Below, one piece after another: positions 1 to 64,000 of a stretch of 64,000 nucleotides of DNA. The stretch lies in the NCBI RefSeq assembly GCF_003752595.1, contig NZ_RKIJ01000003.1:1-64000 (forward strand). The letters are read 5' to 3'. The notes below the pieces were generated by a model. The model made no database searches. It was not told the DNA's origin and saw nothing but the letters and a program-made list of their open reading frames with translations. A program made the position numbers and the translations under genes. This DNA is from Cellulomonas sp. PhB143 (GTDB taxonomy: Bacteria; Actinomycetota; Actinomycetes; Actinomycetales; Cellulomonadaceae). Within the stretch, counting starts at the first letter, position 1. Every line of letters begins with the position of its first letter.

Positions 1-95
1 GAACCAGCGGGCCCGCAAGACCTTGAACTTCTACACCCCGGCAGAGAAACTCGACGAACTACTACGAGGTGTTGCACTCACCGCCTGAGACCGCC
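1..95 (+). mobile_element. Right end of an IS30-family insertion sequence
   Basis: This is the last 95 bases of an insertion sequence that continues to the left of the window. It holds the 3' end of a transposase and a terminal inverted repeat at about 68-95. That repeat overlaps the end of the coding region and matches the layout of the E. coli IS30 right end (a GTTGC core followed by a CCnnnTGA-type segment). The element boundary at 95 is inferred from that alignment. Right after it comes one arm of a palindrome whose intact copy lies at 30471-30538, which suggests insertion into the loop of a palindromic target. The left end and any target duplication cannot be seen. Confidence 0.75.
2..88 (+). 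CDS. IS30 family transposase, C-terminal fragment (5' end outside window)
   Basis: Only the last 28 residues are inside the window. They end in the pattern N-x-R-x-RKTL-x(3)-TPAEKLDELL, which is typical of the C-terminus of IS30-family DDE transposases. The enzyme cuts and joins the element's ends at palindromic targets. The stop codon at 86-88 lies inside the terminal inverted repeat, as is usual for this family. Codon use is less GC-rich than in the chromosomal genes nearby (for example TTG, AAA, CTA), which fits a mobile origin. Whether the full gene is intact cannot be judged. Confidence 0.8.
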   Translation, partial: NQRARKTLNFYTPAEKLDELLRGVALTA

Positions 96-98
96 TTC

Positions 99-130
99 GG
101 ATCAGGGGCAGAATTCGACGTCTCGGCGGC
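99..130. repeat. Half of a dispersed palindromic element, disrupted by the IS
   Basis: These 32 bases match the right arm of the intact palindrome at 30507-30538 at 30 of 32 positions. The left arm is missing here. In its place, three bases away, is the end of the IS30-family element. The arm lies about 25 bases downstream of the stop codon of the HTH-MurA gene, where an intact copy would serve as a terminator. The repeat nature is seen directly; the terminator role is inferred from the intact copy. Confidence 0.8.
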
Positions 131-154
131 GCCGGGCCGCCGACATCGTCACCG

Positions 155-1693
155 TCAGTCGCGGAACGTCTCGATCTGGGCGCCGAGCTCGCGCAGCCGG
201 TCGGCGAGCTGCTCGTAGCCGCGCGCGATGATGTCGACGTTGCGCAGCACGGACGTGCCCTTCGCGGCCAGCATCGCGAGCAGGATGACGACGGCGGGGC
301 GCAGCGCCGGCGGGCAGCTCACCTCGGCGCCGGACCAGTGCGTGGGCCCGGTGACGTCGAGGCGATGGGCGTCGAGCAGCCGGACGTTGGCACCGAGGCG
401 CGTGAGGTCCGTCAGGTGGATGGCGCGCCCGTCGTAGACCCAGTCGTGGATCAGGGTGCTGCCCGTCGCGCAGGCCGCGATCACGGCGAAGAACGGCAGG
501 TTGTCGATGTTCAGCCCCGGGAACGGCATCGGGTGGATGGTGCCCCGGGCCGCGACGAGCTCGCTCGGGTGGACCGTGACGTCGACGAGGCGCGTGCGCC
601 CGTTGCGGGCGACGTACTCCGCGGAGCGCGTGTACCGCAGCCCCATCTCCGCGAGGGTCGTCAGCTCGATCTCCATGAACTCGATCGGGGTGCGCTCGAC
701 GGTGATCTCGGAGCCGGTGACGATGCCGGCCGTGAGCAGGCTCATCGCCTCCACCGGGTCCTCCGAGACCGCGTACTCGACGTCCGCGTCGATCTCCGCG
801 ACGCCGTGCACGTGCAGGGTCGTCGTGCCGATCCCGTCGATGCGCACGCCCAGCAGCTCGAGGTAGAAGCAGAGGTCCTGGACCATGTAGTTCGGGCTGG
901 CGTTGCGGATGGTCGTCACGCCGTCGTGCCGGGCGGCGGCCATGATCGCGTTCTCGGTGACGGTGTCGCCCCGCTCGGTGAGCACGACGGAGACGTCTCC
1001 GCTGGTGCGCGCGACGGAGGCCGCGTAGAAGCCGGACGCGGCCGTGACCTCGAGGCCGAAGGGGCGCAGCGCGACCATGTGCGGCTCGACCGTCCGGGTG
1101 CCGAGGTCGCAGCCGCCGGCGTAGGGCAGGTCGAAGGTGCTCTGCAGCCCGAGCAGCGGGCCGAGGAACATGATGATCGAGCGCGTGCGCCGCGCCGCCT
1201 CGGCGTCGATCGAGGTGAGGTCGAGCCGGTCGGGGACGACGATCTCGAGGTCGTGGCCGTTCGGCGACCACGTCGCGCGCACGCCGATGCTGCGCAGGAC
1301 GGTGAGGATGCGCTCGACCTCGACGATGCGCGCCACGTCGCGCAGCGTGGTGCGGCCCCGGTTGAGCAGCGAGGCGCACAGCAGGGCCACCGCGGCGTTC
1401 TTCGAGGAGTTCACGCGGATCGAGCCGCTGAGGGTCTGGCCCCCCGTGACGCGCAGGTGCGCGTGGCGCGGGCTGCCGAGGGTGATGATGTCCGCGGAGA
1501 GCGCGTCCGAGACGCGGGTGAGCATGTCGAGGCTGATGTTCTGCGAGCCCTGCTCGATGCGGTGGATGGCGCTCTGGCTCGTCGAGAGGCGCTCGGCGAG
1601 CTGGGCCTGGGTCAGCCCGCGGTGCTGGCGGGCGCCGCGGATGAGGGCGCCGACCTGGGCGAGGTGCTGCGGGGTCTGCTCGAGAGTCGTCAT
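155..1693 (-). CDS. HTH (XRE-type) - MurA-like enolpyruvyl transferase fusion
   Basis: A 512-residue protein. Residues about 11-66 are a Cro/XRE-type helix-turn-helix (LTQAQLAERLSTSQSAIHRI). Residues about 78-505 form an EPSP-synthase/MurA fold. The MurA substrate lysine is present as SSKNAAV (Lys98) and the reactive cysteine as GGCDLGTR (Cys195). MurA transfers enolpyruvate from PEP to UDP-GlcNAc in the first committed step of peptidoglycan synthesis. This form looks like a second, regulatory or specialised paralogue of the canonical MurA, and its reaction is untested. I chose the ATG at 1693 because a -10-like TACGGT lies six bases upstream and no ribosome site is visible. A start at 1711 is possible but would begin inside an 18-base palindrome. 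It is transcribed toward the IS element. Confidence 0.85.
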   Translation of the reverse strand: MTTLEQTPQHLAQVGALIRGARQHRGLTQAQLAERLSTSQSAIHRIEQGSQNISLDMLTRVSDALSADIITLGSPRHAHLRVTGGQTLSGSIRVNSSKNAAVALLCASLLNRGRTTLRDVARIVEVERILTVLRSIGVRATWSPNGHDLEIVVPDRLDLTSIDAEAARRTRSIIMFLGPLLGLQSTFDLPYAGGCDLGTRTVEPHMVALRPFGLEVTAASGFYAASVARTSGDVSVVLTERGDTVTENAIMAAARHDGVTTIRNASPNYMVQDLCFYLELLGVRIDGIGTTTLHVHGVAEIDADVEYAVSEDPVEAMSLLTAGIVTGSEITVERTPIEFMEIELTTLAEMGLRYTRSAEYVARNGRTRLVDVTVHPSELVAARGTIHPMPFPGLNIDNLPFFAVIAACATGSTLIHDWVYDGRAIHLTDLTRLGANVRLLDAHRLDVTGPTHWSGAEVSCPPALRPAVVILLAMLAAKGTSVLRNVDIIARGYEQLADRLRELGAQIETFRD

Positions 1694-1703
1694 GCGGCGA
1701 CCG

Positions 1704-1721
1704 TATCTCATGGATGAGATA
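1704..1721. promoter_or_regulatory. Palindromic operator overlapping the -10 of the HTH-MurA gene
   Basis: TATCTCATGGATGAGATA has perfect 8-base arms around a GG centre. It lies 10 bases before the ATG at 1693. Its last two bases (on the minus strand) are the first two of a -10-like TACGGT at 1700-1705. A protein bound here would block the promoter. The adjacent gene encodes an N-terminal XRE-type HTH, so autorepression is the simplest reading. The palindrome is seen; the binding protein is inferred. Confidence 0.6.
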
Positions 1722-1805
1722 TCGCGGCCACGGGACAGCGTGTGGCGCGGGACGTCCACGGGACCTGCACAAGCGCGCATGCGCCCGGTGGTGTCGGGGT
1801 GCGGG

Positions 1806-2519
1806 TCAGGCCACGGCGTAGTAGGGCCAGGCGATCGAGGCGCCGGCGCCCTCGTACCCCTGCTCCGCGCGCCAGGCGTTGAAGCCCACGGCCCACTCCT
1901 CGTGCGCCGCCGCCTGGTAGTGGTGCAGCTCGGCGAGCTCGAACCGTGCCAGGTGCGGGTGCTGGTCCACGATCGCGTCCAGCACGCCGAGCGTCGCGAC
2001 CACGTCGACGTCGGCCGTGTGCAGGCCGGCGGAGCCGGCGACGACCCCGTACACCGTGCACAGGTCCCCGAGACGACGCTTCCCGCGACGGAACCGGGCG
2101 ACGGCCCGGTCCAGCACCAGCGGGTCGACGACCGGCCCGACGTCCCGGCCCAGGCGCTCGGCGAGCCGTGGCAGGCCGTGCCGCGAGAGCTCGGCGTCGA
2201 GGATCGACAGGTCGAACGAGGCGTTGAACGCGACGACCGGGGTGCCGAGCGCGAGCGCCCGGGCGATCTCGCCGGCGATCTCCTCCAGCGCCTGCGCCGG
2301 GGCGCGGCCGTGCGCCCGGGCGTGCTCCGTGGTGATGCCGTGGATCGCGGACGCCTCGGCCGGGATCGCGACTCCCGGGTCCAGGAGCCAGCTCCGCGCC
2401 GTCGTGCGCCCGCCCGGGTCGCGACGCACGAGAGCGGCGGTGACGATGCGGTCGCCGTGCACGTCCACGCCCGTCGTCTCGGTGTCGAAGCCGATCAGCG
2501 GCCCTGCGGTCCAGCTCAT
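1806..2519 (-). CDS. DEDDh-family 3'-5' exonuclease (DnaQ-like)
   Basis: A 237-residue RNase T/DnaQ-fold exonuclease. Exo I is FDTETTG near residue 11, Exo II is NASFDLSIL, and Exo III has the HTADVD pattern with the His and Asp of a DEDDh enzyme. These acidic residues bind the two metal ions that cleave the terminal phosphodiester. No polymerase domain is attached, so this is a stand-alone exonuclease like those often annotated as 'exonuclease domain protein' or DNA polymerase III epsilon-like in actinobacteria. Replicative proofreading, repair and RNA trimming cannot be told apart from sequence. I took the ATG at 2519 because it starts just ahead of the catalytic motif and follows GCGAGG on the minus strand. 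It is divergent from guaB3. Confidence 0.88.
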   Translation of the reverse strand: MSWTAGPLIGFDTETTGVDVHGDRIVTAALVRRDPGGRTTARSWLLDPGVAIPAEASAIHGITTEHARAHGRAPAQALEEIAGEIARALALGTPVVAFNASFDLSILDAELSRHGLPRLAERLGRDVGPVVDPLVLDRAVARFRRGKRRLGDLCTVYGVVAGSAGLHTADVDVVATLGVLDAIVDQHPHLARFELAELHHYQAAAHEEWAVGFNAWRAEQGYEGAGASIAWPYYAVA

Positions 2520-2643
2520 GGTGTCCTCGCCTCTCAGGTCGTCCTGCGCGCCCGGTGCCCCGGCGTCGAGCACGACTCTCCCAGGAGCCTCCGACACCGC
2601 CCGGCCGGCTCTGGACGCCCGGCTCCGGACGCCCGGGTTCCCG

Positions 2644-2649
2644 TAGTCT
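2644..2649 (+). promoter_or_regulatory. -10 element for a leaderless guaB3 transcript
   Basis: TAGTCT ends six bases before the GTG at 2656. No ribosome-binding site is visible. The spacing puts the transcription start at or next to the start codon, so the mRNA is probably leaderless. This decides the start in favour of 2656 over the upstream GTG at 2650. Confidence 0.5.
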
Positions 2650-2655
2650 GTGGGC

Positions 2656-3780
2656 GTGAGCAACGAGATCGAGATCGGCCGTGGCAAGCGCGGGCGCCGC
2701 GCGTACTCCTTCGACGACATCGCGGTGGTCCCCTCCCGCCGCACGCGCGACCCGCGCGACGTCTCGACCGGGTGGCAGATCGACGCCTACCACTTCGACC
2801 TCCCGGTCATCGCGGCGCCGATGGACTCGGTGATGAGCCCCGCGACCGCCGTCCGGCTCGGGGAGCTCGGCGGCCTCGGGGTCCTCGACCTCGAGGGGCT
2901 CTGGACGCGGTACGAGTCGCCCGAGCCGATCCTCGCCGAGATCGCCGGCCTCGAGCCGGAGGACGCGATCCGCCGCCTGCAGCAGGTGTACGCCGAGCCG
3001 ATCAAGCCGGAGCTCATCACCCAGCGCCTGAAGGAGATCCGCGCCGCCGGCGTCACGGTCGCCGGCGCGCTGTCGCCGCAGCGCACCCAGGAGCACTACC
3101 AGAGCGTGGTCGACGCCGGCGTGGACCTCTTCGTCATCCGCGGCACCACGGTCTCCGCCGAGCACGTCTCGGGCAACGCCGAGCCGCTGAACCTCAAGCG
3201 CTTCATCTACGAGCTCGACGTGCCCGTCATCGTCGGCGGCGCCGCGACGTACACCGCGGCGCTGCACCTGATGCGCACCGGCGCCGCTGGTGTGCTCGTC
3301 GGGTTCGGCGGGGGAGCGGCGCACACCACCCGGGTCTCGCTGGGGATCCACGCCCCGATGGCGTCCGCGGTGGCCGACGTCGCGGCAGCGCGCCGGGACT
3401 ACCTCGACGAGTCGGGCGGCCGTTACGTGCACGTCATCGCCGACGGCGGCGTCGGCCACTCCGGCGACCTCGTCAAGGCGGTCGCGTGCGGCGCGGACGC
3501 CGTGATGCTCGGCGCGACCCTCGCCCGCGCCGACGAGGCCCCCGGTCAGGGCTGGCACTGGGGCCCCGAGGCGCACCACCCGCAGCTGCCGCGCGGCGAG
3601 CGCGTGCGCGTGGGCACCGCCGGCTCGCTCGAGGAGGTCCTCTTCGGGCCCGGCCGCCAGGCAGACGGCACCCTGAACATCGTCGGCGCGCTGCGCCGCG
3701 CCATGGCCACGACCGGATACTCCGACCTCAAGGAGTTCCAGCGCGTCGAGGTCGTGGTCTCGCCCTACCAGCCGCGGTGA
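2656..3780 (+). CDS. guaB3: GuaB3-family IMP dehydrogenase-related protein
   Basis: A 374-residue TIM-barrel protein of the IMPDH/GMP reductase family. It has the GuaB3 N-terminus (SNEIEIGRGKRGRRAYSFDDI) and no CBS domains. Phosphate-binding segments such as HVIADGGVGHSGDL are present. At the place of the IMPDH catalytic loop GxGSICTTR it reads GFGGGAAHTTR, so the reactive cysteine is replaced by histidine (codon 3322-3324). Classical IMP dehydrogenase chemistry through a thioimidate is therefore unlikely. Known actinobacterial GuaB3 proteins also lack clear IMPDH function, and their role in purine balance is unsettled. guaA lies elsewhere in the window (19789). The stop overlaps the next gene's GTG. 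Confidence 0.88.
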   Translation: MSNEIEIGRGKRGRRAYSFDDIAVVPSRRTRDPRDVSTGWQIDAYHFDLPVIAAPMDSVMSPATAVRLGELGGLGVLDLEGLWTRYESPEPILAEIAGLEPEDAIRRLQQVYAEPIKPELITQRLKEIRAAGVTVAGALSPQRTQEHYQSVVDAGVDLFVIRGTTVSAEHVSGNAEPLNLKRFIYELDVPVIVGGAATYTAALHLMRTGAAGVLVGFGGGAAHTTRVSLGIHAPMASAVADVAAARRDYLDESGGRYVHVIADGGVGHSGDLVKAVACGADAVMLGATLARADEAPGQGWHWGPEAHHPQLPRGERVRVGTAGSLEEVLFGPGRQADGTLNIVGALRRAMATTGYSDLKEFQRVEVVVSPYQPR

Positions 3781-4226
3781 CCTCCGTGCGGGGCGCGCAG
3801 GACCAGGTGGTCCTGGGCGAGATCGCGGACGACGACGTGGCGGCGGTCGTGGCGCTGTGGCAGGAGTGCGGGCTCACCCGGCCGTGGAACGACCCGGACG
3901 TGGATGTCGCGGACGCCCGGCGCAACCCCACCTCCACGGTGCTGGTCGCGCGCCGCGACGGCGCGGTCGTGGGGACGGCGATGGCCGGCTACGACGGGCA
4001 CCGCGGGTGGGTGTCGTACGTCGCCGTGGCGCCCGCGACGCGCACCACAGGTATCGGTCGGGCGCTCGTGCGCGCCGCCGAGCAGTGGCTCGCCGGCGTC
4101 GGCGCGACGAAGGTCCAGCTCATGGTCCGGAGCACCAACGGGGCCGTCCAGGGGTTCTACGCGCGCCTCGGGTACACCGACCAGGAGACGGTCGTCCTGG
4201 GCCGCTGGCTCGACGGCCGCCGCTGA
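3777..4226 (+). CDS. GNAT family N-acetyltransferase (YpeA-like)
   Basis: A 149-residue single-domain GNAT. It shows the acetyl-CoA-binding pattern VAPATRTTGIGRALV (R/Q-x-x-G-x-G/A type) around residue 85, and a C-terminal NGAVQGFYARLGY motif typical of small acetyltransferases such as YpeA. The substrate is unknown. Its GTG start overlaps the guaB3 stop (GTGA at 3777-3780), so the two are translationally coupled. That suggests co-expression but does not define the substrate. It converges on ackA with about 40 bases between, which hold short GC-rich repeats and no clear terminator. Confidence 0.85.
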   Translation: MTSVRGAQDQVVLGEIADDDVAAVVALWQECGLTRPWNDPDVDVADARRNPTSTVLVARRDGAVVGTAMAGYDGHRGWVSYVAVAPATRTTGIGRALVRAAEQWLAGVGATKVQLMVRSTNGAVQGFYARLGYTDQETVVLGRWLDGRR

Positions 4227-4268
4227 GCCGGGGCGTCCTCGGCCGCCGTCGGCCGCCGTCGGTCGCGG

Positions 4269-5564
4269 TCAGCGGCCCTGGGCGACGGTGAGGGCCTGGC
4301 GCGCGATGGCGAGCTCCTCGTCCGTCGGGACCACCATGACCGTGGTGCGCGCCCAGTCGGGGGAGATCACGCGCGGCTCCTTGACCCGCCCGGCGTTGCG
4401 CTCCGGGTCGATCGCGAACCCGAAGCCCTCGAGCCCCGCCATGACCGCCGCACGGACCTCGTCGTCGTTCTCGCCGACGCCGGCCGTGAACGAGATGACG
4501 TCGACCCGGCCCAGCACGGCCGCGTAGGCGCCCACGTACTTGCGCAGGCGGTGCACGTACACGTCGAGCGCGAGCTTGGCCGGGCGGTCGCCGTCGGCGA
4601 TCTTCTCGTGCAGCTCGCGGAAGTCGTTCTCGCCGGAGATCCCCTTGATGCCGGAACGCTTGTTGAGCAGCTCGTCGACCTCGTCGATGCTCATCCCGGC
4701 GTTGCGCACGAGGTGGAAGACCACCGCCGGGTCGATGTCGCCGCTGCGCGTGCCCATGACGAGGCCCTCCAGCGGCGTCAGGCCCATGGACGTCTCCACG
4801 GCCTCGCCGCCGCGCACCGCGGACGCCGAGGCGCCGTTGCCGAGGTGCAGAACGATCTGGTTGAGGTCCTCCAGCGGGCGGCCGAGCACGCGTGCGACCT
4901 TGCCCGAGACGTACTGGTGGGACGTCCCGTGGAACCCGTAGCGGCGCACCCCGTGCTGCTGGGCCACAGCGCGGTCGATCGCGTAGGTCGACGCGGCCTC
5001 GGGCAGCGTGCGGAAGAACGCCGTGTCGAACACGGCGACGTGCGGCACGTCGGGCATGAGCTCGCGGGCGACCTCGATGCCCGTCGCGTTGGCCGGGTTG
5101 TGCAGCGGCGCGAGCGGGGTCAGGTCGCGGATCTGGCGCAGCACCTCGTCCGTGACCAGCACGGGCTCGCCGAAGCGCGCCCCGCCGTGCACCACGCGGT
5201 GCCCGACGGCGCGCACGTCCGCCTCCGCGAGGCTCGGGCCGACCTCGTCGAACAGGCCGATCGCGAGGCGCAGGGCCGCGTCGTGGTCGGCCACCGGGGA
5301 CTCGCGCGTCGTGCTGTTGCCGGCGAACGTGTGCTTGACGTGCCCCGGGCCGCTCTCGCCGATCCGCTCGACGATCCCCGAGGCGATCGCCTCCCCGCCC
5401 ACGGGGTGCACGAGCTGGTACTTCAGCGACGACGAGCCCGAGTTCAGGACGAGGACGGAGCCGTGCGCGCCGCGCACGCTGCTGCCGGCCGTCCGCCCGG
5501 TGCTGCTCGTGCCGGTGCTGCTCGTGCCGGCGCCGCTCGTGTCGTCTCGGGTGGGGGGCGTCAT
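4269..5564 (-). CDS. ackA: Acetate kinase
   Basis: A 431-residue protein that converts acetyl phosphate and ADP to acetate and ATP. The signature [15 protein letters not shown] is near residue 40, and the second signature, [16 protein letters not shown] with HGTSHQYVS, lies in the middle. The core length is normal. An extra N-terminal segment of about 35 residues rich in Ser, Thr and Gly precedes the fold and is encoded by short direct repeats. The ATG at 5564 overlaps the pta stop (ATGA), which supports this start, although an internal GTG closer to the fold is possible. Third gene of the phosphoketolase-pta-ackA operon. Confidence 0.93.
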
Positions 5565-7696
5565 GCGGGTGCTCCGTCCGTGGTCTCGGCGCCGGGGGTG
5601 GGTCCCTGCGCCTGGATGGCGGTGATCGCGACCGTGTTGACGATGTCCTGCACGAGCGCGCCGCGCGAGAGGTCGTTCACCGGCTTGTTCAGGCCCTGCA
5701 GCACAGGGCCCACGGCGACAGCGCCCGCGGAGCGCTGCACCGCCTTGTAGGTGTTGTTCCCGGTGTTGAGGTCGGGGAAGACGAAGACCGTCGCGCGCCC
5801 GGCGACGTCCGAGCCCGGGAGCTTGGACGCCGCGACGCTCGCGTCGACCGCGGCGTCGTACTGGATCGGTCCCTCGACGAACAGGTCGGGCCGGCGCTCG
5901 CGGGCGAGCGCGGTCGCCTCGCGGACCTTGTCGACGTCGGCGCCCGAGCCGGAGGTGCCCGTGGAGTAGGAGAGCATCGCGATGCGCGGGTCGACCCCGA
6001 ACTGCTGGGCCGTCGCCGCGGACGAGATCGCGATGTCTGCCAGCTGGGTGGCGCTCGGGTCCGGGTTGACCGCGCAGTCGCCGTAGACGAGCACGCGGTC
6101 CTCGAGGCACATGAGGAACACCGACGAGACCACCGAGACGCCCGGGACGGTCTTGATGATCTCGAAGGACGGGCGGATCGTGTGGGCGGTCGTGTGCGCG
6201 GCGCCGGAGACCATCCCGTCCGCGAGGCCGAGGTGCACCATCATCGTGCCGAAGTACGAGACGTCCGTGACGATCTCGCTCGCGCGCTCCGCGGTCATGC
6301 CCTTGTGCGCGCGCAGGCGCGCGTACTCGTGGGCGAACCGCTCGACGTGGGCCGGGTCGTGGGGCGAGAGCACCTGGGCCGCCTCGAGGTCGAGGCCGAG
6401 CTCGATGCCGCGCGCCCGGACCTCCTTCTCGTCACCGAGGATCGTCAGGTCGGCGGCCTGCCGGCCGAGCAGGGTGGACGCCGCCCGCAGGATCCGGTCG
6501 TCGCCACCCTCGGGCAGCACGATGCGCCGGCGGTCGGCCTGGGCGCGCGAGAGCAGGTCGTACTCGAACATCAGCGGCGTCACGGCGCCGACCCGGGGCA
6601 GGTCGAGGGTCCCCAGGAGCGCCGTGCCGTCGACGTTCTGCTCGAAGAGCGCCCGTGCCGTGTCGATCTTGCGCTGTGCGTCCTTGGTGACCCGGCCCCG
6701 CACGCCGGCGGCGGCGCTCGCGGCCTGGAAGGTGTCCAGGTCGGTCCGGATGACGGGCAGCCGCGGGTCGAGGTCGGCGACGAGGTCCGCGCTCGTCGGC
6801 GGCGGGTAGAACCCGCCGTTGAGCACGATCCCGGCCAGCGACGGGAAGCCCGGGGCGGAGTGCGCCGCGATGAGCCCGATGAGCAGCTCGGCGCGGTCGC
6901 CCGGCGTGATGACGACGGCACCGTCGGTGATGCGCTCCAGCAGGTTGTCCAGGGTCATCGCGCCGACCTGGACGTCGAGCACCTCGCGGGCGAGCAGCTC
7001 CCGGTCGCCGAAGGACAGCCGGCCCTGGACGGCCTCCATGAGCGCCTGGACGGTCGGCGCGACCAGGAACGGGTCGTCCGGGATCGCCCACGCGGGCAGT
7101 GCCGGCGATCCCGGGTCGACGCCGCGCAGCGCATCGCGCACCTCGTCCAGGGTGCCGGGGACGCAGCGGTTCGCCACGATCCCGACCATCTGCCCGTGGT
7201 TCGCCCGGATCTCGGCGGCGGAGACCTCCGCGAGCTGGCGGACGTCGTCGGGCACGCGGTCCTTGCCGGAGACCACCAGGAGGACGGGCGCGCCGAGGTT
7301 CGCCGCGACCCGCGCGTTGAACGCGAGCTCGGTGGGCCCGGCGACGTCGGTGTAGTCCGTCCCGAGGACGACGACGGCGTCGCACCGCGCCGCCACCGCG
7401 TGGTACCGGGCGACGATCAGGGAGAGGGCCGCCTCGGGGTCGCGGTGGACGTCGTCGTACGTGACGCCGACGGCGTCCTCGTAGGCGAGGTCCACCGCGT
7501 CGTGCGCGAGCAGGAGCTCGAGCACGTGGTCGCGCGCCGTGTCCCCGGCGCGCCCCGTGGTGCGGGACACCGGACGGAAGACGCCGACCTTCCGTGCCCG
7601 GGCGACGAGGAGGTCCAGCACCCCGAGGGCGACGGTCGACTTGCCCGTCTCGCCCTCGGGGCTGGTGACGTACACGCTGCGGGCGAGCTCGCTCAT
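5561..7696 (-). CDS. pta: Phosphate acetyltransferase (long form)
   Basis: A 711-residue enzyme that interconverts acetyl-CoA and acetyl phosphate. Residues about 1-230 are a BioD-like P-loop domain ([10 protein letters not shown] near residue 11). A DRTGG domain follows in the middle. The C-terminal 330 residues are the catalytic PTA domain, with [12 protein letters not shown] and a conserved [16 protein letters not shown] segment. This is the long three-domain architecture seen in E. coli and many actinobacteria. It lies 28 bases downstream of the phosphoketolase gene and overlaps ackA by four bases. In this operon it can remove acetyl phosphate as acetyl-CoA. Confidence 0.94.
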
Positions 7697-7724
7697 CCGT
7701 GCGCCCCCGCGTCAGATCCTGCTC

Positions 7725-10202
7725 TCACTCGTTGTCCCCGCCGGTGTCCGACGCGACGGCGTCCTGGGAGAGGCCGGAGTCCCCGGCGTCGGGCCAGACC
7801 CAGTCGCGCACGGACGGCAGGTCCTCCCCGTGGGTGCGGGTGTACTCGCGGGCCTCCAGGCGCGCGTCGACCATGCGCTGGCGCAGGCCTGCACGGCTCG
7901 CACCGAGCGACGGCACCCGGTCGATCACGTCGATGACCAGGTGGAACCGGTCGAGGTCGTTGAGCATGACCATGTCGAACGGCGTCGTCGTGGTGCCCTC
8001 CTCCTTGTAGCCGCGCACGTGGATGTTCGCGTGCCCGCGGCGGCGGTACGTGAGGCGGTGGATGAGCCACGGGTACCCGTGGTAGGCGAAGATCACCGGC
8101 TTGGTCGCCGTGAAGATCGTGTCGAAGTCCTTGTCGGAGAGCCCGTGCGGGTGCTCCTTCTCGTCCTGCATGCGCATGAGGTCCACGACGTTGACCACGC
8201 GGACCTTGAGGTCGGGGATCTCCCGGCGCAGGATGTCGGCCGCCGCGAGCGCCTCGAGCGTGGGCACGTCGCCCGCGCAGCCGAGCACGACGTCCGGCTC
8301 CTCGCCCTCGACCTCGGTGCCCGCCCAGTCCCAGATGCCGACGCCGCGGGTGCAGTGGGCGACGGCCTGCTCCATGGTGAGGAAGTTCGGGGCCGGCTGC
8401 TTGCCGCTGACGACGACGTTGACGTACTGCCGGCTGCGCAGGCAGTGGTCGTACGTCGACAGGAGGGTGTTGGCGTCCGGCGGGAGGTAGACGCGGACGA
8501 TCTCGGCCTTCTTGTTCATCACGTGGTCGATGAACCCGGGGTCCTGGTGGCTGAACCCGTTGTGGTCCTGGCGCCACACGTGCGAGGACAGCAGGTAGTT
8601 CAGGCTCGCGATCGGGCGGCGCCACGGGATGTCGTCGGTCACCTTGAGCCACTTGGCGTGCTGGTTGAACATCGAGTCGATGATGTGGATGAACGCCTCG
8701 TAGCAGTTGAACAGGCCGTGGCGGCCGGTGAGGAGGTAGCCCTCCAGCCAGCCCTGGCACTGGTGCTCGGAGAGCATCTCCATCACGCGCCCGGCGCGGG
8801 CGAGGTGCTCGTCCACGTCGGGGCCGACGAAGTCGGCGTTCCACTGCTTGTCGGTCGTCTCGAAGACGGCCTGGAGCCGGTTCGACGCCGTCTCGTCCGG
8901 CCCGAAGATCCGGAAGTTGTCCGGGTTGCGCCGGATGACGTCGGTCAGCCAGTTCCCCAGGATCTTCGGCGCCTCGCTGATGGAACCGCCGGGGACCGGC
9001 ACGTCCACGGCGTAGTCGCGGAAGTCCGGCAGCCGCAGGTCGCGCAGCAGCAGGCCGCCGTTGCCGTTCGGGTTGTCGCTCATCCGCAGCTGCCCGCTCG
9101 GCGCCAGCGCGCTGATGTCCTGCGCCACGCGGCCCTCGTCGTCGAACAGCTCCTCCGCCTTGTACGACTGGAGCCACGAGCCGAGCACGCCGAGGTGCTC
9201 CGGGGTGTCGCGCGCGCTGGCGAGGGGCACCTGGTGGGCGCGCCACGAGCCGACGGTCTTCTTGCCGTCGATCGTGTCGGGTCCCGTCCAGCCCTTCGGG
9301 GTGCGGAAGACGATCATCGGCCACAGCGGGCGGGACTCGTCGCCGCCGGCGGCGCGCGCCTTGATGTCCGCGATGTCGTCGAGGACCTCGTCCAGCATCG
9401 CGGCGAACCGCCGGTGGATCTCCACGTGCGGCTCGTCGTCGAACCCGGCGACGAACACGTGCGGGGTGTGGCCGTACCCGCGCATGAGGTCGACGAGCTC
9501 CTCGTCGCTGATCCGCGCGAGGACCGTGGGGTTCGCGATCTTGTACCCGTTCAGGTGCAGGATCGGCAGGACGACGCCGTCCTGGCGCGGGTTGACGAAC
9601 TTGTTCGAGTGCCAGCTGGTCGCCAGCGGGCCGGTCTCGGCCTCACCGTCCCCGACGACGGTCGCGACCAGGAGGTCGGGGTTGTCGAAGGCCGCGCCGT
9701 AGGCGTGCGAGAGGGCGTAGCCGAGCTCGCCGCCCTCGTGGATCGAGCCCGGCGTCTCGGGCGCGACGTGCGACGGGATGCCGCCGGGGAAGGAGAACTG
9801 GCGGAACAGCCGGCGCACGCCCTCCGCGTCCTGCGTGATGTCGGGGTAGACCTCGCTGTAGGTCCCGTCGAGGTAGGTCGAGGCGACGAGCCCCGGGCCG
9901 CCGTGGCCCGGGCCGGTGACGAAGATGGTCGACTGCTCGCGCTCGGCGATCGCGCGGTTGAGGTGCGCGTAGAGGAAGTTCAGCCCGGGCGTGGTGCCCC
10001 AGTGGCCGAGCAGGCGCGGCTTGACGTCGTCGCGGCTCAGCGGCGTGCGCAGCAGCGGGTTGTCGAGGAGGTAGATCTGCCCGACGGACAGATAGTTCGC
10101 GGCCCGCCACCACCGGTCGATCGTCTCGAGCGTCTCGTCGGACATCTCGCCGGCGCCCCGGCGCCACTCGGTCTCGACGGTACGGGCGGTCGTGATGCTC
10201 AT
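7725..10202 (-). CDS. xfp: Xylulose-5-phosphate/fructose-6-phosphate phosphoketolase
   Basis: An 825-residue TPP-dependent enzyme that splits xylulose-5-P (and often fructose-6-P) with phosphate into acetyl phosphate and glyceraldehyde-3-P (or erythrose-4-P). The TPP-binding segment [21 protein letters not shown] is present and the length is that of bacterial phosphoketolases. The start at 10202 has a good ribosome site (GAGGAG) and begins [15 protein letters not shown]. Acetyl phosphate formed here is used by the two downstream genes, pta and ackA, giving acetyl-CoA or ATP plus acetate. The operon is a complete phosphoketolase shunt for pentoses, which fits a plant-polymer degrader. Confidence 0.95.
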
Positions 10203-10341
10203 CGCGCACTCCTCGCAGGGCTGGGGATGGTGTCTCCATACAACCGCATCGGGCACCGGCCTGCCCGCGCTCGGGAGCGCCGCCCGGTGTGACGTGCGAG
10301 ACGGGGCGCCGGCCCCGGACCGGAGGCCCCGCGGGGCCGAC

Positions 10342-10347
10342 TACCGT
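10342..10347 (+). promoter_or_regulatory. -10 element for the SURF1-like gene
   Basis: TACCGT ends six bases before the GTG at 10354, with no ribosome site between. It suggests a leaderless transcript and fixes the start well downstream of the other in-frame start candidates. Confidence 0.45.
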
Positions 10348-10353
10348 GGTGCC

Positions 10354-11241
10354 GTGACCGATCCCGCCGCGCCCCGCCCGTCGTTCTGGGCCGTGGCCCG
10401 GCGGCCCCGCATGGTCGGTGTCCTGCTGCTCCTGCTGCTCGCCGCGGCGGTCTGCGCCCGGCTCGGCGTGTGGCAGATCGACCGCGCCCAGGAGCGGGGC
10501 GAGCTCGCCGAGAAGCAGGCCGCCGCGGAGCGTACGTCGGACGGCCCCGAGGGCCTCGGCACCCTCCTGCCGCCGCAGCAGGGCATGCCGGGCGACCTCG
10601 TCGGCCGCTCGGCCTGGGTCGAGGGCTCCTACGAGCCGGACGGCCAGCTGCTCGTCGCGGACCGGGTGCTGCACGGCGAGAACGGCTTCCTGGTGCTGTC
10701 GCCGCTGCGCGTCAGCGACGACGGGACCGGCGGGGCCTCCTGGGCGGACCTCTCGGGGCCGCCGGTCGTGCCGGTCGTGCGGGGCTGGGTCCCGCAGGAC
10801 GTCGTCGGCGACGACGGCGCCGTCCTCCCGTCGGCGGCGGCCGAGCTCGCGCCGCCCGCCGGGCCCGTCCGCGTGACGGGGTACCTCCAGGCGGGGGAGG
10901 CGACGGGTGACGGGGGCCTCCCGGCGGGGCAGACCGACGCGATCTCCACGGCGGCGCTCGCGAACTCGTGGGGCCCGCCGATCTGGTCGGGCTACGTCGT
11001 GCTCTCGTCGTCGGACCCGGGCCAGGTCGCGGCCGAGGACGGCGGGCCGGCCCTGCTCGGGCGCCCCACCCTCTCCGGCGGCGAGGGGCTGAACCTGCAG
11101 AACGCGTTCTACGCGCTGCAGTGGTTCGTGTTCGGCGGGTTCGCGGTGGCGCTGTGGGTGCGCCTCGTGCGCGACGAGGCGTCCGGGCGGCGCGGGATCG
11201 CCCAGATCGCCCTGCCCGACGAGGAGGTCGCCCGCGAGTGA
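10354..11241 (+). CDS. SURF1 family membrane protein
   Basis: A 295-residue protein with two membrane helices, at residues about 15-35 and near 250-270. This is the SURF1/Shy1 topology with a large extracytoplasmic loop. The conserved motif LGVWQIDRAQERGEL follows the first helix, and the VRGWV segment and the C-terminal NLQNAFYALQWFVFGGFAV helix are also typical. SURF1 proteins help assemble haem a/a3 into cytochrome c oxidase. Acidic and glycine-rich insertions enlarge the loop. No oxidase genes lie nearby, so the role is inferred from the family. It converges on an ABC exporter operon. Confidence 0.85.
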   Translation: MTDPAAPRPSFWAVARRPRMVGVLLLLLLAAAVCARLGVWQIDRAQERGELAEKQAAAERTSDGPEGLGTLLPPQQGMPGDLVGRSAWVEGSYEPDGQLLVADRVLHGENGFLVLSPLRVSDDGTGGASWADLSGPPVVPVVRGWVPQDVVGDDGAVLPSAAAELAPPAGPVRVTGYLQAGEATGDGGLPAGQTDAISTAALANSWGPPIWSGYVVLSSSDPGQVAAEDGGPALLGRPTLSGGEGLNLQNAFYALQWFVFGGFAVALWVRLVRDEASGRRGIAQIALPDEEVARE

Positions 11242-11260
11242 GCGCGCGCCCCCGCCCGCG

Positions 11261-13003
11261 CTACTCGTGCTGCCAGGACTCCCACAGCCGCGCGTAGCCG
11301 CCACCGGCCGCCACCAGCTCGTCGTGCGTGCCGATCTCCACGACCCGCCCGGCGTCGACGACCGCCACCCGGTCCGCGTCGTGCGCGGTGTGCAGGCGGT
11401 GGGCGATGGCCACGACGGTGCGCCCGGCGAGCACGGCGTCGAGCGAGCGCTCGAGGTGCCGCGCCGCGCGGGGGTCGAGCAGCGACGTCGCCTCGTCCAG
11501 GACCAGGGTGTGCGGGTCGAGCAGCACCAGCCGCGCGAGCGCGACCTGCTGCGCCTGGGCGGGCGTGAGCACGTGCCCGCCCGAGCCGACGACCGTGGCC
11601 AGCCCCTGGGGCAGCGCCTGCGCCCAGCCGGCCGCGTCCACGGCCTCGAGCGCCTCGGCGAGCCGGGCGTCGTCGGCGCCTGTGTCCGCGAGGCGCAGGT
11701 TGTCGGCGAGCGTGCCCACGAACACGTGGTGCTCCTGGGTGACCAGGGCCACGTGGCCGCGCAGCTCGTCGAGCGGCAGCTCCACCAGCGGCACCCCGCC
11801 GACCGTGACGCTCCCGGCCGTGGGCGGGTGGATCCCGGCGAGCATGCGGCCGAGCGTCGACTTGCCCGCGCCGGAGGGGCCCACGACGGCCAGCCGCTCG
11901 CCGACGCGCAGGTCGAGGTCGATCCCGTGCAGGACGTCGTGCCCCTCGCGGTAGGCGTAGCGCACCTCGCGCACCCGGACGGACTCGTCGGCCGGACGGG
12001 CGGCGCCCGCCGCGCGGTCCGGCGGCACGAGGCCCACGCCGACGATCCGCGCGAGCGAGACGGCGGCGACCTGGATCTCGTCGAGCCAGAAGACCAGGTC
12101 GAACACCGGCCCGCCGAGCTGGGAGCCGAACGCCGTCACCGTGGTGACGGTGCCGATCGTCGCGTGCCCCTGGGAGACCAGCCAGCCGCCCCAGAGCAGC
12201 ACGGCGACCGGCGCGACCGCCATGGCGGCGTCGAGCGACGGGATCAGGCGCAGGCGCAGCCCCAGCGTCCGGCGCTCGGCGGCGAAACCCTCGGCGAGGT
12301 CGCGGTCCACGCGGCGGCGCACGCGGGCGCCCAGGTGCAGGGCGTCGGTCGTGCGGGCGCCCTCGACGGCCTCGGTGATGGTCCCGTTGAGGGTCGCGTA
12401 TGCGGCGGACTCGCGCAGGTAGGCCGGGGTGGCCCGGGCCAGGTACCTGCGCGTCGCGACGACCACGAGCGGGACGCCGACGACGAGGCCGAGGGAGACG
12501 AGCGGCGCCGCGAGGAACGACGCGACGAGCGTCAGCACGATCGTGATGACGCACACGAGGACGCGCGGCACGCCGAACCGGATGGCGTGCTGCAGCTTGT
12601 TGACGTCGTTGGTGGTGCGCGCGACGAGGTCGCCCGTGCCCGCGCGCTCGACGACGGACAGGGGCAGCCCCGTGAGCCGGCGCATGAAGTCCTCGCGGAG
12701 CTCGGCGAAGACCTCCTCGCCGAAGACCATGGACGCCTGCTGCGCGAAGCGCACCACGACGGCCTGCACCACGACCGCCGCGACGAGCAAGAGGACGAGC
12801 CGGTCGACGTGCGCGGCGGTGGTGCCGCGCGCGACCTCGTCGACGAGGCGCCCGAGCAGGAACGGCCCGGCGAGGCCGACGACGGCGCCCACGGTGTGCA
12901 GCGCGGCCATGCCGGCCAGGGCACGGCGGTGCGCGCGGAACAGGTCGGCCGTCGCCGCCCGGACCTGGGCGCGGTCGGCGATCGGAAGCAGGGTCTCGCT
13001 CAT
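11261..13003 (-). CDS. ABC exporter half-transporter with intact Walker motifs (TMD-NBD)
   Basis: A 580-residue protein. An ABC type-1 exporter membrane domain (six helices, residues about 30-310) is followed by an ATP-binding domain. Walker A (GPSGAGKST), Walker B (TLVLDEATS) and the H-loop (IAHRLHT) are intact. The signature that is usually LSGGQ reads LTPAQ. It overlaps the upstream partner gene by four bases (ATGA). The two surely form a heterodimer in which only one composite ATP site can be active: the one made of this protein's Walker motifs and the partner's LSGGQ. The substrate is unknown; relatives export lipids, peptides or drugs. Confidence 0.92.
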   Translation of the reverse strand: MSETLLPIADRAQVRAATADLFRAHRRALAGMAALHTVGAVVGLAGPFLLGRLVDEVARGTTAAHVDRLVLLLVAAVVVQAVVVRFAQQASMVFGEEVFAELREDFMRRLTGLPLSVVERAGTGDLVARTTNDVNKLQHAIRFGVPRVLVCVITIVLTLVASFLAAPLVSLGLVVGVPLVVVATRRYLARATPAYLRESAAYATLNGTITEAVEGARTTDALHLGARVRRRVDRDLAEGFAAERRTLGLRLRLIPSLDAAMAVAPVAVLLWGGWLVSQGHATIGTVTTVTAFGSQLGGPVFDLVFWLDEIQVAAVSLARIVGVGLVPPDRAAGAARPADESVRVREVRYAYREGHDVLHGIDLDLRVGERLAVVGPSGAGKSTLGRMLAGIHPPTAGSVTVGGVPLVELPLDELRGHVALVTQEHHVFVGTLADNLRLADTGADDARLAEALEAVDAAGWAQALPQGLATVVGSGGHVLTPAQAQQVALARLVLLDPHTLVLDEATSLLDPRAARHLERSLDAVLAGRTVVAIAHRLHTAHDADRVAVVDAGRVVEIGTHDELVAAGGGYARLWESWQHE

Positions 13004-14814
13004 CGGGCCTCCTCCTTCTCGTCGGCCCGCCCGGGCGCGCCCTCGGGCGTGCCCTCCTCCGCGCCCCGGCCGACGACGGCGCGGTAGCGCGCGGACGCGT
13101 CGTGCGCGGCGCCGAGCAGCTCGTGGTGGGTGCCGCGCGCGACGACCCGGCCGCCGTCGAGCAGCGCGACGTCGTCCATGTGCTCGAGCACGAGCGGGCT
13201 GGCGGTGACGACGAGCGTCGTGCGACCGCGGCGGACCTCGGCGACGCGCTCGGCGATGCGCGCCTCGGTGTGCGCGTCGACGGCGCTGGTCGGCTCGACC
13301 AGCACGAGGATCTCGGGGTCCGTGAGCAGGGCGCGGGCGAGCGCGACGCGCTGGCGCTGGCCGCCGGAGAGGGAGCTGCCCTTCTCGGGCAGGACCCCGT
13401 CGATCCCGTCCGGGACGGAGTCGAGCACGTCCTGGGCGTCGGCGACGAAGAGGGCGTGCAGCAGCTCGGCCTCGACGGCGCGGCCCCGAGCGTCGAGCTC
13501 TTCGGCGAGGGGACCGGAGAACAGGTGCGGCGTGGCCTCCGAGACGACGACGCGGTGGCGCAGGTGGGTGCGGTCGAGGTCACCGAGGCGTACGCCGCCG
13601 AGGCGCACGGGGTACGCCGCCTCCGCCGCGTCGTCGAACCGGCCGAGCCGGGTCGCCACCCGGGCCGACTCGTCCGGCCGCGCGCACACGAGCCCGACGA
13701 CCTCCCCGGGCCGCAGGACGAGGCCGCTCGACTCGTCGACGAGCTCGGCGCCGGGGTCCGGCGCGTCGGCCGGGTCGGCTGCCTGCGGGGTGGCGCCCTC
13801 CACGCGCAGCACCGCCTGGACCTTGCGCAGCGAGACGAGCGCGCGGGTGGCGATCTGCAGCATCTGCGTCGCGAGCTGCAGCGGCCAGGAGAGGAAGGCC
13901 GCGTACACGTAGAAGGTGACGAGCTGGCCCGGGGTGACGTCCCCGGCGATCGCGCCCCGCGCGCCGATCCACAGGACGAGCGCCACGAGCAGGCCGGGGA
14001 GCAGCACCTGCAGCCCGTCCAGCCACGACTGGACCGTCGCCACCCGGACGCCCTCGGCGCGCACGCGCTGGGACTGGGCGGCGTACCGCCCCGCGAACAC
14101 GCCCTCGCCGCCGATGCCGCGCAGGATCCGCAGCCCGGAGACGGTGTCGGAGCCGAGCGACGTGAGGTGGCCGGTCTCCTCGCGCTGCGCCGCCTGGCGC
14201 GCGTGCAGCGGGCGCACCAGGAGGCCCAGCACGCCGGCGACCACCGGGATCCCGAGGGTCACGACGAGCCCGAGCGTCAGCGACCGGGACAGCATGATCG
14301 CGGCGACCACCCCGTACGCGACGACGCCGCCGACGAACCGCCCGGCCATCGCGAAGACCTCGCCGACGCGCATGGTGTCGTTCGCCACCGCCGCGACGAC
14401 CTCGCCGGTGGGCAGCGTGCGGGTGATGCGGTGGCCGGTCCGCGAGGCGCTGCGCCCGATCTGCTGGGCGAGCCGGTAGGTGCTGCGCAGCCAGCTCTCC
14501 ACGTCGAACCGGTGGCTGAAGGCGCCGGCGGCGACGAGGACGGCCGCGTTGGCGAGCATGAGGGCGCACCAGGTGAACAGCTGCGGGCCGAACCCGTGCG
14601 CGACGCCGTCGTCGATCGCCCGGCCGATGAGCAGGGGCGTGGCCGCCTGCGAGACCATCGCCACGGTCCCGGCGGTCAGCGACAGCGCCAGCAGGCCGCG
14701 CTGGCGGGAGGCGACCCACCACAGGGCGCGGCCCGGGGTGGTCAGCGGGAGCTCGCCGGGATCGGTGAGGGGGAGGGGGCGCACGGGATCTAGCATGGTG
14801 GACGGGTCCGACAC
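13000..14814 (-). CDS. ABC exporter half-transporter with degenerate Walker motifs (TMD-NBD)
   Basis: A 604-residue partner of the next gene. Six membrane helices occupy residues about 35-330. In the ATP-binding domain the signature LSGGQRQRVALARAL is perfect. The Walker A position reads ARPDESAR with no P-loop lysine. Walker B reads LVLVEPTS, with Val for the metal-binding Asp. The H-loop histidine is replaced (VTASPLV). It can thus supply a signature motif but probably does not hydrolyse ATP itself. I chose the GTG at 14814 because AAAGGTG precedes it; an ATG at 14796 lacks a ribosome site. First gene of a two-gene operon. Confidence 0.9.
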   Translation of the reverse strand: MSDPSTMLDPVRPLPLTDPGELPLTTPGRALWWVASRQRGLLALSLTAGTVAMVSQAATPLLIGRAIDDGVAHGFGPQLFTWCALMLANAAVLVAAGAFSHRFDVESWLRSTYRLAQQIGRSASRTGHRITRTLPTGEVVAAVANDTMRVGEVFAMAGRFVGGVVAYGVVAAIMLSRSLTLGLVVTLGIPVVAGVLGLLVRPLHARQAAQREETGHLTSLGSDTVSGLRILRGIGGEGVFAGRYAAQSQRVRAEGVRVATVQSWLDGLQVLLPGLLVALVLWIGARGAIAGDVTPGQLVTFYVYAAFLSWPLQLATQMLQIATRALVSLRKVQAVLRVEGATPQAADPADAPDPGAELVDESSGLVLRPGEVVGLVCARPDESARVATRLGRFDDAAEAAYPVRLGGVRLGDLDRTHLRHRVVVSEATPHLFSGPLAEELDARGRAVEAELLHALFVADAQDVLDSVPDGIDGVLPEKGSSLSGGQRQRVALARALLTDPEILVLVEPTSAVDAHTEARIAERVAEVRRGRTTLVVTASPLVLEHMDDVALLDGGRVVARGTHHELLGAAHDASARYRAVVGRGAEEGTPEGAPGRADEKEEAR

Positions 14815-14855
14815 GGATCCACACCTTTTGTCACCCGTCGTGAGGAACCGTCTCG

Positions 14856-15344
14856 ATGAGCACAGCGGACAGCAGCACCGGCCGGACCGCCACGGGCGCA
14901 GGGCCCGGCGGCGGGGCTCCGGTCCCGGACGCGCAGCAGGTCCTCGCCGCGGTGCGCAAGGCCCGCGGGGCGCTCGCGCGCTACCGGTTCATGGCGCTCC
15001 TGACCGGGACGATGCTGCTGGTGCTGTGCGTCGAGATGATCTACAAGTACCTCCTCGTGGACCTCGCCGGCGTCTCCGACGCCCTCCTGCCGTACATCGA
15101 GTGGGTCCCCTTCGCGCACGGCTGGATCTACGTCGTCTACCTCGTCACGGTGCTCGATCTCTGGGCGAAGATGCGCTGGGGCTTCGGCCGCCTGGTCACG
15201 CTCGTGCTCGCCGGCGTCGTGCCGGTGATGTCGTTCGTCCTCGAGAAGCGGGTCGTGCGCGACGTCGGCGCTCGGCTGGACGCGCTGGAGGCCTCGCGCG
15301 CGCAGCGTCCCGCCCCGGCGGGCGGTCCCGGGACCGAGGGCTGA
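14856..15344 (+). CDS. DUF3817 membrane protein
   Basis: A 162-residue protein with three membrane helices (about residues 45-65, 85-105 and 112-130). It has the DUF3817 pattern, including YRFMALLTGTMLLVL, a Glu in the first helix region and the HGWIYVVYLV segment. The N-terminal 35 residues are a low-complexity Gly/Ala/Pro stretch. A ribosome site (GTGAGGAA) lies upstream. The function of the family is unknown; it is common in Micrococcales and corynebacteria. It precedes the ThiF-like gene by four bases and is probably co-transcribed with it. Confidence 0.85.
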   Translation: MSTADSSTGRTATGAGPGGGAPVPDAQQVLAAVRKARGALARYRFMALLTGTMLLVLCVEMIYKYLLVDLAGVSDALLPYIEWVPFAHGWIYVVYLVTVLDLWAKMRWGFGRLVTLVLAGVVPVMSFVLEKRVVRDVGARLDALEASRAQRPAPAGGPGTEG

Positions 15345-15348
15345 CCCG

Positions 15349-16647
15349 GTGGCCGACCAGCGGGTCCGGCGGTTGGCCCCGCTCGTCGAGCCGGGCCCGG
15401 AGCTCACGGGCGACCGGCTCGCGCGGTACGCGCGCCACGTCGTGCTGCCCGGGATCGGCACCGAGGGTCAGCGCCGCCTCGCGGCGGCGCGCGTGCTCGT
15501 CGTCGGCGCGGGCGGCCTCGGCAGTCCCGCCCTGCTCTACCTGGCCGCCGCGGGCGTGGGGACCCTCGGGGTCGTGGACGACGACGTCGTCGACGTCTCG
15601 AACCTCCAGCGCCAGGTCCTGCACGGGGTCGCCGACGTCGGGCGCACCAAGGTCGACAGCGCGCGCGACGCGGTCGCCGCGCTCGATCCCGCGACGCGGG
15701 TGGTCGCGCACCGCGTCCGCCTCGACGCCGGCAACGTCCTGGAGATCCTGCGCGGGTACGACGTGGTGCTCGACGGCGCCGACAACTTCGCGACCCGCTA
15801 TCTCGTCTCGGACGCCGCCGAGGTGCTCGGCCTGCCGGTCGTGTGGGGCTCGATCTACCGGTTCGGCGGCCAGGTCTCCGTGTTCTGGGGCGCGCCGCGG
15901 TTCGCGCCCGACGACGTCGGCCCGGACGCCGCTGCGCGTACGGGGCGGGGGCCGACGTACCGCGACGTCTTCCCCCAGCCCCCGCCGCCGGGCACGGTGC
16001 CCGACTGCGCGACCGGTGGGGTGTTCGGCACGATGTGCGCGAGCATCGGCGCCGCCATGGCGACGGAGACGGTCAAGCTCGTGACCGGCGTCGGCCGCTC
16101 GCTGCACGGGCGCCTCGCGGTGCACGACGCGCTCGAGGGCACGTGGCGTGAGCTTGCCGTCCGCCCCGACCCCACGCGCGCACCGGTCGCCGCGCTGCTC
16201 GAGGGCCCCGGCGCCTACGCGGCGTTCTGCGGGCTGCCCGGCGCGGGGGACGGCGGCACCGACCGTGCCGCCGCAGCAGCGAGCCCCTCGACCGCGTCGG
16301 TGCGCGAGCTCGCCGCTGCCGTCGAGGGAGGCCTCGGCGACTGGGAGGTCCCGGGCGACGCGCGGCCGGTGCTGCTCGACGTGCGCGAGGAGTGGGAGGC
16401 GCAGATCGTCGCGGTCCCGGGCGCACGGCTCGTGCCCAGCGGCACGTTCCTCGGCACGTCCGCCGGCGCGCACGCGGCGCTCGCGGACCTGCCGACCGAC
16501 CGACCGGTGCTCGTGCTGTGCAAGGCGGGCGCGCGCTCGGCGCGGGTGGCCGACGCCGCGCGCGAGGCAGGGGTCGACGCCCGCACGGTCGACGGCGGCA
16601 TCCTCGCCTGGGTGGACGAGGTCGCCCCGCACGAGCGCACCTACTGA
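15349..16647 (+). CDS. ThiF/MoeB-type adenylyltransferase with C-terminal rhodanese domain
   Basis: A 432-residue E1-like enzyme. Residues about 25-265 are the ThiF/MoeB nucleotide-binding fold (VVGAGGLGSPALLYLAAAG, LQRQVLHG and DGADNFATRYL). Residues about 320-430 are a rhodanese domain with the active loop CKAGARSA. Such proteins adenylate the C-terminal Gly-Gly of a sulfur-carrier protein and transfer sulfur to it. Next to thiGSO the likely partner is ThiS, but MoeB/MoeZ-type proteins also serve molybdopterin and cysteine or thio-cofactor pathways. The two paired Cys zinc motifs of E. coli ThiF/MoeB are not seen, as in other actinobacterial MoeZ proteins. GTG start. Confidence 0.88.
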   Translation: MADQRVRRLAPLVEPGPELTGDRLARYARHVVLPGIGTEGQRRLAAARVLVVGAGGLGSPALLYLAAAGVGTLGVVDDDVVDVSNLQRQVLHGVADVGRTKVDSARDAVAALDPATRVVAHRVRLDAGNVLEILRGYDVVLDGADNFATRYLVSDAAEVLGLPVVWGSIYRFGGQVSVFWGAPRFAPDDVGPDAAARTGRGPTYRDVFPQPPPPGTVPDCATGGVFGTMCASIGAAMATETVKLVTGVGRSLHGRLAVHDALEGTWRELAVRPDPTRAPVAALLEGPGAYAAFCGLPGAGDGGTDRAAAAASPSTASVRELAAAVEGGLGDWEVPGDARPVLLDVREEWEAQIVAVPGARLVPSGTFLGTSAGAHAALADLPTDRPVLVLCKAGARSARVADAAREAGVDARTVDGGILAWVDEVAPHERTY

Positions 16648-16667
16648 CCGGCCGCCGACCGGTTCCC

Positions 16668-17705
<1,038 letters not shown>

Positions 17706-17709
<4 letters not shown>

Positions 17710-18938
17710 CGGGTCCTCCGAGGGGTGGGTCGCGGTGTGCGGTCGGTGAGGCGGCGGGGGTCGACGGCGGCGACGGAGCCCGGGAGCGCGCCACCCGTGA
17801 GCGTCGCCACGACGGCGTCGCCCGTGATCGGCGCGAGCAGCACGCCGTTGCGGTGGTGGCCGGTCGCGAGCACGAGTCCCGGGACGCCGGACGCGCCGAC
17901 GAACGGCAGGTTGTCCGGTGTCGCGGGCCTCGCCCGCGGGGTGATCTCGACGAGCGCGAGCTCGTCGACGGCGGGCAGCAGCGCCCGCGCGTCGCGCAGC
18001 AGGGCGAAGACGGCACCGGCCTCGGCGCGGCGGTCGTCCGGCTTCTCCTCGCTCGACGCGCCGATCACCACCTCGCGGCGCGGAGCCCCGGTGCCCGGGT
18101 CGGTCCCGGGCGCGCGCGGCACGACGTACACGGCCCTGCTCTGGACGCGGCCGCGCACCACGTGGTCGAGGTCGAACCACGCGGGCGCGTCCAGGCGCAG
18201 CGTGAGCCCCTTGACCGGGCGGGTCGGCGCGTCGACCGGCAGCCCCGCGAGCAGCGACGACGACCGCTCGCCCGCCGCGAGCACCACGGTCCCGGCCTGG
18301 TGCTCCTCGCCCCGGTCGTCGACGACGCCGGTGACCCGGACGCCGTCGTCGGTCGTGCCGGTCCCGACGAGCAGCCGCGCGACCCGGCGGGGGAGGATGC
18401 CGCACCCGGGCGTGCCGACCACCGCCCGGCGCAGGGCGCGGTGGGCGGCGCGGGGGTCGACCTGGTGGTCGTCCGCGGCCCAGGACGCCCCGGCGACGGA
18501 GCCGACGAGGGGCGAGCGGCGGCGCGCCTGCGCCGCGGTGAGCTCGGTGATCGCCATGCCCCACCGCTGCTGCGTCCGGGCGAGGCGGCGCGACTCGGCG
18601 AGGTCGTCGGCGTCGTAGGCGAGCGTCATCGTGCCCGTGGCGCGCAGCCCGACGTCGGTCCCGGAGGCGTCCTCGAGCTCCTGGGCGAAGCGCGGCCACC
18701 GCCGCGCGGAGTCGACGTTCATGCGGGCGAGGCGGTCCTCGCCGTACTCGGCCTCGGTGACGGCGGCGAGCATTCCGGCGGCGGCCCAGGTCGCGCCGTC
18801 GCCGGGGGACGCGTCGAGGACCGAGACGGTCAGGCCGGCGCGGGTGGCGCGCCACGCCACGGCGAGGCCGATGATCCCGGCGCCGACGACGAGGACGTCG
18901 GGCGGGCCCGTGGGTGGGCCGGGTGCGGCACTGTTCAT
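17706..18938 (-). CDS. thiO: Glycine oxidase
   Basis: A 410-residue FAD-dependent DAAO-fold enzyme that oxidises glycine to the imine used for thiazole synthesis. The FAD-binding motif VVGAGIIGLAVAWRATRAG is at residues about 17-35, and the C-terminal TGHHRNGVLLAP segment is typical. I chose the ATG at 18938 because the ribosome site AAGGGAG lies directly before it, at the 3' edge of the TPP riboswitch. The apparent upstream Met at 18959 lies inside the aptamer. First gene of thiO-thiS-thiG. Confidence 0.93.
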
Positions 18939-18941
18939 GGG

Positions 18942-19025
18942 TGCTCCCTTCGCCGGCATGACCCGGATCAGGTTCGACGGTCGGCGGATCTCGCCCTCTC
19001 AGCCCCGGCGGGGCTCCCGTGCACG
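18942..19025 (-). ncRNA. TPP riboswitch (THI element) ahead of thiO
   Basis: The conserved aptamer parts occur in order on the minus strand: ACGGGAGCCCC, the GGGGCTGAGAGGG core, GACCGTCGAACCTGATC and CCGGGTCATGCCGGCGAAGG. GTGC at the 5' end can pair with GCAC at the 3' end to close the outer helix. The ribosome-binding site of thiO is part of the final strand, three to eight bases before the ATG. This suggests that TPP binding blocks translation rather than only transcription. TPP control of thiamine genes is well established; the translational mode is an inference. Confidence 0.95.
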
Positions 19026-19076
19026 GCCAGGCTAGCGCGCCGGGCCGCGCGCGGCGCCCGGGCGCCCGCGCGTCGG

Positions 19077-19082
19077 TACACT
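19077..19082 (+). promoter_or_regulatory. -10 element for thiE
   Basis: TACACT ends seven bases before the ATG at 19090, and no ribosome site is present. The transcript is probably leaderless. thiE is divergent from the riboswitch-controlled thiO operon and shows no THI element of its own. Confidence 0.45.
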
Positions 19083-19089
19083 CGCCGCG

Positions 19090-19746
19090 ATGACCGACGA
19101 CGCCGCCCGGACCGCCGACCGACTGGCCGCCGCGCGGCTGTACCTGTGCACGGACGCCCGCGAGGAGCGCGGCGACCTCGAGGAGTTCCTGCACGCCGCG
19201 CTGCGCGGCGGGGTCGACGTCGTCCAGCTGCGGGACAAGACCCTCGACGTGCGGCGCGAGCTGGCGCTCCAGGAGCTCGTGGCATCGGTGGCCGGCGAGC
19301 ACGGGGCGCTGTGGGCGGTCAACGACCGCGCCGACGTCGCGCGGCTGGTCGGTGCCCCGGCCCTGCACACCGGCCAGGACGACCTCCCGGTCGTGGCGTC
19401 GCGGCGGCTGCTCGGGCCGGGGGCGCTGCTCGGCCGCTCGACGCACTGCGCCGCGCAGGCCGCGGCGGCCGAGGCGGACGCCGACGTCGACTACTTCTGC
19501 GTGGGCCCGCTGTGGGCGACGCCCACCAAGCCGGGCCGTGCCGCCGTCGGCCTCGACCTGGTGCGCGAGGTCGCGGCGACCCGTCCGCGGACCCCGTGGT
19601 TCGCCATCGGCGGCGTCGACGGCGACCGCCTCGAGGAGGTGCTCGACGCCGGGGCGACGCGGGTCGTCGTCGTCCGCGCGATCACGCGGGCGACGGACCC
19701 GGAGGCGGCCGCGCGCGCGCTGCGAGAACGGCTGCCGGGCGACTGA
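19090..19746 (+). CDS. thiE: Thiamine-phosphate synthase
   Basis: A 218-residue TIM-barrel enzyme that joins HMP-PP and thiazole phosphate to thiamine phosphate. Family motifs are [17 protein letters not shown] (pyrophosphate and Mg binding), [14 protein letters not shown] and the C-terminal FAIGGV. Length is normal. It is divergent from thiO, so the thiazole branch and the coupling enzyme lie back to back. thiC and thiD are not in the window. Confidence 0.94.
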
Positions 19747-19776
19747 GACGGTGACTGTCGCCCGGCGCGCCGCCGG

Positions 19777-19782
19777 TATCCT
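19777..19782 (+). promoter_or_regulatory. -10 element for guaA
   Basis: TATCCT ends six bases before the GTG at 19789 with no ribosome site, which suggests leaderless guaA mRNA. Confidence 0.45.
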
Positions 19783-19788
19783 GGCCCG

Positions 19789-21401
<1,613 letters not shown>

Positions 21402-21406
21402 CGCCG

Positions 21407-23089
21407 TCAGCCCAGCACCGAGCAGGGCTTCCCGCCCAGCAGGGTGTAGAGGGCGTCCGCGCCCGGGCCGGAGGTCGACGCGCCGACGAAGCCGAAGGTC
21501 GTGCGCTCGCCGGGGCGGAGCGTGGCGTTCCACGACAGGTTCGACGCGGTGATGTGGTTGCCGACCTGGACGACGTCGCTGCTCCAGTAGTTCTGGATCC
21601 TCTGCCCGCCCTCGAACCACCACTGCAGGTCCCAGCCGCGCAGGGTGGAGGTGCCGGTGTTCTGCACCCAGAGCTGGGTGGTGAATCCCTGCGGCCACGC
21701 TCCGTGCACGGTGTAGCCGACCGCGCAGGTCGGCCGGGCGAGGGCAGGCTGGGCGCCGGTGACGAGCTCGTGCGCCATCTCCGGGAACCATCCGCCGGCC
21801 GGCGGGTCCACCGTGCCGCGCTCGGGGTCCTGCGGGCCGTCGGTGCCGCGATAGCACTGCCCGTCGGACTCGCCGGGCACCTTGATCCACAGGTAGGCGT
21901 CGACCACGGCGTCGGGCGTCGTGGTGCTGGGCGTCTCGCCCACCCCGCGCCCCGGCGGGTTGCACCACACCTCCGGGTCGTCGTTGCTCGCGTCCCCGTC
22001 GCCCGGCGTGTAGCCGCCGGCCGGGGCGCCCGTCCAGGGCCCCTGCCCGTTGCGGGAGGTGTCGAGCACGGCGTGCGCCTGGTGCTCCCGGTCGCGCGTC
22101 AGGCCCAGGGAGGCGAAGTCGGCGGTGTACTTGTCGTCGACGGCGCCCCAGGTCGAGACGTCGGCCGCATCGAAGCCGTCGAGACCGCTGTACTGGCTCG
22201 CGCAGTAGGCGGGGACGAACCAGTCCGGGCCCTGCGTCGAGAGCGCGATGCAGTCGGAGACCCACCCCGCGTAGGCCGTGAGGTTCTCGGTCGCCTCGTA
22301 GTTGGAGGCGTTGAGGAAGAACCCGTCGGCCTTCTCCACGCCGGCGCGCACCAGGCGGTCGGCGGCGTCGCCGGCGCCGAGCCAGCTGCTGTGGGTGCCG
22401 TCGAGGTAGACCGAGGTCCCGTCGAGGCCGGTCAGCCGGTCCACGGCGTAGCTGAGCTGGGTGAACCGGTCGTCGGCCGCGGTGGCGCTGTCGAGCTCGG
22501 CAGGCTGGCACCATCCGGGAGTCTGCTCCCAGGCGACGGTCCCGTCATATGGCGTCCACCAGGGGATGATGCCGAGGCCGTCCGGCTCGAGGATCACGAT
22601 CGCGTCGCGGTCCCCGATGCCGGCGGCGACCTCGTCGACGAACGACTCGTACTCCGCCGTGTCCTTCGCGCCGCCCGCCGAGTACTGCGCGCAGTCCCGG
22701 AACGGCAGGTCGTACACGACGAGCGTGGGCACCGAGCCGTCGGCCTGTGCGGCGCGCGTGACGCGCTCGGCCTCGGCGCGCGTGTCCTTGCCCTTGTCCC
22801 CGGTCAGCCACGTCGCGGTGGCGTGCCCGCCGAGCAGGACCGCCTCCTGCTTCGCCCGGCCCTCGAGCGCCGCGGCGGCCTCGAACGTGGAGCTGTGCGG
22901 GTCGACCCAGAGGCGCTGGCCGGAGGGGTCGACGGCCTGCGCGGGGAGCGCGGCGAGGCCGGCGCCGAGCGCGAGCGCGACGGCCGTCGCCAGGGCGAGC
23001 AGCGGGCGGGCGCGCCGCGCCGCGGCACCGGGCTGGTGGGAAGTGGGCTGGTGGGAAGTGTGCTGGCGGGACCGGCGGGTACGTGCCAT
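21407..23089 (-). CDS. Secreted GH6 cellulase with C-terminal CBM2
   Basis: A 560-residue exported glycosidase. Residues 1 to about 52 are a long signal peptide with an Arg-rich start, a hydrophobic core and a likely AQA cleavage site. The GH6 catalytic domain (about 55-445) has VVYDLPFRDC, carrying the general-acid Asp of the family signature, and VILEPDG. GH6 enzymes cut beta-1,4-glucan with inversion; endo and exo action cannot be told apart here. Residues about 455-560 are a family 2 cellulose-binding module with paired Cys and surface Trp residues. The start at 23089 overlaps a CelR-type palindrome. The signal-peptide region contains 15-base repeats encoding TSHQP. Confidence 0.93.
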   Translation of the reverse strand: MARTRRSRQHTSHQPTSHQPGAAARRARPLLALATAVALALGAGLAALPAQAVDPSGQRLWVDPHSSTFEAAAALEGRAKQEAVLLGGHATATWLTGDKGKDTRAEAERVTRAAQADGSVPTLVVYDLPFRDCAQYSAGGAKDTAEYESFVDEVAAGIGDRDAIVILEPDGLGIIPWWTPYDGTVAWEQTPGWCQPAELDSATAADDRFTQLSYAVDRLTGLDGTSVYLDGTHSSWLGAGDAADRLVRAGVEKADGFFLNASNYEATENLTAYAGWVSDCIALSTQGPDWFVPAYCASQYSGLDGFDAADVSTWGAVDDKYTADFASLGLTRDREHQAHAVLDTSRNGQGPWTGAPAGGYTPGDGDASNDDPEVWCNPPGRGVGETPSTTTPDAVVDAYLWIKVPGESDGQCYRGTDGPQDPERGTVDPPAGGWFPEMAHELVTGAQPALARPTCAVGYTVHGAWPQGFTTQLWVQNTGTSTLRGWDLQWWFEGGQRIQNYWSSDVVQVGNHITASNLSWNATLRPGERTTFGFVGASTSGPGADALYTLLGGKPCSVLG

Positions 23090-23102
23090 GGAAGCGCTCC
23101 CA
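23089..23102. promoter_or_regulatory. CelR/CebR-like operator on the cellulase ribosome site
   Basis: On the minus strand this reads TGGGAGCGCTTCCA, one base away from the 14-base palindrome TGGGAGCGCTCCCA known to bind the LacI-family regulators CelR/CebR before cellulase genes in Thermobifida, Streptomyces and Cellulomonas. Its GGGAG half is the ribosome-binding site, and its last base is the A of the ATG. The match is seen; regulation by cello-oligosaccharides is inferred. Confidence 0.7.
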
Positions 23103-23267
23103 AGCTCGTGGTCGTCCGTGGCGCCGTTGCCCCGGACGGCTGCGACAGTCCCGAGAGACGCACGTCACAGCGGTACCCACCGTAGGTGGCGGGCCCGCCC
23201 GGGTCAACGTCGGCACCGTGCGCTCGGTCCCGCCCCCGGGGCGGCGTCGGGCGCCCGGCCGCGCGGA

Positions 23268-23273
23268 TACCCT
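23268..23273 (+). promoter_or_regulatory. -10 element for the GT4 gene
   Basis: TACCCT ends six bases before the ATG at 23280, with no ribosome site, which indicates a probable leaderless transcript. Confidence 0.4.
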
Positions 23274-23279
23274 CGACCC

Positions 23280-24416
23280 ATGCGCATCGTCCACGTCACC
23301 GACTGCTTCGCGCCGCGGACGGGCGGGATCGAGTCGCAGGTCGGCGACCTCGCCGCCGCGCAGGCCCGCGCGGGCGACGAGGTGCACGTGACGACCGCGA
23401 CCTTCGGCGCGCAGGGCCAGCACGGCGGAGCCGTGGAGGAGACGCGCGGCGTGCGGGTGCACCGGCTCGGCTCCCGCTTCACCGGCGGGCTCCCCGTGAA
23501 CCCGTGGTCGGGACCGCGGCTCATGCGCGCGGTCCTGCGGGACGTGCGGCCCGACGTCGTGCACGTGCACGCCGGTCTGGTCGCGCCCTTCGCCTACGAC
23601 GGCGCCAGGACCGCCAGGGCGGCGGGGATCCCCACCGTGGTCACGTGGCACTCGATGCTCGACGGCGGCATCCCCGTCCTGCGCGCGGGCAGCAAGGTGC
23701 TCGGCTGGCGCTCGTCCCGGATGGTGCCCACGGCCGTCAGCCACGCCGCCGCGCGGCGCGTGGAGAAGGTGCTCGGCCTCGCCCCCGGCGAGGTCCCCGT
23801 CGTGCCGGACGCGATCGACGTCGCCGCCTGGCACGCCGTCGCGGCCCGCCGGGAGACGGACCCGGCCGCGCCGGTGCGGTTCGTGACGACGATGCGCCTC
23901 GAGCCGCGCAAGCGCGGGCGGCACCTGGTGGAGGCGTTCGCCCAGGCGCTGCGCGCGCTGCCCGACGGCGCGGCGCGGCTGACGATCATCGGTGCGGGAT
24001 CGGAGGACGCGCTGCTGCGCTCGCGCGTGGCGCGCCTCGGGCTCGGGGACCGCGTCACGATGGCGGGGCGGCTCACGCGCGAGGAGGTCACCGCGGCGTA
24101 CGCCACGGCGGACGTCTTCTGCTCGCCCGCGATCCTCGAGGCGTTCGGCATCGCGGCGCTCGAGGCGCGCTCGGCGGGCCTCGCCGTCGTCGCCCGCCGC
24201 GGGACGGGGGTCGAGGAGTTCGTCGACCACGAGGTCGAGGGGCTCCTGGTCTCCAGCGACGACGAGCTGGCGGGCGCGATGGTGCGCCTGGTCCGGGACC
24301 GCGCGCTGCTCGGGCGGCTGCTCGAGCACAACCGCGACCACGCGCCACGCTTCACCTGGGACGTGGTGACGCAGCGCGCCGCCGAGGCGTACGCGGAGGC
24401 ATCGGCCCGAGGCTGA
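23280..24416 (+). CDS. GT4 family glycosyltransferase
   Basis: A 378-residue GT-B enzyme. The N-terminal domain starts MRIVHVTDCFAPRTGGIESQV, with the glycine-rich acceptor loop of GT4 enzymes. The donor-binding C-terminal half has the E-x7-E pattern in SPAILEAFGIAALEARSAG. Sequences of this type include mannosyltransferases of phosphatidylinositol mannosides and other surface glycolipids, but donor and acceptor cannot be assigned. It stands alone, divergent from the cellulase. Confidence 0.9.
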   Translation: MRIVHVTDCFAPRTGGIESQVGDLAAAQARAGDEVHVTTATFGAQGQHGGAVEETRGVRVHRLGSRFTGGLPVNPWSGPRLMRAVLRDVRPDVVHVHAGLVAPFAYDGARTARAAGIPTVVTWHSMLDGGIPVLRAGSKVLGWRSSRMVPTAVSHAAARRVEKVLGLAPGEVPVVPDAIDVAAWHAVAARRETDPAAPVRFVTTMRLEPRKRGRHLVEAFAQALRALPDGAARLTIIGAGSEDALLRSRVARLGLGDRVTMAGRLTREEVTAAYATADVFCSPAILEAFGIAALEARSAGLAVVARRGTGVEEFVDHEVEGLLVSSDDELAGAMVRLVRDRALLGRLLEHNRDHAPRFTWDVVTQRAAEAYAEASARG

Positions 24417-24606
24417 GCGTTGTCTGGACACGCCCTAGATGTCCGTTCAGCCGCTTCTGCGCGACGCCCGAGGTGCGGTGGACTAGCGTGACGAGCGTCA
24501 GCCCGGTGGGACGCGGAGCTGCTTCGAAGAGGCCGAGCGCCCCGAGCGGGGGACTGCGTACGACGACTCGATCACCCGTTGCAGTTGGCCGACGAAGGAG
24601 CCCAGC

Positions 24607-25383
24607 ATGTCGAACACCGTCACCGTCTCACCGACCCGCGGCGTCAGAGGCATCGGCCTCCTGTCGATCATCGCCGGGATCATCCTCATCGTCGCCGGTG
24701 CGGTCACCTGGATCACGGTCAGCTCCCAGCTCGACGAGCAGAAGATCACCGTCTCCGACGACGCGGACTTCCTCGCGGGCGACCAGGTCAACGGGCCGTT
24801 CTCGGCCTACGCCCAGGCCGAGGTGATCGACAAGCACGCGCTCGAGGCCACCGGCGGGAAGACGTACGCCGAGCTCGACCAGGACGACCCGACGCGCGAG
24901 ACCGCGATGACCGCCTCGTTCCTGCGCGCGTCGCTCTTCACGTCGGTCGTCGCGTACGGCGTGTGCGCCCTCGTGTTCGGCCTCGGCATCATGTTCATCC
25001 TGCTGGGCGTCGCGCTGCGGCGGCTGGCGGGCGGGCCGTCCGTCTCGATCGAGAGCGCCGGCGACGACTCGTCCGCCCGCGGGGCTGCCGCGGCGGCCGC
25101 CCCCGCCGCGGCAGCGCCGGCCGCGGCACCCGTCGCGCCCGCTCCTGCCGCCGCGGCCCCAGCTCCGGCCGCCCCCGCTCCGGCCGCCTCGGCCGCGCCG
25201 GCCGAGGGTCAGACCTCGAACGAGCCCGCGGACGCGGCTCCCGAGGCACCCGTCCGCCGTCCTGCGCACGCGGCGCCCGGTGCGGCTCCCGGGGAGGAGC
25301 CTGTCGTCCCGCCGGCGGCGGCCGACCAGGCCCCGGCCTCTCCCGGGCCGGAGCCGACCGACGAGGACCGTCCCCGCCCCTGA
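24607..25383 (+). CDS. Two-helix membrane protein of the family mislabelled 'LigA', with Pro/Ala tail
   Basis: A 258-residue protein. Helix 1 (about 15-37) leads to an extracytoplasmic loop with the strongly conserved NGPFSAYAQA, HALEATGGKTYAEL and QDDP blocks, then helix 2 (about 110-140). A long Ala/Pro-rich tail of about 110 residues follows and probably lies in the cytoplasm. The first 140 residues are closely similar to the protein at 29936. Homologues are often annotated as 'aromatic ring-opening dioxygenase LigA', but no dioxygenase fold or metal ligands are visible. Function unknown. The ribosome site is GAAGGAG. It is followed by a strong terminator. Confidence 0.85.
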   Translation: MSNTVTVSPTRGVRGIGLLSIIAGIILIVAGAVTWITVSSQLDEQKITVSDDADFLAGDQVNGPFSAYAQAEVIDKHALEATGGKTYAELDQDDPTRETAMTASFLRASLFTSVVAYGVCALVFGLGIMFILLGVALRRLAGGPSVSIESAGDDSSARGAAAAAAPAAAAPAAAPVAPAPAAAAPAPAAPAPAASAAPAEGQTSNEPADAAPEAPVRRPAHAAPGAAPGEEPVVPPAAADQAPASPGPEPTDEDRPRP

Positions 25384-25425
25384 GGGCGATCGCCGACCGG
25401 AAGGGACCGGTCGGACCGCAGCGAC

Positions 25426-25473
25426 GACGCACCGAGGGCGGTGGGGCAGGTGCCCCACCGCCCTCGGTGCGTC
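25426..25473. terminator. Bidirectional terminator hairpin
   Basis: A perfect 22-base inverted repeat (arms 25426-25447 and 25452-25473) with the loop AGGT. It lies between convergent genes, 43 bases after the stop at 25383 and 41 bases from the stop at 25514. It lacks a T-tract, as is common in actinobacteria. Confidence 0.85.
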
Positions 25474-25513
25474 CCGGTGCCGTCCGCCCGAGGGTGCGGC
25501 GGTCAGGTGGCGG

Positions 25514-25930
25514 TCAGCGGCCGGCGCGGCCCTGCCGCCCCGAGCGGCGCACCCCGGCGACGACGGAGCCGACCAGGAGGGCGAGCCCGCCGGCGGCCAG
25601 CACCACGATGACCGCGAGGTCCAGGTCGACGTCCGCGCCGCCCGCGAGCGCGAGGACCATGGCGCCGACCAGCGCGAGCACCAGGCCCCAGACGACGGTC
25701 GCGACCGAGATCGCCCGGCGCTCGGTGTGCTCCCGGGGAGCGGGCCCGTCCGCCCGGGTGGCGTCCGCGGCCGGTGCGGGAGCAGGCTCGGTCCAGGGGC
25801 CGGAGGCGGGCGCGCCGGCGGCACCGTCGGGCGTCGCCCCGGCGAGCGGCTCGGTCTCGGGGACCGACCCGGCCAGGGGGAGGGTCGCGTCGTCGTCCTG
25901 CCCGGAGGGCTGCGGCCTGTCGGTGCTCAT
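25514..25930 (-). CDS. Small membrane protein downstream of PspC
   Basis: A 138-residue protein. The first 70 residues are hydrophilic and rich in Pro, Ala and Glu. Two membrane helices follow at about 75-95 and 103-125, then a basic end (RRSGRQGRAGR). The ATG overlaps the stop of the upstream PspC gene (ATGA at 25927-25930), so the two are coupled. I recognise no domain. Context suggests an accessory of the PspC envelope-stress module. Confidence 0.8.
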   Translation of the reverse strand: MSTDRPQPSGQDDDATLPLAGSVPETEPLAGATPDGAAGAPASGPWTEPAPAPAADATRADGPAPREHTERRAISVATVVWGLVLALVGAMVLALAGGADVDLDLAVIVVLAAGGLALLVGSVVAGVRRSGRQGRAGR

Positions 25931-27558
25931 GATGCCTCCACGATGCGTACGGTCCCGGCCCGGCCGGCGACGTCCAGGATGATCTGCGGTGTCGCGCCTG
26001 CGTCGACCTCGGCGCTGCTGAGCTCGGTGGCTGCGCCGCCCACGAGCGAGCGGTCGACGCTCGTCCCGTCGCCGGTCCAGCGCACGTCGCCCGCCCAGAG
26101 CGTGACGTCCGCCGTCACGGCGGCGTCCTGCGGGACGACGACGGTCACGTCGCCGGCCGTGAAGCGGACCGGGACCCGGACGGGGTCCGCCGCGGCCGAG
26201 GCGCCGCCGTCCGCCGCGCCGTCCGCGGTGCCGTCCGCGGTGCCGTCCGCGGTGCGGTCCGCTGTGCCGTCCGCTGTGCCGCCGGTGTCGGCGGTGCTGC
26301 CCGTGGCCGGCGGCAGGTCGAGCCGGGTGAGGTCGACCCGTGCGTCGCCGACGCCGAACGCGTACCCCTGCTCGGCCGAGGCGACGTCGTGCGGGACGTA
26401 GGTGTCGGAGGAGATGACGCGCTGCACGCCGTCGGTGGGGTCGTAGAGGTCGTCGGCGCTCCAGATGCCCGCGACGATCCCGACGCCGACGAGGATCCAT
26501 GCGATCCCGTGCAGGCCCCCTGCGCGCCGCCCGCGCAGCCCCGTCACGACGGTCGCGGCGCCCACGATCAGGAGCCCGGCCCCGACCCACGCGAGGGCGA
26601 CGTCGTGCTCCCCGCCGTCGCGCCACGACCACCAGGTGAGCGCTGCGCCGGTCAGGAGGATCAGACCGAGCACCGCGGTGACGGTGACGCTGCCGGCCGC
26701 CCGGGCGCGTGCTGCCTCGGCCCGCTCCTGCGCCGCTCGTCGTGCAGCCGCCCGGCGCTCGTCGCGCAGCCGTGCGGTGCGGGCGCGCTCGGCGGCCCTG
26801 GCCTCCGCGGCCCGTGCCCGCTCGGCGTCGCGCTCGGCCTGCGCCTGCGCGGTCGCGGTCGGCGTGGACCCGGGGGGTGTGGTCGCGGGGGGCGTGGCCG
26901 CGTCCGGGCCGGCCGACGTCGCGGCGGGGCTCGGCGTGGCCCACGCCCACGAGACGTGCTCGTCGTCGGGGCGCTGCCCGGCGGCGTCCGTGGTCCCGTA
27001 CGGCGGGACCGGCGGGACCGGCGGGGCCGATCGGCGGTGCTGCGAGGAGGAGCGCGAGGCCATCACGACGAGCCAGACGATGCCCGCGACCGCGGCGACC
27101 CAGAAGATGCCGTTCAGCCAGCCGAGGCCGACGTGGTCGGCGAGCGACCACCACGTCCCACCCCAGCTGAACCCCGCGACGAGCGCGGCCACCGCACCGA
27201 CGACCGCGATGTCGACGTCCCCGCGGATCGTCTGCTCGAGGTGGATGCGGCCGTCGTCCTCCTCGGGCAGCAGGGCCCAGGCGATGCCGTAGAGCACGAG
27301 CCCGGCGCCGGAGAAGAAGAGCGTCAGGACGAGGATGCCGCGCACGACGAGCGGGTCGATCCCGAACCGGTGGGCGACCCCGGCGGCGACGCCGCCCATC
27401 CAGCGGTCGTCCGAGCGCGCGATGCCGAGGCGCCGCACGGAGGCGAAGAAGCCGTCCAGCGGTCGGGCCGGCGGGGAGCCGGCGGGCCCGGTGGGGGGTG
27501 TGCCGCCCGGTGCGTCGGAGGGCGGAGGTGGTGCGTCGGTGTCTCGTTCGTTCTCCAT
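25927..27558 (-). CDS. PspC domain membrane protein with C-terminal LiaF-like region
   Basis: A 543-residue protein. A PspC domain (about 45-105, RWMGGVAAGVAHRFGIDPLVVRGI) is followed by further helices, a charged Ala/Arg-rich coiled stretch (about 245-290), two or three more helices, and a C-terminal beta-rich part with the VTADVTLWAGDVRW pattern that resembles the LiaF/toastrack domain of envelope-stress sensors. A TADG repeat encoded by six 12-base units (26209-26280) links the two parts. It is divergent from the PspC-histidine kinase. The likely role is sensing or tuning envelope stress with that kinase. Confidence 0.87.
   Translation of the reverse strand: MENERDTDAPPPPSDAPGGTPPTGPAGSPPARPLDGFFASVRRLGIARSDDRWMGGVAAGVAHRFGIDPLVVRGILVLTLFFSGAGLVLYGIAWALLPEEDDGRIHLEQTIRGDVDIAVVGAVAALVAGFSWGGTWWSLADHVGLGWLNGIFWVAAVAGIVWLVVMASRSSSQHRRSAPPVPPVPPYGTTDAAGQRPDDEHVSWAWATPSPAATSAGPDAATPPATTPPGSTPTATAQAQAERDAERARAAEARAAERARTARLRDERRAAARRAAQERAEAARARAAGSVTVTAVLGLILLTGAALTWWSWRDGGEHDVALAWVGAGLLIVGAATVVTGLRGRRAGGLHGIAWILVGVGIVAGIWSADDLYDPTDGVQRVISSDTYVPHDVASAEQGYAFGVGDARVDLTRLDLPPATGSTADTGGTADGTADRTADGTADGTADGAADGGASAAADPVRVPVRFTAGDVTVVVPQDAAVTADVTLWAGDVRWTGDGTSVDRSLVGGAATELSSAEVDAGATPQIILDVAGRAGTVRIVEAS
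26209..26280. repeat. 12-base tandem repeat inside the PspC gene
   Basis: Six near-identical units of GTCCGCGGTGCC run in frame and encode TADG repeats in the linker before the C-terminal domain. Copy-number change would keep the reading frame. Confidence 0.85.
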
Positions 27559-27694
27559 GGTTCCATCGTGGTCGCCGGGGCGGGCCCGCGACCATCGGGG
27601 TTCCCCCTGACCCGACCCTGGATCCTGAGCCGCCGGACCCTGGTCTCCTCCCCGGGAGCAGCCCGGGGCGCGGGTTTCGTGTGACGATCAGGGC

Positions 27695-29062
27695 ATGGAC
27701 GACCCCTTGCCCGACGCGGCTCCCGGCGCGCCGTCCGGCGCGCCGTCCGCGGACCCGGGGCGGCTCCCGCTGCGCCGCCCGGAGCAGCACCGCTGGGCCG
27801 GCGGCGTCTGCGCGGGCCTCGCGCTGCACCTCGACCTGCCCGTGCGGTGGGTGCGCGTCGTCGCCGCGCTGACGGTGCTGGCCGGCGGGGCGGGCGCGCT
27901 GGTCTACGTGTTCTGGTGGGTGACGGTGCCGACGGGCGACCCGCGCGCGGCGGCCGCCGCGGCGCGGCCGGCGGCGCTCGGGCGCGTCGCGCCCCGGCTG
28001 CGCTCCGGCGAGTCGCCCGTGCCCGTGCGCGACCTGGTGCTGGGCACGCTGCTGCTCGGCGTCGCGGCGCTCCTGCTCGCGGTGCGCGCCGGGCTCGAGC
28101 TCCGGGTGGGATGGGTGGCGCCGGCGCTGATCGTGCTGGCGGGCACGGCGCTCGCGTGGAGCCAGCTCGATGCAGCGCAGCGCGGGCGCTGGCTCTCCCG
28201 GGCGGGCGGTCGGACCTCGACGGCGCTGCTGCGGATCGTCGGCGGGCTCGTGCTCGTCGTCGTCGGCGTCCTCCTGCTCGCGACGCAGGCGGGTTCGTTC
28301 GGCACGATGCTGCGCGCGGCCGTGGCCGCCCTCGCCATGCTCGCCGGCGCCGCCGTCGTCCTCGCGCCCTGGTGGCTGCGCCTCGTGCGCGAGCTCGGCG
28401 ACGAGCGCGCCGCGCGGGCGCGCGAGTCGGAGCGTGCCGACATCGCGGCGCACCTGCACGACTCGGTGCTGCAGACCCTCGCGCTGATCCGGACGCGGGC
28501 CGACGACGCGGAGGCGGTCTCCCGGCTGGCGCGCGCCCAGGAGCGCGAGCTGCGGGAGTGGTTGTACAGCGACCGGCCCGTGGCTGGTACGTCGCTGGCG
28601 GCCGAGCTGCGCGAGCTCGTCGGCGAGATCGAGGACGCCCGCATCCCGCGGCCCGGCGGCGGTCTCGAGCCGGTGGCCGTCGACGTCGTCGTCGTGGGCG
28701 ACTGCGTCCCGACGGTGCAGACGACGGCGCTGCTGCAGGCGGTGCGCGAGTCGCTCGTCAACGCGGTCTCGCACGGGGCGCCGCCGGTCTCGGTGTACCT
28801 GGAGGTGCGCGACGAGAGGGTGGAGGCGTTCGTGCGGGACCGCGGCGACGGCTTCGACATGGACACGGTCCCCGCGGACCGGTTCGGCGTGCGCGAGTCG
28901 GTCGTGGGGCGCGTGCGCCGCCGGGGCGGCAGCGCGGAGCTGGTCAGCCGGCCCGGCTGGGGCACGGAGGTGCGCCTCGGCGTGCCGCGCCAGGGTGGCG
29001 CGGCGCCGGAGGGCGCCACGACGGCGGACGGCGCGCGCGGCGCCGGGACGGAGGAGCGATGA
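27695..29062 (+). CDS. PspC-domain sensor histidine kinase
   Basis: A 455-residue kinase. An N-terminal PspC domain (about 30-80, RWAGGVCAGLALHLDLPVRWVRVV) is followed by further helices up to about residue 235. The HisKA_3-type phospho-acceptor is in ADIAAHLHDSVLQTL (His about 254). The ATPase domain has an N-box NAVSHG, DRGDGFD and a C-terminal G-box. This is the NarL/DegS-type kinase class that pairs with LuxR-type regulators. Its stop overlaps the regulator's start (ATGA). It is divergent from the PspC gene. Probable envelope-stress sensor. Confidence 0.92.
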   Translation: MDDPLPDAAPGAPSGAPSADPGRLPLRRPEQHRWAGGVCAGLALHLDLPVRWVRVVAALTVLAGGAGALVYVFWWVTVPTGDPRAAAAAARPAALGRVAPRLRSGESPVPVRDLVLGTLLLGVAALLLAVRAGLELRVGWVAPALIVLAGTALAWSQLDAAQRGRWLSRAGGRTSTALLRIVGGLVLVVVGVLLLATQAGSFGTMLRAAVAALAMLAGAAVVLAPWWLRLVRELGDERAARARESERADIAAHLHDSVLQTLALIRTRADDAEAVSRLARAQERELREWLYSDRPVAGTSLAAELRELVGEIEDARIPRPGGGLEPVAVDVVVVGDCVPTVQTTALLQAVRESLVNAVSHGAPPVSVYLEVRDERVEAFVRDRGDGFDMDTVPADRFGVRESVVGRVRRRGGSAELVSRPGWGTEVRLGVPRQGGAAPEGATTADGARGAGTEER

Positions 29063-29778
29063 CGGCACCGGGCGGCACCGATGGCAGGGGCGGCACCGAG
29101 GCTACCGGCGGCGACACCGTCTCCGGCGCGGCGGTGACGGTGGTGCTCGTCGACGACCACCACCTGTTCCGGGCGGGCGTGCGGGCGAGCCTCGACGACC
29201 GCGTCCGGGTGGTGGGCGAGGCGGACGACGTGGACGGCGCGGTGGAGGCGGTCCGCCGGCTGGCACCGCAGGTCGTGCTCCTGGACGTCCATCTGCCGGG
29301 CGGCGGCGGCGGGGGCGGCGCGGAGGTGCTGCGCCGGTGCGCGGACCTCGCGCCGGTCACCCGCTTCCTCGCGCTCTCGGTCTCGGACGCGTCGGACGAC
29401 GTCGTCGCGGTGATCCGGGCGGGCGCCCGGGGGTACGTGACCAAGGCGATCTCGGGGACGGAACTGTCCGCCGCCGTCGGGCAGGTCGCGGCCGGGGACG
29501 CGGTGTTCTCGCCGCGCCTGGCGGGCTTCGTCCTGGACGCTTTCGGCACCGCGGCGGGGGACGTGGCCGTCGCGGACGACGAGCTCGACCGGCTGACGGC
29601 CCGCGAGCAGGAGGTCATGCGCCTGATCGCGCGGGGCTATGCATACAAGGAGGTGGGCAGCGAGCTCTTCATCTCGGTCAAGACGGTGGAGACGCACGTG
29701 TCCTCGGTCCTGCGCAAGCTGCAGCTCTCCTCGCGGCACGAGCTCACGCGCTGGGCGGCGCAGCGCCGCCTGCTCTGA
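29059..29778 (+). CDS. NarL/LuxR-type response regulator
   Basis: A 239-residue regulator. A receiver domain (about 25-150) carries VDDHHLFRAG, the phospho-acceptor Asp in VLLDVHLPG, and the conserved Lys in GYVTKAI. A glycine-rich insert follows the Asp. The C-terminal LuxR HTH is LTAREQEVMRLIARGYAYKEVGSELFIS... with VKTVETHVSSVLRKL. It is coupled to the kinase gene by a four-base overlap. Two copies of a dyad lie in the gap downstream and may be its binding sites. Confidence 0.93.
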   Translation: MTAPGGTDGRGGTEATGGDTVSGAAVTVVLVDDHHLFRAGVRASLDDRVRVVGEADDVDGAVEAVRRLAPQVVLLDVHLPGGGGGGGAEVLRRCADLAPVTRFLALSVSDASDDVVAVIRAGARGYVTKAISGTELSAAVGQVAAGDAVFSPRLAGFVLDAFGTAAGDVAVADDELDRLTAREQEVMRLIARGYAYKEVGSELFISVKTVETHVSSVLRKLQLSSRHELTRWAAQRRLL

Positions 29779-29823
29779 CGGCCGGGTCCGGGCTCGCGCG
29801 CGCCGCCTCCGCACCGTCGTCAC

Positions 29824-29843
29824 ACTTGTGACACATTTCACGA
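29824..29843. promoter_or_regulatory. Candidate operator copy 1
   Basis: ACTTGTGACACATTTCACGA contains GTGA and TCAC arms. A second copy with the same ends lies 58 bases downstream. It lies between the response regulator stop and the next gene. The binding protein is unknown. Confidence 0.5.
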
Positions 29844-29881
29844 GCGCCGTCCTGGCGTAGGCGTGGGCGGAGTCCTACATT

Positions 29882-29901
29882 ACTTGTGAAGAGTTTCACG
29901 A
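29882..29901. promoter_or_regulatory. Candidate operator copy 2
   Basis: ACTTGTGAAGAGTTTCACGA has GTGAA and TTCAC arms and shares 16 of 20 bases with copy 1. It lies 35-54 bases before the ATG at 29936, in promoter position. It is a likely activator or repressor site for that gene. Confidence 0.5.
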
Positions 29902-29935
29902 ATGGCGTGGGGCTCTCGACCACAAGGGGATCGAC

Positions 29936-30448
29936 ATGAGCACCACCGGCAGCACCACGAACACCAGCCACCGGACGCTGGTCCGCTGGTCGGGCATCGT
30001 CGCGATCGTGGCGGGCGTCGTCATGATCGTCGCCGGGGCCGTCACCTGGGCCACCGTCTCCAGCCAGCTCTCGGCGCAGGAGATCACCGTCTCGGAGGAC
30101 TCGACGATGCTGCCGGGCGACGACGTCGACGGCCCGTTCTCCGCGTACGCGCAGGCCCAGATCATCGACCACCACGCGCTCGAGGCGACCGGTGGCAAGA
30201 CCTACGCGCAGCTCGAGCAGGACGACCCGCTGCGGGTCACCGCGATGAACGCCTCGTTCCTGCGGGCCTCGCTGTTCACCTCGGTCGTGGCCTACGGTGT
30301 CGCGGCCCTCGTCGTCGGGCTCGGTGCCCTGGCCGTCTTCTTCGGCAGCGTGACGACGGTCGTCACGGGCCGCCGCGGCACCGGATCGGCGGCCGGCGCG
30401 CAGGCCGGGCGGGACAGCCACCCGCAGGAGCCGCTCCTCGCGGCCTGA
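29936..30448 (+). CDS. Two-helix membrane protein, paralogue of the one at 24607
   Basis: A 170-residue protein with helix 1 at about 18-40 and helix 2 at about 115-140. The conserved loop blocks DGPFSAYAQAQIIDHHALEA and GGKTYAQL lie between, and a short cytoplasmic end replaces the Pro/Ala tail of its paralogue. Family members are often called 'LigA' without support. Two direct repeats of a dyad precede it, which suggests control by the kinase/regulator pair just upstream. The ribosome site is AAGGGG. Function unknown; placement suggests an output or sensor of the envelope-stress module. Confidence 0.85.
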   Translation: MSTTGSTTNTSHRTLVRWSGIVAIVAGVVMIVAGAVTWATVSSQLSAQEITVSEDSTMLPGDDVDGPFSAYAQAQIIDHHALEATGGKTYAQLEQDDPLRVTAMNASFLRASLFTSVVAYGVAALVVGLGALAVFFGSVTTVVTGRRGTGSAAGAQAGRDSHPQEPLLAA

Positions 30449-30470
30449 CGTCCCGTCCGCCGGCGGCCCG

Positions 30471-30538
30471 CCCGCCGAGACGTCGAACTCCGCCCCTGAT
30501 CCCGCCGGATCAGGGGCGGAATTCGACGTCTCGGCGGG
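30471..30538. repeat. Intact dispersed palindromic element, probable bidirectional terminator
   Basis: Arms 30471-30502 and 30507-30538 pair at 31 of 32 positions around a CGCC loop. It lies between two convergent genes and can fold in both transcripts. A disrupted copy lies at 99-130. The stop codon and last eight codons of cysG are inside the right arm. Confidence 0.9.
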
Positions 30539-31808
30539 TGCCGGTGCGGGTGCCGGGCCAGGCGGGGGAGAGGCGGACGACGTCGCCCACCACCACGACC
30601 GCGGGCGCGCGCACCCCGGCGCCGGACGCCACCGCGGCGATCGTCGCGAGCGTGCCGACGGTGGTGCGCTGGCGCGGGCCGTAGCCGTCCTCGACCACCG
30701 CGACCGGCGTCTCGGGGGCCCGTCCCGCCGCGACGAGCGCGTCCGCGCTCTCGGCCAGACGCGAGACGCCCATGAGCAGGACGACGGTGTGGTCGCTCGC
30801 GGGCGGCACGCGGCCGACGTCCTCGTGCCCCGTCAGGACGGTGAACCCGCGGGAGAGCCCGCGGTGGGTGACGGGGATGCCGGCCGCGGCGGGCACGGAC
30901 ACCGCGCTGGTCACGCCGGGCACGACCTCGACCTCGATCCCGTGGGCCCGGCAGGCGGCGAGCTCCTCGCCGCCGCGGCCGAACACGTACGGGTCGCCGC
31001 CCTTGAGCCGCACGACGTCGCGGCCCGCCAGCGCGTGCCGCACGAGCGTCGCGTCGATCTCCTCCTGCGGGACGGGGTGGTGCCCGGGCCGCTTGCCGAC
31101 GTCCACCACGAGGACGTCGTCGGCGAGGTCGGCGAGCAGTCCGCGGGGCGCGAGGCGGTCGACGACGACGACGTCGGCCCGGGCGATCAGCGCCCGGCCG
31201 CGGGCCGTGACGAGCCCGTCCGCCCCGGGACCGCCGCCGACGAGCGCGACGCGACCGGGCCCGGTCCGTGCGACGGGGCGCACCGCGCGCAGGGGCAGCT
31301 CCCCCGAGGCGAGCTGCGCGGCGACCGCGTCGCGGACGCGGCGCGCCCGGCCGGGGTCGCGCCCGCCGTTGACCGCGACCACGACCTCGGCCGGCCCGGA
31401 GGGCTCGTCGAGCGCGACCCGGGCCACCGCCGGGACCCACGCCGTCCCGCCGCCGTCCGCGCCCGCGTCGCCCGCCGTGACGCAGAAGGTCCGCCCGGCC
31501 TCGGCGTCGGCGGCCACGCGCGCGTCGACGGCCGGGTCCCCCGTCGCGGTGTGCACGAGCCAGGCGTCCGCGAGGTCGCCGCCGGCGTACGCGCGGGGCA
31601 GGTGGTCGGCGTCCGCGACCCCGGCGAGCAGGTCCGCCATCTGCGGGCAGACCTGCGGGGCGACGACCGTGACGAGGGCCCCGGCCTCGAGGAGCCCGCG
31701 GGCCCTGCGCGCGGCGACCGGTCCGCCCCCGACGACCACCACCGCCCGGCCCCGCACGCGCAGCCCCAGCGGGTACAGGGCGCCCGCGCCCGGGTCCGTC
31801 GTGCTCAT
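30510..31808 (-). CDS. cysG: Siroheme synthase (precorrin-2 dehydrogenase / uroporphyrin-III methyltransferase)
   Basis: A 432-residue CysG-like protein that makes siroheme for the sulfite reductase in the same operon. Residues about 10-150 are the NAD-binding dehydrogenase/ferrochelatase part (VVVVGGGPVAARRARGLLEAGA). Residues about 185-420 are the SAM-dependent methyltransferase with VALVGGGPG, VVRLKGGDPYVFGRGGEE and PVTHRGLSRGF. The last residues (RRDVEFRP) are encoded by the palindromic repeat and look like an acquired tail. Last gene of the sir-cysH-cysD-cysN-cysG operon, 16 bases after cysN. Confidence 0.93.
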   Translation of the reverse strand: MSTTDPGAGALYPLGLRVRGRAVVVVGGGPVAARRARGLLEAGALVTVVAPQVCPQMADLLAGVADADHLPRAYAGGDLADAWLVHTATGDPAVDARVAADAEAGRTFCVTAGDAGADGGGTAWVPAVARVALDEPSGPAEVVVAVNGGRDPGRARRVRDAVAAQLASGELPLRAVRPVARTGPGRVALVGGGPGADGLVTARGRALIARADVVVVDRLAPRGLLADLADDVLVVDVGKRPGHHPVPQEEIDATLVRHALAGRDVVRLKGGDPYVFGRGGEELAACRAHGIEVEVVPGVTSAVSVPAAAGIPVTHRGLSRGFTVLTGHEDVGRVPPASDHTVVLLMGVSRLAESADALVAAGRAPETPVAVVEDGYGPRQRTTVGTLATIAAVASGAGVRAPAVVVVGDVVRLSPAWPGTRTGTRRDVEFRP

Positions 31809-31824
31809 CCGTCGGCGGCCGCGG

Positions 31825-33195
31825 TCAGATCGAGTACTGCGCGGGCCGGGACGCCGGGCGCCGGACGGCGGCGAGCGCGTCGCCGACCATCCCCGCCGCG
31901 AGCGTGCCGCCGTCGTGGGCGTCGATCAGCAGGAACGCGCCGGTGCGGCGCGCCACCACGTACTCCTCGGCCGCGACGGGGGACGCGAGCCGCAGGCGGA
32001 CACGGCCGATGTCGTTGAGCGCCAGCGCCTCGGCCGGGACCAGCTCGGCCGCGTCGAGGTCCAGGCGCCCGACGACGTCGCGCACCACGGCCTTGACCGT
32101 GCGGGTCGTGTGCTTGAGCAGCAACCGCGCGCCCGGGCGCAGCGGCGCGTCCCCGAGCCACGCGACCATGCCCTCGACGTCCTGCGTGACCTCGGGGGCG
32201 TCGTCGGCCGCGGCGAGCAGGTCCCCGCGGGAGACGTCGACGTCGTCGGCCAGCCGGAGGGTCACGGACTGCGGGGCGAAGGCCTCGTCCAGCGGCCCGT
32301 CGGCCGTGTCGATGCCGGCCACGGTGGTCCGGGTCCCGGACGGGAGCACGACGACGCGGTCGCCGACCCGCACGACCCCGGAGGCGACCTGCCCGGCGTA
32401 GCCGCGGTAGTCGCGGTACTCGTCCGAGACCGCCGCGCCCTGCGGGCGGATGGCGAGCTGGACCGGGAACCGGAAGGACTCGACGTCCGGGTCGTCGGCG
32501 GTCGGCAGGCCCTCGAGGAGCTCGAGGAGCGTCGGCCCGTCGTACCAGGGCGTGCGGGTGCTGCGGTCCACGACGTTGTCGCCCACCAGCGCGGAGACGG
32601 GCAGCGGGTGCACGTCCGCGACGCCGAGCGACGCCGCGGTCGCCCGGATCTCGGCCGCGAGCTCCTCGTAGCGCTCGCGCGAGTAGTCGACGAGGTCGAT
32701 CTTGTTGACGGCCACGACGATGTGCGGCACGCGCAGGAGGCTCGCGACGGCCAGGTGGCGGCGCGTCTGCTCGAGCAGCCCCTTGCGGGCGTCGATGAGC
32801 AGGACCAGGGCGTCGGCCGTGGACGCGCCGGTGACCGTGTTGCGGGTGTACTGCACGTGGCCGGGGCAGTCCGCGAGGATGAACGAGCGGCGGGCCGTGG
32901 CGAAGTACCGGTAGGCGACGTCGATCGTGATGCCCTGCTCGCGCTCCGAGCGCAGCCCGTCCGTGAGCAGCGCGAGGTCCGCGGTCTGCAGGCCGCGGTC
33001 GCGCGAGACCCGCTCGACGGCCTCGATCTGGTCGGCGAGGACGGACTTGGAGTCGAACAGCAGGCGGCCGACGAGGGTCGACTTGCCGTCGTCGACCGAG
33101 CCCGCGGTCGCCAGGCGCAGCAGGGTGGACGCCGAGCTCGGGAGCACGGCGTCGTCGGTGGTGCTCGCGGCGGGGCTCGTGGTCTGGGCGCTCAT
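31825..33195 (-). CDS. cysN: Sulfate adenylyltransferase subunit 1 (GTPase)
   Basis: A 456-residue EF-Tu-like GTPase that couples GTP hydrolysis to APS formation by CysD. G1 is TAGSVDDGKSTLVGRLL, G3 is DCPGHVQYTRN, G4 is NKIDLVDYS, and beta-barrel domains follow. It ends without an APS-kinase (CysC) domain, which fits direct APS reduction in this operon. Its ATG directly abuts the cysD stop with no gap. Confidence 0.95.
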   Translation of the reverse strand: MSAQTTSPAASTTDDAVLPSSASTLLRLATAGSVDDGKSTLVGRLLFDSKSVLADQIEAVERVSRDRGLQTADLALLTDGLRSEREQGITIDVAYRYFATARRSFILADCPGHVQYTRNTVTGASTADALVLLIDARKGLLEQTRRHLAVASLLRVPHIVVAVNKIDLVDYSRERYEELAAEIRATAASLGVADVHPLPVSALVGDNVVDRSTRTPWYDGPTLLELLEGLPTADDPDVESFRFPVQLAIRPQGAAVSDEYRDYRGYAGQVASGVVRVGDRVVVLPSGTRTTVAGIDTADGPLDEAFAPQSVTLRLADDVDVSRGDLLAAADDAPEVTQDVEGMVAWLGDAPLRPGARLLLKHTTRTVKAVVRDVVGRLDLDAAELVPAEALALNDIGRVRLRLASPVAAEEYVVARRTGAFLLIDAHDGGTLAAGMVGDALAAVRRPASRPAQYSI

Positions 33196-34143
33196 CTAGA
33201 AGTACCCCTCCTTCTTGCGGTCTTCCATGGCGGCCTCGGAGATGCGGTCGTCGGCGCGGGTCGCGCCCCGCTCGGTGATGCGGGTGGCGGCGACCTCGGC
33301 GATCACGGCCTGGACGTCCGTCGCGGCGGACTCGACGGCCCCCGTGCAGGACATGTCCCCGACCGTGCGGTAGCGCACGAGGCGCGTGTGCGGGCGCTCG
33401 CCGTCGCGCGGGCGCGAGTGCGGCCCGACGGCGAGGAGCATCCCGTCGCGCTCGAAGACCTCGCGCTCGCTCGCGTAGTACAGGGACGGGAGCGCGATGC
33501 GCTCGCGGGCGATGTACTGCCAGACGTCGAGCTCGGTCCAGTTGCTGATCGGGAAGACGCGCACGTGCTCGCCCGGGCGGTGGCGACCGTTGTACAGGTT
33601 CCACAGCTCGGGCCGCTGGTTGCGCGGGTCCCACTGGCCGAACTCGTCGCGCAGCGAGAAGACGCGCTCCTTGGCGCGCGCCTTCTCCTCGTCGCGCCGG
33701 CCCCCGCCGAAGACGGCGTCGAACCGGTGGTCGTTGATCGCGTCGAGCAGCGGCTGCGTCTGCAGCGGGTTGCGGGTGCCGTCCGGGCGCTCGCGCAGCC
33801 GGCCGTCGTCGATGTAGTCCTGCACGCTCGCGACCTCCAGGCGCAGGCGCAGCCGGTCCGCCGTGGCGTCGCGGAAGGCGAGGACCTCGGGGAAGTTGTG
33901 CCCCGTGTCCACGTGCAGCACCGGGAAGGGCACCGGCGACGGCCAGAACGCCTTCGTCGCGAGGTGCAGCATCACGACGGAGTCCTTGCCGCCGCTGAAC
34001 AGCAGCACGGGTCGCTCGAACTCGCTCGCGACCTCGCGGAAGATGTGGATCGCCTCGCTCTCGAGCGCGTCGAGCTGCGAGAGGCGGTGCCGGGTCTGGT
34101 CGGCCGGCGCGGTCGCCGGGGCTGTGCTCAGGTCGGTCGTCAT
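33196..34143 (-). CDS. cysD: Sulfate adenylyltransferase subunit 2
   Basis: A 315-residue PAPS-reductase-fold enzyme that adenylates sulfate with ATP. The pyrophosphate loop LLFSGGKDSVVMLHL is near residue 50, and VLHVDTGHNFPEV, FGGGRRDEEKARAKERVFSLRD and the end MEDRKKEGYF are hallmark CysD segments. Length is normal. The start overlaps the cysH stop (ATGA). It acts in complex with CysN. Confidence 0.96.
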   Translation of the reverse strand: MTTDLSTAPATAPADQTRHRLSQLDALESEAIHIFREVASEFERPVLLFSGGKDSVVMLHLATKAFWPSPVPFPVLHVDTGHNFPEVLAFRDATADRLRLRLEVASVQDYIDDGRLRERPDGTRNPLQTQPLLDAINDHRFDAVFGGGRRDEEKARAKERVFSLRDEFGQWDPRNQRPELWNLYNGRHRPGEHVRVFPISNWTELDVWQYIARERIALPSLYYASEREVFERDGMLLAVGPHSRPRDGERPHTRLVRYRTVGDMSCTGAVESAATDVQAVIAEVAATRITERGATRADDRISEAAMEDRKKEGYF

Positions 34144-34982
34144 ACGTGGAGCCCGCATTCCGTCTTGTCGAGGCCGGCCCAGCGGCCGGACCGGGGGTCG
34201 TCGCCGGGGGCGACGCGCTTGGTGCAGGGGGCGCAGCCGATCGACGGGTAGCCGTCGTTCAGGAGCGGGTTGAGCGTCACCTGGTGCGTGGTGGCGTACG
34301 CGAGGACGTCGTCGAAGGACCACGCGGCGAGGGGGTTGATCTTGACCAGGCCGTTCTTCTCGTCCCAGGTGACCAGGGGCGTGCGGGCGCGGGTCGGCGC
34401 CTCGTCCCGGCGCACGCCGGTGACCCACACCTCGTAGCCGGCGAGCGTGCGCTGCAGCGGCTCGACCTTGCGCAGCCGGCAGCACAGCCCCGGGTCGCGG
34501 GCGAAGAGGTCCTTGCCGTGCGCGGCGTCCTGCTCCGCGACGGTCGCCGAGGGCAGCACGTCGACGACGGTCACGTCGAGCGACTGCGCGACGGCGTCGC
34601 GGGTCCCGTAGGTCTCGGCGAAGTGGTAGCCGGTGTCCAGGAACAGCACGTCCACCCAGGGTGCGGCCCGGGCCACGAGGTGGGGGAGCACGGCGTCGGC
34701 CATGGAGCAGGCGACGGCGACCCGGGTGCCGAACTCGCGCTCGGCCCACGCCACGACCTGCTCGGCGCTCGCCTCGTCGTCCGCGCCCGGGCCCGAGCCG
34801 TGCAGCTCGGCCCTGCCGCGCTCGACGATCTCGCGCAGCTGTGCCGCGTCGCGCCGCGGCGGGGCCGCCGCGCGCCGCCGCTGGTCGGCGGCGCGCGACT
34901 CCTCGCGCTCGGCCGCCCTGGCCTGGGCCGCAGCCCGCAGCGCCGCCAGCGGGCCGGTGCCGGGGCTCAGGTCCGCGCTCAC
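34140..34982 (-). CDS. cysH: Adenylyl-sulfate (APS) reductase
   Basis: A 280-residue reductase that turns APS into sulfite and AMP with thioredoxin. The two [4Fe-4S] cysteine pairs are present (GLCCRLRKVEPL and GCAPCTKR), which marks it as an APS rather than a PAPS reductase. The catalytic cysteine is in the C-terminal KTECGLH. The N-terminal 45 residues are an Ala/Arg-rich extension. The GTG at 34982 overlaps the sulfite reductase stop. The lack of cysC in the operon agrees with APS as the substrate. Confidence 0.94.
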   Translation of the reverse strand: MSADLSPGTGPLAALRAAAQARAAEREESRAADQRRRAAAPPRRDAAQLREIVERGRAELHGSGPGADDEASAEQVVAWAEREFGTRVAVACSMADAVLPHLVARAAPWVDVLFLDTGYHFAETYGTRDAVAQSLDVTVVDVLPSATVAEQDAAHGKDLFARDPGLCCRLRKVEPLQRTLAGYEVWVTGVRRDEAPTRARTPLVTWDEKNGLVKINPLAAWSFDDVLAYATTHQVTLNPLLNDGYPSIGCAPCTKRVAPGDDPRSGRWAGLDKTECGLHV

Positions 34983-36712
34983 TGCAGCGCCTCCTCGTCG
35001 GCCCGGTGCGCCCAGCGGGCGAAGGTCTCGTCCGGCTCGTGCTGTGCGTCGTAGGCGCGCACGAGGCGCTCCACGTAGTCGGTGACCTCGCTGGCCGGGA
35101 CCTTGAGCCCGCGCACGGTGCGGCCCAGGCCGCCCTCCTCGCGCCCCTCGCCGACGAGACCGCCGCCGAGGTGGACCTGGAAGCCCGGGACCTGCTCGCC
35201 GTCGACCGTGATGATCTGGCCCTTGAGCCCGATGTCCGCGGTCTGGATGCGGGCGCAGGAGTTGGGGCAGCCGTTGACGTTGAGCGCGATCGGGCGGTCG
35301 ATGCGCTGCGTGACGTCCCCGACGCGCTCCTCGAGCTCGGTGATGACGCGCGCCGCGGTGTCCTTCGTGTCGACGATCGCCAGCTTGCAGAACTCGATGC
35401 CCGTGCACGCGATCGTCGAGCGGCGGAAGAGGCTCGGCCGCGCGGTCAGGCCGAGGGGCTCGAGGCCCGCGACCAGCTCCTCGACCCGGTCGGCCGGGAC
35501 GCCGAGGATCACGACCTTCTGGTGCGCGGTCAGCCGTGCGGACTCCGCGCCGACCCGCTCGACCAGCTCCGCCAGCCCGGTGAGCGTGCCGCCGCCCACG
35601 CGCCCGACGACGGGCGCCGCGCCGACGTAGCAGCGGCCGTCCTTCTGCTCGTGGACGCCCACGTGGTCCCCGGGGCGGGTCGCGGGCGCCGGCGGTGGGC
35701 CGTCGGGCAGGGCGTACCCGAGGTACTCCTGCTCGAGCACCTCGCGGAACCTCTCGGTGCCCCAGTCGGCGAGGAGGAACTTCAGGCGCGCCTTGTTGCG
35801 CAGGCGCCGGTACCCGTAGTCGCGGAAGATCCGGATCACGCCGTGCCAGACGTCGGCCGCGCGCTCCTCGGAGACGAACGCGCCGAGGCGCTCCCCGAGC
35901 CGCGGCGTCGTGGACAGCGCCCCGCCGACCCACAGGTCGTAGCCCGGGCCGAGCTCGGGGTGCACGACGCCGACCAGCGAGATGTCGTTGATCTCGTGGA
36001 CCACGTCCAGGCTGGGGTGGCCCGTGATGGCCGTCTTGAACTTGCGCGGCAGGTTCGCCAGGTCGGGGTCGCCGATGTAGCGGCGCTTGATCTCGGCGAT
36101 CACCGGGGTGGGGTCGATGATCTCGTCGGCGGCGACTCCCGCGACCGGGCTGCCGAGGAACCCGCGGGGGGAGTCGCCGCACGCGGTCGTGGTCTCGAGG
36201 CCGACGGTCTCGAGCCGGCGCCAGATCTCCGGCACGTCCTCGATCTCGATCCAGTGGTACTGGATGTTCTGGCGGTCGGTGATGTCGGCCGAGCCGCGCC
36301 CGAAGTCCTCGGAGATGCCACCGAGCACCCGCAGCGCCGCCGGGTCGAGCGCCTGGCCGTCGGTGCGCACCCGCAGCATGAAGTAGCGGTCCTCGAGCTC
36401 GTGCGGCTCGAGGGTGGCGGTGCGGCCGCCGTCGATCCCGGGCTTGCGCTGGGTGTACAGGCCCCACCAGCGGAACCGGCCGTGCAGGTCGTCGTCGGCG
36501 ATGGAGTCGAAGCCCTCGCGGGCGTAGACCGACTCGATGCGTTCGCGCACGCCCAGCGGCGCGGCCTCCTGCTTGAACTCCTCGTTGTGGTTGAGCGGCG
36601 CGGTGCCGTCGACCTTCCACTGGCCGTTCGGCCGCGCGGCGCGCGGGGGCCGGGCGGGGCGTGCGGGTGCGGTGGTGGTCGTGCCGGGCGTGGCGTCGGG
36701 TGGCGGCGTCAT
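34979..36712 (-). CDS. sir: Ferredoxin-type sulfite reductase
   Basis: A 577-residue siroheme and [4Fe-4S] enzyme that reduces sulfite to sulfide with six electrons. The cluster/siroheme ligands are in CTGIEFC and GCPNSC. Two ferredoxin-like half-domains and the arginine/lysine-rich anion site (TACGDSPRGFLG, RKFKTAITGH) are visible. It is of the NirA/SirA type common in actinobacteria. The start at 36712 follows GAGGAG at good spacing; an upstream in-frame Met at 36772 lies in the leader. First gene of the sulfate operon, about 135 bases after a Cys-rich leader peptide. Confidence 0.95.
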   Translation of the reverse strand: MTPPPDATPGTTTTAPARPARPPRAARPNGQWKVDGTAPLNHNEEFKQEAAPLGVRERIESVYAREGFDSIADDDLHGRFRWWGLYTQRKPGIDGGRTATLEPHELEDRYFMLRVRTDGQALDPAALRVLGGISEDFGRGSADITDRQNIQYHWIEIEDVPEIWRRLETVGLETTTACGDSPRGFLGSPVAGVAADEIIDPTPVIAEIKRRYIGDPDLANLPRKFKTAITGHPSLDVVHEINDISLVGVVHPELGPGYDLWVGGALSTTPRLGERLGAFVSEERAADVWHGVIRIFRDYGYRRLRNKARLKFLLADWGTERFREVLEQEYLGYALPDGPPPAPATRPGDHVGVHEQKDGRCYVGAAPVVGRVGGGTLTGLAELVERVGAESARLTAHQKVVILGVPADRVEELVAGLEPLGLTARPSLFRRSTIACTGIEFCKLAIVDTKDTAARVITELEERVGDVTQRIDRPIALNVNGCPNSCARIQTADIGLKGQIITVDGEQVPGFQVHLGGGLVGEGREEGGLGRTVRGLKVPASEVTDYVERLVRAYDAQHEPDETFARWAHRADEEALQ

Positions 36713-36811
36713 CGGGCTCCTCGAGGTGGGTCTCAAGGGCGCGCGTCGGCGGGCAGCGTTCTCGCGGTCCACGGGGGACGGGCGGCCGGCGTCGCGCGCC
36801 CGCTCGTCGGT

Positions 36812-36829
36812 GCGGCCCCGGGGGGCCGC
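36812..36829 (-). promoter_or_regulatory. GC hairpin after the Cys leader peptide
   Basis: GCGGCCCCCCGGGGCCGC (minus strand) has 8-base arms around CC. It lies 18 bases after the leader peptide stop and about 100 bases before sir. It could be part of an attenuator that responds to ribosome position. No T-tract follows, so a translational role is equally possible. Confidence 0.5.
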
Positions 36830-36847
36830 GGAGAGGTCAGGCGCGAG

Positions 36848-36886
36848 TCAACAACAGCGACAGCTGTTGTCCGGACACGTCGGCAT
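36848..36886 (-). CDS. Cys-rich leader peptide of the sulfate-assimilation operon
   Basis: A 12-codon reading frame MPTCPDNSCRCC, in which four of the twelve codons are TGT cysteine codons and two of them directly precede the stop. It lies at the head of the sir-cysHDN-cysG operon, with a -10-like TACCGT at 36909-36914 and a weak GAG ahead of the ATG. Short uORFs rich in Cys codons act as cysteine-responsive attenuators before sulfur genes in mycobacteria (established), and 'putative leader peptides' occur before cys operons in streptomycetes. The same role is inferred here: when Cys-tRNA is scarce, ribosomes stall and downstream genes are expressed. Too short for ordinary gene finders. Confidence 0.75.
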   Translation of the reverse strand: MPTCPDNSCRCC

Positions 36887-37132
36887 CTCGCGCGGCGCCG
36901 TGCGGGGCACGGTACGCAGCGCGGTTCCGGTCGTCCGAGCCGTGGGCATGCCAGAACGGTACAGGCACGTCTCGCGGGCCGGAAGACCCCGTCCGGATCC
37001 TGGGACAGCCGTCCGGTGCGTGGGCACCCGGGGGTGCCCGGCGCCGGGACGTGCGCGATCTCACGCCACGCGGTGCCCGCCCGGGGCGGCCGGAGGTGCT
37101 GACGCCGGTGTCAGCAAACTAGGGTGCGACGC
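36887..37132. other. Intergenic region between the cys leader and the membrane protein gene
   Basis: About 245 bases between divergent genes. It holds the candidate cys promoter (TACCGT, minus strand, 36909-36914, with a weak CGGACG 17 bases upstream). Near its right end are an imperfect 16-base palindrome CTGACGCCGGTGTCAG (37099-37114) and a -10-like TAGGGT (37120-37125) for the gene at 37133. I see no further gene. Confidence 0.55.
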
Positions 37133-37483
37133 ATGGAGATCCTCTTCGACGCCCTGCTCGTCCTGCACTTCGTCGGCTGGGCCATCGTGCTCGGCGCGTA
37201 CCTCACGAGCCTGCGCGGGCCCGGCCTGCCGGTCGGCGTCTTCCACGGCGCGGCGACCGCCCTCGTGGCCGGCACGCTCGCCTACGGGCTCAGCGAGGCG
37301 TCCGACTTCCTCGGCTACGACCTCGACCCGGCGAAGTTCGGGACCAAGATCGTCGTCGCGCTGGTGATCACGGTGCTGGCCTTCGTCGCCCAGCGCAAGG
37401 GCGAGGCGCTCTCGCCCGCGCTCAAGCACACCATCGGCGCGCTGACGGTCGTGAACATCGTCATCGCCTGCTTCTGGCACTGA
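37133..37483 (+). CDS. Four-helix membrane protein of unknown function
   Basis: A 116-residue protein with four likely membrane helices (about 2-22, 38-58, 70-88 and 95-114) and short loops. I recognise no named domain with confidence. Similar short proteins are annotated as 'hypothetical membrane protein' in Micrococcales. The ATG at 37133 follows TAGGGT at seven bases, so the transcript is probably leaderless; an in-frame ATG three codons upstream would start in the -10. It lies alone between the cys operon and the glycan locus. Confidence 0.8.
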   Translation: MEILFDALLVLHFVGWAIVLGAYLTSLRGPGLPVGVFHGAATALVAGTLAYGLSEASDFLGYDLDPAKFGTKIVVALVITVLAFVAQRKGEALSPALKHTIGALTVVNIVIACFWH

Positions 37484-37520
37484 TGCTCGGGCGCTGACCC
37501 CGCGCCGACGCCGGCGACGC

Positions 37521-38387
37521 TCAGCCCGCGAGTCGCGCCAGGTCGCGCTCGACCCACCGCGGGCAGCGCCGCCGGCGGGCGACGGCGCTGAGCAGGACGC
37601 CGGCGGGCGGGAGGGCCCGCGGGCCGCCCGCCGCGAGCAGCGCGCGGGCGCGGGCCAGCACCGTGCGCCACGGGAGCAGGAGCACCGCCGTCACGAGCGC
37701 CGAGCGCGCGACCGCTCGCGCCCGGACGCCGTCCGGGTGCCGGCGCGGGGACGGGTGGTGGTGCACCACGAGGTCGTCCGCATGGACGATCGCGCGGCCC
37801 CCGGCCGCGAGCCGCAGGGCCACCGGCTCCTCCTCCCCGGGGAAGCGCACCAGCGGGTCGAACCCCCCGCACGCGAGCAGGTCCGCACGGCGCACGACGA
37901 CGCCGCAGGCCATGAATCCGAGCAGGCGCGGGCCGGGCAGCCCCCGGCGGGACAGCGGCGAGCCGCGCAGCACCGGCATCAGCGGGTCCTCCGTCTCGTC
38001 GGGGCCCACGAGCACCCGTGCGTGGACCACGGCGACGTCGGGGTGCGCCTCGAGCAGGTCGGCGGCCCGTGCCAGCGACCCGGGCTCCCACCACGAGTCG
38101 TCGTCGGCGAAGGCCACGTACGGCGTGCGGGCGCGGCGGACCCCGGCGGTACGGGCGAGCGCGCCCACGTTCCGACCCAGCGCGACGACGTCGGCGTCCG
38201 GGCGCAGCTCGCGGGCGAGCTCCACGCTGCCGTCGCCCGAGCCGTTGTCCACGTAGACGAGCGGCGCGCGGTGCCGGGGGAGGGTGCCCGCCAGGTCGTC
38301 GCGCCGGTCGCGGCTCATCACCACGACGCTCACCCGGTCGTCCTCCGTCGCGGGCGGCACGGCGGCGCGCACCGGCTCAGCGCCCAT
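37521..38387 (-). CDS. GT2 family glycosyltransferase
   Basis: A 288-residue GT-A enzyme. VSVVVMSRDRRDDLAGTL starts the fold, YVDNGSGDGSVELA follows, and the metal-binding DDD is in AFADDDSWWEPGSL. A C-terminal hydrophobic stretch may bind the membrane. It resembles its neighbour at 38377 along the whole length (for example YVAF-DDD-WWEPGSL-RAAD), so the two arose by tandem duplication. Its start overlaps the end of that gene by 11 bases. Donor and acceptor unknown; part of the glycan locus. Confidence 0.88.
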   Translation of the reverse strand: MGAEPVRAAVPPATEDDRVSVVVMSRDRRDDLAGTLPRHRAPLVYVDNGSGDGSVELARELRPDADVVALGRNVGALARTAGVRRARTPYVAFADDDSWWEPGSLARAADLLEAHPDVAVVHARVLVGPDETEDPLMPVLRGSPLSRRGLPGPRLLGFMACGVVVRRADLLACGGFDPLVRFPGEEEPVALRLAAGGRAIVHADDLVVHHHPSPRRHPDGVRARAVARSALVTAVLLLPWRTVLARARALLAAGGPRALPPAGVLLSAVARRRRCPRWVERDLARLAG

Positions 38388-39312
38388 AGCGGCGCGCCGT
38401 CGACCGGCGCTGGGCGTCCTCGAGCGCCCGGAACCGGGCCTCGGCCCGTGGGGGCAGCGCCCGCCGCTCGCGCAGCACCCAGGGCAGGCCGCGCACGGCG
38501 TCGAGCACGCCGAGGACGGAGGCGCGCGTGGGGGCGAGGCTCGCGAGGACGACCGCGGTGCGCCGCAGCGCCGCCACGGCGGGCCGGCGCAACCACGTGA
38601 ACCACAGCGTGTTGCGGATCCCGTCCCGGGCGCGGCGGGCGGTGTCGCGGGCGGTCGAGGCGCGGTGGTGCACGGTCAGGTCCGCCAGGTAGCACAGCTC
38701 GTGCCCCGCCGCGGCGAGGTCCGCCGCGAGCAGCTCCTCCTCGCCGCCCAGCCACAGCCGCGGCGAGAAGCCGCCGACGGCCAGGAACGGTGCCACCCGC
38801 ACCACGGACGCCCCGGCGAGGAAGCTTCCCAGCGCCGGCCCCGGGAGCGGCACGGCGGCCCGCACGGGGGAGTCCCGCAGCTCGGCGACCACGGGGTCCT
38901 CGGTGCCCGCCGGCTCGACCACGATCCGGGCCGTGACGACCGCGAGCTCCGGCACGGCGTCCAGCGCGTCCGCGGCGCGGCGCAGGGACCCGGGCTCCCA
39001 CCACGTGTCGTCGTCGCAGAACGCGACGTACGGTGCCCGCCCGCGGGCGGCGACCCGTGCGACGCCGACGTTGCGGCCGACCGCGCCGAGGTTCTCCCGC
39101 TCCGCGACGAGCTCGACCTCCGGGTGGCTCGCACGGACCGCGGCGGCTGTCCCGTCGGCGGACCCGTTGTCCACGACCACGACGTGGGGACGCTCCGGGA
39201 GCGCGGCGAGCCGCTCGAGCGTGGCGAGCACCTCCGCCCGGCGGTCGTGCGTGATGACGACGACCTCGGTCCGGGGATCGGGGCCCGAGGGCGGCGCGGG
39301 CAGCGGGGGCAT
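38377..39312 (-). CDS. GT2 family glycosyltransferase
   Basis: A 311-residue GT-A enzyme with EVVVITHDRRAEVLATL, VVDNGSADGTAAAV and the metal-binding AFCDDDTWWEPGSL. The acceptor region GGFSPRLWLGGEEELLAADL resembles its tandem paralogue. I took the ATG at 39312, close to the fold; a longer reading frame upstream has no conserved residues. It is divergent from the UXS-UGD fusion gene, so it may share a promoter region with it. Confidence 0.88.
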   Translation of the reverse strand: MPPLPAPPSGPDPRTEVVVITHDRRAEVLATLERLAALPERPHVVVVDNGSADGTAAAVRASHPEVELVAERENLGAVGRNVGVARVAARGRAPYVAFCDDDTWWEPGSLRRAADALDAVPELAVVTARIVVEPAGTEDPVVAELRDSPVRAAVPLPGPALGSFLAGASVVRVAPFLAVGGFSPRLWLGGEEELLAADLAAAGHELCYLADLTVHHRASTARDTARRARDGIRNTLWFTWLRRPAVAALRRTAVVLASLAPTRASVLGVLDAVRGLPWVLRERRALPPRAEARFRALEDAQRRSTARRYGR

Positions 39313-39452
39313 GCGGTCGTTGTACGCGCCGGGCGCGCGGCTCGCACGTCCGGGCGCCGGGCCGGCCACTGCGTGCGAGTCGCGGGCGGCGGTGCCAGCG
39401 TCGTGGGGTCGGCAGGCGGCCGACGGCGGCACCCGCACCCCAGGAGAGGGCC

Positions 39453-41837
39453 ATGGCAGACGCTTCGGAGAGCAGGACGACCACGGATCACGACGAGGTC
39501 CGCGCGCGGTGGGGCTACCGCCGCGCCGTCGTGACCGGCGGGGCGGGCTTCGTCGGGAGCCACGTCTGCGAGGAGCTGCTCGCCCGGGGCACGGAGGTCG
39601 TCTGTGTCGACGACCTGTCCACCGGGTCCACGGACAACGTCGCCCACCTGCGCGGCGACCGGCGCTTCACGCTGCTGGAGCGCGACGTCGTCCGCCCGTT
39701 CGACGACGACGCCGCCCTCGCCGACGTCGAGCTCGTGCTGCACCTCGCCTCGCCCGCCTCGCCCGTCGACTACCTGCGGCGCCCCGTCGAGACGCTGGAC
39801 GTCGGCTCCGCCGGGACGCGCAACGCCCTGGAGCTGGCCCGCTCGCGGGGGGCGCGGTTCGTCCTCGCCTCCACCTCGGAGGTGTACGGCGACCCCGAGG
39901 TGCACCCCCAGCGCGAGGACTACTGGGGCCACGTGAACCCGGTCGGCCCGCGCAGCGTGTACGACGAGGCCAAGCGGTTCGGCGAGGCCCTGACGACCGC
40001 GTTCCGCGGCGCGCGCGGCGTCGACGCGGGCATCGTGCGCATCTTCAACACGTACGGGCCCCGGATGCGTGGCGGCGACGGTCGGGTGATCCCGACGTTC
40101 GTCCGCCAGGCGCTGGCCGGCGAGCCGCTCACGGTCTTCGGCGACGGGACGCAGACCCGGTCGGTCTGCTATGTCGACGACCTGGTCGAGGGGCTGCTGG
40201 CCTTCGCCGCGAGCGGCCACCCGGGCCCGATGAACCTCGGCAGCACGCAGGAGCTGACCGTGCTGCGCATCGCCGAGGACGTGGCGGCCGCGGTGGGCTC
40301 CGACGCCGGCGTGCGGTTGGTGGACCTGCCGCAGGACGACCCCCGCCGCCGCAGGCCCGACGCCACCCTGGCCCGCGAGGCGCTCGGCTGGGCGGCGCGG
40401 ACGTCGTGGGCCGACGGCCTGGCCCGCACCGTGGAGTGGTTCCGTGCGCAGGACGACGCGGCGCCCGGCGCGCCCGGCAGCGCGGACGGCCCGCCGTCGC
40501 CCCCGCTGCGGGTCTCCGTCGTCGGGTGCGGGTACCTCGGCGCGGTGCACGCGGCGTCGCTCGCCCGCCTCGGGCACGACGTCGTCGGCCTGGACGTCGA
40601 CGCGCGACGGGTCGAGGCGCTCGCGGCGGGCCGCGCGCCGTTCTACGAGCCGGAGCTCGCGGCGCTGCTCACCGAGGGCGTCGACGCGGGGCGGCTGCGC
40701 TTCACGACCGACCCCGCGCAGGTGGCGGGCGCGGGCATGCACTTCCTGTGCGTCGGCACCCCGCAGCGGCCCGGCAGCGACGTCGCGGACCTGCACCACC
40801 TGGACGCCGCCCTCGACGCGCTGACGCCGCACCTGCGCCGGGGCGACGTCGTCGTCGGCAAGTCCACCGTCCCCGTCGGGACGGCCGCGCGCGTCGCGGA
40901 GCGGCTGCGGCCCGCGGGCGTCGGCGTCGTCTGGAACCCGGAGTTCCTCCGCGAGGGCCACGCGGTCTCCGACACGCTGCGCCCGGACCGCCTCGTGTAC
41001 GGGACGGGGCCCGGCGACGAGGAGCTCGCGGAGCGGCTCGACGACGTCTACCGGCCGCTGCTCGAGGCGGGCGTGCCCCGCGAGGTCACCGACCACGCCA
41101 CGGCGGAGCTCGCCAAGGTCGCCGCGAACGCGTTCCTCGCGACGAAGGTCTCCTTCGCGAACGGCATGGCGGAGGTGTGCGCGGCCGCGGGCGGCGACGC
41201 CGTGGCGCTCGCGGGGATACTCGCCCTGGACCGGCGCATCGGCGGCGCCTACCTGGGCGTCGGCCTCGGCTTCGGCGGCGGGTGCCTGCCCAAGGACATC
41301 CGGGCGTTCGCGGCGCGGGCCGAGGAGCTCGGTGCGGGCGAGGCGGTCGGGTTCCTGCGGGAGGTCGACCGGATCAACGACCGGTGCCGCGACCGCGCCG
41401 CCGCGCTCGTGACCACCGCGTGCGGCGGGACCCTGGTCGGCGCGCGCGTCGCGGTCCTCGGGGCGGCCTTCAAGCCCGACAGCGACGACGTCCGCTCCTC
41501 CCCGGCGCTCGGGCTCGCGTCGCGGCTCGCCGAGGGCGGCGCCCGGGTCGTCGTCACCGACCCGCAGGCCCTCGCCCTCGCCCAGGCGAGCCGCCCGGAG
41601 CTCGGGTACGCCGTCGGCGTGCAGGACGCGGTGCGGGGCGCGGACGTCGTCGTGCTCGCGACGGAGTGGGACGAGTACCGCGCGCTCGACCCGGCCGTCC
41701 TGCGCCCCCTCGTCCGGCGGGCCGAGCTGGTCGACACGCGCAACGCGCTCGACCTCGCCGCGTGGCGCGCGGCGGGCTGGTCGGCGCGGGCGCTCGGGCG
41801 GGCCGAGGCCGCCCTGCCTCAGCCCGCGGCGGGCTGA
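39453..41837 (+). CDS. Fusion: UDP-glucuronate decarboxylase (UDP-xylose synthase) - UDP-glucose 6-dehydrogenase
   Basis: A 794-residue bifunctional protein. Residues about 20-335 are an extended SDR with the NAD motif TGGAGFVGSH, STSEVYGDP, the YxxxK pair in YDEAKR and NTYGPRMRGGDGRVIPTF, the signature of UDP-xylose synthase. A Pro/Gly-rich linker leads to UDP-glucose dehydrogenase (about 352-785), with VVGCGYLGAVHAASLARLG, the catalytic Cys in GFGGGCLPKD and the C-terminal NAD half. Together they convert UDP-glucose to UDP-glucuronate to UDP-xylose, although the enzyme of the second step comes first in the chain. Good ribosome site (AGGAGAGG). Its 3' end forms a palindrome with the convergent GT9 gene. 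Confidence 0.9.
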   Translation: MADASESRTTTDHDEVRARWGYRRAVVTGGAGFVGSHVCEELLARGTEVVCVDDLSTGSTDNVAHLRGDRRFTLLERDVVRPFDDDAALADVELVLHLASPASPVDYLRRPVETLDVGSAGTRNALELARSRGARFVLASTSEVYGDPEVHPQREDYWGHVNPVGPRSVYDEAKRFGEALTTAFRGARGVDAGIVRIFNTYGPRMRGGDGRVIPTFVRQALAGEPLTVFGDGTQTRSVCYVDDLVEGLLAFAASGHPGPMNLGSTQELTVLRIAEDVAAAVGSDAGVRLVDLPQDDPRRRRPDATLAREALGWAARTSWADGLARTVEWFRAQDDAAPGAPGSADGPPSPPLRVSVVGCGYLGAVHAASLARLGHDVVGLDVDARRVEALAAGRAPFYEPELAALLTEGVDAGRLRFTTDPAQVAGAGMHFLCVGTPQRPGSDVADLHHLDAALDALTPHLRRGDVVVGKSTVPVGTAARVAERLRPAGVGVVWNPEFLREGHAVSDTLRPDRLVYGTGPGDEELAERLDDVYRPLLEAGVPREVTDHATAELAKVAANAFLATKVSFANGMAEVCAAAGGDAVALAGILALDRRIGGAYLGVGLGFGGGCLPKDIRAFAARAEELGAGEAVGFLREVDRINDRCRDRAAALVTTACGGTLVGARVAVLGAAFKPDSDDVRSSPALGLASRLAEGGARVVVTDPQALALAQASRPELGYAVGVQDAVRGADVVVLATEWDEYRALDPAVLRPLVRRAELVDTRNALDLAAWRAAGWSARALGRAEAALPQPAAG

Positions 41838-41843
41838 GGCAGG
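41813..41843. terminator. Palindromic dual terminator embedded in two convergent gene ends
   Basis: Perfect 15-base arms (41813-41827 and 41829-41843) surround a single G. Both convergent genes end inside it and both encode the C-terminus LPQPAAG from it. The 3' ends overlap by 19 bases. Confidence 0.85.
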
Positions 41844-42808
41844 CCCGCGAGCGCCTCGAGCACCTCGGGCACGGTGACGCGCGCGAGCGCCGGGTCCACC
41901 GCCGCGCCGTGCGGGTCGCCGCGGTGCTCCCGGGCCCGGTCTTCGTCGCCGGCCCCGGGCGCGCCGCCGTGCCAGAGGACGGCGTGCAGCCGCGGGTCGA
42001 GCGCCGGCCCCCACAGGCGTGGCGGCGTGGGGCCGAAGAGCACCACCGAGGGCGTCCCGAAGGCCGTGGCGAGGTGCGCGACGCCGGTGTCGCCGCAGAC
42101 CACGGCGCCGGCGGTCGCGACGACGTCGGCCAGCGCGGGCAGGTCGAGCGTGCCCGCCGTGTCCGTGACCGTCCCGCGCGAGCGGCCCGCCGCCGCGGCG
42201 ACCCGCGCGGCGGTCGCCGCCTCGCCCTCGCTCCCGGTGACGACGACGTCGTGGCCCGCCGCGGCGAGCGCGCGCGCGACCTCGGCGAACCGCTCCTCCG
42301 GCCACCGGCGCGAGGCCGAGGCGGCACCGGGATGCACGACGACGTGGCCGCGGCGCGGGCCGGGCGCCGTGAGCCGCAGGTCCTCGCGCGAGCACGCGCC
42401 GCCCGCCGAGCGGACCAGCCGGCACCAGCGGTCCACCTCGTGCTCGTCCTGCTCCCAGGCGGGGCCGGGGACGCCGGCGTCCGGGCTCGCGAAGGCCACG
42501 AGCCGCCCGGGCGCCGTCGCGAGCAGCACCCGGTGGCTCTGCGGGCCGGACCCGTGCAGGTTCACCGCGACCTCGGGGCGGGCGGGGGCCGCCGCGCCCG
42601 CCGGCGCGGCGAGCGGCTCGAGGCCGCGCGCCCGGACCGTGCCGTCGACGATCCCGAGCTCGGTGAACCACGCGCCGACGCCGGGGCTCGCCGCGAGCAG
42701 CACCCGGTGCCCGGGCCAGGCGCGACGGACCCCGCGCAGCGCCGCGACGCCGGCGAGCGCGTCGCCGAGGCCCAGCGCGCGCAGGACCAGGACGGTGCCG
42801 CCGCTCAT
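41819..42808 (-). CDS. GT9 family glycosyltransferase (heptosyltransferase-like)
   Basis: A 329-residue GT-B enzyme of the ADP-heptose:LPS heptosyltransferase family. VLVLRALGLGDALAGVAALRG opens the N-terminal domain. VVVHPGAASASRRWP and VVCGDTGVAHLATAFGTPSVVLFGPT are the donor-binding segments of GT9. The organism has no LPS, so the acceptor must differ. A heptose donor is plausible because the upstream operon encodes an ADP-heptose pathway. It is 41 bases after the SDR gene and is probably the last gene of that operon. Confidence 0.88.
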   Translation of the reverse strand: MSGGTVLVLRALGLGDALAGVAALRGVRRAWPGHRVLLAASPGVGAWFTELGIVDGTVRARGLEPLAAPAGAAAPARPEVAVNLHGSGPQSHRVLLATAPGRLVAFASPDAGVPGPAWEQDEHEVDRWCRLVRSAGGACSREDLRLTAPGPRRGHVVVHPGAASASRRWPEERFAEVARALAAAGHDVVVTGSEGEAATAARVAAAAGRSRGTVTDTAGTLDLPALADVVATAGAVVCGDTGVAHLATAFGTPSVVLFGPTPPRLWGPALDPRLHAVLWHGGAPGAGDEDRAREHRGDPHGAAVDPALARVTVPEVLEALAGLPQPAAG

Positions 42809-42849
42809 GCGGGGCTCGTCCGCGGGCTCGTCCGCGGGTCAGCCATCGA

Positions 42850-43560
42850 TCACGGCCACGACGTCTCGCCGGAGGCGGTGACGAGCATCTCGCGGATCTC
42901 GCAGCCGACGGGCTGGCGCAGCGCCGTGATCGCGGCGGCCGCGGTGCTGCGCGGGTCGTTCAGGTCGGCGTCGGGCCCGGGCCGGTACTGCTCGGTCCGG
43001 CCGTCGAAGAAGGCGGTGCGCATGCCGCCGGGGATCAGGCACGTGACGCCGACGCGCCCGGCCGTCTCGGCGGCCAGCGCGTGGGTGAAGCCCCGGACGC
43101 CGAACTTCGAGGCGCAGTACGCGGTCGCGTCGCCGACGCCGCGCAGCGCGAGCGTGGAGGCGACGGTGACGACCGTGCCGCGGCGCTCGGCGAGGTATGG
43201 CAGCGCGGCGCGCACCACCGCCACGGTGCCGAACAGGTTGACGCGCACCACGCGCTCCCACGTCTCGGTGTCGATCTCGCCGAGCGGCCCGCACGCGTCG
43301 GTGCCCGCGGCGGTGACCACGGCGTCCGGCGGTCCGACCTCGACGGCGAGGCGCTCGACGGCCGCGGCCGCGGCGGCCGAGTCGGCGAGGTCCACCACGG
43401 CGTGCAGCCCGCCGGCCGGCGGCGGGACACGGTCGAGGACGACGGGCTTGCCGCCCGCCGCGGTCACGGCCTCGACGAGCGCGGCGCCGAGGCCGCTCGC
43501 GCCGCCGGTGACGTAGACGGTCCCCAGCTCGCGGGGGGTGGGCAGGGTCTGCTCGGTCAT
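42850..43560 (-). CDS. Short-chain dehydrogenase/reductase
   Basis: A 236-residue classical SDR. TGGASGLGAALVEAV is the NAD(P) motif, and the catalytic Ser and YxxxK are in VASTLALRG...YCASK. It is too short, and its pattern too classical, for HldD, the ADP-heptose 6-epimerase, which is an extended SDR. It may oxidise, reduce or epimerise a sugar nucleotide of this locus; the substrate is unknown. The ATG overlaps the stop of the heptose fusion gene (ATGA). Confidence 0.87.
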   Translation of the reverse strand: MTEQTLPTPRELGTVYVTGGASGLGAALVEAVTAAGGKPVVLDRVPPPAGGLHAVVDLADSAAAAAAVERLAVEVGPPDAVVTAAGTDACGPLGEIDTETWERVVRVNLFGTVAVVRAALPYLAERRGTVVTVASTLALRGVGDATAYCASKFGVRGFTHALAAETAGRVGVTCLIPGGMRTAFFDGRTEQYRPGPDADLNDPRSTAAAAITALRQPVGCEIREMLVTASGETSWP

Positions 43561-45596
43561 GCGGGAGCTCCTTCGGTTCGGATGGGCGCGAAACGCCCCG
43601 TGCGGTCGAGGATCGACGTCGTCGAGCGGCCGTCGACGTAGGGCAGGACGGTGACGCGCCCGCCGTGGCGGCGCACGACGTCGGCCTCGGGCAGCTCGTC
43701 GGCGACGTAGTCGCCGCCCTTGGCCCAGACGTCGGGGCGCAGGGCGTCGAGCGCGGCGCGCGGGTCGTCCTCGTCGAAGACGACGACGGCGCTCACGCAG
43801 TCCAGGGCGGCCAGGACGCGCGCGCGGTCCTCCTGGCCGACGACGGGACGCTGCGCGCCCTTGAGCCGGCGCACCGACGCGTCGCCGTTGAGCAGGACGA
43901 CGAGGTGGTCGCCCAGCGCCGCGGCGGCCTCGAGGGTCGCCACGTGGCCGGCGTGCAGGAGGTCGAAGCAGCCGCCGGTCGCCACGAGCGTGCCGCCCGC
44001 CGCGCGCAGCCGCCGTGCGACCTCGGCCGGCGGCTCGGTGCCGGGCCGCGGGGGCGGGGCGGTCTCGCGCGCCACCGCGCCGCCGCGCCGGCGGAACCCG
44101 TCGGCGCCCCCGTCCGCGACCCAGGCGGACGCGGCGAGCACGGCGCGCTCGACGGCCTCGCGCGTGCTCGCCCCGCCCGCCAGGGCGACGGCGGCGGCGG
44201 AGGCGAACCGGTCGCCGGCGCCGCAGGGGTCGCCGGGCACGGCGCGCGCGGAGACGTGCACCGCTCCGCCCTCCGGACCGGCGAGGAACGCCCCGCGCGC
44301 GCCCGCGGTCACGCACACCGCCGCCACCTGCCAGGCCTCGCGGAGCGCCTCGGCCAGCGCGCCGGGGTCGTCGTCGGACGCCGGCGCGATCCCGAGCTGC
44401 TCGGCGGCGTCGCGCGCCTCGGCGAGGTTCGGCGTCACGAGGGCCGAGCCCGGCACCGGCGCGCCGCCCCGCGGGTGCGGGTCCCACACGACGGGACGCT
44501 CGCGGGCGGCGGTGGCCAGGGCGTCCCGCAGCGCGCCGTCGTGGGTCGTGCCCGCGCCGTAGTCGGAGACGAGGACGACGTCGGCGTCCGCCACCGCCGC
44601 GGCGACCGCGGCGGCGGGAACGTCGACCGGGCGGGCGGGACCGCCGTCGTCCACCCGGACGACGCTCTGGCCGGCGGAGCGGACGCGCGTCTTGCGCCGC
44701 GTGCCGCCCTCCTGGGGCACGGGGACGAGCTCGAGGCGCGCGGCCAGGGCGGCGCCGAGCTCGGCGGCGGCCGCGTCGGTGCCGAGCGGGGCGACGAGCC
44801 GGGTGGCGGCGTCCCGCGCGCACAGGAGCGCGGTCAGTCCCGCCCCGCCCGGGCTCGAGCGCACCTCGAGGGTGTCGACCACGGGGACGGGGGCGTCCGG
44901 GCACAGCCGGGTGACCTGTCCGTCGACGTCCCGGTCGAGCAGGACGTCGCCCACGACGGTCACGCGCCGGACGTCGCCGCGGCGGTCCGCGGCGCCCTCG
45001 GCGGCGCCGCCCTGCGCGTCGCGGACGTGCGCGTCGAGCGCCGTGCACAGCGTGTGCACGGCGACCAGGTGCAGCTCCTGGACCGCGGAGGTCGAGCCGC
45101 CGTGGACCTGGAGCACCTCGTCGCAGGCCGCGGAGAGGGCGCTCGGGCCCGGCCCGGTCATCGCCCAGGTCGTGATGCCGAGCCCGCGGGCGCGCCGGGC
45201 GGCGGCGACCACGTTCGGGCTGCTGCCCGACGTCGAGAGCAGGAGCAGCACGTCGCCGGCGCGGCCGTGGGCGGCCACCTGCCGCGCGAACATCTCCTCG
45301 GCGCCGTAGTCGTTGACGATCGCCGTGAGGCTGGAGGTCTCGGCATGCAGGGAGATCGCGGACAGGGGCACGCGCTCGCCCTCGAACCGGCCGACCAGCT
45401 CGGCGGTCAGGTGCTGCGCCTCGGCGGCGCTGCCCCCGTTGCCGGCGACGAGCAGCCGGTGGCCCGCGAGCGTCGCGGCGGCCAGGTGCCGCGCCCAGGC
45501 GTCCAGCCGGGCGGACTGCGCCGTCAGCAGGGCCAGGCCCCGGGACAGGTCCTGCGCGTGCGCGGCGGCGTGGGCTCCGAGGTCGCGGGCGCTCAT
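43557..45596 (-). CDS. Triple fusion: sedoheptulose-7-P isomerase (GmhA) - heptose-7-P kinase (HldA) - heptose-1-P adenylyltransferase (HldC)
   Basis: A 679-residue protein. Residues about 1-195 are a GmhA-type SIS domain (AGNGGSAAEAQHLTAELVGRF and LLSTSGSSPNVV). Residues about 205-510 are a PfkB/RfaE kinase with VVGDVLLDRDVDGQVTR...PDAPVPVV and the anion-hole DPCGAGDRFASA. Residues about 525-670 are a nucleotidyltransferase with GCFDLLHAGHVATLE (HxGH) and WAKGGDY. E. coli splits these steps between GmhA and HldE. With GmhB (two genes upstream of the neighbouring GT genes) the product would be ADP-D-glycero-D-manno-heptose. ATGA overlaps on both sides. All key motifs are intact. Confidence 0.92.
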   Translation of the reverse strand: MSARDLGAHAAAHAQDLSRGLALLTAQSARLDAWARHLAAATLAGHRLLVAGNGGSAAEAQHLTAELVGRFEGERVPLSAISLHAETSSLTAIVNDYGAEEMFARQVAAHGRAGDVLLLLSTSGSSPNVVAAARRARGLGITTWAMTGPGPSALSAACDEVLQVHGGSTSAVQELHLVAVHTLCTALDAHVRDAQGGAAEGAADRRGDVRRVTVVGDVLLDRDVDGQVTRLCPDAPVPVVDTLEVRSSPGGAGLTALLCARDAATRLVAPLGTDAAAAELGAALAARLELVPVPQEGGTRRKTRVRSAGQSVVRVDDGGPARPVDVPAAAVAAAVADADVVLVSDYGAGTTHDGALRDALATAARERPVVWDPHPRGGAPVPGSALVTPNLAEARDAAEQLGIAPASDDDPGALAEALREAWQVAAVCVTAGARGAFLAGPEGGAVHVSARAVPGDPCGAGDRFASAAAVALAGGASTREAVERAVLAASAWVADGGADGFRRRGGAVARETAPPPRPGTEPPAEVARRLRAAGGTLVATGGCFDLLHAGHVATLEAAAALGDHLVVLLNGDASVRRLKGAQRPVVGQEDRARVLAALDCVSAVVVFDEDDPRAALDALRPDVWAKGGDYVADELPEADVVRRHGGRVTVLPYVDGRSTTSILDRTGRFAPIRTEGAPA

Positions 45597-46945
45597 CGGC
45601 CCGTCCCCGCCCACGAGCGCGAGACCTCGTCCGCACGCTCCGTGCGCTCCGTGCGGCCGCTGCCCGCCGGAGCGGCGCGTCGCAGCGGCGTCGGGACCAC
45701 CACGGCCGTGGCGCGGGGCCCGTCGGCGGTGCGCGAGCCGCACAGGCGCTCGTACGCCTCGAGGGTGCTGTGCGCGACGGTGGACCATCCGTACAGGTGC
45801 TCGGCGCGCACCCGGGCGGCCGCTCCGAGGCGCTCGGTGAGCCGCGGGTCGTCCCGCAGCCGCCGGAGCGCCGCGGCGAGCGCCCGCGGGTCCCGGGGCG
45901 GGACGAGCAGGCCGGTGCGGCCGTCCAGGACGGAGTCGAGCAGGCCGCCGACCGCGCTGCCGACGACCGGCCGCCCGCAGGCGGCGGCCTCGAGCGGGAC
46001 GATGCCGAACGGCTCGTACCAGGGCGTGCAGACGACGGCGTCGGAGTCCCGGACCAGGTCCCGGACCTCCTCCTGGGTCCGGCTGCCCACGAGCCGGACG
46101 CGGTCCGCCACGCCGGCCGCCGCCGCGGCGGCGCGCAGCCGCCCCGCCTCCTCGTCCCCCTCGAGCCGGTCGGCGGGCGGACCGCCGACGACGACGAGCT
46201 CCGCCCCGTCGACCGACGCGAGCGCCTCGACGATGGTCTCGATCCCCTTGCGCTCGACGAGCCGCCCGACGGTGACCAGCCGCAGCCGTGCGGCACCGGC
46301 GGCTCCTGCGGCACCGCGCCGGGCGGCACCACCGGTACCGGGCGTGAAGCGGCCGAGGTCGACCCCGCAGGGCACGACGTCGATGCGGGCGGGGTCCGCG
46401 CCCAGCGCCACGAGCTCGGCGACCTCGTCGCTGCACGTCGCGACGATCCGGTCGGCCTCGCGGCACAGGCGGCGCTCGTGCGCCACGCGCCCGACGGGGC
46501 TCGTGTCCTTCGCGCCCTGGTGGCGGCGCTTGACCGAGCCGAGGGCGTGGAACGTCTGGACGAGCGGGACGTCCAGGGGGGCGGTCGCGCGCAGGCCGGC
46601 GAGGCCGGACATCCAGAAGTGCGCGTGCACGACGTCGGGGGCGCCGCCGGGCGCCGACCAGCGGCGCAGGAGGTCGTCGCCGAACGCCCCCATGTGCTCG
46701 AACAGCTCGTCCTTGGGCACCGCGACGGGCGGCCCCGCGTCGACGTGCACGACGTCGACGCGGGGGGCGAGCGGGACGCGTTCGTCGAGCGCACGCGAGT
46801 CGCGGCGCGTGAACACCTCGACGTCGTGGCCCAGCGCGCCCAGCCGGGTGGCCAGCGACGCGACGTGCACGTTCTGGCCCCCGGCGTCGACACCTCCCAG
46901 CACGGCGAGCGGGCTGGCGTGCTCCGAGATCATGGCGATCTTCAT
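45593..46945 (-). CDS. GT4 family glycosyltransferase
   Basis: A 450-residue GT-B enzyme. MKIAMISEHASPLAVLGGVDAGGQNVHV is the glycine-rich start typical of sucrose-phosphate synthase-like and MshA-like GT4 enzymes, and the donor motif is in CTPWYEPFGIVPLEAAACGRPVV. The last 50 residues are an unconserved tail. The substrate is unknown. It is tied by ATGA overlaps to the genes on both sides in the glycan operon. Confidence 0.9.
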   Translation of the reverse strand: MKIAMISEHASPLAVLGGVDAGGQNVHVASLATRLGALGHDVEVFTRRDSRALDERVPLAPRVDVVHVDAGPPVAVPKDELFEHMGAFGDDLLRRWSAPGGAPDVVHAHFWMSGLAGLRATAPLDVPLVQTFHALGSVKRRHQGAKDTSPVGRVAHERRLCREADRIVATCSDEVAELVALGADPARIDVVPCGVDLGRFTPGTGGAARRGAAGAAGAARLRLVTVGRLVERKGIETIVEALASVDGAELVVVGGPPADRLEGDEEAGRLRAAAAAAGVADRVRLVGSRTQEEVRDLVRDSDAVVCTPWYEPFGIVPLEAAACGRPVVGSAVGGLLDSVLDGRTGLLVPPRDPRALAAALRRLRDDPRLTERLGAAARVRAEHLYGWSTVAHSTLEAYERLCGSRTADGPRATAVVVPTPLRRAAPAGSGRTERTERADEVSRSWAGTGR

Positions 46946-47937
46946 GCGGTCACCTCCTGCAGCAGGGCGTCCCACCGGCGGTGGAAGGCCGCCGGGGCGT
47001 AGTGGTCGAGGACGTGGGACCGCGCGGCGTCGCCGTGGGCGCGGGCCTCGTCGGGGTCGGCGAGCCAGCGCCGCGCGACGGCGACCAGCTCCTCGGGCCG
47101 GGCGCTGAGCACGCCGGCCGAGCGAGGCACGGCGGCGGGCGCCTCGGTGGTGGGCAGGGCGAGCACCGGCATGCCGAGGGCCATCGCCTCGAGCAGCGCG
47201 AGGCCGAGGCTCGTCCAGCGGTAGGGGTGGAGGTAGGCGCGCGCCTGCGCGAGCCGCGCGTGCATCTGCGCCTGCGGGACGTCGTCGTGCAGGCGGGCCT
47301 CGCCGGCGCGCCCGCCTGTCGCCCCGAGGTGCTCGCCGAGCTTCTCGACGGCCATGCCGTAGACGTCGAGCGGCACGTCGCGGGCGACCCGCAGCAGCAC
47401 GTCGGTGCCGGCCACGCGCCACCGGCGCACGGGCTCGTTGACCACCGCGCCGAGGCGTTCTGCGGCCCCGGTGTACAGGTGCCCGGGGTCGATGACGGCG
47501 TGGTCGATCACGCGGGTCCGCGCCTCGCCCGTGTCCCACATCAGGGCGTTGAACGCGGTGACGTGCACGATCGGGAGCCGGCCGTCCTCGACGGCGTCGA
47601 GCCCCGCGAGCGGGTGCCGCGAGCGCGCGGCGTGCTCCGTGGGGGCGTTGTGCTCGACGTACACCGCGGGCACGTCGACGCCGGCGCGCAGGCCGGTCCA
47701 CCGGTGCAGCAGCTCCACCTCGTGGGGGCGCTGGAGGACGACGGCGTCGACCTCCCGCGCGCGGTCCGCCAGCTCGGCGGGGCTCGCCTCGACGACGCTC
47801 GCGGGCCACTGCCAGGTGCGGGCGCGGCCGCGCCCGTCGGGGCCCCGGTCGGGGACCACGGGGACGAGGTACTCGTGCGGCCCGCCGACGAACGTCGTCG
47901 TCCACGAGCCGTGCACGTGCCAGATCAGGACCTTCAT
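46942..47937 (-). CDS. GT4-like glycosyltransferase
   Basis: A 331-residue GT-B-type enzyme. MKVLIWHVHGSWTTTFVGGPHEYLVPV begins the fold, and RWTSLGLALLEAMALGMPVLALPTTEAP is the donor-binding E-x7-E region. The N-terminal domain is less typical than in its neighbour. It is part of the same ATGA-linked operon. Donor and acceptor are unknown. Confidence 0.85.
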   Translation of the reverse strand: MKVLIWHVHGSWTTTFVGGPHEYLVPVVPDRGPDGRGRARTWQWPASVVEASPAELADRAREVDAVVLQRPHEVELLHRWTGLRAGVDVPAVYVEHNAPTEHAARSRHPLAGLDAVEDGRLPIVHVTAFNALMWDTGEARTRVIDHAVIDPGHLYTGAAERLGAVVNEPVRRWRVAGTDVLLRVARDVPLDVYGMAVEKLGEHLGATGGRAGEARLHDDVPQAQMHARLAQARAYLHPYRWTSLGLALLEAMALGMPVLALPTTEAPAAVPRSAGVLSARPEELVAVARRWLADPDEARAHGDAARSHVLDHYAPAAFHRRWDALLQEVTA

Positions 47938-48953
47938 GCGAGCACCTCTCCCGAGACGGGGGCGAGGAGGTCGACCGCGTCGGCGACGGCCTCCGGGTCG
48001 ATGTCCAGGCACGGGTGCCCGGGCACGGGGCAGGCGCGGGCGCGGGTGCCCGCGCACGGGGCGCCCTGGTCGCCGAGCAGCACCGTGGGCACGCCCCACG
48101 GCGCCCAGCGCGCGGCCGGGACGACGGGGGAGAAGAGGGACACGACGGGCGTGCCGACGGCGGCGGCGAGGTGCGCGGGGCCCGTGTTGCCGACGACGAC
48201 GCAGCTCGCCCGCGCGAGGACGCCGGCCAGCCCGGCGAGGTCGGTGCGCCCCGACAGGTCGCTCGCGCGCGGGTCGCCGTGCGCGACCTCGCGCGCCAGC
48301 GCCGTCTCCGCGGGGCCGCCGGTGACCACGACGCGCCGTCCGCGGCGGGCCAGCTCGGCGACGATCTCCCGGGCCACCTCGCGGCGCGGCGCCCGGGCGG
48401 GAACGGACGCCCCCGGGTGCACGACGACGTACGGCCCGTCGGGCGTGCGGACGTCCGCCGCGGACGCCTCGACGGCCAGGCGGCCGTCGTCGCCGGGCGG
48501 GAGCCGGTGACCGGCCGCCCGCGCGAGGTCGAGCGCCGCCTCGACCTCGTGCAGGCCGTCGGGCCGGTGGTGGCGCACGTCCAGCAGGGAGCCCGGGTAG
48601 TCGACGCTCGTCGCCGCGACGCGTCCGATCCCCGCGAGCCGGGCGAGCAGCGCCATCGGCAGGGGGCTCTGGTGGAACGACGTGAAGACGACGGCCTCGG
48701 CGTAGCGGCGGCCGGCGAGGCGCGCGACCAGGTCCCGGACCGCCGGCGCGTCCACGGGCGGCGGGGCGTAGCCCGACCACGGCGCGTCGAAGGTGAGCAC
48801 CTCGCGGACGCCGGGCAGCAGGCGGGCCGCGGCCGCGCCGGCGGGCGCGGCGAGCACGTCGACCGGCCCGGAGGCCGCGAGGGCGCGCACCGCCGGTCCC
48901 GTGAGCAGCACGTCGCCGTCGGCGTCCAGCCGCACCGCGAGGATCCCGCTCAT
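47934..48953 (-). CDS. GT9 family glycosyltransferase (heptosyltransferase-like)
   Basis: A 339-residue GT-B protein of the heptosyltransferase family. ILAVRLDADGDVLLTGPAVRAL and VVVHPGASVPARAPRREV are typical, and VVVGNTGPAHLAAAVGTPVVSLFSPV is the conserved donor site. The end has a cysteine cluster (CAGTRARACPVPGHPC) also seen in other actinobacterial GT9 proteins. It is the second GT9 of the locus. Heptose transfer is likely from context, but not proven. Confidence 0.88.
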   Translation of the reverse strand: MSGILAVRLDADGDVLLTGPAVRALAASGPVDVLAAPAGAAAARLLPGVREVLTFDAPWSGYAPPPVDAPAVRDLVARLAGRRYAEAVVFTSFHQSPLPMALLARLAGIGRVAATSVDYPGSLLDVRHHRPDGLHEVEAALDLARAAGHRLPPGDDGRLAVEASAADVRTPDGPYVVVHPGASVPARAPRREVAREIVAELARRGRRVVVTGGPAETALAREVAHGDPRASDLSGRTDLAGLAGVLARASCVVVGNTGPAHLAAAVGTPVVSLFSPVVPAARWAPWGVPTVLLGDQGAPCAGTRARACPVPGHPCLDIDPEAVADAVDLLAPVSGEVLA

Positions 48954-50542
48954 GCGGCACGCTCCCGGGCCGGCGCGGGCAGGCGCGGCGCGAGCGCGGC
49001 GAGCGCCCCCGCGAGATCTTCGGCGACCGTGACGCCCGCCGTGCGCCGGGCCGCGGCCACCTCCTCGGGGCGAGTCTGCGGCGTGGGCACGAGGACCGCC
49101 GCGGCGCCCGCGGCGACGGCCGCCCCGACGTCCGCGCCGATGTCGCCGACCACGGCGCACTGCGCCGGGCGCAGGCCGAGCTCGCGCGCGGCCGCGAGGA
49201 CCAGGCCCGGGCCGGGCTTGCGGCAGGCGCACCCGTCCTGCGGCGCGTGCGGGCAGCGCTGCCAGGTGTCGAACGGTCCGAGCAGCTCGGCGACGCGCGC
49301 GTCCACGGCGTCGACCTGGGCGGTGCTCAGGATCCCGCGGCCGATGCCGGACTGGTTCGAGACGACGCCGACCCGCACGCCGCGGGCGCGCAGCGCGTCG
49401 AGCACGTCGCGGGCGCCGTCCACCGGGCGCACGGCGTCGGGGTCGGGGTTGTACGGCACGTCGTGCACGAGGGTGCCGTCCCGGTCGAGCAGCACGGCAC
49501 GGACCTCGCCCGGCCACGGGTCCAGCCCGGACCGGACGGCGAGCGTGCCAGCGGCACGGTGGCGCACCGCCGCGAACGGGATCGCGAGGCTCGTCCAGGC
49601 CATCCGGCGGAGCTCGGCCGCGAAGACGTCGTCGCCCGGCCGGGGGCCCGGGCGCAGGCGGACCGCGAGGAAGTCGGCGGTCAGCGCCGCCCACGCCACC
49701 GCGCCGAGGAGCGCCGGGCCGCGCCGGCGGGCGAGGACCGCGGCGAGGGTCACGCCGGCCGCCGCCACGGTCGCGGCGTGCAGGCGCAGGCGGCCGCGGC
49801 CGGTCTCGGCCCGCTCCCGCCAGCGCCGCCCGTGCAGCGCGCGCATCGTGGCGTCGTCGCGCGCGCCGGCCTGCACGCGCAGGCTCACCCCGTCGTCCGT
49901 CGGTCGCACCGGGTGCGTCGTGGTGCGGGTGCCGCGCACGAGCCGCCAGCCCGCCAGGCGCACCCGCAGCGCCAGGTCGGCGTCCTCGCGGTAGGCCCGC
50001 GGGAACCGCTCGTCCAGGCCGTGCACCGCGGCGAGCGCCGCGCGCCGGTAGGCCATGTCCGCCGTCGCCCAGGCCGCGTCCTGGAGGCCGGCGGTGCCGC
50101 GCTCCCAGTCCGTGGGCCGGCGGTGCGCCGGCAGCGGGACGTGCAGGGCGCCCTGGACGCCGCCGACGTCGTCCCCCGCCCGCGCGAGGTCGCGCACGAG
50201 GTGCTCGGACCAGTCCGGGGGGAGCTCGACGTCGTCGTCCAGCAGGACGACCCACGGCGCGTCGACGGTCCGCCAGCCCGCGTTGCGCGCGGCGGCCGGG
50301 CCGCGCCCGCCGGTGCGGACCGTGCGGGCCGCCAGGCGCCGCCCGGGGTCGCCGAGGTCCAGCTCCGCCGCCCCCGTCGCGCCGGTCGCTGTGCCCGTCG
50401 CGCGGCGGTCGTCGGCGACCACGACCTCGGCGGGCGGCGTCGTCTGCGCGGCGAGCGTCTCCAGCAGCCGCAGGAGCGACGGCCGCCCCACCGACGGCAC
50501 GACGACGGCGTACGCGGCGGGGGCTGCGTCTACCTCGCTCAT
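48950..50542 (-). CDS. Fusion: GT2 glycosyltransferase - heptose-1,7-bisphosphate phosphatase (GmhB)
   Basis: A 530-residue protein. Residues about 10-310 are a GT2 (YAVVVPSVGRPSLLRLL, VVLLDDDVELPPDW and GLDERFPRAYREDADLALR) followed by hydrophobic segments. Residues about 345-510 are a HAD-IIIA phosphatase with the nucleophile in VLLDRDGTLVHDVPY, SNQSGIGRG, and the GmhB zinc motif CPHAPQDGCACRKPGPGL. GmhB removes the 7-phosphate in the ADP-D,D-heptose pathway. The fusion joins sugar activation and transfer. ATGA overlaps on both sides. Confidence 0.9.
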   Translation of the reverse strand: MSEVDAAPAAYAVVVPSVGRPSLLRLLETLAAQTTPPAEVVVADDRRATGTATGATGAAELDLGDPGRRLAARTVRTGGRGPAAARNAGWRTVDAPWVVLLDDDVELPPDWSEHLVRDLARAGDDVGGVQGALHVPLPAHRRPTDWERGTAGLQDAAWATADMAYRRAALAAVHGLDERFPRAYREDADLALRVRLAGWRLVRGTRTTTHPVRPTDDGVSLRVQAGARDDATMRALHGRRWRERAETGRGRLRLHAATVAAAGVTLAAVLARRRGPALLGAVAWAALTADFLAVRLRPGPRPGDDVFAAELRRMAWTSLAIPFAAVRHRAAGTLAVRSGLDPWPGEVRAVLLDRDGTLVHDVPYNPDPDAVRPVDGARDVLDALRARGVRVGVVSNQSGIGRGILSTAQVDAVDARVAELLGPFDTWQRCPHAPQDGCACRKPGPGLVLAAARELGLRPAQCAVVGDIGADVGAAVAAGAAAVLVPTPQTRPEEVAAARRTAGVTVAEDLAGALAALAPRLPAPARERAA

Positions 50543-52197
50543 CGGGCGAACACCTCCGCGCGGCGGACCAGGTGGGGGCCGAGCACGAGCGCGTCGACCG
50601 GGGCGGAGCCGAACAGCTCGAGCGCCTCGCGCGGGTCGTCCACCATCGGCCGCCCGGCGGTGTTCAGGCTGGTGTTCACCACGACGGGCAGGCCGGTGCG
50701 GCCCTCGAACGCGCGCAGCATCGCCTGCAGCCGCGGCGTGGAGCCGTCGACCGTCTGGATCCGCGCGGTGCCGTCGACGTGCACGACCGTCGGGATGCGC
50801 TCGCGCCACGCCGGCGCGACATCGTGCACGAACAGCATGTGCGGGCTCGGGACCGGCCCGCCGGAGAAGATCTCCGCCGCGTGCTCGAGGAGCACCATCG
50901 GGGCGACCGGGCGGAACTGCTCGCGGCCCTTGACGTCGTTGAGCCGCTCGAGGTTCTCGACGGGCCCGGGGTGCGCCAGGAGGGACCGGTGCCCGAGGGC
51001 GCGCGGCCCCATCTCCGAGCGCCCGTCGAACCAGGCGACGACGCCGTCGTCGGCCAGGATCTGCGCCACCTCGCCGGGCAGGTCCGCCGGGGTGGTGAAC
51101 GGCACCCGCGCCGTGCGCAGCGTCGCGGCGAGCTCGTCGTCGGACCAGGAGCGGCCCAGCGCCGCGGAGCCCATCGGCTCGACCGTCTCGCCCGCCTCGG
51201 CGGCGAGCTGCATGGCCGCGCCGATGGCGGTGCCCGAGTCGCCGGCCGCCGGCTGCACCCAGACCTCCTCGAACGGGGACTCGCGCCAGATGCGGGAGTT
51301 GGCGACGCAGTTGAGCGCGGTGCCCCCGGCGAGGGCCAGCACGCGGTCGCCGGTGCGCCCGTGCAGCCACGTCGCCAGGTCCACGAGGACCTCCTCGAGC
51401 CGGGCCTGGACGGACGCCGCGAGGTCCGCGTGCGCGGCGGTGCCGCCGTGCTGCTCGCCCCACGTGCCGTCGTCCGTGCGCCGGGGCGCCCAGCGGGTCC
51501 AGTCGGGGACCTCGGCGACGAAGCCGCCGTCGTCCGTCGCGTACCAGAGCTCGCGCAGCTCGCCGAGGAAGCGGGGCTCGCCGTAGGAGGCGAGCGCCAT
51601 GACCTTGTACTCGTCGCTCGAGCGGAGGAACCCGAGGTGCTCGGTCAGGGACTCGTACACCAGTCCGAGCGAGTGGGGCAGCTCCTGGCTCGCCAGCACC
51701 TCGAGGCGTCCGTGGTCGTAGCGGCCCGCGAGGTGCGAGGACCGCTCGCCGCGGCCGTCGAGCGAGAGCACGCTGGCCACGGGGAACGGGGACGCGAGCG
51801 CGGCCGACGCGGCGTGGGCGATCTCGTGCGGGACGAAGCGGACGGCGGACGCGGAGAGCCCGGGCAGCGCCGTGGCGAGGAACTCCGGCGCGCGTTCGGC
51901 GTAGCGCACCCGCAGCCAGTCCCAGGGGTCCGGCAGGCCCATCTCCTCGGCCGGCTTCGCCAGGGCGGGGTCGAACGAGTAGGCGACCGCGTCCAGGTCC
52001 TGCGGCCGCAGGCCCGCGTGCTCGAGGCACCAGCGTGCCGCCTGCTCCGGAAGCTCCCACGCGGCGAACGGCACCGGCCGCTTGCCGTGCTTGCGCCGCG
52101 AGAACCGCTCCTCCTCCGCGGCGGCGACCAGGCGGCCGTCGACGAGGAGCGCGGCGGACGGATCGTGGAACAGCGCGTTGATGCCGAGTACTCGCAC
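50539..52197 (-). CDS. NodU/CmcH-family O-carbamoyltransferase
   Basis: A 552-residue enzyme that moves a carbamoyl group from carbamoyl phosphate (via carbamoyl-AMP) to a hydroxyl, often of a sugar. The Kae1-like N-terminal part has LGINALFHDPSAALLVDG and EEERFSRRKHGKRP. LALAGGTALNCVANSRI and GRSEMGPRALGHRSLLAHP are conserved active-site segments. I chose the GTG at 52197 because AGGAGG lies nine bases upstream and it begins the fold. First gene of the ATGA-linked glycan operon; it predicts a carbamoylated sugar. Confidence 0.92.
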   Translation of the reverse strand: MRVLGINALFHDPSAALLVDGRLVAAAEEERFSRRKHGKRPVPFAAWELPEQAARWCLEHAGLRPQDLDAVAYSFDPALAKPAEEMGLPDPWDWLRVRYAERAPEFLATALPGLSASAVRFVPHEIAHAASAALASPFPVASVLSLDGRGERSSHLAGRYDHGRLEVLASQELPHSLGLVYESLTEHLGFLRSSDEYKVMALASYGEPRFLGELRELWYATDDGGFVAEVPDWTRWAPRRTDDGTWGEQHGGTAAHADLAASVQARLEEVLVDLATWLHGRTGDRVLALAGGTALNCVANSRIWRESPFEEVWVQPAAGDSGTAIGAAMQLAAEAGETVEPMGSAALGRSWSDDELAATLRTARVPFTTPADLPGEVAQILADDGVVAWFDGRSEMGPRALGHRSLLAHPGPVENLERLNDVKGREQFRPVAPMVLLEHAAEIFSGGPVPSPHMLFVHDVAPAWRERIPTVVHVDGTARIQTVDGSTPRLQAMLRAFEGRTGLPVVVNTSLNTAGRPMVDDPREALELFGSAPVDALVLGPHLVRRAEVFAR

Positions 52198-52387
52198 TGG
52201 CGTGCCCTCCTGACGTGGTCCAGGCTCGGGGGACGCCTGGAGCAGACCGGGCGAACCCGGCCGACCGGCGGGTCGTCGCTGCTGCAACCCGTCAGGCGAG
52301 CACCGTGAACCGCTTCTCCGCGACTCGCAATCGCTTCAGATCTTCCGAAGAGAATTCACTTCTCCGTCACGCCCTGGAGGTTTTCGC
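52198..52387. promoter_or_regulatory. Divergent promoter region of the glycan operon and the aldehyde dehydrogenase
   Basis: This 190-base gap has one of the least GC-rich stretches of the window (52310-52390). A hairpin with 7-base arms TCCAGGC/GCCTGGA (52219-52241) lies in the leader of the carbamoyltransferase gene. A short dyad TCTTCCGAAGA lies at 52336-52346. GGAGG before 52388 is the ribosome site of the dehydrogenase. I cannot assign the -10 elements with confidence. Confidence 0.45.
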
Positions 52388-53779
52388 ATGACCACCACCG
52401 CACCCCGTGCCCTCGACGCCCGCAGCGCCCTCGACGCCGACGGCGCTCGCGCCGCCACCCCGGCGGAGGTCGCCGCCGCCGTGGGGCGCGCCGCCGCGGC
52501 CGCACCGGCGTGGCGCGCCACCGCGCCGGCGGAGCGGGCCGCGCTCCTGCGCGCCGCCGCGCGCGGCGTGCGCGACGCGGCCGAGGAGCTCGGCGAGCTG
52601 CTCTGCGCGACCACGGGCCGGCTGCGGGGGGAGGCGGTGGCGTCCGCGGAGGTCGCCGCCGACCTGCTCGAGGAGGCCGCCGTCACCGGGCTGGGACGCG
52701 CCGGCCGGGTGCTCGCCGGGGACGGCGCCGCGCTGGACGTGGTGCGCCGCGAGCCCCGGGGCGTCGTCGCCGTGATCACCCCGTGGAACGACCCTTACCC
52801 CGCGGCGGCGGGCCTGCTCGCCGCCGCCCTCGTCACGGGCAACGTCGTGGTGCACAAGCCCTCCGAGCGCAGCGACGCCCCGGGGGTGCGGATGGCGCGG
52901 CTGGTCGCGGGCGCCTTGCCCGACGGCGTCCTGGAGGTGCTCAGCGGGGACGGCGCCGTCGGCGAGGCGCTGGTCGGTGACCCGCGCGTGGCCGCGGTCG
53001 CGCACGTGGGCTCGACGGCCGCGGGCCGGCGCATCGCCGCGGTCGCCGGCGCGCGCGGCGCGCACCTTCTGCTGGAGAACGGGGGCAAGGACCCGGTCGT
53101 CGTGGACGCGGGCGTCGACCCGGCGTGGGCGGCGCAGCAGATCGCGACGGGGGCGTTCACCAACGCCGGGCAGCTGTGCACGGCCGTCGAGCGGGTCTAC
53201 GCCGTCCCGGAGGTCGCCGACGCCCTCGTCGAGGAGCTGGCACGGATCGCCCGGCGGCTCGTCGTCGGCGACCCGGCCGACCCCGCCACGGAGGTCGGGC
53301 CGCTGGTCGACGAGGCGCAGCTCGCGGTCGTCGTCCGGCACGTGGACGCGGCCGTGGCGGCGGGCGCGCGCGTGGTCGCCGGCGGCTCCCGCCCGGACCG
53401 CCCGGGCACCTGGTTCGCCCCGACGGTCCTCGACGGCTGCCCGGACGACGCCGAGCTCCTCACCGAGGAGACCTTCGGCCCGGTCGCGCCGGTGGTACGG
53501 GTGGCCGACTTCGACGACGCGCTGCGCCGCGCGTCCGAGTCGGCCTACGGCCTCTCGGCGACCGTCCTCACCCCGCGGCTCGACCACGCGCTGCGGGCCG
53601 CGGACGTCCTGGACGTCGGCACGGTCAAGGTCAACGCGGTGTTCGGGGGCGCGCCCGGCGGCTCCGCGGACCCGCGGCGCGGCTCGGGCCGCGGCGCCGG
53701 GTTCGGCCCGGAGCTGCTCGACGAGCTCACGGTCCGCAAGGCCGTGCACCTCGAGGGCCTGCCGGGCCTCGCGGGCTGA
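52388..53779 (+). CDS. Aldehyde dehydrogenase family protein
   Basis: A 463-residue NAD(P)-dependent ALDH. The Asn of the oxyanion site is in ITPWNDPYPAA, the general-base Glu in LENGGKDPVVV, and the catalytic Cys in NAGQLCTAVERV. LTEETFGPVAPVV is the C-terminal signature. Succinate-semialdehyde, betaine and sugar-derived aldehydes are possible substrates; none is indicated by the neighbours. It is divergent from the glycan operon and ends next to a convergent GNAT gene. Confidence 0.92.
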   Translation: MTTTAPRALDARSALDADGARAATPAEVAAAVGRAAAAAPAWRATAPAERAALLRAAARGVRDAAEELGELLCATTGRLRGEAVASAEVAADLLEEAAVTGLGRAGRVLAGDGAALDVVRREPRGVVAVITPWNDPYPAAAGLLAAALVTGNVVVHKPSERSDAPGVRMARLVAGALPDGVLEVLSGDGAVGEALVGDPRVAAVAHVGSTAAGRRIAAVAGARGAHLLLENGGKDPVVVDAGVDPAWAAQQIATGAFTNAGQLCTAVERVYAVPEVADALVEELARIARRLVVGDPADPATEVGPLVDEAQLAVVVRHVDAAVAAGARVVAGGSRPDRPGTWFAPTVLDGCPDDAELLTEETFGPVAPVVRVADFDDALRRASESAYGLSATVLTPRLDHALRAADVLDVGTVKVNAVFGGAPGGSADPRRGSGRGAGFGPELLDELTVRKAVHLEGLPGLAG

Positions 53780-53786
53780 CGGCGGA

Positions 53787-54416
53787 TCAGCCGCGGGCGA
53801 GCGCCGCCTCGAGCCCGTTGCGGACCGCCGGCCACTCGGCCGCCACGATCGAGTAGACGACCGTGTCGCGCAGCGAGCCGTCGGGCATGATCTGGTGGCT
53901 GCGCAGCACGCCGTCCTGGCGCGCGCCGAGCCGTTCGATCGCGGCCCGCGAGGCGCGGTTGTGCCAGTGGGTGCGCAGCTCGACGGCGATCGCGTCGAGG
54001 GTGTCGAAGGCGTGCCCGAGGAGGAGCCGCTTGGCCTCGGTGTTCACGCCGGTGCGGCGCACGCCCGCCCGCAGCCACGTGTAGCCGACCTCGGCCCGGC
54101 GGTTCGGGTCGTCGAGGTGGCAGAAGGTGGTCATCCCGGCGATCTCGCCCGTGGCGCGCGAGACGACGGTGAAGGGGTTCATCCGTCCCGCGTCCCGCTC
54201 CTCCGTGCGCCGGTCGATCTCCGCGGCCATGCCCTCGGGGGAGGGTGCGCTGGTGAACCACAGGCGCGACACGTCGCCGTCGCGGGTGGCGGCGACCAGC
54301 CCGTCGTGGTGGTCACGGTGCAGGGGGACGAGCTCGACGAGCCGGCCGGTCAGGGTCACGGGGGTCGCGAACCTCGGGGGCGTCGGGTCTGCCGGGAAGG
54401 CGGCCGCGGGGGTCAT
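53787..54416 (-). CDS. GNAT family acetyltransferase (RimJ/RimL-like)
   Basis: A 209-residue acetyltransferase. TPVTLTGRLVELVPLHRDHHDGL is the typical RimJ/RimL start, and EVGYTWLRAGVRRTGVNTEAKRLLLGHAF plus NRASRAAIERLGARQDGVLR are the CoA-binding and C-terminal motifs. A GTG three codons upstream (54425) is equally possible, and neither start has a clear ribosome site. Proteins of this family modify N-termini or small molecules; the substrate is unknown. Confidence 0.87.
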   Translation of the reverse strand: MTPAAAFPADPTPPRFATPVTLTGRLVELVPLHRDHHDGLVAATRDGDVSRLWFTSAPSPEGMAAEIDRRTEERDAGRMNPFTVVSRATGEIAGMTTFCHLDDPNRRAEVGYTWLRAGVRRTGVNTEAKRLLLGHAFDTLDAIAVELRTHWHNRASRAAIERLGARQDGVLRSHQIMPDGSLRDTVVYSIVAAEWPAVRNGLEAALARG

Positions 54417-54449
54417 GGCGGTCACGATACCCAGGCGCGTCGCCGCAGG

Positions 54450-56051
54450 TCAGCCGGGCGGCGCGACGTGCGTCACCTCGACCGGTGTCACCGCGAGCGT
54501 GACGCCGACCGGGCGCCCGACGGCGTCGGACAGCGCCCGGCCCAGCGCGTCTGCCGGGGGCGGCGTCCCCGGCCCGACGAGGTCGACCTCGACCGTGCCC
54601 GCGTCGACGGCCACGTCCACCACCTGCAGCGCGGCGTCGGGCCCGAGCCAGTCCTCGACGGCCTGCTCGGCGGCGCGCTGCTCGCCGGAGAGCGCGAGCT
54701 GGCCCTGCGTCGTCAGGAGCAGGGGCAGGAAGACGACGAGGGCCAGCGCGACGAAGGGTGCCAGCGTCGTCGCGACCCGGCGCAGCTGCGCGGGGGAGGG
54801 GTCCGGGCGCGTGAAGCCGCCGAGCACGAAGACGAGCGACGCAGCGAGCACGATCGCCACGAAGTTGGTGAGGAACAGCAGGAACGCGCCCCAGGCGTCG
54901 TCGGTGCGGCCGCCCTGCACGGCGATCCCGACGACCGCGAGCGGCGGCACCAGGGCGACGGCGATCGCGACGCCGCCGAGCCCGGAGGCGACGCGGCGGT
55001 CCAGGGTCGCGTAGGCGCCGGCCGCGCCCGCCGCGAGCGCGATGAGCAGGTCCAGGAGGGTCGGGTCGGTGCGGCTGGTGATCTGGTCGTTCGTGTCGAA
55101 CGCCACGACGGCAGGGGCCCAGGCGGCGATCGCCGCGGCCAGCGCCACGGCGGCGGCCACGCCGGCGACGATCATCGCCGTCGAGGCCACGGCCCGGCGC
55201 ACCCACCCGTTCACGAGCGCCGCCGCGAGGCCGAGGATCGGCACCATGAGCGGCGCGACGAGCATCGCGCCGATGACGACCGCGGTCGAGTCCTGCAGCA
55301 CGGCGAAGGTCGCGATGCACACGCTCAGGACGAGCATGACCCACCAGCCGACGATCTTCGCGGTCCGGTCCGGCGGCTCGGTGTACAGGGCGTCGACGAG
55401 CTCGACGCGACGCGCGGGACCCAGCTCGACGTCCCGCACCCAGGCCCACAGCAGCTCGCCGAGGGTGGGGGACGCGGCGCTCCCGCCGGGGTCCCCGGGC
55501 GCACCCGCGACCGCGGGATGGCGCAGCCCGTAGGCGAGGACGAGGACGCCGACGAGGACGGTCGCCGTCGCCGCGGCGAGCACGAGACCCTCGGAGACGA
55601 GGCCCGGGTCGATCGTCGCCGCGGCGCCGAGCGCGAGCGAGACGGTGCCGCTCAGGAGCCGCGGGGCGCGCCCGTCCCGGTCGGCGAGGGCGGCGACGAC
55701 GCCCACGAGACCGTGGGCGGCGAGGTAGACGCCGAGCCCGAGCACGAGGAAGGTGACGGCCTCGCGGGCGCTGACGACGAGGTAGGCGGCCGCGGCGAGC
55801 GAGGCCACGCCGCGCGCGGCGAGGAGCACCCGGCGCAGCGCGCGGTGCGCGAGGCGGTGCCCGACGCGGCGACGCAGGGCCGACCACAGGTCCACGGCCC
55901 CGGAGGCCGCCACCACCGTCCCGACCAGCACGGCGACGACGGGCAGGCTGATCCGGGGCATCAGCACGACGCAGGAGCCGACGGCGACCAGCGCCGCGCC
56001 CTTGACCGTGGTCGCGGTGAGGCGACCCTCGAGCGCTGCCGGCTGCTGCAC
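54450..56051 (-). CDS. DUF389 membrane protein with N-terminal HdeD-like helices
   Basis: A 533-residue membrane protein. Residues about 15-180 are six hydrophobic helices like the HdeD/DUF308 family. A loop (about 195-230) is followed by a DUF389 domain with AVVIGAMLVAPLMVPILGLA and further helices up to about 445. The last 80 residues are a soluble alpha/beta domain. DUF389 proteins are of unknown function; a transport role is a guess. The combination of both membrane modules in one chain is unusual but not unique to my knowledge. It is divergent from pcrA. Confidence 0.85.
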   Translation of the reverse strand: MQQPAALEGRLTATTVKGAALVAVGSCVVLMPRISLPVVAVLVGTVVAASGAVDLWSALRRRVGHRLAHRALRRVLLAARGVASLAAAAYLVVSAREAVTFLVLGLGVYLAAHGLVGVVAALADRDGRAPRLLSGTVSLALGAAATIDPGLVSEGLVLAAATATVLVGVLVLAYGLRHPAVAGAPGDPGGSAASPTLGELLWAWVRDVELGPARRVELVDALYTEPPDRTAKIVGWWVMLVLSVCIATFAVLQDSTAVVIGAMLVAPLMVPILGLAAALVNGWVRRAVASTAMIVAGVAAAVALAAAIAAWAPAVVAFDTNDQITSRTDPTLLDLLIALAAGAAGAYATLDRRVASGLGGVAIAVALVPPLAVVGIAVQGGRTDDAWGAFLLFLTNFVAIVLAASLVFVLGGFTRPDPSPAQLRRVATTLAPFVALALVVFLPLLLTTQGQLALSGEQRAAEQAVEDWLGPDAALQVVDVAVDAGTVEVDLVGPGTPPPADALGRALSDAVGRPVGVTLAVTPVEVTHVAPPG

Positions 56052-56120
56052 GTCGCGAACCTATCGCGGGACGTCGGCGGGTGCCGCGGTGTGGGCGGCG
56101 ACGCCTACCCTGGGAGGGCT

Positions 56121-58688
56121 ATGACATCGCTCTTCGAGAACCTCCCGCTGCCCGGCCTGGACGACCTCGCCCGGCTGCCCGCGATCCAGTCCGGCAGGTC
56201 GACCGAGGGCGTCCCGGACGCCGAGGTGCCCGGCTGGGCGCAGGACGACGACGCACCGCGCCGCGGGCCGTTCGACCATCTCGATCCCGCGGCGCTCGTG
56301 GAGGGGCTCAACCCGCAGCAGCGCGAGGCCGTCGAGCACGGCGGCGGCCCGCTGCTCATCGTGGCGGGCGCGGGCTCGGGCAAGACCCGGGTGCTGACGC
56401 ACCGCATCGGGTACCTGCTCGCGACCCGCCGGTCCCGGGTCGGGGAGATCCTGGCGATCACGTTCACGAACAAGGCGGCGGCGGAGATGCGCGAGCGCGT
56501 CCAGGCGCTCGTGGGGCCGGCCGCCCGGAACATGTGGGTCTCGACCTTCCACTCCGCGTGCGTGCGGATCCTGCGCCGCGAGGCCAAGACCCTGGGCCTG
56601 CGCTCGAGCTTCTCGATCTACGACGCGGCGGACTCTCAGCGGCTGATCACGATGGTCTGCCGCGAGCTCGACCTCGACGTGAAGAAGTACCCCGCTCGCT
56701 CGCTGTCGAACAAGATCTCCGACCTGAAGAACGAGCTGGTCGGGCCCCAGGCGTACGCGCGCGAGTCCGGGGCGTCCTCGGACGCGGCGCCGAACGCCTA
56801 CGACCAGGTGCTCTCGGACGTCTACACGCGCTACCAGCAGCGGCTCGGCCAGGCGCACGCGCTCGACTTCGACGACATCATCATGACGACGGTGCGCCTG
56901 CTGCAGGAGTTCCCCGCGGTCGCGGAGCACTATCGCCGCAGGTTCCGCCACATCCTGGTCGACGAGTACCAGGACACCAACCACGCGCAGTACGTCCTGG
57001 TCCGCGAGCTCACGGGCACGGCGGACGAGCCGGTGCCGCCGGCGGAGCTGACCGTCGTCGGCGACGCGGACCAGTCGATCTACGCGTTCCGCGGCGCCAC
57101 GATCCGCAACATCCTGGAGTTCGAGCAGGACTACCCCGACGCCCGCACGATCCTCCTCGAGCAGAACTACCGCTCGACGCAGACGATCCTCACGGCCGCG
57201 AACGCCGTCATCTCCCGCAACGCCGACCGCAAGCCCAAGCGCCTGTGGACGGACTCGGGGGCCGGGACGCAGATCGTCGGCTACGTCGCCGACAACGAGC
57301 ACGAGGAGGCGCGGTTCGTCGCCCAGGAGATCGACCGCCTCGGCGACGCCGAGGGCGTCCGCCCGGGCGACGTCGCGGTGTTCTACCGCACGAACGCCCA
57401 GTCGCGGGCGCTGGAGGAGGTGCTGATCCGCGTCGGACTGCCGTACAAGGTGGTCGGCGGCACGCGCTTCTACGAGCGTCGCGAGGTCAAGGACGCGGTC
57501 GCCTACCTGCGCGCGATCGCGAACCCGGACGACGACGTCAACGTGCGTCGGGTGCTCAACGTCCCCAAGCGCGGCCTCGGGGACCGGGCGGAGGCCGTCG
57601 TGGCCGCGTTCGCCGACCGCGAGCGCATCTCCTTCGGCGCGGCCGTCGAGCGGTGCGACGAGATCGGCGGGATCACCGCGCGCACGCTCAACCCGCTGCG
57701 CGCGTTCCGGGACCTGGTGCGGGGGCTCGGGGAGCTCGCGGCGTCGGGCGCCGCACCGGCGGAGATCCTCGGCGAGGTCCTGGACCGGACGGGATACCTG
57801 GCCGAGCTCCGCGCGAGCGACGACCCGCAGGACGCGTCGCGCGTGGAGAACCTCGCCGAGCTGCACGCCGTCGCCGCGGAGTTCACCGAGCTGGAGCCCG
57901 AGGCGGACCTGGCGGACTTCCTGGAGCGGGTCTCCCTCGTCGCGGACGCCGACCAGATCCCGTCGTCCGACGACGCGGGCGACGACGGGCAGGACGGCCC
58001 GCCGCGCGTCGAGCCCGGCGTGGTCACCCTGATGACCCTGCACACCGCCAAGGGCCTGGAGTTCCCGGTCGTCTTCCTCACCGGCATGGAGGACGGCACG
58101 TTCCCGCACATGCGCTCCCTGCACGACGACGCCGAGCTGTCCGAGGAGCGGCGGCTCGCCTACGTCGGGATCACCCGGGCGCGCGAGCGCCTGTACATCT
58201 CGCGCTCGGCGGTGCGCTCCGCGTGGGGGACGCCGAACGAGTTCCCGCCGAGCCGGTTCCTCGACGAGATCCCCGAGGAGCTGTGGGACTGGCGCCGCCG
58301 CGAGTCGAGCATGTCGGCGCTGCGCGGGCCCGGCGGGTTCGCCGGGTCCGGCGGCTGGCGCTCGGGCACCGGGTCCGGCGCCCGGGCCGCGGGCGGCGGG
58401 GGATCGTCGTCGGGCGGGTACTCCCGGCGCGAGATCGACCAGGTGGCGCGCCAGCGGGCCGCTGCTGCGGGTCGCGGGGGATCGCCCTCGTTCGGCTCGG
58501 CGGCACCGCGGGCGGACGGCGCCATCCCGTCGCTGGCGGTCGGTGACCGAGTCACGCACGACGCCTACGGGCTCGGGACGGTCGTCGGCGTCGAGGGCGC
58601 CGGGCAGAACGCCGTGGCGAAGATCGACTTCGGGGTCGACGGCACCAAGCGTCTCCTGCTGCGCTTCTCGCCGGTCACCAAGCTCTGA
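56121..58688 (+). CDS. pcrA: ATP-dependent DNA helicase PcrA (UvrD-type)
   Basis: An 855-residue superfamily 1A helicase that unwinds DNA 3'-5' in repair and plasmid replication. Walker A is VAGAGSGKTRVLTHRI, motif Ia ITFTNKAAAEMRERV, motif II VDEYQDTNHAQY, motif III GDADQSIYAFRGA, and motif VI YVGITRARERLYIS. The N-terminal 70 residues are an acidic extension. The C-terminus has a Gly-rich linker and the GDRVTHDAYGLGTVV module that binds RNA polymerase in PcrA proteins. The start at 56121 has the ribosome site GGGAGG. Confidence 0.96.
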   Translation: MTSLFENLPLPGLDDLARLPAIQSGRSTEGVPDAEVPGWAQDDDAPRRGPFDHLDPAALVEGLNPQQREAVEHGGGPLLIVAGAGSGKTRVLTHRIGYLLATRRSRVGEILAITFTNKAAAEMRERVQALVGPAARNMWVSTFHSACVRILRREAKTLGLRSSFSIYDAADSQRLITMVCRELDLDVKKYPARSLSNKISDLKNELVGPQAYARESGASSDAAPNAYDQVLSDVYTRYQQRLGQAHALDFDDIIMTTVRLLQEFPAVAEHYRRRFRHILVDEYQDTNHAQYVLVRELTGTADEPVPPAELTVVGDADQSIYAFRGATIRNILEFEQDYPDARTILLEQNYRSTQTILTAANAVISRNADRKPKRLWTDSGAGTQIVGYVADNEHEEARFVAQEIDRLGDAEGVRPGDVAVFYRTNAQSRALEEVLIRVGLPYKVVGGTRFYERREVKDAVAYLRAIANPDDDVNVRRVLNVPKRGLGDRAEAVVAAFADRERISFGAAVERCDEIGGITARTLNPLRAFRDLVRGLGELAASGAAPAEILGEVLDRTGYLAELRASDDPQDASRVENLAELHAVAAEFTELEPEADLADFLERVSLVADADQIPSSDDAGDDGQDGPPRVEPGVVTLMTLHTAKGLEFPVVFLTGMEDGTFPHMRSLHDDAELSEERRLAYVGITRARERLYISRSAVRSAWGTPNEFPPSRFLDEIPEELWDWRRRESSMSALRGPGGFAGSGGWRSGTGSGARAAGGGGSSSGGYSRREIDQVARQRAAAAGRGGSPSFGSAAPRADGAIPSLAVGDRVTHDAYGLGTVVGVEGAGQNAVAKIDFGVDGTKRLLLRFSPVTKL

Positions 58689-58721
58689 CGGGCCCGGCAC
58701 CTCGACCGACCGGGCGACCCG

Positions 58722-59303
58722 CTATGCGGCGAGGCCGCCCGTCCGGTCGAGCGCGGCGCGCACGGTCTCGACGTCGGCCCCCGGGGCCATGGCACCGGTC
58801 AGGGCGGCGTGCGCCGAGCCCTGCGTGTCCCGCAGCGCGGCGAGCACGAGGTGGCGGGTCTCGATCGTCCGCTCGTGGCGCCGCACGGCCTCGCGCAGCG
58901 CGAGCTCGAGCATCTTCTTGGCGTCCTTCTCGAACGGGACGTGCCCGCCGCGCGCGCCGCGCGAGGTCCCCGCCGGGCGGTCGAGCGCCCCGGGCCCGAA
59001 CAGCGCGTCCGCCTCGCGGCGCACGGCGTCCAGGTCGATCCCCACGGACGCGAGGGCCTGCGCGTCGAGCGCGCCGGACGAGGCCGGCCCGGCGTCCGGG
59101 CCGGGCGACGGGTCGCCGGGCGCCGTGGCGAGGCGGTCGGTGTCGACCCCGGCGGCGCGCAGGGCGGCCGCGGTGGCAGGGTCGGTGCGCAGCGCCGCGG
59201 CGAGCAGCCCCGCGGCGTCGATCCGGGGCCGGCCGGCTGCGCGGGCATCGGTCTGGGCGGCGACGACGGCGGTGCGGGCCTCGCGGCTGAATCGTTCGAA
59301 CAT
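58722..59303 (-). CDS. Clp N-terminal domain protein
   Basis: A 193-residue protein with two Clp-N (ClpA/ClpC N-domain) repeats, MFERFSREARTAVVAAQTDA... and FEKDAKKMLELALREAVRRHERTIETRHLVLAAL, and no AAA+ modules. Such stand-alone proteins may act as adaptors or decoys for the ClpC unfoldase, or bind substrates; this is inferred. Its start overlaps the stop of the small HTH gene (TGATG at 59301-59305), so both are made together from the twin-operator promoter. Confidence 0.88.
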   Translation of the reverse strand: MFERFSREARTAVVAAQTDARAAGRPRIDAAGLLAAALRTDPATAAALRAAGVDTDRLATAPGDPSPGPDAGPASSGALDAQALASVGIDLDAVRREADALFGPGALDRPAGTSRGARGGHVPFEKDAKKMLELALREAVRRHERTIETRHLVLAALRDTQGSAHAALTGAMAPGADVETVRAALDRTGGLAA

Positions 59304-59536
59304 CAGGGCTCCTCGGTGGTCCGGGCGTACTTCTTGTGGACCGCCTGGCGGCTGACGCCGAGGACCGTGGCGAGGTCCTGCCACGACCAGCCGAGCGCCC
59401 GGGCGCGGCGGACCTGGAGCAGCTCCAGGCGGTCGGCGAGCTCGTGCAGGGAGCGCACGGCGCGCAGGCCGACCGCGGGGTCGGCGCTCGTGGCGTCGTG
59501 GACCGGGGGCGGGGTGTCGTCGTGCGGTGCGGTCAT
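59303..59536 (-). CDS. Small HTH regulator of the Clp-N operon
   Basis: A 77-residue protein. The C-terminal half is a helix-turn-helix with LGWSWQDLATVLGVSRQAVHKKYA. The N-terminal half is a short linker and an amphipathic helix (LHELADRLELLQVRRARA) that could dimerise. It sits directly downstream of two TGTCAA-N6-TTGACA palindromes and is very likely an autoregulator that also controls the Clp-N gene. The ATG at 59536 lies seven bases after a -10 (TAGTTT), so the mRNA is probably leaderless. Confidence 0.87.
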   Translation of the reverse strand: MTAPHDDTPPPVHDATSADPAVGLRAVRSLHELADRLELLQVRRARALGWSWQDLATVLGVSRQAVHKKYARTTEEP

Positions 59537-59539
59537 GGG

Positions 59540-59584
59540 TGTCAAACTACGTTGACATCCGCTCAGTGTCAACTCCGATTGACA
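59540..59584 (-). promoter_or_regulatory. Promoter built from two palindromic operators
   Basis: Minus strand: TGTCAATCGGAGTTGACA (59584-59567) and TGTCAACGTAGTTTGACA (59557-59540), spaced 27 bases apart. The -35 TTGACA is the end of the first palindrome. The -10 TAGTTT, 17 bases later, lies inside the second. Seven bases then lead to the ATG. Any protein that binds these sites must compete with RNA polymerase. Confidence 0.75.
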
Positions 59585-59617
59585 TCCTGTCGTCCGCCCC
59601 GCCTGCTCCCGTCCCGC

Positions 59618-61003
59618 CTACTCCCGCGTCGCCGGGGCCTCGTCGACGCCCGGCAGGTCGGGCAGGACCCCGTCGCGGCGGGCGTCCAGCCACAGCTTGA
59701 CCAGGAGGCCGAGGACCGCGCCGAGGATCGCCGTGACCGTCACCGCGGGCCCCGACCCGATCGTCAGGAGCACCGCGAGCAGCACCGAGGTCAGCGGCAT
59801 GCCGAGGGTCGCCGCGGCGCCCGCGGCGATCCCGCAGGCCGCGAGCCCCGGGACGGTCGCGCCGGGGACGAGCGCAGCACCGGCCACGCCCGCCGCCATG
59901 CCGAGGAACACGGCGGGGAAGATCGCCCCGCCGCGGAACCCGCCGCCCATGCTCAGGGCGTACGCGAGGGCCTTCGCCACGGCGATCACGACGATCGAGC
60001 CGGCACCCACGCCCGTGAGCCCCGCGAGGGTGGTCTGGCCGGAGAACAGGACCATGTCCACGTCGGCGCCGGTGATCGCGCGGGAGACGAGCGCGAGCAC
60101 GCCGACCCCGACGCCCGCCAGCACGATGGTCGGCAGCGGGGAGCGGTCCGCCACCCGGCGCAGGCGCTCGCCGGTCCGCGTCCCGAGGACCACGAGCCCC
60201 GCCGCCGCGACCGCGACGACGACGCCCGTGAGGAGGTCCGCGACGCTGACGCTCGGGTAGGGCCCGAGGTCGCCCGCCGTGAGGTTCGGCACGCTGACCC
60301 CGGGCCAGTCCGCCACGCCGACGTGCACGAGGTAGCCCGCGCCGAGCGCGGACAGGACGGGCACCAGCTGGACCAGGGGGCGCCGGGGTCTGGCCCCGGG
60401 CCCGGGCCGGAGGATCGAGGCCTCGAGCACCAGGAGTCCCGTGACCAGTGGGTTGCCCATGACCACGCCGAGGGCTGCGGCGGCGCCGGAGATCACGAGG
60501 ATCCGGGCGCGCTCGCCGCCCGCCGGGCGCAGCAACCAGAAGCCGACGCTCGTCCCGATCGCGAGCAGGGGTGCTTCGGGGCCGACGACGGCGCCGCAGA
60601 CGAGGGTCGCGAACGCGGCGAGCAGCGTGGACGCCAGCATGCGCGGGGTGATGTCGAACGCCAGGCCGTCCAGCGGGTGGTGACCGCCGTGCCCGGGCAG
60701 CGTCTTCGCGCCCCAGACGGCGACGGCGCCGACCGCCAGGACCGCGAGCACCCACCACCACGGCGCGTCGTCGGCGCCGAACGCCTCCGGGGCGGCGTCC
60801 CAGACGAGGTGCTCGGCGCCGTGCAGGAGCGAGGAGTAGACCGTCGCGCCCAGCGCGGCCAGGACGCCGACGAGCAGCGCGTACAGCAGCAGGACGGTGT
60901 CCTCCCGGCTCAGCGGGGCGCGCACGGTCCCGGTCGGTCCGGCGGGCCTGCTCGGTCCGGCGGGCTTGGTCGGTCCGGCGGGCTTGGTCGGTTCGGCGCT
61001 CAC
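59618..61003 (-). CDS. ClC-family chloride/fluoride channel or antiporter
   Basis: A 461-residue membrane protein with about ten to twelve hydrophobic helices. The selectivity segments are GAVVGPEAPLLAIG and GGGFRGGAIFPAVFLG, in place of the classical GREGP and GxFxP forms. ClC proteins move chloride or fluoride. The N-terminus carries TKPAGP repeats encoded by 18-base units (60935-60998). I chose the GTG at 61003, which begins VSAEPTK; 61009 is also possible. It lies 80 bases upstream of the HTH gene on the same strand. Confidence 0.87.
   Translation of the reverse strand: MSAEPTKPAGPTKPAGPSRPAGPTGTVRAPLSREDTVLLLYALLVGVLAALGATVYSSLLHGAEHLVWDAAPEAFGADDAPWWWVLAVLAVGAVAVWGAKTLPGHGGHHPLDGLAFDITPRMLASTLLAAFATLVCGAVVGPEAPLLAIGTSVGFWLLRPAGGERARILVISGAAAALGVVMGNPLVTGLLVLEASILRPGPGARPRRPLVQLVPVLSALGAGYLVHVGVADWPGVSVPNLTAGDLGPYPSVSVADLLTGVVVAVAAAGLVVLGTRTGERLRRVADRSPLPTIVLAGVGVGVLALVSRAITGADVDMVLFSGQTTLAGLTGVGAGSIVVIAVAKALAYALSMGGGFRGGAIFPAVFLGMAAGVAGAALVPGATVPGLAACGIAAGAAATLGMPLTSVLLAVLLTIGSGPAVTVTAILGAVLGLLVKLWLDARRDGVLPDLPGVDEAPATRE
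60935..60998. repeat. 18-base tandem repeat in the ClC gene
   Basis: Three units of CGGTCCGGCGGGCTTGGT and a partial fourth encode (TKPAGP)n at the cytoplasmic N-terminus. Units differ at one to three bases. Confidence 0.8.
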
Positions 61004-61084
61004 GCGCACGAGTGAACCACAGCGCCCGCCGGACGCCCGGCGGGCGGCAGGCGCCCCGAGGAGAGGGTCGGTCGCGCGGAGGTC

Positions 61085-61116
61085 TACCCTGGTACCAACT
61101 TGTCTCGACATCGAGA
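61085..61116 (+). promoter_or_regulatory. sucC promoter region with palindrome
   Basis: A -10-like TACCCT (61085-61090) is followed by the palindrome TCTCGACATCGAGA (61103-61116), which would lie just after the transcription start. It resembles sites bound by MarR-type regulators before citric-acid-cycle genes, but that is from memory and not certain. Confidence 0.45.
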
Positions 61117-61174
61117 TATGTCGGGCTGCCGTGAGAAGACGGCGTATGCCAGTCAACCGGAAGGACGCAGCGGG

Positions 61175-62347
61175 GTGGACCTGTTCGAATACCAGGCGCG
61201 CGACATCTTCGAGAAGCACGGCGTGCCCGTGCTGGGAGGCGTGGTCGCGACCACGCCGGAGGAGGCCCGCGCAGGCGCAGAGGAGCTCGGCGGCGGCACC
61301 GTCGTCGTCAAGGCCCAGGTGAAGACCGGCGGGCGCGGCAAGGCGGGCGGCGTCAAGCTCGCCCGTTCGCCGGAGGAGGCCGCCGCGAAGGCGGAGGAGA
61401 TCCTCGGCATGGACATCAAGGGGCACACGGTGCACCGCGTGATGATCGCGGCCGGTGCCCGGATCGCCGAGGAGTACTACTTCTCGGTGCTCCTCGACCG
61501 GGCCAACCGGTCCTACCTCGCGATGTGCTCCGTCGAGGGCGGCATGGAGATCGAGCAGCTCGCCGTCGAGCGCCCCGAGGCGCTCGCCAAGGTCGAGGTC
61601 GACCCCCTGGTGGGCATCGACGCCGCCAAGGCCGACGAGATCGTCACGGCCGCCGGGTTCGCCGACGACGTCCGGGGCGACGTCGCCGCCGCGATCCAGA
61701 AGCTGTGGACCGTCTACCTCGAGGAGGACGCGACGCTGGTCGAGGTCAACCCCCTCGTGCGCACCGAGGACGGTGCGATCGTCGCCCTCGACGGCAAGGT
61801 GACCCTCGACGAGAACGCCGGGTTCCGCCACGCGGAGCACGACGCGCTCGAGGACAAGGCCGCGGCCGACCCGCTGGAGGCGAAGGCCAAGGAGAACGAC
61901 CTCAACTACGTCAAGCTCGACGGCGAGGTCGGGATCATCGGCAACGGGGCCGGGCTCGTCATGAGCACCCTCGACGTCGTCGCCTACGCGGGCGAGCAGC
62001 ACGGCGGGGTCAAGCCCGCGAACTTCCTGGACATCGGCGGCGGCGCGTCCGCCTCCGTCATGGCGGCGGGGCTCGACGTCATCCTCAACGACCCGCAGGT
62101 CAAGTCCGTCTTCGTCAACGTGTTCGGCGGGATCACCGCGTGCGACGCCGTCGCGAACGGCATCGTGCAGGCCCTCGAGATCCTCGGCGCGGAGGCGAAC
62201 AAGCCGCTCGTCGTGCGCCTGGACGGCAACAACGTCGTCGAGGGACGCCGCATCCTGACCGAGGCGGACCACCCGCTGGTCACGCTCGCCGTGACCATGG
62301 ACGGTGGCGCGGACGCCGCAGCGCAGGCTGCCGCCGCAGCCGCCTGA
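61175..62347 (+). CDS. sucC: Succinate-CoA ligase, beta subunit
   Basis: A 390-residue ATP-grasp enzyme of the citric acid cycle that makes ATP/GTP from succinyl-CoA. [19 protein letters not shown] is the conserved start, and the ATP-grasp region and [10 protein letters not shown] plus [10 protein letters not shown] motifs are intact. The GTG at 61175 has the ribosome site AAGGA and fits the family start. The end is an Ala-rich tail. It is co-transcribed with sucD 34 bases downstream. Confidence 0.96.
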
Positions 62348-62381
62348 GCCCCGCCGACACCGAGAGAGAACTGACACAGAC

Positions 62382-63269
62382 ATGGCAATCTTCATCAACG
62401 AGGACTCCAAGGTCATCGTCCAGGGCATGACCGGATCCGAGGGCCAGAAGCACACGACGCGCATGCTCGCGTCGGGCACCGCCGTCGTCGGCGGCGTCAA
62501 CCCGCGCAAGGCCGGCACCTCGGTGACCTTCCCGCAGGGCGAGGGCACCGTGGACGTCCCGGTCTTCGGCTCCGTCGCCGACGCGATGGCCACCACGGGT
62601 GCGAACGTCTCCGTGATCTTCGTCCCGCCGGCCTTCACCCGCGCCGCCGTGGTCGAGGCGATCGAGGCCGGCATGCCGCTGGTCGTCATCATCACCGAGG
62701 GCGTCCCGGTCAAGGACTCGGCCGAGTTCTACACGCTCGCCGAGCGCAAGGGCGTGCGGCTGGTCGGCCCGAACTGCCCGGGCATCATCAGCCCCGGGAA
62801 GTCGAACGTCGGCATCATCCCGGCCGACATCACCGGCCCGGGCAAGGTCGGTCTCGTGTCGAAGTCGGGCACGCTGACCTACCAGATGATGTACGAGCTC
62901 AAGGACTTCGGCTTCTCCACGGCCGTGGGCATCGGCGGCGACCCGGTCATCGGCACGACGCACATCGACGCCCTCGCGGCGTTCGAGGCGGACCCCGACA
63001 CCGAGGCGATCGTCATGATCGGCGAGATCGGCGGCGACGCCGAGGAGCGTGCGGCGGCCTACATCAAGGAGCACGTGACCAAGCCGGTCGTCGGCTACGT
63101 CGCCGGCTTCACGGCGCCCGAGGGCAAGACGATGGGCCACGCCGGCGCCATCGTCTCCGGTTCCTCGGGCACCGCCCAGGCGAAGAAGGAGGCGCTCGAG
63201 GCCGCCGGGGTCAAGGTCGGCAAGACGCCGTCCGAGACCGCCGCGCTCATGCGCGAGATCCTCTCCTGA
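62382..63269 (+). CDS. sucD: Succinate-CoA ligase, alpha subunit
   Basis: A 295-residue subunit that binds CoA and carries the phospho-histidine. [17 protein letters not shown] is the CoA-binding start, [20 protein letters not shown] is typical, and the active-site His is in [19 protein letters not shown] stretch precedes the ATG. It is followed by a strong terminator hairpin. Confidence 0.96.
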
Positions 63270-63307
63270 CCCCGGAGGCCGGACGGCTCGCCCGCCCGGT
63301 CTCCCGC

Positions 63308-63348
63308 ACGACGGCGCCCGTCCCCGACCTGGGGACGGGCGCCGTCGT
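63308..63348. terminator. Terminator after sucCD
   Basis: A perfect 18-base inverted repeat (arms 63308-63325 and 63331-63348) around GACCT, 38 bases after the sucD stop. No T-tract. It separates sucCD from the DUF6350 gene. Confidence 0.85.
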
Positions 63349-63450
63349 CGTCCGCAGGGCGGCTCCTCGGGCGGCTCCCCGGTGCGCCGGGTCCGGGGCG
63401 CGCCGGACCGCCTGGTCCGGCGCCCGGCCGCCGTGGGGCAGCATGATCGG

Positions 63451-64000
63451 GTGACCACCCCGCCGTCCACGCGCACGCCGTCCACGCGCACGCCGTCCAC
63501 GCGCACGCCGTCCACGAGAGCACCGCGGCGCACCCTCGACGACCGCCCGGCACCGGTACCGCGCGGCGGGCTGCGGCTGCGGCAGGCGCTCTCCGGCGTG
63601 CTCGCCGCGCTCCAGGCGCTCGTCCTGACGTACGCGCTCGTCGTCCTGCCCGCCGTCGTCGCCGTGCTCGGCTCCGCCGACGCGACCGACGACGGGTGGG
63701 GGAGCGCCGTCTCCGTCGCCGGCGGCCTGTGGGTCCTCGGGCACGGCGCCCCGTGGCAGGTCTCCGGCGCCACGATCACGCTCGTCCCGCTCGGCCTGAC
63801 CGCGCTCTTCCTCGTCGCCGGGTACGCGTCGGCCCGCCGCGCGGCGCACGCGTCGCTCGCGGCGTGGGGCGCCGGTGCGGCCACCTACGCGGGGGCGGTC
63901 GCCGGGGTGGGGGCCGCCGCGGGCGCGGTGTCCGGCACCGGGGTGCTCCTCGCCGCCGTCGGGGGCGGCCTGCTCGGCGCGGTCGCGGTGGGGGGCGGCC
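63451..64000 (+). CDS. DUF6350 (PerM-like) membrane protein, 3' end outside window
   Basis: The first 183 residues of a membrane protein that continues past the window. A basic N-terminus with PSTRT repeats is followed by helices at about 43-65, 80-100 and 110-130, and a Gly/Ala-rich region. In mycobacteria the order sucC-sucD-(perM)-purN-purH is known, and PerM is a membrane protein needed for cell division under stress. The position and topology here match that family, so the next genes are expected to be purN and purH. GTG start at 63451; the ribosome site is weak. Confidence 0.75.
   Translation, partial: MTTPPSTRTPSTRTPSTRTPSTRAPRRTLDDRPAPVPRGGLRLRQALSGVLAALQALVLTYALVVLPAVVAVLGSADATDDGWGSAVSVAGGLWVLGHGAPWQVSGATITLVPLGLTALFLVAGYASARRAAHASLAAWGAGAATYAGAVAGVGAAAGAVSGTGVLLAAVGGGLLGAVAVGGG
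63466..63524. repeat. 15-base tandem repeat in the DUF6350 gene
   Basis: Three perfect copies of TCCACGCGCACGCCG and a degenerate fourth. They run in frame and encode STRTP units in the N-terminal cytoplasmic tail. Confidence 0.9.

Follow-up and report, generated by a model that had tools for sequence, protein, structure and literature searches.

The sulfate-assimilation operon of Cellulomonas sp. PhB143 raises the question of whether a cysteine-rich reading frame in front of it senses cysteine, and through which RNA structure such sensing could reach the genes. In the 64,000-nt stretch of DNA analysed here (the window), the operon lies on the minus strand, as do all leader features described below. 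It comprises sir (34979..36712; sulfite/nitrite reductase family, Pfam NIR_SIR), with a Shine–Dalgarno (SD) sequence GAGGAG recognised by eye at 36717..36722, then cysH (34140..34982) and cysD (33196..34140), whose starts are approximate, and cysN (31825..33195), these three assigned with NCBIfam, and a cysG-like siroheme synthase gene (30510..31808) assigned by reading the sequence by eye. A preliminary description had proposed a 12-codon cysteine leader at 36886-36848 (ATG CCG ACG TGT CCG GAC AAC AGC TGT CGC TGT TGT TGA; peptide MPTCPDNSCRCC*), and this sequence, the GC hairpin 18 nt past its stop and sir-cysH-cysD-cysN downstream are present as it stated, the cysG-like gene being seen by eye.

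The extent given for the frame was wrong. The reading frame remains open 5′ of the claimed start, up to an ATG at 36949-36947 that stands 6 nt 3′ of a −10-like hexamer, TACCGT (36961-36956). Because relatives share such an upstream start and −10, the start of the 12-codon version was rejected. Translation most likely covers 33 codons plus TGA (36848..36949; MPTARTTGTALRTVPRTAPREMPTCPDNSCRCC*), with the shorter frame (36848..36886) as the C-terminal part. The four Cys codons in that part are all TGT (36877-36875, 36862-36860, 36856-36854, and 36853-36851). As the 33-codon frame adjoins TACCGT at 6 nt, the mRNA probably starts at the leader start codon, i.e. the frame would be leaderless. The window leader promoter has no clear or standard −35, and an activator may therefore act at 36981-36994 (minus strand), where the window carries the GGAC element and TTCC block that recur 5′ of the −10 in relatives. 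At the Rfam gathering score the leader has no match; the sole match in the window is a TPP riboswitch elsewhere (18928-19030, minus strand, 63.7 bits).

We compared the regions upstream of sir in the family that includes Isoptericola, Cellulosimicrobium, and Oerskovia. The gene is present in 160 of 221 family genomes, and upstream DNA was taken for 113 copies from 111 genomes, favouring genera other than g4; one region shorter than 700 nt was excluded from the strict-rule count, leaving 112. The strict rule asked for TANNNT 6–7 nt 5′ of an ATG or GTG, a length of 8–45 codons, and at least three Cys in the last 15. Of the 112 regions, 76 have such a frame before sir, and these come from 15 of 21 genera; each of five shuffles gave none, and the reverse strand gave 1/112. 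In other families the same rule gave 1 of 82 upstream sir regions (82 of the 86 available were used), and the rule relaxed to two Cys gave 5 of 86 (families f3, f12, and f13). Over the whole window, both strands included, its single match is the sir leader, and over 80 loci (1.78 Mb strand-bases) seven of the eight matches lie upstream of sir. Cys codons can arise by chance in high-GC DNA ahead of a gene, and shuffling does yield 5–9 hits per 112 regions if any ATG or GTG start with at least three Cys is accepted, but the real regions give 93/112 on this loose rule, and together with the strict-rule counts this makes a chance origin negligible.

The strict frame failed in 36 of the 112 regions, including all those of g2, g5, g15, g23, g24, and g25, although looser leaderless-type frames with Cys occur in g2 and g15. 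For the folding analyses below, a set of 76 leaders was used, defined by at least two tail Cys, a TANNNT spacing of 6–8 nt, and an identifiable sir start; it differs from the 76 strict regions, the equal size being a coincidence. Within the chosen 6–8 nt, the spacing was 7 nt in 66 leaders, 6 nt in eight, and 8 nt in two. Among the 37 regions beyond this set, at least 10 (g2, g3, g12, g15, and g18) carry a frame with Cys at leaderless distance.

In three genomes of the same genus the leaders read MTTARTIDPAAHLDARSMSACPDNSCRCC, MHTARNLDLTQRLAALCVMSTCPDNSCRCC, and MHTARTTIAPQRTLAPRGMSMCPDSSCRCC; the N-terminal half varies and the Cys block adjoining the stop is kept. Leaders of Isoptericola, Cellulosimicrobium, and Oerskovia include MTTAAHRLLVTTRHGMPACVRRSMRSCLCCCR, MTTAARTLLVTSRHGMPACAHTCLSCCR, and MTTAAHLLLVTARHESTACARNSFCCCC. 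In a large part of the family, then, sir is preceded by a Cys-rich short frame of the kind anticipated in the preliminary description, and the remaining codons vary. A family leader profile run against the window's own genome hit the sir leader at E 2.9e-4, with the runner-up at 0.52, and a plasmid search returned zero matches. A frame that constitutively tunes sir translation by re-initiation, with no cysteine sensing, could draw on the proposal that short leaders are general boosters of downstream translation (cited part of PMC4833913). It would leave unexplained why Cys is conserved, why UGU is chosen, and why the frame sits before cysteine-making genes, and we consider it very improbable.

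The preliminary description had also called the peptide unlike the mycobacterial ones, which is half right. In its favour, the window peptide fits no NCBIfam leader model: the window leader and three relatives (0/4) gave no NCBIfam leader match at E up to 10, another scan gave 0/5 family leaders matching NF042934 or NF042936, and a Pfam scan of family leaders returned no match. On the other side, relatives carry the motif MTTAA..LLVT.RH....C..CCR, which by eye resembles the LV.RRHVD..R..S..C leaders that precede sir in actinobacteria of other families, and a leaderless start is also a property of the mycobacterial Cys leaders (cited part of PMC4633059). Outside the family, an R(R/L)H-type leader, mostly RRHVD, stands before sir in 32 frames (86 regions, 16 families), with Cys about eight residues past the motif. 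Four such peptides were scanned and all match NF042934 or NF042936, three of them above cut-off: against NF042936 (Ms4527A; cut-off 45), one of the two from family f22 passes with 51.9 bits and the other falls short with 43.3 bits, and those from f37 and f35 exceed the NF042934 cut-off. We take f22 to be mycobacterial and f37 Streptomyces-like. Ms4527A presumably takes its name from the sulfite reductase gene of M. smegmatis, which would put the window leader in the same position as a mycobacterial one. The window leader is a divergent relative of the actinobacterial Cys leaders NF042934 (cis_reg_atten ‘putative leader peptide’) and NF042936 (Ms4527A family Cys-rich leader peptide), sharing with them the place before sir and a UGU sensor, but lacking RRHVD. 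In relatives (e.g. L137, L086, and L150), the LLVT.RH codons also form an inverted repeat, CTCGTGAC..GTCACG(AG), of variable spacing, which is absent from the window genus. As a CRP/FNR-type DNA operator (GTGAC..GTCAC) this repeat is disfavoured by eye, since its spacing changes in steps of whole codons, a variation that an RNA loop could show.

Polycysteine leaderless short ORFs are known from mycobacteria (Shell 2015, cited part of PMC4633059; reportedly also Canestrari 2020). Like the window leader, which is probably of the same leaderless type, these have a Cys run by the stop and precede cysteine-metabolism operons; the window has the corresponding Cys run near the stop, the position upstream of cysteine-metabolism genes, and TANNNT at leaderless distance. 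It differs in a peptide that NCBIfam does not match and in an RNA helix of its own, described below. In M. smegmatis, Cys-rich leaderless uORFs show ribosome occupancy (Shell 2015, cited part of PMC4633059), and Cys-dependent control has been reported (cited part of PMC9031893).

A second feature of the family leaders is their choice of Cys codon. The final six sense codons were counted in 66 distinct leaders: 163 of 210 Cys codons there are TGT and 47 are TGC, and with one leader per genus (14 genera) the count is 36 TGT to 7 TGC. The sir coding sequences of 33 genomes contain 1 TGT versus 168 TGC (1/169), and the CDS-like ORFs of the window 4 versus 93. Cys codons farther upstream within the same leaders lean in the opposite direction (24 TGT versus 82 TGC), and the other two-fold NNY codons of these leaders end in T five times and in C 222 times, so leader codon use is not merely relaxed. 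In two genera, g9 (34 to 32) and g13 (4 to 4), TGT is not preferred to TGC as such, yet its share remains far above gene usage. Outside the family the sensor Cys is TGT in 30 of 32 leaders, whereas the sir genes of 44 outside loci (2 of 46 were skipped) have 6 TGT versus 226 TGC, and the 11 loci with such a leader 1 versus 58. As the leaders are kin, Fisher values are not independent, and more weight belongs to how widely the bias is spread across genera and families.

The window's own genome has one tRNA-Cys (GCA) according to a pattern search and ARAGORN, which amount to less than a full tRNA census, and the pattern search found no ACA form. With GCA as the only tRNA-Cys found, UGU would be wobble-read, and we infer that the codon preference is tied to this reading. 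The attenuator may be adjusted to the codon that Cys-tRNA(GCA) reads most slowly, so that a synonymous codon would make it a hypersensitive cysteine gauge. Whether the sensing codon itself is selected, with UGU kept while the surrounding peptide changes, seems to us evenly balanced. UGU might also have been chosen for base pairing, but the pairing figures do not favour this: the third-position U of tail Cys codons is paired at 0.58, versus 0.69 for third positions of other tail codons. Our literature search retrieved no report of a UGU preference in Cys leaders, though Canestrari 2020, which lay outside that search, may discuss it. Theory holds that synonymous codon choice affects attenuator sensitivity (cited part of PMC1183508), and the UGU bias makes this point testable by silent mutation, here for an amino acid with a single tRNA as far as found.

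We then consider the RNA through which the frame could act. Folding predicts a hairpin across the Cys codons, of segment 1:2 type (GACAACAGC-TGTC-GCTGTTGTT, 36850..36871), whose sequence is almost the same in four genomes of the genus. Immediately 3′ of the stop lies segment A (CGCGCC, 36840..36845), which in folding is able to pair with segment B (GGGCGCGCG, 36793..36801). The GC hairpin GCGGCCCC-CC-GGGGCCGC (36812..36829), 18 nt past the stop, forms the tip of the predicted A:B fold and has no U-run. Segment C (CGCGCGCCC, 36737..36745) is the partner of B in a conserved helix marked by compensatory changes.

For the covariation analysis, 20 of 27 selected leaders from five genera were aligned, those of g3, g19, and g22 appearing too divergent. 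B is near-invariant in these rows, and B:C (36801-36793 with 36745-36737) ranked first in a scan of all columns for helices. It is paired in 100% of cases. One of its pairs changes on both sides, from G-C to A-U, in a genome of the same genus, and its inner stem holds two further double-changing pairs. Helix and inner stem together are 96.0% paired, versus at most 68.8% for slid versions, and RNAalifold recovers the helix. Its covariation score was reached by 0/500 shuffles, although five of the eight pairs are invariant and the double-change count alone was matched by 11/500. A covariance model of B:C, R1, was trained on the rows from five genera, the window sequence included, and the 36.4 bits it gives for 36801-36737 are thus the score of a training sequence. 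At E<0.01 R1 matches 29 of 93 family loci outside its training set, among them both loci of g3 and one of two of g14, genera that contributed nothing to training, and 0 of 86 loci outside the family (best E 0.094). At E<0.05 it found no match in the g19, g22, and g4 leaders that possess the Cys frame, so the B:C helix is not universal in the family. The search for hits in the window, which also covered 42 of the 80 loci, gave a second R1 match at 17038-17098 (E 0.014), which looks like chance.

The opposing helix A:B is predicted by folding, but no covariation was found for it and only 72.5% of cells are paired, partly because the g9 rows are displaced by one column; one same-genus leader disrupts an A:B pair. 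Judged as a classical attenuator, the leader thus has covariation in support of B:C and none for A:B. In folding of the window leader, B pairs downstream at a probability of 0.10 with the ribosome stalled, compared to 0.96 with the ribosome at the stop. Simulated ribosome positions, run for 39 of the 76 leaders (about four distinct ones per genus at most), make B exchange A for partners farther downstream in 24 of the 39, compared to 75 of 234 shuffled ones. This predicted switch-like rate, about twice that of the shuffled sequences, is suggestive only of A/B/C switching.

As the effector, the GC hairpin pointed out in the preliminary description is not supported: no T run in the 76 leaders is longer than three, so the structure is not a classical terminator, and the covariation belongs to another helix, B:C. 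The GC hairpin was accordingly rejected as a terminator.

Two other ways in which the leader could control sir were weighed. In translation attenuation of the M. smegmatis style, stalled ribosomes would keep the RNA from folding over the ribosome-binding site of sir. Its best precedent is the M. smegmatis cysteine genes, cited as translation-attenuated (cited part of PMC13236596), and the lack of U-runs fits it. In the genus of the window, moreover, part of the sir SD is covered by a predicted short hairpin, CCTTGAG/CTCGAGG (36719..36738), which, by eye, shows compensatory changes in two same-genus leaders and is broken in a third. Constrained folding of the 76 leaders with the ribosome placed on the first late Cys, the last Cys, or the stop speaks against translation attenuation, as the mean unpaired SD fraction is 0.30, 0.31, and 0.33, and on stalling the SD becomes more open in 2/76 leaders and less open in 17/76. 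SD switching was not seen in these folds, and translation attenuation alone would leave control of the distal genes unexplained; on balance we find this route doubtful.

The other route is Rho-dependent attenuation, in which, with cysteine ample, the ribosome would leave at the stop and Rho would load on the C-rich leader, loading being blocked by a stalled ribosome or by the A:B fold. The 76 leader UTRs lack U-runs and have a mean C of 0.476 versus G of 0.281, compared to 0.381 and 0.317 in the 150 nt upstream of 82 regions from other families, and for the cys leaders of mycobacteria, where terminators are lacking, Rho was proposed by Seliverstov et al. for that reason (cited part of PMC1262725). 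Where the whole genome is high in GC, however, a C bias says little, the window UTR is less skewed (0.48 C versus 0.33 G), and Rho would not need the conserved B:C helix. We regard Rho-dependent attenuation as a possibility of slightly less than even weight.

Our preferred reading, a cysteine-responsive ribosome-stalling attenuator upstream of the sir operon, has a probability of about 85% as judged from the comparative data, and as a whole a cysteine-sensing leader is quite probably the best explanation. In this attenuator, transcription would start at the leader ATG, and as the transcript would begin there the ribosome would load on its 5′ end and translate 33 codons with four UGU Cys codons among the last nine. 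With ample Cys-tRNA, the ribosome would get to the stop and cover A, B:C would form, and operon expression would be low. With scarce Cys-tRNA, the ribosome would presumably stall at the UGU codons and leave A free to pair with B; A:B would preclude B:C, and sir-cysH-cysD-cysN-cysG would be expressed. Both the switch and its direction are suppositions drawn from the folds, and we hold only tentatively that A, B, and C operate in this way. For the read-out, we lean weakly towards premature termination, probably with the help of Rho, rather than towards a U-tract terminator or exposure of the SD.

The leaders of Seliverstov et al. 2005 (Mycobacterium, P. acnes, and B. longum) likewise have Cys runs by the stop and no conserved terminator, but while no conserved terminator-capable hairpin is given for Mycobacterium in the cited part of PMC1262725, the window family has a conserved helix that is not terminator-like. 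The uORFC-8-2 leader before cysS of Rhodobacterales shares tandem Cys codons and a structured RNA with the window, but has a 3′ U-run and mostly UGC in the cited part of PMC8632094, whereas the window family has no U-run and mostly UGU. As in E. coli trp/his-type attenuators (cited part of PMC1183508), ribosome position would choose between two helices, with the differences that no intrinsic terminator was found in the window leader and that its start is probably leaderless. At the level of sequence, our comparison shows a conserved leaderless-type Cys frame, a UGU bias, and the B:C helix in part of the family. The principle is established, its occurrence in this lineage is new and well supported, and the synonymous-codon signature is unexpected. 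Cysteine-responsive leader control, for which we found tests only in mycobacteria, would thereby be extended to the Isoptericola/Cellulosimicrobium/Oerskovia family, where the putative start is placed to the nucleotide, a helix is conserved, and defined segments are open to mutation, and the family leaders are cases that NCBIfam and Pfam models overlook.

The operon itself shows a mosaic pattern. The sir coding sequence (~35050-36700, minus strand) is 79–94% identical to two Isoptericola-type loci, compared to 62–90% to its own genus (100-nt steps), while the leader is of own-genus type, as are cysH and cysD by comparison with two of three same-genus genomes. From these identities, sir alone looks to have been replaced through recombination with the leader retained.

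Elsewhere in the window's own genome (L289 1489-1560, contig C4 near 22676) there is a canonical NF042934 leader ending TERRAVDLHRVASAMCR*, with TGT as its Cys codon, about 220 nt 5′ of an SDF-type symporter ORF (best NCBIfam match DctA/GltP, below cut-offs; own genome only). A leader of this type scores above cut-off in 4/4 genomes of the genus, and 6 of 14 control genomes match NF042934 at E up to 1, none above cut-off. Finally, the S. lividans metNIQ leader, assigned to methionine, ends ARCMCRRMCAF (Table 4 in the cited part of PMC8079986), and the Cys codons in it would also be compatible with sensing of cysteine.
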